A stretch of DNA of 29,970 nucleotides, taken from the IMG/VR virus record IMGVR_UViG_3300030104_004315, positions 1 to 29,970 of that record. One strand, written 5' to 3'. Position numbers and translations under genes: made by a program. The notes beneath the pieces are model-generated. The model saw only the letters and a list, made by a program, of their open reading frames with translations. It did not search any database and was not told the DNA's origin. This DNA comes from a virus. Below, piece by piece: positions 1-29,970 of the stretch (position 1 is its first letter; the number at the start of each line of letters is the position of its first letter).

Positions 1-3000
1 TAGGAAGTTTTCCTGTATAGGTCTGTCAGAAGGTATTGAAGGCTCTGTAGAGTAAATGTCCGCATGAGCCGCTTTTATCTCAATCGCATTCCCCAGGAAA
101 GGTTGCCCCTCATTCGGGAACTGCTCAAACTTTAATGCACCCGTCTCAGTCCCTGCGGCGTTCATTATATGATCATGAGGGATAATTGAAACACCCTCAT
201 AAGGATCTGTATGTAATTCAGGTGATGCGATGGCTGACAGCATCGGAACCCAGCCCTCACCATTATAGGGTCCATTTATTGTTGAGGGCTGTCTGGTTCC
301 CCAGCGTCTAAGTATACTATCTTTAGTTCTTCCATCATGAGCAGAATCAGTTATGAGGCCTAAACACAAAGAGCTTTCTGAAGTTGTTGTCAGACTTGGT
401 ATTTCTCTAAATCTTTCAGTCCTATTAATCTCCGCTTGATTCGCACCAACAACACCTATAGGATCAGTCTCAGAGGCTCCTGTAATATGGTAGTAGATTC
501 CAACGGCATGAGGAGAATTTACTTTAGACGTTATGCCTTCTACGGAGGACTCAGTGCCATCAGCAACACGATAGTATGCTACAAATGCATATCTGGCGTG
601 ATCTCCACCTAGCGATACCGAGTTTGGTTGATTGCTTATAACTCTTGTCCATCCAGTAGGCGTCGCCTCAGCCTCAAAGTGGTCTCCCGTCTGCGCTGAT
701 CCCCAATCGTCGTGTCCCGCTGCTGCAAGTATAAGTAAAAGATCCCCAGGCTTTACGCCCTCAGGCTTGTTCAAAGACATCTTAGTGGTAGCTTCAACTC
801 TTGCGGAGTTATAGCTAATAACTTTTGGAGCATCCGGTGGTAGGTAGGGTTTCTCTGCGGGATTAACAGCAAACTGAAAACTAACCCAGGAGTTATCATT
901 GCCTAAGAAAGCTGCGTCACCAGAGTCCCCAGCACTTGATAAGTTCTTTGTGATCAAGGCCGCGACGTAACTCAGTGGGGCGCCGGTCGAGGTAGGTGAA
1001 AGACAGGTCCCTGAAGGGGTTGAGAAGAATTTGTCTTTGCCTGTAATAGTCGAGCTTCCCTGTAAATCAAACTGAGCCCAAGTGCCTTGGCTTGATAGCG
1101 GTGCCATCCATTGATAACCACCTCCGGTGCCTAGTGCTCCAGCGGAGGGCGCTTCGCCTATACCAGCAAGTGAGCTTACGCTTGCTGAAGATGCATCGAC
1201 CCAGAAATTCAACTTATCTGAAATATCCCAATCAGGACCCATTACAGCAGCATCGGTCTCGCCTAAACTATCTACATCGACAATAAATCTTCTTTTGTTG
1301 TTTCCATAGTAAGTGAGTCCAACCCCTTGAGTAAGGTTCCTTTGTCTGGATGTGGTTTGACCTAAGTAACCTATGGCTAGGCAGTTCTTTCTTGTAGTTT
1401 TACATGTAGGTATTGATCTTAAGTTTGAGCTATCGTCAAAATCAGGTAGTGAAGAAGCACCTATTGGATTTGTTTGAGAGGCTCCTGTAATCCTTAAGTA
1501 GATCGCAAGCTGAGGAAACTCGTCATCTGTCCCTATAATTGTTTGAGATTGCGGTTCAGAACCCGTGGCGATGGTGTACCAAATACCTAAATGCAAGGCA
1601 TTTCCGGCTTGATTAGCGGCACGCCTTGCGCTGATATCTGATTCGGCTTTTGTAAAGTACGGAAGACCGTCCCCTAAGTCTAGGAGCCTGTTCCAATTTG
1701 CACCTGATAAGTCAGTATTATACTGAGAAGGTGTAATGTTACCTCGATCTATCTCCCCATCGCGGGCTGCGATAACCACCAGTAAATCTCCCTTCTGAAC
1801 GTTATCTGGCTTTTCAATAGTTATGTTACTCTCCCCTTCCGCAGCGGTGGCCTTTGAGAAACCGGCAATCTCTGGTACCGGAGGCTCAAAGTCTTGTTGT
1901 TTCATGTTATCAAACCTTACTCTAGGTAAACCTTTTGTAGTGGACCTAGAGAGAATAAAGGTGTTATCAAACATGTAAGAATCATCAGTGCTCTTTTTAG
2001 CAGTGCTAGGAATATTAAACACTGAGAAGCTATTTGAATTATCAGAATCGGCTGTGTGGACTAATTCAATCTGTGAAATAAAATCATAAAGAACGTTATC
2101 AGCAACACCCACGTTCATGTGAGAAGAATCTGTATAGGCTAATGGACCTTTAAAAGTGGTACTCTTAGGTGTAAGCACTGGCGTAGCTGACAATGAAGAT
2201 ACCAATATGGAGCTTTTAAATTGATCGCTGTCGCTGGTAAAATCTTCGAAATCGTGATTGTATAAAATAGGGCCAAACGTATGAGAGAATATGTTAGCTC
2301 CATCCAACTTCTCAATATTCTCATTTAAAATGTGCTGATTGAAATCAGTCACATAAGACTTGTATAATCTATGCAAATCTCTTCCAAAGGAATAGTTGTA
2401 GTAATCGTCTTTGGAGTTAGGGAAATCTCCCCCATATTCCGTGGCTGAGTTTGCATAAGCTTGGTATACATTACTGACTGAAAGTTGATACTCCGTAGCT
2501 GTCCCATAGGTTGCAGAGGCTTCAAGAATTTTAGCTTGCTCCTGAAGGCTGTGCATGGTAGCATAGATATCAGGAAGTTGACCTCTATCTATAGTTAGAT
2601 CTAGGTTGCCTGGGAATGTGCCTGAGGCTCCGCGAGAATTTAGAGTATTACTTACATTATACTCATAGTAACTATTAGCAGAATTGAATCCTTCGCATTG
2701 ATTCCATATAGCGGGCAGATTAACATGGTCTGTAACCGGAGTATACGTCAGCGAACTAGGCACTAAACCTAAAGGCAACCCACTCACCCCAGAAGCCATG
2801 TCGAACCCGACAGGCATGTTAAAGCCTGTTCTGTCATAGTAACCGGCATTAGGTAAAAGTTTTTCGTAATTTCTCCTACGAATTGATGTTCTAGGGATAT
2901 CAGTCGCATTCGTAGCATCTAAAACATTAGCACTATCAACATTGTTAGTATAGTTTCTGGAGAAGTTGCTTCCTCCAGTTCTAACGTCCCGCATATAGCT

Positions 3001-4956
3001 GTTGAAATACACTCCACTCGTAAAATGGTTCCTGGAGTTTCTTGTCTCCTGCTCATCACATAGAGGAGACACGAGAGGCAGGGACGACGCTACAAGCCCT
3101 AAATTATCAATGTAGGCTATTTCAAGGTTAATTAAAGGGATAGCATGTGCCGGTATGAAATCCTTAGCTAGCTTAGAAACGGCGAGGAACGATCCTCCTG
3201 TTGAGGAGGTAGTCATTTCATTGTCGTTAAAGTTGAAAGAGCTAGCATCCAGAACAATCTTAAAATGAGATGACTTACCGGACCATAAAGAAGCATACTC
3301 AAACTTCTCATTATAACCACTAGCGATTAAGTTCGAAAGGTTCGGCGGGTCATTATACCCTGAAGTGAATAATAGGAAGCTAGAGCTTCTAGGCTCGTCG
3401 TCAACATTCAGAGCGTTGTCTTGTAGGTATTTCTCAAAGTCATTTGCAAAAGACAACGTACACCCAAAACAAACAAGCCTGTCCTTTATGAACTCAACGA
3501 TATCTTTGTTTAGCTCAAAGTTTACGTAGTAAGGGAACTCCTCAAAAGGTGGGATGGGATAAGTTCTACCTCTGTAGTGGAATCCCTTTTCTTGATTGGG
3601 AATCTCTCCAAACTTATCCTGGAATCTCTCGTATGTTTCCAATAGGATACGGTCCACAGCCAACTTTAAGTTCTCATCCAGACTTGTGGTAGAATAACCA
3701 GCCACTTGCATTTCATTAGCTACAGTTTCCGACCACGTATCAAAAGACTTGAAGTAAGAAGAGTCAGTTGCAAGAGCGTAGTAAATCAGATATGGAACAT
3801 AAGACTCATAAACTTCTGAAATGTAAGTATCTATACCAAACTGCTCCTTGGGCAGGAGGCTGTCTATAGCTAGCTGGAGTCCTTTCTTTGTGCCGACTCG
3901 GTGATAAATATCAACAGCATTTCTAAGTTGAAGCCTCCACCTATCAGGCTCCGTGCCAAAGAGGTTCCACCCAATTAATTCAGCCAGCAGAGGCAGATAC
4001 TCATCAGGACAATCCGAGATGTCGTAAATGTCTGACAACCTATCAGACGAATCATTCACATCCTGAGCTAGAAAACATAAAGATCTTAAGAATTTAGTGA
4101 ATGGTCCATTAGGAATCTTGTCACTGGTGAATAGACTACTTTCTAGGAATTGCTCAACCCTATCCCTAACAGTGAAATCAGCACGATCAGCATGGAGTGG
4201 AGAGTATATAACATCTATCCACGTTTTAAGGTTATCTAGCTGTTGAGTTCCACTCGTAAAAGTGGTATTAGATACCGTAAACTCAGAAGGATAGTATCCA
4301 GTATGGCCATCCTTCCACACAAACTCCATTAAAGCCTTAACACCATTAACAGTCTCAAAAGGCTGGCCCTTGTATATCGTGTTTACGACCTCCTCGGCAA
4401 CAGCAGTTGAAGGGTCAAAGGTTCCTCCAGGGCCGGAAGTGTTTAGCAAGTAGACCCAGGAAAGATTACTAATAAGATAGTTATGAGTATCAGAAGCAGA
4501 GTGACTATCAACAAATGTTGCAGTTGGCTTGTTAAGGGCTATACTAGGCAGTAGCGTCCCTGAAAGATACGTTGCGAAATCAGAGCTAGTAGCATAGTCA
4601 TTGATAGAAATTCCAAGAGGAGTTAGAATCTTATCCTGGAATTTTCTAGTGGTGATATTTGTTAAATCATTTTGCTTTATGAAAAATTCTGAGATACCAC
4701 TTACTGTATCAATACTACTGTAAACAGTCGCTTCAACAGAGCTAACTACATTTCCGTCAAACCCCTTAATAAGTGACCCGAAGTCATTGGCCAGCCTAAT
4801 GTTACCGTTTAGAACTTCATCTCTTAGGTCAAACTCCTGTCCAAAATTTTCAATATCATCTTCCGTTAAATAATTAGGAATGATGTACTTTACAGCCTCA
4901 TAATAATTAGGCTTAAAGTATTTTTGAGCAGTTAAATATGTTTTACCTGAGGACAT
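1..4956 (-). CDS. Giant baseplate wedge protein, gp7-like with P2 gpI-type domain (3' end outside window)
   Basis: The frame is open from ATG at 4956 to base 1, at least 1652 residues; I checked most of the triplets for in-frame stops and found none, so the stop lies beyond the left edge. The ATG shares one base with the gp6 stop (TAATG). The start reads MSSGKTYLTAQKYFKPNYYE. Residues about 305-370 carry the signature of P2 tail protein I: a Cys-Pro pair at 316, then LPLLAELIGW, an Arg-rich helix, and HRVGTKKGLQLAIDSLLP. P2 gpI and T4 gp7 both belong to the baseplate wedge, and the position directly after gp25 and gp6 is the expected one. The C-terminal part has two copies of a beta-rich domain (about residues 1024-1200 and 1371-1535), each with a 'KPGDLL' strand and a 'ITGASxTxPIG' strand. 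The gene and wedge role are secure; the role of the repeats, probably surface binding, is inferred. Confidence 0.88.
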   Translation of the reverse strand, partial: MSSGKTYLTAQKYFKPNYYEAVKYIIPNYLTEDDIENFGQEFDLRDEVLNGNIRLANDFGSLIKGFDGNVVSSVEATVYSSIDTVSGISEFFIKQNDLTNITTRKFQDKILTPLGISINDYATSSDFATYLSGTLLPSIALNKPTATFVDSHSASDTHNYLISNLSWVYLLNTSGPGGTFDPSTAVAEEVVNTIYKGQPFETVNGVKALMEFVWKDGHTGYYPSEFTVSNTTFTSGTQQLDNLKTWIDVIYSPLHADRADFTVRDRVEQFLESSLFTSDKIPNGPFTKFLRSLCFLAQDVNDSSDRLSDIYDISDCPDEYLPLLAELIGWNLFGTEPDRWRLQLRNAVDIYHRVGTKKGLQLAIDSLLPKEQFGIDTYISEVYESYVPYLIYYALATDSSYFKSFDTWSETVANEMQVAGYSTTSLDENLKLAVDRILLETYERFQDKFGEIPNQEKGFHYRGRTYPIPPFEEFPYYVNFELNKDIVEFIKDRLVCFGCTLSFANDFEKYLQDNALNVDDEPRSSSFLLFTSGYNDPPNLSNLIASGYNEKFEYASLWSGKSSHFKIVLDASSFNFNDNEMTTSSTGGSFLAVSKLAKDFIPAHAIPLINLEIAYIDNLGLVASSLPLVSPLCDEQETRNSRNHFTSGVYFNSYMRDVRTGGSNFSRNYTNNVDSANVLDATNATDIPRTSIRRRNYEKLLPNAGYYDRTGFNMPVGFDMASGVSGLPLGLVPSSLTYTPVTDHVNLPAIWNQCEGFNSANSYYEYNVSNTLNSRGASGTFPGNLDLTIDRGQLPDIYATMHSLQEQAKILEASATYGTATEYQLSVSNVYQAYANSATEYGGDFPNSKDDYYNYSFGRDLHRLYKSYVTDFNQHILNENIEKLDGANIFSHTFGPILYNHDFEDFTSDSDQFKSSILVSSLSATPVLTPKSTTFKGPLAYTDSSHMNVGVADNVLYDFISQIELVHTADSDNSNSFSVFNIPSTAKKSTDDSYMFDNTFILSRSTTKGLPRVRFDNMKQQDFEPPVPEIAGFSKATAAEGESNITIEKPDNVQKGDLLVVIAARDGEIDRGNITPSQYNTDLSGANWNRLLDLGDGLPYFTKAESDISARRAANQAGNALHLGIWYTIATGSEPQSQTIIGTDDEFPQLAIYLRITGASQTNPIGASSLPDFDDSSNLRSIPTCKTTRKNCLAIGYLGQTTSRQRNLTQGVGLTYYGNNKRRFIVDVDSLGETDAAVMGPDWDISDKLNFWVDASSASVSSLAGIGEAPSAGALGTGGGYQWMAPLSSQGTWAQFDLQGSSTITGKDKFFSTPSGTCLSPTSTGAPLSYVAALITKNLSSAGDSGDAAFLGNDNSWVSFQFAVNPAEKPYLPPDAPKVISYNSARVEATTKMSLNKPEGVKPGDLLLILAAAGHDDWGSAQTGDHFEAEATPTGWTRVISNQPNSVSLGGDHARYAFVAYYRVADGTESSVEGITSKVNSPHAVGIYYHITGASETDPIGVVGANQAEINRTERFREIPSLTTTSESSLCLGLITDSAHDGRTKDSILRRWGTRQPSTINGPYNGEGWVPMLSAIASPELHTDPYEGVSIIPHDHIMNAAGTETGALKFEQFPNEGQPFLGNAIEIKAAHADIYSTEPSIPSDRPIQENFL
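355..846 (-). repeat. Domain repeat copy 2 inside the gp7-like protein
   Basis: Second copy (residues about 1371-1535). Landmarks are KPEGVKPGDLLLILAA and YYHITGASETDPIGV, followed by SLCLGLI. It lines up with copy 1 over most of its length. The offset between copies is about 347 residues, and the linker after each copy is not obviously conserved. Confidence 0.75.
1365..1887 (-). repeat. Domain repeat copy 1 inside the gp7-like protein
   Basis: Protein-level repeat, first copy (residues about 1024-1198). Landmarks are KPDNVQKGDLLVVIAA near the start and YLRITGASQTNPIGA near the end, followed by a segment ending LAIGYL. It pairs with the copy at about 355-846. The DNA has diverged, so this is an old domain duplication, not a recent DNA repeat. 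Confidence 0.75.
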
Positions 4957-6557
4957 TAGATTATTTCAGAACTTATGCTGACGTTGTTTAATTGTATTAT
5001 CTCGTTAAAAGCTACTTCAATAGCTCTGTCCAAGTTATTTACAGTGGCAAATCTAATGGAAGGGTCTTTCAGGATTACCCTAACCAAATCTTCAGGAGAG
5101 AACCCTTGACCAAAATCCGTATTATCCACATTGAAATAAGTTAGGATAGTATTGTTCACTCTGGACACAATACTATTCTTTTCCCTCTTAAACCTATCAT
5201 CTAGTTTTACTGTAACATTTAAATCAAGAGTTCTAATTAACCCATCTACAATGACAGGCTCATCAGTTAGCATCTTCTTATCAGTCATTGCCTCTAGTAG
5301 CTGCTTCTTATACTCCTGAGTAGCTTGTCGTAGTTGAGAGTCATTAGCCTTTTCCAATACAAACACATCAATAGTGTTTGCCGATGAGTAAGCTCTTCGA
5401 ACACTTGCAGTGGCCTTCCCAGTAGACCCATAGTTAGATGCGAATGTGTTAGCGAAAGCTGTGTAATCCGAAAGTGTTACCAACCTGTCTTGAGATCTAA
5501 ACTTAAGCGGGCCATATTTCTTCACCTTAGCTGTTGTTTCAGCATCGGATCCACCCGTCGCCTGAGAGCTATTCTCAACTGTAACTTGTATGGGTTGCTC
5601 AGATTGATCCGCATCGGATGCCTTTCTGGCGGTTCCATTTAGTTGAGCGTTGATAAAGCTTTCAGAGATGTTACCTCTAGAACCTCCACCGACTCGGTAA
5701 GTAACCGTATAGGAATCTCCCTGCGAAGGAGATTGGCTTATAGTTGAATCTCCGAATATTACCTCAGCCACAAAGTCGTTATTCGTGGCTACCTGATATA
5801 CCTTATCAGTGGCGCCTGAGGCGAAGAAAAGGTTATCCTCCTCCAAGTACACTCCATTTGTAACTTCACTCCCTTCGATAAATACCTGAGAGCTTTTTTC
5901 AACGTAAGGGGACTGTGATAACCTTATGGTCTTGACAGTATTCGGAGCAGTGAACACCCCAGACTCTACGACCAAGGCTCCCTCTAAAAGAATTGCACTA
6001 GTAATAACAGGCGTCCTCGTTGAATCGAAAACAAACTCAATGCTATCTGTGTTGCTTTGAAGGTCTATACTACCATCCGTATTTACCTTATAAATTGTGT
6101 ACGAGAGAGGTGCTCCATCTTGAGGAGATTTAATCGATATGGTTCTTTGGGATGGACTTAACGTAAGTGAGCTAACCGCATCAGTGAATTCGAAACTTAA
6201 CGATGCATTTGCAGCAGCAGAAATCGGACCTTTCATGCGAATGCCAATTAGCTCCATTAGTTTCTTAACACTAGATCTTTCACGGGCGGTTCTTAGAAAG
6301 TTTTCGTTGGCTAAGTAATCAGCCTTGTGAGATTGAATGTGCCCTATGGCTGCCATCAACTCAATAAGAACTATACCAAAGTCCGACTCGTCAAAGTTAT
6401 TGTAATCTAACGGGAAGTTCGCCTTAGTGTATTGAATTAGGTTTCTACGAAGAGTCGCGAAATCTGATGCCGCAAAATCTATAAACCTCTCTTTATTCTC
6501 TAACTCTTTAGGAATAAATTTTAAGTAATCAGACTCGACTGTCCCACTAAATGCCAT
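4956..6557 (-). CDS. gp6: Baseplate wedge protein gp6-like (baseplate J family)
   Basis: A 533-residue wedge component. In T4, gp6 forms the ring that ties wedges together around the hub. The N-terminal part shows the family pattern: an Asp-rich entry (NFDESDFGIVLIELMAA), then a helix with ADYLANENFLRTARERSSV and LMELIGIRMKG, closely matching the 'A.R.SV..L...LGY' region of baseplate J/gp6 proteins. The middle (about 110-300) is beta-rich. The part from about residue 345 (KYGPLKFRSQDRLVTLSDYTAFA) is the conserved J-like C-terminal region. Length is somewhat shorter than T4 gp6 (about 660). The ATG overlaps the gp25 stop by one base (TAATG), and the stop overlaps the next start the same way, so translation is probably coupled along the operon. 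Confidence 0.88.
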   Translation of the reverse strand: MAFSGTVESDYLKFIPKELENKERFIDFAASDFATLRRNLIQYTKANFPLDYNNFDESDFGIVLIELMAAIGHIQSHKADYLANENFLRTARERSSVKKLMELIGIRMKGPISAAANASLSFEFTDAVSSLTLSPSQRTISIKSPQDGAPLSYTIYKVNTDGSIDLQSNTDSIEFVFDSTRTPVITSAILLEGALVVESGVFTAPNTVKTIRLSQSPYVEKSSQVFIEGSEVTNGVYLEEDNLFFASGATDKVYQVATNNDFVAEVIFGDSTISQSPSQGDSYTVTYRVGGGSRGNISESFINAQLNGTARKASDADQSEQPIQVTVENSSQATGGSDAETTAKVKKYGPLKFRSQDRLVTLSDYTAFANTFASNYGSTGKATASVRRAYSSANTIDVFVLEKANDSQLRQATQEYKKQLLEAMTDKKMLTDEPVIVDGLIRTLDLNVTVKLDDRFKREKNSIVSRVNNTILTYFNVDNTDFGQGFSPEDLVRVILKDPSIRFATVNNLDRAIEVAFNEIIQLNNVSISSEII

Positions 6558-7003
6558 TAGATTCTAACCTCGATATTAAAGCCATTAGAGTCAGCGTCTC
6601 TTAAGCTTAGGAATAACTTAACTAGAAGATTCCCATTCCTAGTTTCAAAAACTTGAAGTTTGTTTGTCGCTGTCAATGCACCAAGATATTTTTTAATTGA
6701 TAAGCCAACTTCATCTCTAATCAATCTAAAAGTAGTTTCGTCCAAAGGCTCCATCAAATATTTACTAAGATCAGCACCATAATCAGGAAGCATGAACCTC
6801 TCCCCTCTATTAGTTCTAAGGAAACTCTTAATCATGGTTTTAACAAGCTTTAAACCAGTAGACTTAGAGAAGTAACCAGATCCTGGATTGACTTCAAAGG
6901 GATAATTGAATCCTTGGATGCTGGACTCTTTCGCAGTGACCTCTCGAATCTGTTTATTGGAGGGGATTTTCCCGTAAACATTTGTTGTCTCAGGTAATGC
7001 CAT
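6557..7003 (-). CDS. gp25: Baseplate wedge protein gp25-like
   Basis: A 148-residue protein of the GPW/gp25 family, the conserved wedge piece that nucleates sheath attachment at the baseplate. The diagnostic stretch is SFLRTNRGERFMLPDYG followed by DLSKYLMEP, equivalent to the 'GER...P.FG..L...LFEP' core of the family, then a helix and a terminal beta region (LFLSLRDADSNGFNIEVRI). Size fits T4 gp25 (132). It lies 2 bases after the LamG protein gene and overlaps gp6 by one base. In contractile tails gp25, gp6 and gp7/gpI form one heterocomplex, and the three are adjacent here in that order. Confidence 0.9.
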   Translation of the reverse strand: MALPETTNVYGKIPSNKQIREVTAKESSIQGFNYPFEVNPGSGYFSKSTGLKLVKTMIKSFLRTNRGERFMLPDYGADLSKYLMEPLDETTFRLIRDEVGLSIKKYLGALTATNKLQVFETRNGNLLVKLFLSLRDADSNGFNIEVRI

Positions 7004-7005
7004 AG

Positions 7006-9660
7006 TTATAATTTGATATTCTTAAAGAAACTTCGAGTAGCGTTATAGTTATTTAGCACCTCCGCAGAATTAAGAGGCTTTGAGTAGAATCTAGTGCAAC
7101 CTAAATAACCATTAAGACCACTAACCTTACCACCATACAAACCTCCCATGAATCCACCGTCAGGGTTACCGTCAGTATAACCCCCGCCGAGAATCCAAGG
7201 AGTGAAGTAGTCATCTCTCTTAGGCCCATACTTGTAAGCCTCCAGGGAGCTTCCAGTTATATTTGTGGTATTATATTCAAACGCATTGTCGGGAGGAATA
7301 GAGGGTATTTTTGGTGTCTGCTTCCTAGAGGCTGCACCAAAGACATCCCCATAACTGGAAGTTACCAAGTTAACCCCATCAAGGTATACTTTGATTTCAT
7401 CCTTCACCGGGTTTAACACTACTGAAAGTTGACAGAATGATCTTGCACAAGAGGATAGACTTGCTCCATTGTAGGTGCTAGACACGGGCACAGTCAGACC
7501 CTTCCAAGAGGATAAGGACTCACAAGTCTCTGTAAGGCCTCTCTCAGCTATGAAACCGGCGCTAGAAGAGTCGAAAGATTGAGTAGGTGCCATTACAAGA
7601 GAAACGTCTTGCACAGGGTTGTCAGCCTCCAGGTTACTCGGCGTAGTATCCTGAGTAAACCTACGATCCCTAGTAAATCCTAAGATCATACCTCGGGTAA
7701 CCCCTGCTCCATTATCGAGAGACATGTTAAGAATATCTGCTTGAGTGCTAATACCTACACCTGATCCAGTATTCTCATTAGCTAAAATTGTCCTATATAA
7801 TCCTGATACTTCGGAGGTTTGATTGTAGGCATCAACTGAAGATAGATCAGGGGTGTACACCCAAGTTTCAAAGGTTGCTCCTCTTCTATTATATAAGAAG
7901 TCTTGAAACTCAGGGAGAGCAGGGAGCTTGGCAAATGTTCCATTACCTGATACAACTCCAAAAGAATCCGGCCTACAGATACCCTTCAGATGTGCTATAC
8001 CTAGGCCCTTATCTAATATTTCGTTAGTATCTCCTACAAGTTGAGCATTATAATTAACACCAGCAGTCGTACTATTCCTAAGAAGATAATCAAAGCTGGA
8101 AGGATCGCTGGACTCCAAGGTCAAATAGTTGTATAATCCAAACAAACCATCAGTGTTTAACAGAGGTGTAGCAGCCAGTGACGCTGAGGTAGAGGCTGAA
8201 GCATTAGCACTATCAATGGTTAAACCGTCTGGGAACGGGCTAACGGAGAGGTGCTCAAAGCTTATACCATCATCCCTTTGAATTACTTCGGAGAACTTTG
8301 TTTCAATAGGAAGAACAACGCCATCGACCTCATCTTGACGAATTACAATGCTCCTCTGCCTCTCAAGGTCCAAGGAGTAGTTAATGCCTGCTAAGTATGA
8401 GAAGTCGTTTACAGGAACCTCACCTGGAGAGAATAGTATCCCCTTGCCGTGAGCTTGGGGCATCTTGATCGCCAACTCGATTTGTTTTTTTCTTCTCTTT
8501 ATTTGATCGTTGAACCTGGAGGACTCGGATATCATTACCTGTTTAAGGTTTTCAATGATAACTTCAGAAGAGCCAGCATCAGTGTGCTGCTGAATCTCAG
8601 CAGATACATCGAATATCTTCCTATCTCTCTGCCCGATAATATTAACTAAAACGTTGTCTGCGTTATAATATTGATCGAAGGGGCTAGAGTCATCAATCAG
8701 GTCAGGATCAAATATAGTATTGAAGTAAGAATTTAGATCCTTAAGAGTTTCCGGTGCTCCGCGACCTCCAAGGCTTGGATCAAACTCTAGTTTCCAATCA
8801 AGGGATGGGTCTCTCTCAGCGTCTCTTACACTCAACTCCAGAAGCGCAGGAGCCACGCCGCTTGTCTGAGAGTCGTAATATAACCCGTCAACGGATAGTA
8901 AGAATTGTCCAGACTTAGATTGTGGAGGTCCAAAGTTAAGCCTGAAAACGCTGCTCTCCTGATCTGTGGGGTCCGCTGTGATCAGCTTAGGCTCTAAATC
9001 AGGATTGTTTATTCTACCTGAAATGATACCGTCAATATCCTTAATATTCTTATCAGCTAAAGCTATAAACTTAGCTGCGTTTACTGCGTTCTGGACTTGT
9101 GGGCCATACTCATTTGCTATTGTCTCTAAGTAAGCATCAGGATCAACGGCTGCTAGGGCGGCTCTGCTTTCAGCAGAATCTCCTCCTATGTTATCCAAGT
9201 ATTCCTCATAACCGCTAACGCACTTGACGATCTCCTTAAGATCATCTATTGCAGTGTTAACGTTGGAGTAGAGTTGCGACCCAAAAGCAATCGCCTGAGA
9301 GGCTGTTCCTAAAAAGGTTCCTAACGGACCACCTAAACCTCCACTCTCTTGACCATATTGAGAGGCGTCAGAAACAAATCTAAATACTCCCTCATCAGTA
9401 TCAAACTCAATAATACCAGTCAGATTCCTTAATTTTTGAGAGAGGGCTTTTGTTACCGCATCGGCAGCATTCCTACCAATAGCCATATCATTTCTCATCC
9501 CCCCTAAAACATTGCTAGGCAACGCACTTAGGAGGTCTCTACCTAGGTTCATTACACAAGAGGGAATACCAAACTGAACATCCAACGCTCCTAAGATGTC
9601 TTGACCTTCACCAATCGATCCCGCTAAGGACTTTGCTGTTTGTAAATCAAATTTAACCAT
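7006..9660 (-). CDS. Baseplate/virion structural protein with C-terminal LamG-like domain
   Basis: An 884-residue protein between the spike and gp25, so almost certainly a virion component. The N-terminal 150 residues (start MVKFDLQTAKSLAGSIGEGQ) are helical with Gly/Ala-rich stretches; this resembles N-termini of large structural proteins in marine T4-like phages, from memory rather than alignment. The middle (about 200-500) is mixed, with a coiled segment around ESSRFNDQIKRRKKQIELAI. From about residue 590 to the C-terminus there is a laminin-G/concanavalin-type jelly roll: RGATFETWVYTPDL, a later VVLNPVKDEIKVYLDGVNLV, and the closing strand LGCTRFYSKPLNSAEVLNNY. Such domains usually bind glycans. 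No T4 counterpart is recognised. It shares the TAATG junction with the spike gene. Confidence 0.75.
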   Translation of the reverse strand: MVKFDLQTAKSLAGSIGEGQDILGALDVQFGIPSCVMNLGRDLLSALPSNVLGGMRNDMAIGRNAADAVTKALSQKLRNLTGIIEFDTDEGVFRFVSDASQYGQESGGLGGPLGTFLGTASQAIAFGSQLYSNVNTAIDDLKEIVKCVSGYEEYLDNIGGDSAESRAALAAVDPDAYLETIANEYGPQVQNAVNAAKFIALADKNIKDIDGIISGRINNPDLEPKLITADPTDQESSVFRLNFGPPQSKSGQFLLSVDGLYYDSQTSGVAPALLELSVRDAERDPSLDWKLEFDPSLGGRGAPETLKDLNSYFNTIFDPDLIDDSSPFDQYYNADNVLVNIIGQRDRKIFDVSAEIQQHTDAGSSEVIIENLKQVMISESSRFNDQIKRRKKQIELAIKMPQAHGKGILFSPGEVPVNDFSYLAGINYSLDLERQRSIVIRQDEVDGVVLPIETKFSEVIQRDDGISFEHLSVSPFPDGLTIDSANASASTSASLAATPLLNTDGLFGLYNYLTLESSDPSSFDYLLRNSTTAGVNYNAQLVGDTNEILDKGLGIAHLKGICRPDSFGVVSGNGTFAKLPALPEFQDFLYNRRGATFETWVYTPDLSSVDAYNQTSEVSGLYRTILANENTGSGVGISTQADILNMSLDNGAGVTRGMILGFTRDRRFTQDTTPSNLEADNPVQDVSLVMAPTQSFDSSSAGFIAERGLTETCESLSSWKGLTVPVSSTYNGASLSSCARSFCQLSVVLNPVKDEIKVYLDGVNLVTSSYGDVFGAASRKQTPKIPSIPPDNAFEYNTTNITGSSLEAYKYGPKRDDYFTPWILGGGYTDGNPDGGFMGGLYGGKVSGLNGYLGCTRFYSKPLNSAEVLNNYNATRSFFKNIKL

Positions 9661-10811
9661 TAGTCACCGTAATCGTTTAATAAAGGAGTTACCTCTTCAG
9701 GAGTCTCAGTCGTCAATGGGGCAAGGCCGTTTAAGTGGATTTTATCACCCTTGACTATAACTTGACTAGATCCCCCACTAGATATAGAGGTGTGGCCTCC
9801 AGCCTGCGTTCTTAATTCAGAGCCAGATGTAATGTCTACAGTAGTACCAGCATCTAGTTTTATAGACCTGTTTGCTGTCATCTCTATGTCGCCTCCAGCA
9901 GCCATCTTAAGGTTGCCATTAGTATTGATTACAATGTTGCCTTCAGCTATTTGAACCTGACCATGAGGAGTGTTTATAAATATCTTGCCCTGGTTAGATT
10001 TGGAGACTAGCGATACATCACCATTATCACTCTTGAGATAGATACCTCCATAACGTTTAGGGGCGATGCCTTCATTAGGCCATTGATCTTGAGGAATAGC
10101 ACTTGCTGACATTTTTCCTGTAGAGTTGTTTTCAATGGTGATGTCAGTCCCCTCAACAACTCTAATATCCATATGAGACTGCATACATGTATAGTTGTGA
10201 GGCCCGCTTGATTTCACTTGAATCATCTGAGCAGGGAACAACTTTGTAGAATCTCCGCTTATGATGATTCCATCTTTGTGTTGATTCTTTATAAAGATAG
10301 CATCTGTCTGAGGAGAATCATCTAAACTCAGCCTTTTATTTAAGTTAGACTTTAGAACAACTGATTCAATAATTCTAGGAGGAATGATAGTATCCTCGCT
10401 ACCCATGATTAATGTGTCATTAAAATCTGGGAATGAAGTATGCTCGCTCGTTATGCAAAGCCCTGCGCCCTTTTGATTCTCATACTTAACTTTCACAGGC
10501 TTGTCATGAAACGAGTAGGTATTAGTATCGGGGACAGGTTTAAAGTTTGGTGCTTTTTTTGATGGGGAGTCTGAGAGACCAACTATTGTAGAATTGTAAT
10601 AGGCATGCCCTTGAATCGTGTTGTAGACTGCGATAATATGATCATCTCTCTCAGGAACTGCGAAAATTCCACCACCCCCTTCCCTATATCCTGGGGCTGA
10701 GTAATACACTAATATGGGTTCGTCAGATATCTCATAAAAATGAGCATAGAACCTACCCGACTTAGAGGCATCTACGTTTGATGTAACTTTACCTTCTACT
10801 AGCTTTAACAT
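9660..10811 (-). CDS. gp5: Central spike protein, gp5/VgrG-like, without lysozyme domain
   Basis: A 383-residue spike under the tail hub that punctures the host envelope. Residues 1 to about 90 look like the OB-fold of gp5/VgrG proteins (LVEGKVTSNVDASKSGRFYA, then FAVPERDDHIIAVYN). Residues about 245-370 form short beta strands of about eight residues typical of the trimeric beta-helix: GQVQIAEGNIVINTNGNLKM, then GGDIEMTANRSIKLDAGTTV, ending in KGDKIHLNG. T4 gp5 is 575 residues because a lysozyme domain sits between these two parts; the middle here (about 110-235) has no lysozyme-like motif. No separate PAAR tip gene is seen in the window. It starts 5 bases after the hub gene, as expected for hub-spike partners. 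Confidence 0.85.
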   Translation of the reverse strand: MLKLVEGKVTSNVDASKSGRFYAHFYEISDEPILVYYSAPGYREGGGGIFAVPERDDHIIAVYNTIQGHAYYNSTIVGLSDSPSKKAPNFKPVPDTNTYSFHDKPVKVKYENQKGAGLCITSEHTSFPDFNDTLIMGSEDTIIPPRIIESVVLKSNLNKRLSLDDSPQTDAIFIKNQHKDGIIISGDSTKLFPAQMIQVKSSGPHNYTCMQSHMDIRVVEGTDITIENNSTGKMSASAIPQDQWPNEGIAPKRYGGIYLKSDNGDVSLVSKSNQGKIFINTPHGQVQIAEGNIVINTNGNLKMAAGGDIEMTANRSIKLDAGTTVDITSGSELRTQAGGHTSISSGGSSQVIVKGDKIHLNGLAPLTTETPEEVTPLLNDYGD

Positions 10812-10816
10812 AATGT

Positions 10817-13800
10817 TTACTTAGACCCGCATCCTAGTTTCTCATATATTTCTAAGAGCCTCTTGATCGGCTTCCCATAAGTTGACTCAAACTTTTTGTC
10901 TTGTCGCTCTCGGAAACCTTGACCTACTTTTCCGATCATTTGAATTTCTAAGGCATCTCTGGCGTCAATCTCAGCCCTACCTCCACGGAGGTTCGCGGCG
11001 AGTTGTGTCTTCTTGAATTCCGTTTCTTCATCCTCTAAAGATTGAACAATAGGCGTAAGGGCAGCACAAAGGAAGTTTCTAACTGGCATACTTACCGGAA
11101 CATCCTCCGATCCAGCACCCCTAACTAAATCAAACTCAGAATACATGTCCGTGGGAGTGATAACATGTTTAAACCCTACAGCAGTGTAAGTTCCATTGTA
11201 AGGCGCTGGCATTTTAATTTCTTCAGGTGCTCCAATCAATCCTCCAGTCTGACCCACAAGCCCCACTTTTCTAAATAAGAAACACTTCTTATTAAATTGA
11301 GGAACAGTCCTAGCTTTACAGCTTACAAGAAGCCTTGCGGTCTCCCTCACGATTGTTTCTTGATAGTGAGCTAAATTATCAGGCAAAGTATCGTAATTAT
11401 TTGAGCTTTCTAGGTCAGGAAGGGAATCACTCTTCATGTACAAAAACATGATTGAGAATAAATCTAACTGAGTCTTAACGGCAGCATCAAGGTCTGCATC
11501 AGCTACAGCAAGAGCTAATTTAATAGTGGACTCAGAGGTTTTGCTCGCTTCTGTTATAAAAGATAATAAGTCGGGTGTGTTCTTAAACTCAGAGAGAGCT
11601 TCAGCCACGGAACCTTCGGATCCTCCTAAAAGTTTAGAGGCCTCGTCTTTAATAATTTTCTTTCTTGTTGATCCTACAACTTGCTCATCAAGCAAAGGAC
11701 GGACGGGCATGTTTTGTAGGGCTGCGTAATAATTATCAACATTATACTTTAGTGATATTACGTTTGAATTCTGCAAGTTGTGCCTTAAGACAATTGGGGA
11801 TCGATCCATCGAAAAAGCTTTTCTAAACTCTTTCCTGTACTGCTGGTATTTCTCACGACCAAGAACGCGAGGATTTCTTGATAAGAAAAAATCACTAGAA
11901 CCTGCTTCAGGCACTGATAAATCTCTATCATCTGTTCCCCCGTCATCATCAAAACTGTTGAGGGAGAATACCGTGTCTATCAGATGGTCTGGAACATCTC
12001 CATCCTCTAAGTATAGCAGGGACTTAATTAAATCCATGTCACCATAGACATACGCGGGAACATGTCGAGATGCGATTAAGCCATACTTCTCCCACAACTT
12101 GAGAATCCGCATATCACTTTCTTCATAGAAGTCATATCTCCCCGCGTTAACGCCCCTAGATTTAAATACAGTTTTTAGACCATTCGTAAACTTGATAAGA
12201 GGAGCAACCAAAGGTGAGTAGCCATCATAAGTATCCTGAGGAGGCTCATTACGAGACTCCATGACTAAATTGAATGTCTTGTTTCTAACGTCGGTGAGGG
12301 CCTGGATAGAATCTGTAATTAAGTCCCACTTCCCTGCGACATTGATTTCATTTAGCACGTTATACTTCTTGAAAAGATCAGGCTCGGGAAATGCCTTTTG
12401 CTTGATCTCATCAACGGAACCTTTGTAGCCTAACAAAGATGGATTATTTGTAGAAACATTTTTAGAAATAGGTCCTGGGAGGGATTTGGCAAACGGGCTC
12501 CGGTTCAGGCTCGGGGGATCATGATCGAAAATTGATTGCCTTAAATCCTGGTCGAACGATTGACGGCCAGCACCGTTGAGGGCATCCTCCCTCTTTGCTT
12601 CTGCCTCAGCAGACTTTCTATTGAATACTTCAGTAGGTGCTGCAACAAGAAAATCTCTCCTCTCTGCAAGAGCTTCTTGCACTACTACACCCACGGCGCT
12701 ATCTGGAGTACCTAGAGGAATAAATCCCGAAACAAAATACCTGTTACGTAATTCCTCAACGCTCAAAGTGTTTGCAAGTTCAGACTCCGCTCCATACTGC
12801 TCCTCTACCAGACGAGTCCCAGCTTCAAGGTTTTGCGTTAAAGTTTCGATCGTATCATTATACTCTCGCTCAACTGTTGCCTCATATGCTGATACCCGAG
12901 TATCTATAAAACTTCGAGAGAATCCTTGCTGGTCCGCAGTTTTTATGTTTGCAGCATTGAACACTTCTTCCGCAGGTAAAGGATCTTTACCAAAGCCATT
13001 CTCAATTAGATAATCATTTACATCCTTAGACTCCCTGCTATACTGAAAGTCATTAGTGTATGCTATTTTAAGTCCTAGATCCTCCAGATCCCTACTATCT
13101 TGTAACCCTCCAAACCCAGTTTTAAATCGAACTCCTCTCTCTAGCTGACTCTCAGGCTTTACCGTTGCCTTGCCAAAGTCCTGAGGAATGGCAACAACAG
13201 CTTGTGAAGGCTTAAGAGTGAATGCGCCTATATACTTCTTTAAAAGGCTCCTAACTCTAAAGTTGAAGTCATACAACTCTTCACCAGTCTTCCCTGGTGC
13301 GTTCATGTCTATACGCTCTTTCGCTTTGCAGGTATGGTATAACTGATTCGTAACAAACTGGCTAGTCGGTGCGAAGTCCGACTTATAGCCAAACTGAGAT
13401 CCAAACCTACTACTCCAAGACTTAAAGCTGGACTCATCGGGTACAAAGACAACCTCAATAATCCTATTATTATACTTATCATTTGATAAAGTAGCAGCAA
13501 CTAAATCCATTGTATAAGGACCACTAAACTCATCTATTTCGTCTGAGTTTCCAAATGACATGTAGTACCTGTTCATTAGGGCCTTTTTATCTTTAAATTC
13601 AAGTTTGGAGTGCCCTTCAACCATAAGGTCGCCTTTAAACTTACTTGAGTGCTTCAACTTGGAATTGATCATCCTTGCAAGAGGATCATTCTCAAGCAGA
13701 AACATTTCTAAAAGCTTTGTGGTTTCAAGAAGCTTAATGGTGACAGTATGACCACCATTCTTACTATTCCCCTCAAAGGACCACTCAAAACTCAGAAGCC

Positions 13801-13978
13801 CATCGTTTCTAAATGGACTAGCGACAAATGATTTATTTAACTCATCCTTGGAGAGAGTGTTAATTTTCTCGTTGAAGGAGCCGGTCTTTAGTTTATGTTT
13901 TGAAAAGTGTACCTGCTCTATTGCAGGCAGTGACTTCGTTATAAAAACATTCCCAACTAGTTTACTGTACGAGGTCAT
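10817..13978 (-). CDS. Baseplate hub protein, gp27-like, greatly enlarged
   Basis: A 1053-residue protein at the hub position, just before the spike gene. The N-terminal 250 residues contain beta-rich segments (GLLSFEWSFEGNSKNGGHTV) compatible with the tube-like domain of hub proteins. Near the C-terminus (about 945-985) the stretch PAPYNGTYTAVGFKHVITP followed by YSEFDLVR matches the hub pattern 'G.Y.V..v.H.it...y.t.f.l.R'. Between lies about 600 residues that are mostly helical and charged, including a long Glu/Ala/Arg-rich section (about 370-470). T4 gp27 is only 391 residues, so this version carries a large insertion. The start overlaps the gp53-like stop by 4 bases (ATGA). The hub assignment rests on position and the C-terminal pattern and is moderately sure. 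Confidence 0.6.
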   Translation of the reverse strand: MTSYSKLVGNVFITKSLPAIEQVHFSKHKLKTGSFNEKINTLSKDELNKSFVASPFRNDGLLSFEWSFEGNSKNGGHTVTIKLLETTKLLEMFLLENDPLARMINSKLKHSSKFKGDLMVEGHSKLEFKDKKALMNRYYMSFGNSDEIDEFSGPYTMDLVAATLSNDKYNNRIIEVVFVPDESSFKSWSSRFGSQFGYKSDFAPTSQFVTNQLYHTCKAKERIDMNAPGKTGEELYDFNFRVRSLLKKYIGAFTLKPSQAVVAIPQDFGKATVKPESQLERGVRFKTGFGGLQDSRDLEDLGLKIAYTNDFQYSRESKDVNDYLIENGFGKDPLPAEEVFNAANIKTADQQGFSRSFIDTRVSAYEATVEREYNDTIETLTQNLEAGTRLVEEQYGAESELANTLSVEELRNRYFVSGFIPLGTPDSAVGVVVQEALAERRDFLVAAPTEVFNRKSAEAEAKREDALNGAGRQSFDQDLRQSIFDHDPPSLNRSPFAKSLPGPISKNVSTNNPSLLGYKGSVDEIKQKAFPEPDLFKKYNVLNEINVAGKWDLITDSIQALTDVRNKTFNLVMESRNEPPQDTYDGYSPLVAPLIKFTNGLKTVFKSRGVNAGRYDFYEESDMRILKLWEKYGLIASRHVPAYVYGDMDLIKSLLYLEDGDVPDHLIDTVFSLNSFDDDGGTDDRDLSVPEAGSSDFFLSRNPRVLGREKYQQYRKEFRKAFSMDRSPIVLRHNLQNSNVISLKYNVDNYYAALQNMPVRPLLDEQVVGSTRKKIIKDEASKLLGGSEGSVAEALSEFKNTPDLLSFITEASKTSESTIKLALAVADADLDAAVKTQLDLFSIMFLYMKSDSLPDLESSNNYDTLPDNLAHYQETIVRETARLLVSCKARTVPQFNKKCFLFRKVGLVGQTGGLIGAPEEIKMPAPYNGTYTAVGFKHVITPTDMYSEFDLVRGAGSEDVPVSMPVRNFLCAALTPIVQSLEDEETEFKKTQLAANLRGGRAEIDARDALEIQMIGKVGQGFRERQDKKFESTYGKPIKRLLEIYEKLGCGSK

Positions 13979-14271
13979 GTTAATGAAACTATTTTAATTC
14001 GATCCCCTACGTTCAATTGCTCGAACGGATCAGATATATTATTAGTCCAGAGCACAACCCAATCAAGTGTCGGGCTTCCGTAAAAGAGGTCAGCTATCTT
14101 GTCTGCTCTATGCTCATAGCTAGGAGGTATTACACCTACAGAAAACGGCTGAGATCTAAGCAACGCAATGGAAGCCTCGAACTCAGATGAGTTTAGAGAA
14201 CTAGCAACTCTCTTGTCCTTAAAGATGGTTTCAAGGTATCCTTTACTTAAGTGATTATTGTAACTTGGCAT
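13975..14271 (-). CDS. gp53: Baseplate wedge protein gp53-like (LysM-like fold)
   Basis: A 98-residue protein. Residues about 45-96 hold a LysM-like module: YEHRADKIADLFYGSPTLDW, then VVLWTNNISDPFEQLNVGDRI. The sequence 'ADKIA...YGSP..DWV.L..N...DPF..L..GD.I.I' is the pattern shared by T4 gp53 and tail protein X (P2 gpX). T4 gp53 is longer (196), so this is a compact form nearer to gpX in size. It links the wedges to the central hub in T4. A strong Shine-Dalgarno (GGGAGGT) lies about 5 bases before the ATG, and the stop overlaps the hub start by 4 bases. Confidence 0.8.
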   Translation of the reverse strand: MPSYNNHLSKGYLETIFKDKRVASSLNSSEFEASIALLRSQPFSVGVIPPSYEHRADKIADLFYGSPTLDWVVLWTNNISDPFEQLNVGDRIKIVSLT

Positions 14272-14273
14272 TA

Positions 14274-15692
14274 TTAACCTCCCCTCGGGACAGCCGCGTT
14301 GCGTATGTAATTATAAAAGCTTGGATCCATATCAAGTATGGACGATTGAGGCTTTCCTGCCCTGCCGACATCGGCTTCTGTGTAAGTGTCACCCTTAGCA
14401 GTGCCTAAAGTGCCCTGCTGAATACCCATCACATCTTCTCCAATATCACCGTTGTAAGGATCCATATTATTACCCTCTATAATAGCCTCCCAACCACATA
14501 CATGGTCTCCACTCTCAATCTGGGCCTGCTCAAACGATCCGTTGGTTCTGAACTCCTTCAACGTCATGGTTATCTCTAAACCCTTAGGAGTTAAAGTTTC
14601 AACCTCGTAGCCAACTTCATCCTGGATATTGATGCTGTAATCACTTACAATGAATGGGACATTGTTATACATAGGGCCATGCTGCAACCTTACTATCGGA
14701 GGACCTTGAGTTGTGTTGGTTGAATTATTTAAGACACTACCTCTAATTAGGTTCACCCAGACATACGTTGCATCAATTAGCTCATTCAGTTTCTCTATAT
14801 TTTGTTGAGGAGTCGGTATGGTAGTTGACCCAATACCTTCAAGGAAATAGTTAGCTACGCCATCAAGAACAGGCGTAGGAAGCTCTTGCCCCTCTTGACC
14901 AGTAATCTGACCGACCATCTCTCTGAAGAATGTCCTGTGAGTTTGAGCGTGTGCAAACCCTTTACCAAACTGAATATCAGGATCTCGATTGCTAGCATCT
15001 TCAGCATCTTTAACAGCTTGATTTTTAAGTTGGTTTTGAAGAGACTTAGCTTTAGCAAGCTCCGCTACTGCTTCATCATACTCTTCTTCAGCCTCTAATC
15101 TAAGCCTGTCAGACTCTGTGGAATAATTAGCGGCACCCTGAACACTGAAGGGTTGATCATAATTAGAGAAGGTCGCCTCGGTCACTCTCGGATCAAAATC
15201 ATTTTGCTGATTTACAAGAGCTTGTGTATAAGTACTAAGTGCTGCTTTTTGATTCAAACTAGCAAACATGCTATCTGTTTCACGACTACTCAACTCCTGA
15301 TCGTAAGTTCCCCCAGGCTTTAATTTGAAAGCTTTCTCTGCTCTCTTCTTGTCTGCAAAGAAAAGATTAAACTGTCTCAGGAACTTGGGATTAATACCTT
15401 CAGTGCTGTGAGTGTATAGGGTGTGAAGAAGGTTTATCTTGAAACTAAGGTTGACAACTCTAGACTTTGCACCACCATAAGAGAATACTGATCCTGGGCG
15501 TCCAACCAGATCATATTGACTTAAGTTGGCTTGACCTCTTTCTTGAATCTTCGGGTTCGACAAGAAGGGAATGTAAGTTCTGAAAACTCTTCCATCCGAT
15601 TGAGGAAACTCAATCGCTAAGTGTGAACGCTCAGGAAGCTTCCTAGCTCGTTTCACTTGTTCAAAACTTTTAGAGGAAGAAAATCTAGGCAT
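14274..15692 (-). CDS. Baseplate tail-tube initiator/adaptor-like protein
   Basis: A 472-residue protein between the tape measure and gp53. Two beta-rich ends flank a helical middle. The N-terminal end reads RVFRTYIPFLSNPKIQERGQ, then YDLVGRPGSVFSYGGAKSR and VVNLSFKINL; 'GR.GSV..Y.G...R...LSF' is the style of tube-initiator and CIS_tube-type proteins. The C-terminal end reads YNNVPFIVSDYSINIQDEVG and YEVETLTPKGLEITMTLKEF, again typical of such tube/adaptor domains. Residues about 200-230 form an Ala/Lys/Glu-rich coiled coil. In T4 this place is taken by gp48/gp54. The family call is inferred from pattern and order, not from alignment. The ATG overlaps the tape-measure stop (TAATG) and has an AGGTGG Shine-Dalgarno. 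Confidence 0.55.
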   Translation of the reverse strand: MPRFSSSKSFEQVKRARKLPERSHLAIEFPQSDGRVFRTYIPFLSNPKIQERGQANLSQYDLVGRPGSVFSYGGAKSRVVNLSFKINLLHTLYTHSTEGINPKFLRQFNLFFADKKRAEKAFKLKPGGTYDQELSSRETDSMFASLNQKAALSTYTQALVNQQNDFDPRVTEATFSNYDQPFSVQGAANYSTESDRLRLEAEEEYDEAVAELAKAKSLQNQLKNQAVKDAEDASNRDPDIQFGKGFAHAQTHRTFFREMVGQITGQEGQELPTPVLDGVANYFLEGIGSTTIPTPQQNIEKLNELIDATYVWVNLIRGSVLNNSTNTTQGPPIVRLQHGPMYNNVPFIVSDYSINIQDEVGYEVETLTPKGLEITMTLKEFRTNGSFEQAQIESGDHVCGWEAIIEGNNMDPYNGDIGEDVMGIQQGTLGTAKGDTYTEADVGRAGKPQSSILDMDPSFYNYIRNAAVPRGG

Positions 15693-17299
15693 TACGAACC
15701 ACCTTCTTGAAGTTCTCTAACCTTATCTGTTAGTTGAAGTATCATATTATTTGTTTGCTGATTAAGTTCCTCCATTCTCTGGAAAAACTGATCGGAAGCG
15801 GATCCTTGTGCTAACATGCCAGCTTGATCAAGAATAGATCTACCCATCTCTGCCATACTGGTTACATTTTGTTGTTGGGCTATCAGCCTACTCCTCTTTT
15901 CGGACAACTCTTTTTCAGCAGCTTTAGCCGAAACTTCAGTATTATCCGCAGTCTTATTCATGGCACTGATAATGAGAGGTAGCCCTACACTTAATATACC
16001 TATTCCAATACCTATCGGGCCACCCGCTAGAGATGCGGCTAATGACGCTCCAATTCTCCCCGCCGCAAAGCTACCTCCTACTCTTAAGGCTGCGAGGCGT
16101 GCGCCGGTCTTCGAGGCACCACCCGCGAGAGCAGCACGCATTGCTCCAAATGCCTGTGGGTTGGATAATACTGCTCTAGCGTTTCGTGCTTTTCCCGCAG
16201 CTAGGGCTCCAGGAAGGGCCATCCCTAGCCGACCAACCTGCATTGCCCCTTGTCCTGCCGCGATCAGAGGAAGGTATTGAGTGATGAAGCTATGAATCTC
16301 AGGAGCAAATGTTTCAAAGAACTGTTTCTTCTTCTCTTCAAAAGCCCTCATGCTCTTTAGCTGATCTTCCTGAGTTGCCCTCATCTCCTCAGCAGTGGAA
16401 GTATCTTTTTCAAGCATACCCGTAACCATCAGAAGAGCCCTAACCTGCTCACCACCTATGGCTCTAGCTAATGCTTCACGGTTAATATCGTTATTCCCCG
16501 CTTGTTTATTAAATCTTTCTCCAGCATCTCTAAGCTGCTGAAGGGCTGATTCTATGTTAAGAGTTCCCTTCCTGCTATCCTCAAAGAACTGTCTCAAACC
16601 CAACTGTTCTTGTTGAGCTATGTTTAATGAGTTTTGCATCCCTAAAAGAACGTTGATAGCTCTTTCAGCACCGGGGGCACCCGCTAAACCTCCCTTTAGA
16701 ACAACTCCTAATTCTGCTAAGTTCCCTACCGCGTCTTCACCATAAAGTGAAGCCTGGAATAAGTTTTGAGAAAAACTATCTAACGCCTGGATTAACTGTC
16801 CTCTTGAGACTCCACTCTGCTGGGTGGTATCCTCTATCGTTTTTGCAAGATTCCTAGTTACATCAACTGAGTTTCCAGTTAGTAATCTAACTTGTCCAAA
16901 GCTTTTAGCGAGAGCACCAGTATCCTCACCAGTGATGTTCATCACATCAGCTAGTGCCATTGTTTCTTCAGAAACGTCTCTAAGACCGCGAGTGAAGCCC
17001 GTTAGCATGAACTTAGTCATGCTTGTATTCGAGGACATCAAGCCCTTCATCGCATCAGTATTAGCAGCTAAGAACTTAGAGTAGGTGGTGCCAGCTTGAA
17101 GAGCTTGTAGCTGAATTTCTTCAGAATCTCTAAAGCTTTGAGACAGATTATCAATAGGAGCAAACTGTCTAGATAAACTCTTGGATAGGCCGTTGATGCC
17201 TCTTTCAAGCATCCTAACAGCATCAACCTGTTTCCTAGCTGCTTTAAGTAGCTCTTCAGGGATCGCATTTGTCAGGGGAGGTGGATTAGTATTGCTCAT
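15692..17299 (-). CDS. Tail tape measure protein (gp29-like)
   Basis: About 535 residues, set by ATG at 17299; a TTG two codons upstream (17305) overlaps the previous stop and is less likely. The N-terminal 350 residues are almost wholly helical and Gln/Glu/Leu-rich (SKSLSRQFAPIDNLSQSFRD, GDLT-free, then ALQQLRDAGERFNKQAGNND). Residues about 350-450 are Ala/Gly-rich and hydrophobic, with a likely membrane segment near 425-447 (GGPIGIGIGILSVGLPLIIS). The C-terminus is coiled coil (FFQRMEELNQQTNNMILQLT). A helical rod with a late hydrophobic stretch, at the position before the tube initiator, is what tape measures look like; T4 gp29 is 590 residues. The Ala/Gly-rich part is locally GC-rich. Confidence 0.7.
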   Translation of the reverse strand: MSNTNPPPLTNAIPEELLKAARKQVDAVRMLERGINGLSKSLSRQFAPIDNLSQSFRDSEEIQLQALQAGTTYSKFLAANTDAMKGLMSSNTSMTKFMLTGFTRGLRDVSEETMALADVMNITGEDTGALAKSFGQVRLLTGNSVDVTRNLAKTIEDTTQQSGVSRGQLIQALDSFSQNLFQASLYGEDAVGNLAELGVVLKGGLAGAPGAERAINVLLGMQNSLNIAQQEQLGLRQFFEDSRKGTLNIESALQQLRDAGERFNKQAGNNDINREALARAIGGEQVRALLMVTGMLEKDTSTAEEMRATQEDQLKSMRAFEEKKKQFFETFAPEIHSFITQYLPLIAAGQGAMQVGRLGMALPGALAAGKARNARAVLSNPQAFGAMRAALAGGASKTGARLAALRVGGSFAAGRIGASLAASLAGGPIGIGIGILSVGLPLIISAMNKTADNTEVSAKAAEKELSEKRSRLIAQQQNVTSMAEMGRSILDQAGMLAQGSASDQFFQRMEELNQQTNNMILQLTDKVRELQEGGS

Positions 17300-17301
17300 G
17301 C

Positions 17302-17736
17302 TCAATCAATAATTTTCTTTTGAAGATTAAGTTTAAAGACTCCGGTTCCAGATATCTCTAAAACATTAAAGGTTTTGAAGTCTCCAACACTCCCATTGAC
17401 TGCGTATTCAAACTCGCTCACTATGGGCTTTAAATCCTTCGTATACAATCTATCTATTATCCCTAAAAACTCCTCATCGCTTATCCCCTCTACGTCTACA
17501 AAATTAAGTAAGGTGTTCAATTTGCTCGATAGTCTGACACCCCCATTTGATCTACTGGAGGACATGATGATGCCTAGTCTGGTCAGGTTCTTGCCTCTTC
17601 TATTTGACCTATCCTTGCGAGGGTAAGATACAACCACAATGTCCCCTGGATCCACTCCCAGATATGAGGTGCTGACCAGATTTACATCGTATCTGGACGA
17701 TAAAGTATTGATGAGTGTCTGGTTAAAGGAAGCCAT
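17302..17736 (-). CDS. Small tail-operon protein of unknown function
   Basis: 144 residues from ATG at 17736 (MASFNQTLINTLSSRYDVNL); a GTG at 17778 would add 14 residues, but a T4-late-like TATAAATC (17760-17767) lies within that added part, so I prefer the ATG. Neither start has a clear Shine-Dalgarno. Residues about 25-70 look like a small beta barrel (GVDPGDIVVVSYPRKDRSNR, then RGKNLTRLGIIMSSS). The last third is beta-rich as well. It is the first gene of the tail operon and ends 2 bases before the tape-measure ATG, which argues for a virion or tail-assembly role. I do not recognise the family. Confidence 0.7.
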   Translation of the reverse strand: MASFNQTLINTLSSRYDVNLVSTSYLGVDPGDIVVVSYPRKDRSNRRGKNLTRLGIIMSSSRSNGGVRLSSKLNTLLNFVDVEGISDEEFLGIIDRLYTKDLKPIVSEFEYAVNGSVGDFKTFNVLEISGTGVFKLNLQKKIID

Positions 17737-17794
17737 GTAATATTGTAGTATTTTTAGGAGATTTATATTCGGCTTCACGGATATGCCGTCTATA

Positions 17795-17807
17795 ACTATT
17801 TATTAAT
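17795..17807 (+). promoter_or_regulatory. ACTATT motif 13 nt before the ATG (copy 1)
   Basis: ACTATTTATTAAT lies directly before the ATG of the 99-aa gene, with no Shine-Dalgarno. The same ACTATT at the same distance precedes the primase and uvsW starts. It could be a -10-like element whose transcript starts at or next to the ATG. Confidence 0.45.
17797..17804 (-). promoter_or_regulatory. Candidate T4-type late promoter for the tail operon
   Basis: Minus-strand AATAAATA, fitting the T4/cyanophage late consensus (N/T)ATAAATA, in the 29-base gap between divergent genes and upstream of the whole tail operon. Such 8-mers occur by chance several times per strand in DNA this AT-rich, so position is the main support. 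It overlaps the plus-strand ACTATT motif. Confidence 0.4.
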
Positions 17808-18107
17808 ATGAATACTTTAGAAGAAGATTTAGTCGAAATAATTGATTTACTAAACTTTACGTTTTCTAGTGATTTTACCGATAAATGGTCTTTTAAATAC
17901 GGTAAAAGACTTCCTAGCCTGTTTCAAATAAAACTACTTAAGTCCCTAGACTCTAGGAAGCCATTAAAAATGAAGTTAGTTCACAAGTTCCTAATCACAG
18001 ATTCAGGCTTCAATAAAGAAGTAGTCGAAAGTTTCCTAGAGGATATTGACTACGAGATCTATAGACCTATAATATCTGGAACACTTGAAGCATCAAACTA
18101 TGAGTAA
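17808..18107 (+). CDS. Hypothetical protein, plus-strand island
   Basis: A 99-residue, mostly helical protein with alternating charged and hydrophobic residues (MNTLEEDLVEIIDLLNFTFS, later LKMKLVHKFLITDSGFNKEV). No signal peptide or membrane segment. It starts 29-71 bases from the divergent tail operon (depending on that gene's start) and its 3' end overlaps the next small gene by 8 bases (ATGAGTAA), which suggests coupled translation. I do not recognise it. Its opposite strand and small size suggest an early or regulatory role, but nothing in the sequence fixes a function. Confidence 0.7.
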   Translation: MNTLEEDLVEIIDLLNFTFSSDFTDKWSFKYGKRLPSLFQIKLLKSLDSRKPLKMKLVHKFLITDSGFNKEVVESFLEDIDYEIYRPIISGTLEASNYE

Positions 18108-18255
18108 CAAAGACCAACAACATACTGAAGACAGCGTATTTAAAGGAATTTTTAGGTACCACAACAACGGAGCAACGTATTCAGATCTATCAGTCTCTGA
18201 CAGCCTTTTTGTTTACGTTCTTCTTATCGTCTGGTTTGTTGCTAGCCTTTTTTAA
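18100..18255 (+). CDS. 51-residue single-membrane-segment micro-protein
   Basis: ATG at 18100 sits inside the end of the 99-aa gene (ATGAGTAA), and the frame runs to TAA at 18253-18255. The first 30 residues are polar (MSNKDQQHTEDSVFKGIFRY); the end is one hydrophobic helix, SDSLFVYVLLIVWFVASLF, reaching the last residue. This is a tail-anchor layout: N-terminus inside, C-terminal membrane segment. The last 66 bases overlap the convergent nuclease gene. The strongly hydrophobic end and the start-stop overlap argue for a real gene, though part of the signal could be a by-product of the antisense nuclease coding. A single membrane segment could suit an anti-holin, a membrane-targeted effector or an inhibitor; none is shown. 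Confidence 0.5.
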   Translation: MSNKDQQHTEDSVFKGIFRYHNNGATYSDLSVSDSLFVYVLLIVWFVASLF

Positions 18256-19017
18256 TTCTTTCTGCTCGTCGATGCGCTTACAGACATGCTCCTCTGAGTG
18301 AAACTTAGGACAGGCTTCCTTGTACTCACACCAATCACAGAAGATATTTTCTTGAGCCCAGAACTCATCCTTCTTCTTCTTACGGATTCTCCAGACCTTT
18401 TCGATCTGTAACTTCTTCCAACGGTCAACTTGGAACTTGGAGAACTTAACAGTTACGAAGTTTCCTGTGACAGGGTAATAATGGGCACAGTAGATCTTAT
18501 TGTAGGGAACTCCATGTGTCTTATGGATAGCGTAGGCATACCCTTTCAACTGATTGTCGTCCATCAAGGTCTTCTTTTTCTTTTCTCTCTTAGATGTCTT
18601 GTAGTCGATAACTAGATATCCACCATCTGAGCCCTTGATTACCCGGTCGATAACGCCTATAAAGTTAATCTCGTGCTTCTCATCTAACGGGATGTTGAAC
18701 GTCTGCTCAGTGGAGACCGTCTCACCAAGCTTCTGATTCCACATTAGGAAGTTTTCCAGGCAGCACTTCATCCTGTCGTTCTCATGGAACGGAACTTTGT
18801 AGACGGGGCGTTCTTGCTCTGCTATCCTTAACAAGGACTTCAAGTCCCTTTCTTTGTATCCGACCTCAAATATCTTGTGAATAAAGGACCCGAAATTCAA
18901 AGCATCCTCATTCTTCGCGCCGAATCCCGGCAGTCGCAAGATGTATCTCAGTCTGTATTTCCACAGGCACTGGTCTATTATGTCACTCTTAGAGGCACTA
19001 ATACTATTTATAAACAT
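18190..19017 (-). CDS. RecB/Cas4-like PD-(D/E)XK nuclease with Fe-S cysteines
   Basis: A 275-residue exonuclease-type protein. The motifs run in the expected order: SASKSDIIDQCLWKYRLRY with Cys17 at the start; FGSFIHKIFE with the motif I His; FIGVIDRV with the catalytic Asp; YLVIDYKTSK with the D-x-K of motif III; QLKGYAYAI with the Gln/Tyr motif; and the Cys cluster CDWCEYKEACP (Cys227, 230, 236), which together with Cys17 matches the four-cysteine iron-sulfur site of Cas4, AddB and related nucleases. The tail after residue 250 is Lys/Asp-rich and probably disordered. Probable role is DNA end processing in phage replication or recombination. It is divergent from the primase gene, with overlapping start codons, and no Cas1/Cas2 or array is nearby. 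Confidence 0.85.
   Translation of the reverse strand: MFINSISASKSDIIDQCLWKYRLRYILRLPGFGAKNEDALNFGSFIHKIFEVGYKERDLKSLLRIAEQERPVYKVPFHENDRMKCCLENFLMWNQKLGETVSTEQTFNIPLDEKHEINFIGVIDRVIKGSDGGYLVIDYKTSKREKKKKTLMDDNQLKGYAYAIHKTHGVPYNKIYCAHYYPVTGNFVTVKFSKFQVDRWKKLQIEKVWRIRKKKKDEFWAQENIFCDWCEYKEACPKFHSEEHVCKRIDEQKELKKASNKPDDKKNVNKKAVRD
19003..19015 (+). promoter_or_regulatory. ACTATT motif 13 nt before the ATG (copy 2)
   Basis: ACTATTTATAAAC stands directly before the primase ATG at 19016, with no Shine-Dalgarno at a usable distance (the nearest AGAGG is about 20 bases away). It shares nine bases (ACTATTTAT) with the copy at 17795. It lies wholly inside the first codons of the minus-strand nuclease gene. 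Confidence 0.45.
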
Positions 19018-19957
19018 GATGGACGATTCTTATATTAGAAAGTACTGTCTGGATAAGTTCTCCTCTAATTATAGACTTGAGAGCGACGGAAGGCAGATGG
19101 TAGTTCCATCTATTTTCATTAATAATGACTACAAACGTCACATGTCTATTAATGTCGATAACGGTCTTTGGAGGTGCTTTAAAACTGGCGAGACTGGGAA
19201 CTTTATCAAGCTATATGTCCTGATGGAAAAGTGCTCCTACGCAGAGGCAAAGGTTAATCTAGCCTTTGAGCAGTTCAATGAGGGTGGCAAGATTCGCAAA
19301 CCCATCAGGTTCGATACTAATAAGATCCAGTCTAACATTGAAGGAGCAAAGGACTTCGAGTTTGTCGAGGATCATCCATTCGCTGTAAAGAGAATGGTCC
19401 CCGATGCCGAGTTCATGCTAGCAAAGTCTGGCCCTTACAAGGGTAGACTGATTATTCCATTCATCAACCGAAAGGGTAGATTGTTTTACTTTCAAGCTCG
19501 GGCTTTGGGTGATGAAATGCCTAAGTATTTAAACTGTAAGGATCTCAAGAGTTCTCAAGTCCTATACCCCTACGAATATAGCTCGTATGAGCCTCTGTAT
19601 GTCACTGAGGGAGTCTTTGATTGCCTAAGCCTACAGGCGGTAGGGTTAAACTCTACGACGACTCTAAGCTGTTACACGAGCCGTGAGCAGATGCTTCAAC
19701 TGAGTCAGTATCAAGGACCTCTTGTGTGTGCATTCGATAGTGACGAGGCTGGTCAGAAGGGTAGGGAGAAGTTCCTCCAACTTAGCAACTGGGTTTGCAG
19801 GGATAATATCCAATCCACTACTCCTCCAGATAGTTTTAAGGACTGGAACGAGGTGTTAATAAAAAAAGGTCCCGACTACCTGAAGCAGGCTGCTGAAAAA
19901 ACAATGCCTCTCAACAGCCTTGAGTATCTTCTGACATCACCTAATAATAAAGCCTAG
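19016..19957 (+). CDS. DNA primase, DnaG/gp61-like with Toprim domain
   Basis: About 313 residues from ATG at 19016 (a second ATG follows at once); an upstream in-frame ATG at 18941 is unlikely because it lies deep in the divergent nuclease gene. The primase makes RNA primers for lagging-strand synthesis and in T4 works with the gp41 helicase. The N-terminal part aligns in pattern with the DnaG zinc domain (MSINVDNGLWRCFKTGETGN, then FIKLYVLMEKCSYAEA), but most zinc ligands are absent. The Toprim domain has PLYVTEGVFDCLSLQAVGL with the catalytic Glu and CAFDSDEAGQKG with the D-x-D pair. Between them is the basic catalytic subdomain (GRLIIPFINRKGRLFYFQAR). T4 gp61 is 342 residues. The 3' end overlaps the convergent structural gene by 21 bases. 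Confidence 0.85.
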   Translation: MMDDSYIRKYCLDKFSSNYRLESDGRQMVVPSIFINNDYKRHMSINVDNGLWRCFKTGETGNFIKLYVLMEKCSYAEAKVNLAFEQFNEGGKIRKPIRFDTNKIQSNIEGAKDFEFVEDHPFAVKRMVPDAEFMLAKSGPYKGRLIIPFINRKGRLFYFQARALGDEMPKYLNCKDLKSSQVLYPYEYSSYEPLYVTEGVFDCLSLQAVGLNSTTTLSCYTSREQMLQLSQYQGPLVCAFDSDEAGQKGREKFLQLSNWVCRDNIQSTTPPDSFKDWNEVLIKKGPDYLKQAAEKTMPLNSLEYLLTSPNNKA

Positions 19958-20881
19958 ATCGTTTGAAACGATAGTTTGGTTTAGAGCGGTGAACTTGATC
20001 CTTGCGACATACGTGCCTGTCAGCGATCCTAAGTTTCCTGCAACAACTTCTGCATGAGTCTTCAAGGCATCTGTATCGAACGTGAAGACTGCTGTGTTCT
20101 CAGACGTAACATCCATGTAACCAGATGTATCGGTGTAACCCGAAACTGTAACCCTAGATGGTAAGTTTCTGTCACTGTTCTTCTTTACAATCTCAATCAT
20201 GGGGTCCATAACAAGAGACTCTTTGAACAGGTTTACGATGCTTCTGTCAACATTAGCATTCTCTAGGGTGAACTCGTTAACGAACTTAAGGTCTACCTTT
20301 GATCCTAGAACCAAATGATTATTCTCTAGCCTAGTATTAACTCTAAAGAGAAGAGGTTCGGTGATGCCAAAGAACCTGTCTTCAGTAAGAGTAAAATCGT
20401 TAATTATTGTGTCTAGATTAGAGCCATTTGCTCTTTGAACCGTCCAAACATCAATATACTTTCCAGTCCCTGAGACCGTGTTCAGTATGGTCTGATCACC
20501 GGATAAGTTGAATACTCCACTAGGTAGAGTTATGGTGTCTAATAACACACAAGCATACTGCCCGGTATCAAGCTTGTAAATACCCGAAGCGAGATTATTA
20601 GCATTGTAATTACTAGCGTCAAAAGCACTATTAGTAGTCAATGCCGCACTGTTCGAGAAGTGCATCAACACACTGGCACTAGCATCTGGAGTTATTTCAC
20701 CTTCTGCCGAAATTACAGAACTAGGTGACTCATTATCCGAAGCTGCAAATATGGAAACACCACTGATGGCGTGTGGGTCAGCATATTGTCCATCATTTAC
20801 AAAATATAAAAGTAAGGCTGTCGGGCCTTCGACTGTGGGTCTCTGATGCCTAGTGTCTACCTTTTTGTCATTGATTCGCAT
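19937..20881 (-). CDS. Probable virion structural protein, unknown family
   Basis: 314 residues, beta-rich and low in Cys and Lys, without signal peptide or membrane segment. It begins MRINDKKVDTRHQRPTVEGP, continues ALLLYFVNDGQYADPHAISG, and ends in Thr/Asn-rich strands (LTGTYVARIKFTALNQTIVS). The composition and its place right after the gp26-like gene, which it overlaps by 14 bases, fit a tail or neck component. I have an impression of similar conserved structural proteins in T4-like cyanophages, but I cannot align it. No enzymatic motif is visible. Its 3' end overlaps the plus-strand primase tail to tail. Confidence 0.7.
   Translation of the reverse strand: MRINDKKVDTRHQRPTVEGPTALLLYFVNDGQYADPHAISGVSIFAASDNESPSSVISAEGEITPDASASVLMHFSNSAALTTNSAFDASNYNANNLASGIYKLDTGQYACVLLDTITLPSGVFNLSGDQTILNTVSGTGKYIDVWTVQRANGSNLDTIINDFTLTEDRFFGITEPLLFRVNTRLENNHLVLGSKVDLKFVNEFTLENANVDRSIVNLFKESLVMDPMIEIVKKNSDRNLPSRVTVSGYTDTSGYMDVTSENTAVFTFDTDALKTHAEVVAGNLGSLTGTYVARIKFTALNQTIVSNDLGFIIR
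19958..19972. terminator. Perfect dyad at the convergent primase/structural gene junction
   Basis: ATCGTTTGAAACGAT starts on the base after the primase TAG. It can fold as a 6-bp stem with a 3-base loop. On the plus strand it is followed by AGTTTGG, a weak T tract; on the minus strand by a T-rich CTTTATTATTA shortly after. It could slow or end transcription from both sides, but the stem is short. Confidence 0.3.
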
Positions 20882-21116
20882 TCGCCAAAGCCTCTTCTTG
20901 CTGCTGTTTAATATCCTCGATATACAGGTTAATAAAAGTTATCCGCTCAGTGGATACCATCTTCTTAACATCTGAGTAAGAAAAATTACACTTGCTTACT
21001 AATATGTAGGCTTGACGCCTCAACTCCTCCAGAGTTAAAGAGTCTATTAGGTCACTGAAAAAAAAGTCGCATCTAAGGGCACTTCCATCATTGCGTGGTG
21101 ACCGCAAGATGGGCAT
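20868..21116 (-). CDS. -1-frame extension of the gp26-like gene (frameshift tail)
   Basis: Read alone this frame would start at ATG 21116, but that ATG has no Shine-Dalgarno and its first 18 codons are only the out-of-frame shadow of the zinc-ribbon region. Read as a -1 continuation from the T run at 21058-21065, it adds 63 residues beginning FSDLIDSLTLEELRRQAYIL, then VSKCNFSYSDVKKM and a Gln/Glu-rich end. The result is a 311-residue fusion beside the 251-residue normal product. The extension is helical and looks like real coding sequence. The arrangement equals that of lambda G/GT and P2 E/E' chaperones made before the tape measure. An independent small protein remains possible. Confidence 0.65.
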   Translation of the reverse strand: MPILRSPRNDGSALRCDFFFSDLIDSLTLEELRRQAYILVSKCNFSYSDVKKMVSTERITFINLYIEDIKQQQEEALANANQ

Positions 21117-21802
21117 TCAAACATGAAGCGAGGATCAAGCCCAAATTCCCCCTTTGCGACCTCGTTAGCTATACTTTTCACATCCACGATGTGCATTCTT
21201 TTAATCGCTTTTGAGACGAAGACTGGGTCTTCCATTCCATCCAGCGCGACTACAAATCTATACAGATTTTTTGAAAGAAGAGAAGCATCAGTTATATACA
21301 TCTCCTCCCTATTCCTAGGAAATCTAACAAGGGCTTCAACGCCCAACTTAGGAAGTTTCACTATTCTTGGGTCTTCAAAGTCTTCAGGAACATAGTTAAC
21401 ATTCAAGTCTTTGGCTACATCAATTTCAGTCTTGATTTCTTCACCGCAAGAAGGGCAAGCTAAATTAAACTTATACTCAGTCCCGTAAGATACCTCTCGA
21501 ACTTTCATAAGGAGGAAGAGCTTGTCAATATGAAGCAACTCTGGGACTTTGATGCCGTTAACACACTTTTCGAGTATGAGATTAATTATGTCGGCGCCTT
21601 GACCCCTGGAGTTTAGAATTCTTTCTTCTTCCTCAAAAGTTAAGGGGTTTACTACAACCTCCTCGATGTCACTGTAGAACTTTCCCCTTGAAGGAAGATC
21701 AACAACCTGTGAGACTACGGAGTCCACATTCTCAAACATCTTATCTAAGATATCATCATAGGAACTGACATCCTTTCCCTGTAACCGCTTAACCTCACTC
21801 AT
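21047..21802 (-). CDS. gp26: Baseplate protein gp26-like with zinc ribbon (T4_baseplate family)
   Basis: 251 residues in the normal frame. Two CPSCG knuckles (Cys116/119 and Cys230/233) should pair to form one zinc ribbon around a helical insert. Other landmarks are VSQVVDLPSRGKFYSDIEEV near residue 35 and the conserved helical part LFLLMKVREVSYGTEYKFN. This combination fits the T4 baseplate family that includes gp26, a hub-assembly factor of T4. A Shine-Dalgarno (AAGGA) lies 5-6 bases before the ATG. The last codons contain an eight-T run followed by a stop soon after, giving a likely frameshift into the overlapping 63-residue frame. The protein is probably a tail or baseplate assembly factor, perhaps a tape-measure chaperone. 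Confidence 0.8.
   Translation of the reverse strand: MSEVKRLQGKDVSSYDDILDKMFENVDSVVSQVVDLPSRGKFYSDIEEVVVNPLTFEEEERILNSRGQGADIINLILEKCVNGIKVPELLHIDKLFLLMKVREVSYGTEYKFNLACPSCGEEIKTEIDVAKDLNVNYVPEDFEDPRIVKLPKLGVEALVRFPRNREEMYITDASLLSKNLYRFVVALDGMEDPVFVSKAIKRMHIVDVKSIANEVAKGEFGLDPRFMFECPSCGHHAMMEVPLDATFFSVT
21058..21065 (-). promoter_or_regulatory. Slippery T8 run: candidate programmed -1 frameshift site
   Basis: On the coding strand the sequence is GCG ACT TTT TTT TCA GTG ACC TAA, so the heptamer T-TTT-TTT permits both tRNAs to slip back one base and still pair. The frame-0 stop is only three codons later. About 22 bases downstream there is a small hairpin, AACTC-TGGAG-GAGTT (21022-21036), that might assist. 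Confidence 0.65.
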
Positions 21803-21817
21803 ATAAATCCTTGTATA

Positions 21818-21825
21818 TTTTTATA
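21818..21825 (-). promoter_or_regulatory. Weak late-promoter-like element before the gp26-like gene
   Basis: Minus-strand TATAAAAA, one mismatch from the T4 late consensus TATAAATA, 15 bases upstream of the gp26-like ATG and before its AAGGA Shine-Dalgarno. It is the best candidate in the 37-base divergent gap, but the gap is AT-rich overall. Confidence 0.25.
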
Positions 21826-21826
21826 A

Positions 21827-21839
21827 ACTATTATAGTAT
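21827..21839 (+). promoter_or_regulatory. ACTATT motif 13 nt before the ATG (copy 3)
   Basis: ACTATTATAGTAT directly precedes the uvsW ATG at 21840. No Shine-Dalgarno is present. The ACTATT core is at exactly the same distance as in the other two plus-strand islands. Confidence 0.45.
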
Positions 21840-23225
21840 ATGAAAATAGTAATCGGGAACTTAACGTCCAAGCTGGAGACGGATAATCCCAAGATAATCG
21901 GGGCTCTTAGGGAAAAGTATTCATTCCCAGTCCCAGGACATGAATACTCACCAGCTTACAAAAAAAGACGATGGGATGGGAAAAAGAGATACTTTGCGAC
22001 TAGTGGCAAGTTTAGAACTGGCCTTTTATCCCGTATCGTAAAAGATTTAGAAAAGATTGGCGTTAAGGATATTGAGTGGGAAAATAAGGATGAGCCAGAA
22101 GAATTCTTTATTCCTGAAGCCGGAAACTTCAAGTATCGAGAATATCAAGAAAAAGCTATCGATCAGTGCCTTAAAAGAAGAAGGGCGATTATTGATAGTC
22201 CAACAGGCTCAGGTAAAACTCTAATCATGGCAGGATGTATTGCTGCACTTCAATGGGGTGATGATCCAAAAGTGGTGGTCCTTTTTAGGGAGAAAGGAAT
22301 TCTAAATCAAACTTACGAGTTTTTTAAGAAGTGTGGTATAAAGAATCTAGGGTATAACTCAGGAGAAGGTTATCTTCCCGGTCAAGTAATGCTTTCAACA
22401 GTGCAGAGCATTGAAAGAATTGTTGAAACCCACCTTCAAGATACTCAAGTTTTAATGGTTGATGAAGCGCACCAGTTTTGCAAGGGTGAGACCACGATAG
22501 CAGCCATTGAAAGCTTTCCTAATGCCTCCTACAGGCTTGCATTTACCGCTACACCCCCTAGAGAGAAAGCAAAAGATATCAACGCTAGAATGGTTCTGGA
22601 GGGCGCTTTCGGTCCTGTCTACACGACTCGAACAGCAGAGGATCTAATTAAAGATGGTGCGCTGGCCAAGCCCATAATCCAAGTTGTAGATAACACTCCT
22701 GCATCATCTGTTGCGAATGACTTAACTTATCTTGATATCTATGATCAATACGTGGTAAATTGTGATGTCCGTAATGATAAAATTAAAGATATTGTATCAA
22801 AAGTATACCAATCTAATCCCAATGCAAAGATCTTAATTCTTGTAAAAAACTTGCAGCACATTGAGAACTTACAAGAAAGGATCAGTAACTGTTATACTAT
22901 TGAAGGTAAGGATGATATTGATAGTAGGTATGATGTTATAAACAAGTTTGTAAAAGACGATAAGGCTGCTACAATAATTGGTACTAACGTTATGCAAACT
23001 GGTATTAGTATTGATGAGATTACACACATGATTAATGCTAGAGGATTATCAGGTGAGGTGCCAACGTTACAGGGTTTGGGTAGAGGTATTCGTAAAGCAG
23101 ACGGTAAGGATACTATGTATTTCTATGACTTCTACGATAGAGTTCCTTACCTAGAAAATCACTCGAAACAAAGAATACAACACTACAAAAGATTAAAGTT
23201 TGAGGTAAATAATGTCCGATTCTGA
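21840..23225 (+). CDS. uvsW: UvsW-like DEAH-box recombination helicase
   Basis: 461 residues, an SF2 helicase that in T4 remodels branched DNA and removes R-loops to switch from origin to recombination-dependent replication. An N-terminal domain includes SPAYKKRRWDGKKRYF, as in UvsW. Walker A is SPTGSGKT (about 120-127), the DEAH box is at 208-211, motif III is TATPP (about 236-240), and motif VI is QGLGRGIRKADGK (about 411-423). The length is slightly under T4 UvsW (about 500). The ATG overlaps an AT-rich motif and has no Shine-Dalgarno. It heads a two-gene plus-strand operon inside late minus-strand genes. Confidence 0.93.
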   Translation: MKIVIGNLTSKLETDNPKIIGALREKYSFPVPGHEYSPAYKKRRWDGKKRYFATSGKFRTGLLSRIVKDLEKIGVKDIEWENKDEPEEFFIPEAGNFKYREYQEKAIDQCLKRRRAIIDSPTGSGKTLIMAGCIAALQWGDDPKVVVLFREKGILNQTYEFFKKCGIKNLGYNSGEGYLPGQVMLSTVQSIERIVETHLQDTQVLMVDEAHQFCKGETTIAAIESFPNASYRLAFTATPPREKAKDINARMVLEGAFGPVYTTRTAEDLIKDGALAKPIIQVVDNTPASSVANDLTYLDIYDQYVVNCDVRNDKIKDIVSKVYQSNPNAKILILVKNLQHIENLQERISNCYTIEGKDDIDSRYDVINKFVKDDKAATIIGTNVMQTGISIDEITHMINARGLSGEVPTLQGLGRGIRKADGKDTMYFYDFYDRVPYLENHSKQRIQHYKRLKFEVNNVRF

Positions 23226-23457
23226 AATTATTACAAAAGAAGCGCAGATCGATACAATCAACAAGATTACTAAAGATCAGCAGAACATGCTTGATGCCTG
23301 CATGGATATCCTAAAAGACATAAAGGATGATGAAAAGATTACAGAGACAACTGTAAGGAACTTGACGAGTGTCCTGCGAGAGTTAGATTCTCTTCGTGAA
23401 CTTTTCTACACTCGCCTGTTCAACTCACTTAAACGTGGTGACATGCTACTGAATTAG
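23212..23457 (+). CDS. Small helical protein downstream of uvsW
   Basis: 81 residues, predicted almost wholly helical, with heptad-like spacing (ITKDQQNMLDACMDILKDIK, then TTVRNLTSVLRELDSLRELF), acidic at first and basic at the end. The ATG at 23212 is inside the end of uvsW (14-base overlap) and has its own Shine-Dalgarno, GAGGT at 23202-23206. T4 also has a small gene, uvsW.1, next to uvsW, so this could be a positional counterpart; I cannot show sequence similarity. Its 3' end overlaps the convergent fibre gene by 12 bases. Confidence 0.75.
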   Translation: MSDSEIITKEAQIDTINKITKDQQNMLDACMDILKDIKDDEKITETTVRNLTSVLRELDSLRELFYTRLFNSLKRGDMLLN

Positions 23458-25815
23458 GTCTTTCCCTCTCGTAGTATTATTATGAGTCATCCTAATTTGG
23501 TGCCAGTCCACAAATATCTCATTGCCAACTGTGGTATTTGCTGTGCTATAAATATTAGCATTATTGATGGCCCAGGCTAGACCCAGTCTATTAAATCTAC
23601 TGTCAGGAATATGGTGATCATCAATGTTAAACTGAGCCTTTAAAACTCCGTCAACATAGAAATCCACATTCTGCCAGTTCTCGTTACAACTAACTTGTAA
23701 TACTTGGAACTCTTGAGCAGAGACTGCAATCCCTGTATCAGAAACAGTAGAGTTACTGTTGTCAGTTACAACTGCTGACCAATTGGTGGTGGTCTCTCCT
23801 CCACCCTGCCCATATTGGAATTCCATGGCATAAGTTGCGGCAGAGTTGCCGGTGCCATTCCTAAAGCCAAAGCACATTTTACCTTCGTTAGAGCCATCTA
23901 ACCAAAGACCACTAGGTGCAATTCTGCTTGTGAATGATATAGCACAGGAGCTAACCGCTAGAGCATTATTGAAAGTTGTTAGGAATGCTCTACCATAACC
24001 ATCGGTGCCCGACCTGACCTCGTAAACACCAATGGTCCCCTTATCAGGGTGCATAACATCGTTATCGAAACACTGCCCGAAACCTGCGTTAGATCCACTC
24101 TGAGTGGTGCCAAAGCCATTAGCAGCACCTCCAGGAGTTAACCAATCAGCCTCTTGAATATAAACTGTTGGGTTCATCTGGCCTGTTCTAGTTACATTCA
24201 AGTTAGCTGCTGATATATTAGTGGCACTACCACTTTCCATGAAGCTACGTGCATTACTATTTAAAGGCAGAGCGACGGGACCAGCGGCTGCATCACTTGA
24301 AGAGAAGTATATGAAGTTATCTCCTGCTGTAATAGCTTGATCTGGTTGCTGTATCCAATTAACACCAAACTCACTACCCACATACTGTGTAGATGATGAA
24401 TCCGTTCCAGAGAATGCAACTAGTTTATTAACGACGGTATCTCCCTTACCAGTGGTTCCTGGAGGGGTCGAAAGCACATTACTAACCACAAAGTTGCCTA
24501 GAAGATTTTGCGGGACGGTTTGATCTCCAACAGCCATTGAGAGAGTCCCTGCCTGCCAAGTACCGCCACCCCTGTATACGAGAGCCTCTCCTTCCGTTGG
24601 AGACCCGACATTTACATCTGTTAAATCACCAAGATCAGCATCAGTGCCTAGGAAGGTTCTGGAGTTAGTGGTTGTAATTGATGTTGCTACGAACAGATCT
24701 GCTGAGGCATCATATTCAACATTAGTTACAAAGTCTCCTGCTGAACCGTCAAACTCAGCTTCAGTTACAAAGTCTCCCGCTGAACCATCGAATCCAGTTT
24801 TAGTTACGAATAAATCTGCTGAGGCATCATATTCGACTTCAGTTACATAAGCAGCAAGATCTGAGTTAATTACAATAGCAGTGCCATCAACCGTAGGCTT
24901 TTCTGTGAAGGAGGCTACCCCAGTAAATACTGCTGGCCCAGTAACATTTAGCCCTGTAGAGAAGGGTAACTCACTTGGATCTTTTCCTTCTAGTGTTCCA
25001 TCACTTTGCTTTACTAATACGTCTCCTGGACCAGTCGTAGCGGTAGGCTCTATTAAAATTGAATTAGCAGCAATAAAAGCAGCCGGGGGCTGAGTGGTGG
25101 TAGTATTAGTACTATCCTTGAGTATTAGGTCACCATTACCTCCAGTTGATGTAACAAAGAAGTTACCAGCAGAGCCGTCAAATTCAGCCTCAGTTACATA
25201 AGCATCAAGATCAGTAGAAATTACTACTTCGTTAGTATCTACCAAAGGCTTCCTATCAAAAGTAAACGGACCTTCATGAGTTGAAGGACCCGTTACGTTT
25301 AAAGGGCCTGTAACAGAGATAGGGCCGGTAGCATTATAACCTACAGGGAATAGAGGTTGATTTGATACAAATGTAAGGGGGCCTGTGACATTGGCAGTAG
25401 TGTCGTTTGGAATGTAACCTTGAAGATAGCCTGTAGGGCCAGTCACATCTGTAGGTTGCAAATAACCTTTACCTTCCACATAACCAGTGGTAGCAAGATT
25501 TATAGGGGTTGCAGTTGGAGATATGGATGTTACACTTGTACCATCTGTATGGTAGTATAGGATGTCACCTGTGTTTCCATTGGGAAAGCTAACGCCACCA
25601 CCACCACCACCACCGCCCGTTACGATTGTGGAAGGGGCATACAGAAAAGTTCCATCACCAACCGCAGACCAAGCTAAAACTTGATACTGTTCAGGAGCGT
25701 GGTCAGTAGCAACATCCGCAAGATCTATCGAACTGATTTGAAACTCAGCTAAACCGGAAGGCGTGTTGTTACTGTCGTAGCTTAGAGCTAAGGGAAGTCT
25801 GTTTTGTATAGTCAC
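23446..25815 (-). CDS. Large fibre-like structural protein with TGP motifs, 13-residue repeats and lectin-like end
   Basis: 789 residues from GTG 25815, chosen because AGGAGGT lies 5 bases upstream and no ATG fits better. The N-terminal region (SIDLADVATDHAPEQYQVLA) leads to an eight-Gly linker and GDILYYHTDGT, as seen in phage fibre N-termini. Then come repeated TGP units (ATGPISVTGPLNVTGPSTHE), a duplicated module (KPLVDTNEVVISTDLDAYVT and KPTVDGTAIVINSDLAAYVT), and four tandem 13-residue repeats. The C-terminal 230 residues look like a concanavalin-type jelly roll (SFTSRIAPSGLWLDGSNEGK, later NVDFYVDGVLKAQFNIDD). Probable role is host or surface attachment as tail or head fibre; the place beside portal genes leaves this open. 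Confidence 0.75.
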   Translation of the reverse strand: MTIQNRLPLALSYDSNNTPSGLAEFQISSIDLADVATDHAPEQYQVLAWSAVGDGTFLYAPSTIVTGGGGGGGGVSFPNGNTGDILYYHTDGTSVTSISPTATPINLATTGYVEGKGYLQPTDVTGPTGYLQGYIPNDTTANVTGPLTFVSNQPLFPVGYNATGPISVTGPLNVTGPSTHEGPFTFDRKPLVDTNEVVISTDLDAYVTEAEFDGSAGNFFVTSTGGNGDLILKDSTNTTTTQPPAAFIAANSILIEPTATTGPGDVLVKQSDGTLEGKDPSELPFSTGLNVTGPAVFTGVASFTEKPTVDGTAIVINSDLAAYVTEVEYDASADLFVTKTGFDGSAGDFVTEAEFDGSAGDFVTNVEYDASADLFVATSITTTNSRTFLGTDADLGDLTDVNVGSPTEGEALVYRGGGTWQAGTLSMAVGDQTVPQNLLGNFVVSNVLSTPPGTTGKGDTVVNKLVAFSGTDSSSTQYVGSEFGVNWIQQPDQAITAGDNFIYFSSSDAAAGPVALPLNSNARSFMESGSATNISAANLNVTRTGQMNPTVYIQEADWLTPGGAANGFGTTQSGSNAGFGQCFDNDVMHPDKGTIGVYEVRSGTDGYGRAFLTTFNNALAVSSCAISFTSRIAPSGLWLDGSNEGKMCFGFRNGTGNSAATYAMEFQYGQGGGETTTNWSAVVTDNSNSTVSDTGIAVSAQEFQVLQVSCNENWQNVDFYVDGVLKAQFNIDDHHIPDSRFNRLGLAWAINNANIYSTANTTVGNEIFVDWHQIRMTHNNTTRGKDLIQ
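24691..24846 (-). repeat. Four tandem 39-bp coding repeats (13 residues each)
   Basis: Units at 24691-24729, 24730-24768, 24769-24807 and 24808-24846. Protein order is VTEVEYDASADLF, VTKTGFDGSAGDF, VTEAEFDGSAGDF, VTNVEYDASADLF, so the two outer units are alike and the two inner units are alike. A further partial unit (VTEAEFDGSAGNF) lies near 25160-25200 in the upstream module. Confidence 0.85.
25594..25617 (-). repeat. Poly-glycine codon run (8 Gly)
   Basis: A near-perfect GGT trinucleotide tract, one GGC, six GGT and one GGC on the coding strand, that makes a flexible eight-Gly linker between the fibre N-terminus and shaft. Slippage here would change length without breaking the frame. Confidence 0.8.
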
Positions 25816-25820
25816 TAACT

Positions 25821-25827
25821 ACCTCCT
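25821..25827 (-). promoter_or_regulatory. Strong Shine-Dalgarno for the GTG-started fibre gene
   Basis: AGGAGGT on the minus strand, 5 bases before GTG 25815 and abutting the stop of the preceding gene (TAAAGGAGG, stop at 25828-25830). A near-perfect ribosome site offsets the weak start codon and decides the start. Confidence 0.8.
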
Positions 25828-27546
25828 TTAGCTCTTGTATTGTTCAGGATCCTTTTTCTTTTCCTTCTTGTCTTCATCTCCGTTGAGGTCTCCCAGGAGA
25901 TCTTCAATTTTAGACATGAGGTCCGTCAGATCATCCTGACCCATCTCTTCCGGCTCATCGTCATCTTCTTCATCTTCGTCCTCCTCATTCTCATCGTCTT
26001 GAGGAGCTTCATCTTCTCCATCATCAGAAGGAGCTTTAGGCTCTTGATCACTGGCAGCGGCTTCTTCATCATCAGCCTCATCCTTTACTTCCTTGGCGAC
26101 CTCTTCAGCGTCTTTCTTATCGTCTTTCATCGGGACCTCAGAATCGCTATCCATGTCGTCAGGAGACCCTAAGGAGTCTTCACCCTCTTCTTCTGATCCT
26201 TCCATGTCATCTTCATGGTCTTCAACTGAATCAGCAGCCTTCTCAACAGCCGGAACCAGCATCTTTAACACTTGACCGATCTTGCCAAGCTCATCACCTA
26301 CCTTGCTAAAGTCCATGTAATCCATGAGCTTTGCCTCATTTAGGGACTCAGTGTAACCGGCTTCGTTGAAAACCTCATTGATAAAGTCCGCGAGATCAAT
26401 AGCTTCAGCACCATTCTTGGTCTTTAAGCAGTTGGCGAACTCTACAAGAGTGGTCTGAATCAAAGAATCACTCGGAGCGTGCTTCGCAATTGCTGCGAGG
26501 ATTTCAGCTTCAGTCATTAGAAGCGTCTTGAAAGTCGGAACTTCATCAAGCTTGCGAACATCAATCCCATACTTCTCATTTAAGATATCCAAGACGTAAG
26601 CCTTGACAGGCTTCTTCATTTCGAATATCTTACCTACAAACGATGTGATATCCTTGTTCTTAGCATTGATCTCATTCATAGAGAGCGAGTTCTTGATGAT
26701 ACTGTTCAATTGCTTCTTGCTTGAAAGCGCAAAGTAAGGAACATCAGAAACAACCTGTGCAACCTGATGTCTAAGGTTTTCCTCGTCACTCTCGTAAATC
26801 ATCGCAGCCATATCTTGAACCGAGGCGTTATCGACCCAGATCTTATCAAAGCTCTGACGAGCCTCAAGCAGTTCTTTCTGGATAAGCTCCTTTCTGCACA
26901 GGTGCTCGTAGATACTATCCTTGCCAATCGTCTTGACCTCAAAAGTCTTGTTTTCAACAATCTGCTCAACCGTCATCTTAGGAAGATCAAAAGAGGTTGA
27001 TACGAGAGTGGAAAGTTTTACGCCGTTTCTAATTCCAGCCGACTCCTTGATAAGGTTCTTTTCAGTTAAGAACTTAACCAGTTGATCTTTTACTTCGTTC
27101 ACTCTCTGGAACTCTTTACAAGTAACGATTTTACCTTGATCACCGAATCTCTGAACCTTCTCTTCGAGTCTGTTCTTAATTCTATCGTAAGACAGTTGCG
27201 TCTCATACATTGAAAGAATATTGTCGAAGGAGTTATCAGCCTTATTGTAATCACTCTCCATAAGGTTGAAGAGCATGTTAGTTACTTTTTTAGAAGTAAC
27301 CGACTCAAAGGACTTTCTATCCTCTAATACCGAAGCATCTTCAACAATAATCTTAGTTAGCTTAAGAGTGGGCTTGAAGTTGTATTTGCCACTTATAACA
27401 GAACCGCTTTCGGTTAAGTAAGTAGCCTTACCATCTTCAACGCTGAAAAGTTCGACGTTTTCTCTGAGAGTGCGAGCCAAGTAGTCACCAATCTTAATCA
27501 GGTTACTGAACTCTTTGCCTCTATTTTCAATAAGGTTAGTTAACAT
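25828..27546 (-). CDS. Probable prohead core/scaffold-like protein with very acidic C-terminus
   Basis: 572 residues directly after the portal gene. Residues 1 to about 440 are mainly helical and charged, without a recognised enzyme motif (start MLTNLIENRGKEFSNLIKIG). From about 440 to 560 the sequence is dominated by Asp and Glu with some Pro and Ser (DDENEEDEDEEDDDEPEEMG), and it ends in a basic tail KKEKKKDPEQYKS. In T4 the gene after portal is 67, a small very acidic prohead core protein, and scaffold proteins are generally helical and acidic; this one could combine such roles. That is inference from place and composition. It has its own 45-base leader with an AATAAATA late-promoter candidate. 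Confidence 0.6.
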   Translation of the reverse strand: MLTNLIENRGKEFSNLIKIGDYLARTLRENVELFSVEDGKATYLTESGSVISGKYNFKPTLKLTKIIVEDASVLEDRKSFESVTSKKVTNMLFNLMESDYNKADNSFDNILSMYETQLSYDRIKNRLEEKVQRFGDQGKIVTCKEFQRVNEVKDQLVKFLTEKNLIKESAGIRNGVKLSTLVSTSFDLPKMTVEQIVENKTFEVKTIGKDSIYEHLCRKELIQKELLEARQSFDKIWVDNASVQDMAAMIYESDEENLRHQVAQVVSDVPYFALSSKKQLNSIIKNSLSMNEINAKNKDITSFVGKIFEMKKPVKAYVLDILNEKYGIDVRKLDEVPTFKTLLMTEAEILAAIAKHAPSDSLIQTTLVEFANCLKTKNGAEAIDLADFINEVFNEAGYTESLNEAKLMDYMDFSKVGDELGKIGQVLKMLVPAVEKAADSVEDHEDDMEGSEEEGEDSLGSPDDMDSDSEVPMKDDKKDAEEVAKEVKDEADDEEAAASDQEPKAPSDDGEDEAPQDDENEEDEDEEDDDEPEEMGQDDLTDLMSKIEDLLGDLNGDEDKKEKKKDPEQYKS

Positions 27547-27591
27547 AGCATAAAATCTTTATCAAAATTATTTAGATGTGGTTAGTTGGTC

Positions 27592-29361
27592 TTATTTATT
27601 AAAATGACTTCCTTTCGACATGTCTTCCAAGAGTTTTAGTAACTCGTCATCACAATCAGCCTCAATAGCTAGAGACTTCATATTATCAATATCAATGGAT
27701 TCAGGTTGTGGTTCAGGGCCTGGAGGAGGGGCTTCTGGAGGTGCTCCAGGAGGTGGAAGAGCCCCGCCTGCGGGAGGTGGGGCTCCAGGGGCTCCGCCCA
27801 TAGCTCCAGCCAAGGCAGGATCTTTCTGGTCTTTCTCAAGACCGTCCTTCATCTCTTGGATTTCATTATCCGAAAGCTGATAGTAATCCTTATAAATTTT
27901 ATCCATTGGGAAGATACCCAAACCCTTAACAGCCTGGACAACTCTGGCTTTCTGCTCATCAGTATCTAACTGTCTCTTCAGAGCCATATCAGACGGTGCG
28001 GGAAGCTTAATTCTTAAATCATTGATAAGAGTGTTGGGGAAGCCTTTTAGCATCAAGTGCCTTTTAGCTAAGGTCTCCAACCCAATTTCAATAGACTTTT
28101 GGATTCTTGTGATAACCCTGGCGAACTTAACATCTAATTGAGCTAAGTTAGCTTTTCTTTCAGGAGTGTTATCCTTCTCAACAATGTAATCCTTAGGAAT
28201 CTTTAGAGCAGCGAGAAGCTTGTCCCTGAAGTATTTAACATCATCGACTTCACCAAGGTTATCAGCACCAGGAAGCGTGTCAATCTTAGTACCCGATCCT
28301 CTTCCATTCACAGCGATGTAGAAGTCTTCATCAGCAGCGAGAGCGTTGTAGTTCTCTTCAATGTTACCTGTTTGGCGGTTATAGTTCTTATTCTTCTTGA
28401 ACTTATCCATCTGCTTCTTAATATGCATCTCAGCCTTAGAAGCAGGCAGCGAGCCAGTGTCAATGTAGAAGATACGACGCTCAGGAGCGCGAACAAGACG
28501 GTAGATGAGCATGGCATCCTCCATCATCTTCAAACTCTTGTAAGTGACTCTAGCAGCCGCTGCAACCGACTTTCCGTAAGGATAGTGAGTTGGATCAGAG
28601 GTGTGCAATCGGAAGTGAACAATCTGACCAGGATCTAATGAGATCATCCTGGAATCATCGAGAACAGGACCAATAGATCCATAAGATGTCCAATCACTCT
28701 TCTTCGGAACTTCCTGTAAGAATCTCTTCAAGTAACCGAACTCATCCTCAACTCGATAAATGTAAGTCGGGTTCAGAATCTTGATTCTTTGGATGCCTCT
28801 CTTCGCATTGTTAAGGTCGATAATGGTCTCAATAAACATGTCCCCATACTTCACCACGTTTCGAGAAATATCCCAAAGATAGCGAACCATGTTAGTCTGG
28901 TCGAACATGTTAGCGATCTCAGCCTTCACCATCTCATCGTCGGTAACAATATCCCAGGGTGTACCGTCAATGTTTTCTTGAGTGCAGTCGTCACTGTAAA
29001 TATCAAATGCGGAAGAGATTTCAGGATACCCATCCATATCCTCGTATTCTTTGTATCTCTTCTTCCTATCTCCCTCTATCTGTGGTAGAATAGGGTAGGA
29101 ACTCTTCGCATACCCAAACTCAGCAGGAATCTTGACGATCTGATTATTTTGAACCGCATCGCCTTGAAGTGGCTTGGACGGGGCCACCTGTTTTTTAGTG
29201 ATAGGGTTGATGTGTTGACCGTCTTCGAAGTCCTCAACCTCCCTGGAGAAGAACTTCTTAAAGAACCTACCTACGAGTCCAAAAGGTTTATTATAAGGAC
29301 TCTGAGGATTGTCGAACTGGGTATACCCTTCCGCTCCTTCTCTTACTTGCCTATCAGCCAT
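27592..29361 (-). CDS. gp20: Portal vertex protein gp20
   Basis: 589 residues. The dodecameric portal is the DNA gate of the head and docks the terminase and later the neck. Family landmarks are YKEYEDMDGYPEISSAFDIY, then SDDCTQENIDGTPWDIVTDD, VRYLWDISRNVVKYGDMFIE, and KIDTLPGADNLGEVDDVKYF, in the order seen in T4 gp20. The stem region includes the long helix LVRAPERRIFYIDTGSLPAS. It is longer than T4 gp20 (524), mainly through a Gly/Ala/Pro-rich tail (GAPPPAGGALPPPGAPPEAP, residues about 515-555). It overlaps the terminase gene by 19 bases; an AGAAGAGAA stretch upstream can serve as a weak Shine-Dalgarno. Confidence 0.93.
   Translation of the reverse strand: MADRQVREGAEGYTQFDNPQSPYNKPFGLVGRFFKKFFSREVEDFEDGQHINPITKKQVAPSKPLQGDAVQNNQIVKIPAEFGYAKSSYPILPQIEGDRKKRYKEYEDMDGYPEISSAFDIYSDDCTQENIDGTPWDIVTDDEMVKAEIANMFDQTNMVRYLWDISRNVVKYGDMFIETIIDLNNAKRGIQRIKILNPTYIYRVEDEFGYLKRFLQEVPKKSDWTSYGSIGPVLDDSRMISLDPGQIVHFRLHTSDPTHYPYGKSVAAAARVTYKSLKMMEDAMLIYRLVRAPERRIFYIDTGSLPASKAEMHIKKQMDKFKKNKNYNRQTGNIEENYNALAADEDFYIAVNGRGSGTKIDTLPGADNLGEVDDVKYFRDKLLAALKIPKDYIVEKDNTPERKANLAQLDVKFARVITRIQKSIEIGLETLAKRHLMLKGFPNTLINDLRIKLPAPSDMALKRQLDTDEQKARVVQAVKGLGIFPMDKIYKDYYQLSDNEIQEMKDGLEKDQKDPALAGAMGGAPGAPPPAGGALPPPGAPPEAPPPGPEPQPESIDIDNMKSLAIEADCDDELLKLLEDMSKGSHFNK
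27593..27600 (-). promoter_or_regulatory. Candidate T4-type late promoter before the scaffold-like gene
   Basis: Minus-strand AATAAATA at the portal stop codon, 46 bases upstream of the scaffold-like ATG, in one of the few intergenic gaps. A second related element, CTAAATAA, lies at 27568-27575. Both fit the (N)ATAAATA style only loosely, and chance is possible in AT-rich DNA. Confidence 0.35.
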
Positions 29362-29970
29362 TTAATATTCTCTTCTGTGAGTTCATCCGTAGATGTCTTC
29401 ACCTTATATGTATAAGCGTTCTGGATCGCTGGGGGGATATAAGTGCCATCTTCTGTCTTTTCTATGAACGCATTACCTCTTAAGTTATTAAAAACGTTAA
29501 TCGCAGTGGCAAAGGACATAATTAAATCATCATGACAGTTACTATCTGGCTTAATCTTGCCTGTATCAGGGTCGATAATGAACGTTAAAAGCTCGCCAAC
29601 CAGCCTTTCAGAGTTAATTAAAACTTTACCTGACCTAATATTGTGCTCAAGATCGGCTAATAAATTCTCTTTATTCTTTTGAGTAATCATGATTCCGATC
29701 TCTCTCTTGTCATCCATCACCAAGTTTTCGTACTCCAACTCTTCCTGTAAGAAGTAAATTAGATTATTTCCGATACCGTTCCTTTCAGGGCAGACAAAGG
29801 CAGTGTTGTATAACCTAGCTTCGTCTGCTATGATTTTAGCGAACTCGTTTATCGGCGTTCTGTTGGAGTAGAACTCTGCTACCTGCTTACCATTATAGAT
29901 GTCAATAATATGGAAGGCTGAATAATCTCTTTCACGACCAATCGAAGGATCAGCGGCTAGCACATACTCG
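29343..29970 (-). CDS. gp17: Terminase large subunit gp17, C-terminal nuclease domain (5' part outside window)
   Basis: The frame continues beyond the right edge: the codons before the GTG at 29963 read Glu-Tyr, so the visible start EYVLAADPSIGRERDYSAFH is internal. This is the RNase H-like headful nuclease that cuts packaged DNA. Its three acidic positions are visible: Asp in AADPS, Glu in CPERNGIGNN, and Asp in CHDDLIMSFA, equivalent to the catalytic triad of T4 gp17. The N-terminal ATPase is not in the window. The C-terminus (DELTEENIKWLIGK) overlaps the portal gene by 19 bases. The gene order gp17-gp20 without tail tube and sheath genes in between differs from T4, where genes 18 and 19 lie there. 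Confidence 0.93.
   Translation of the reverse strand, partial: EYVLAADPSIGRERDYSAFHIIDIYNGKQVAEFYSNRTPINEFAKIIADEARLYNTAFVCPERNGIGNNLIYFLQEELEYENLVMDDKREIGIMITQKNKENLLADLEHNIRSGKVLINSERLVGELLTFIIDPDTGKIKPDSNCHDDLIMSFATAINVFNNLRGNAFIEKTEDGTYIPPAIQNAYTYKVKTSTDELTEENIKWLIGK

Follow-up and report, generated by a model that had tools for sequence, protein, structure and literature searches.

A duplicated insert in the C-terminal half of a gpI/gp7-type baseplate wedge protein, probably engaged in host-surface contact

We describe a viral baseplate wedge protein that carries, in frame, an insert of about 620 residues with a diverged tandem duplication inside. The protein is encoded at the left edge of the window, by which we mean the whole stretch of DNA analysed, the entire 29,970-base IMG/VR record. 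We consider it probable that a T4-like contractile-baseplate wedge took an exchanged, duplicated cassette into a loop of its C-terminal jelly-roll and that this cassette most likely binds host-surface polysaccharide, adding to adsorption.

The wedge gene lies on the minus strand (4956 to 1) and its frame meets no stop before the contig end. Since the frame runs off the left edge, the C-terminus is missing; the original prediction of a single gene open past that edge and at least 1652 residues long is borne out by the ORF reading. The gene directly follows a gp6-like gene whose stop overlaps its start, and the gp6/gpJ-like and gp25-like genes adjoining it give the gene order of a gpI/gp7-type wedge. 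A gp53-like gene is also found upstream, with portal-like and terminase-like genes further on.

1..4956 (-), gpI/gp7-type baseplate wedge gene; ORF with an ATG start and 1652 visible codons
3856..4092 (-), Tail_P2_I (P2 gpI-type) core, residues 289-367 (PF09684)
4956..6557 (-), gp6-like wedge protein (phrog_219, E 7.9e-41; TIGR02243, E 2.3e-32, below cut-off)
6557..7003 (-), gp25-like wedge protein or sheath initiator (PF04965, E 6.1e-7; phrog_261, E 4.4e-12)

By its gpI-type domain and its gene position we identify the protein as a gpI/gp7-type wedge. PF09684 (Tail_P2_I, Pfam) matches it at E 2.2e-4 with 21.5 bits, the gathering score being 20.6, and TIGR02242 (NCBIfam) matches residues 287-371 at E 1.5e-6 with 28.3 bits, below its cut-off of 51.85. 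TssG, T4 gp7 and P2 gpI have been proposed as counterparts, according to the available part of the source (PMC6300606). The gpI-type domain had been taken for a fusion; it sits instead in the wedge core that is conserved through the family. The description of the protein as gp7-like holds by gene position and gpI-type domain only, and fails against T4 gp7 by sequence and by Pfam domains.

T4 gp7 is alike in that its gene directly follows gp6 and in being the counterpart in the wedge. It is 1032 residues long, as the earlier figure of about 1030 had it, compared to about 1300 or more here, and there is no significant sequence similarity between the two. Domains V and VI and the helical domain of gp7 went undetected here: Gp7_helical, Gp7_5th and Gp7_6th are absent from the wedge protein in Pfam at E up to 1, while all three were found in T4 gp7 as the control. 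Comparison of family profiles with T4 gp7 gave hhalign E values of 0.32 and 0.65 and, at best, an hmmsearch E of 0.028 over a short stretch in a two-sequence search, none of them significant; a weak alignment of the family profile with the wedge protein gp32 (PDB 8kea, E 1.7) is not significant either. T4 gp7 was not among the best 50 matches in each of two PDB searches with the structural model of the relative L006 (pTM 0.42), and because jelly-rolls filled both sets its absence says nothing on a shared fold. A Glutaminase match in the wedge protein (E 0.2) was dismissed as chance.

The insert is delimited by close relatives. L004 (1307 aa) and L005/L006 (1306 aa, same contig) are complete wedge proteins without the duplicated block, and over the first 650 residues they share about 95% protein identity with the window (about 90% DNA identity for L006). 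The window residues that flank the block (near 1016-1020 and 1641-1652) are adjacent to each other in L004 and L006, which makes residues ~1021-1640 an insert. In L004 and L006 the site is followed by roughly 280 residues. A second contig with the insert, that of L003, is cut inside repeat 1, so that the C-terminal junction rests on 12 residues of one contig.

1909..2265 (-), first part of the conserved C-terminal domain, residues ~898-1016; predicted CBM4-like jelly-roll, mapped from the AF2 model of L006
37..1896 (-), insertion, residues ~1021-1640; not present in L004 and L006, both close relatives
1297..1881 (-), repeat copy 1, residues 1026-1220, by repeat comparison and profile
292..834 (-), repeat copy 2, residues 1375-1555, by repeat comparison and profile; phrog_3329 match at residues 1363-1483
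1..36 (-), standard C-terminal domain resumes, residues 1641-1652, by an alignment by eye with the L004/L006 residues directly after the site

The duplicated domains had been seen as an addition outside the standard wedge fold, and the complete L004 and L005/L006 agree with this, as do 100 of the 118 rows of the family tree described below, which were scored without a large insert. An extra domain that close homologues are without is one of the marks of baseplate proteins enlarged by CBM insertion, the Vp4 Gp119 and evolved Dit kind, and the window protein shows it. The duplication itself is real: repeat 1 and repeat 2 are 27% identical over 177 columns (blastp, E 2e-15) and also match in a single-sequence hhalign (E 8.9e-10). 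The GC content is 46.7% in the insert and 40.7% in residues 1-650.

An AF2 model of residues 1008-1652 from a two-row alignment has a mean pLDDT of 28.9, too low to speak for the fold of the insert or for the beta nature ascribed to it. The insert has no Pfam match, and its best PDB match by sequence (E 0.61), like that of the repeat profile (E 0.5), was taken as chance. Its best PHROG, phrog_3329, carries no functional annotation; a search with phrog_3329 matched none of 32 related records and none of 299 genomes of one family, and is uninformative since the controls were also silent. Searched against loci L001-L169, the repeat profile picked up only window-derived loci and the contig of L003. 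Two scans of viral contigs for relatives of the insert gave the L003 contig only in one and no confirmed relative in the other. In tblastn against 50,697 phage records the whole protein found nothing at E 1e-3, and the insert gave one weak match (E 4), to phage P19250A, in which a protein beside the tail fibre gene is collinear with the window repeat over 145 columns (hhalign probability 73%). That P19250A domain, used as a query, found only itself at E 0.01, and its protein is without a PHROG match. The last 1000 residues had no match in plasmids at E 10, nor had the repeat alignment in one MAG.

The site of insertion is predicted to be a loop of a CBM4-like jelly-roll. We modelled residues 107-1306 of L006 with AF2 from a 49-row alignment (mean pLDDT 63.4, pTM 0.42, local confidence good in most of the C-terminal domain) and mapped this domain onto the window. 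Model residues 789-1095 (L006 895-1201) resemble the CBM4-2 xylan/xyloglucan-binding modules with Z 12.4 and rmsd 2.7-2.8, 158-160 of 165-166 residues being aligned. Other jelly-rolls follow at Z of about 9.5-11 (cyclases, meprin MAM domains, Cry toxins), and as the jelly-roll fold is common, the likeness to CBM4 is no proof of sugar binding. In Foldseek against viral models, tail fibre, minor tail and host-specificity proteins were among the best rows, together with unrelated proteins. The insertion point falls at about model residue 913, in a lower-confidence loop between strands 905-909 and 931-942.

Different parts of the wedge gene have different nearest relatives. The window shares about 90% DNA identity with L006 up to residue ~655; from there to ~868 it is about 70% identical to L006, L003 and L009 alike, and beyond ~868 about 93% identical to L003 up to the end of L003 inside repeat 1.

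2350..2360 (-), change point at residue ~868; DNA about 93% identical to L003 from here on

The stretch common to the window and L003 therefore comprises the insert and about 150 preceding residues. Up to ~868, L003 shares about 95% identity with its sister L009, which has no insert, and 53-71% thereafter. A tree built on residues 1-445 places the window with L004/L005 (SH-aLRT 100) and L003 with L008/L009 (99). As these backbones belong to different groups and share the C-terminal part, the window and L003 each carry a cassette foreign to their backbone. These sequence comparisons indicate that intragenic recombination has carried the C-terminal cassette between phage lineages. The change point lies just after a motif at residues 856-866 that is conserved in the relatives compared and before the CBM-like domain; crossing-over may have occurred within this motif.

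To look at inserts across the family, we assembled 118 distinct wedge ORFs from viral contigs that match the N- and C-terminal profiles, plus the window and L003. One-ended ORFs other than these two were left out and the best 80 loci of three scans were taken, so that the figures below are counts and not prevalences. One hundred and one of the 120 ORFs are closed at both ends. The usual lengths are ~1290-1360 aa or, in a second group, 1440-1520 aa, the mapped members of which have in common an insertion of ~90 aa near profile position 446; 11 closed ORFs exceed 1600 aa. Inserts were mapped in the non-base rows of one listing, in rows of at least 1520 aa and in the window, L003 and L015, shorter rows being scored as insert-free by length. 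The tree has 118 rows, L020 and L065 having been dropped (N-terminus missing), and contig-end-cut rows count as insert-free unless an insert was seen. It was built by a quick search without a mixture model and contains the near-identical rows L180, L182 and L183; long-branch warnings were given for it, with L014, L068 and L074 among the branches concerned.

Large inserts of ~230-1240 aa are present in 18 of the 118 tree rows, at six sites (positions on a profile of 1334), all at or beyond the protein midpoint:

~650-683, L238 (1244 aa)
~720, six rows
~780, L014, L068 and L074, and L015 in a cut contig
~825-853, L198 and L200
~1045, the window and L003
~1095, ten rows

The insert state requires at least 11 changes on the tree, on which gain and loss are indistinguishable. 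Under uniform placement, six sites within one third of the profile would have a probability of 0.0015, a rough and post hoc value given that the sites were defined after seeing the data. The five insert sequence types have no mutual blastp match at E 0.01. Taken together, these sequence data suggest that the wedge family is a repeated insertion target. As a side observation, the wedge frame in L016:5862-8193 is closed at 504 codons while tblastn similarity extends to query residue 785, which points to a frameshift or a sequencing error.

Some of these inserts can be assigned to a type. Those at site 780 resemble SASA carbohydrate esterases, with L014, L068 and L015 above the Pfam cut-off and L074 just below it; all four have GQSN and WxQGE motifs, and the three complete ones also HY. 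A PDB search by sequence with the L014 insert was empty at E up to 1. The SASA (sialate acetylesterase)-like inserted domains are:

L014:8708-9832
L068:4267-5277
L074:4243-5295
L015:9980-10618

The inserts at sites 720 and 1095 form one family (B/D), whose profile has a weak match to Rcc01080, the head spike fibre of RcGTA (E 0.0016), followed by ThreeFoil (0.0078) and FliD (0.029). RcGTA head fibres attach the particles to the host capsule, as stated in the available part of PMC7296036. A PHROG tail protein was matched by three of five B/D inserts in one scan and by one of three in another (E 6.1e-7 to 0.053). Six wedge proteins (L177, L180, L182, L183, L187 and L096) have inserts at both ~720 and ~1095, which belong to one domain family in L177, L180, L182, L187 and L096, the five whose inserts were compared. 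The insert of L238 (L238:9415-13146, 1244 aa) has an fn3 match just above cut-off; read by eye only, its first part seems beta-helical.

We propose that the wedge protein, as the counterpart of P2 gpI and T4 gp7, partners gp6, with which its constant N-terminal half (gp6 binding, core) would assemble, as expected for a wedge of this class with its (gp6)2-gp7 heterotrimer. The outer C-terminal half, made of the CBM-like domain and the inserts, would face outwards to the cell surface and be exchanged or enlarged, with a possible effect on host range. This half may bind polysaccharide or, in some relatives, deacetylate it. In the window lineage, a loop of the C-terminal CBM-like jelly-roll would have received the cassette of ~620 residues, in which one domain occurs in two diverged copies, and the cassette would have moved between lineages by intragenic recombination together with the preceding part of the jelly-roll. 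The insert may then act as a tandem binding module, for which receptor binding is plausible, and the wedge itself would add to adsorption beside the tail fibres.

One alternative explanation, the main rival, is that the insert serves in docking or scaffolding, by binding tail fibres or baseplate proteins next to it or by forming a cage, and makes no host contact. There is precedent in A-1(L), whose long tail fibre is anchored by an insertion domain of the wedge protein gp31 together with the C-terminal loop of gp32 (PMC10966104, available part). However, close relatives are without the insert, and the insert families vary between phages, one of them being esterase-like, a pattern more in keeping with surface chemistry than with a conserved role in docking. 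We regard docking as rather unlikely.

Alternatively the insert may be a tolerated passenger, exposed loops taking up mobile beta-domains cheaply and without selection for a specific function. Such tolerance would agree with the six sites and with inserts being present in some close relatives and not in others, but the frames stay open over up to ~1240 inserted residues, the assignable insert types lean to surface-related domains and the window cassette has stayed about 93% identical in DNA between two backbones. This makes a mere passenger quite improbable. A third possibility, that the join is a metagenome assembly chimera, draws on the fact that both insert-bearing contigs come from IMG/VR metagenomes and that L003 switches sharply at ~868. 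We hold it to be very improbable: the frame is intact, the part shared with L003 is ~93-95% identical and not 100%, the window also switches at ~655 and then has a stretch of ~70% identity to each compared relative before 868, and contigs assembled separately share other insert types, as L014, L015, L068 and L074 share the esterase-like one. That the repeats belong to the gp7 fold in its standard form is refuted by the complete insert-free homologues and by the tree rows scored without a large insert, and its probability is close to nil.

The reading as a polysaccharide-binding cassette can be extended further. It is conceivable that the gpI/gp7 wedge of a large uncultivated clade is a modular host-contact platform, with a CBM-like C-terminal half, insertion-tolerant loops and glycan-binding or -deacetylating cassettes swapped between lineages. 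Since the wedge belongs to the contraction trigger, contact with sugars would then be coupled directly to baseplate firing, bypassing the fibres. We offer this wider scheme tentatively and think it doubtful as a whole.

Explanations for host-range change in contractile phages usually turn to tail fibres and spikes. In this family a conserved wedge protein seems to have taken up inserts repeatedly, its outer half being exchanged between lineages within the gene. Should the inserts bind or modify surface sugars, predictions of host range drawn from fibre genes only would overlook a determinant. The family also provides natural pairs, with and without an insert in closely related backbones, for asking whether wedge binding assists or triggers infection.

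The general idea that baseplate core proteins are enlarged by carbohydrate-binding domains is established. In evolved Dit proteins the enlargement is an inserted CBM. Such enlarged core tail-tip proteins of siphophages help adsorption (PMC10688798, available part); unlike the wedge, Dit is the distal tail protein and the siphophages concerned have Gram-positive hosts. AlgoCIS has CBM folds in its wedge protein Alg11, and the gp7-like part of Alg12 has been called a hotspot for re-engineering (PMC8894135, available part), but this is a bacterial contractile injection system and not a phage, the Alg11 CBMs form a spike cage, and the available part of the report does not mention cassette exchange between close relatives.

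The nearest tested case, by analogy, is Gp119, the third baseplate wedge protein of the Bacillus cereus myophage Vp4. According to the available part of PMC11406892, Gp119 has CBM folds that its homologues Deep-Blue Gp177 and A511 Gp105 are without, and it binds and decorates host cells while the CBM-less Gp177 does not. Gp119 thus resembles the window protein as a wedge protein with extra domains that close homologues are without. The two differ in that Gp119 is of the A511 Gp105 type, the gp6/gp7-like wedge of Vp4 being Gp118. In the window it is the gpI/gp7-type wedge that has gained the insert, with cell binding as a prediction, and its relatives have other inserts at several sites. In the literature covered, which lay mostly outside subscription journals and was available in part, we found no report of inserted domains in the gpI/gp7 wedge of this clade.

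Syn33_092, a 6376-aa 'structural protein' of Prochlorococcus phage Syn33 (L255:2039-21169), is encoded directly after gp6 and is perhaps another enlarged protein at the wedge position. Its first 3000 residues match Baseplate_wedge in Pfam just above cut-off and also YHYH, with laminin-G below the threshold; comparison with the wedge family gave hhalign E values of 0.098 and 0.91 and an hmmsearch E of 0.04 at best, which is not significant.

For the host there is at most a weak hint of the Flavobacteriaceae side. A wedge homologue, L251, comes from a contig of 29,949 bases that was assigned to an Altibacter MAG by binning, Altibacter belonging to the Flavobacteriaceae. The window portal is 33.6% identical to that of Flavobacterium phages immuto and 34-37% to those of a Microcystis phage and an uncultured phage. 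In a scan of genome contigs one of 35 pattern stretches was confirmed, too few for a host call.

Two further proteins of the window were noted in passing. An 884-aa protein at 7006-9660 (-), between the gp25-like and spike-like genes, has no Pfam match and only weak PHROG matches, and its C-terminal end looks lectin-like by eye. A 789-aa protein at 23446-25815 (-), for which no PHROG matched at E up to 0.01, shows TGP-type repeats by eye.
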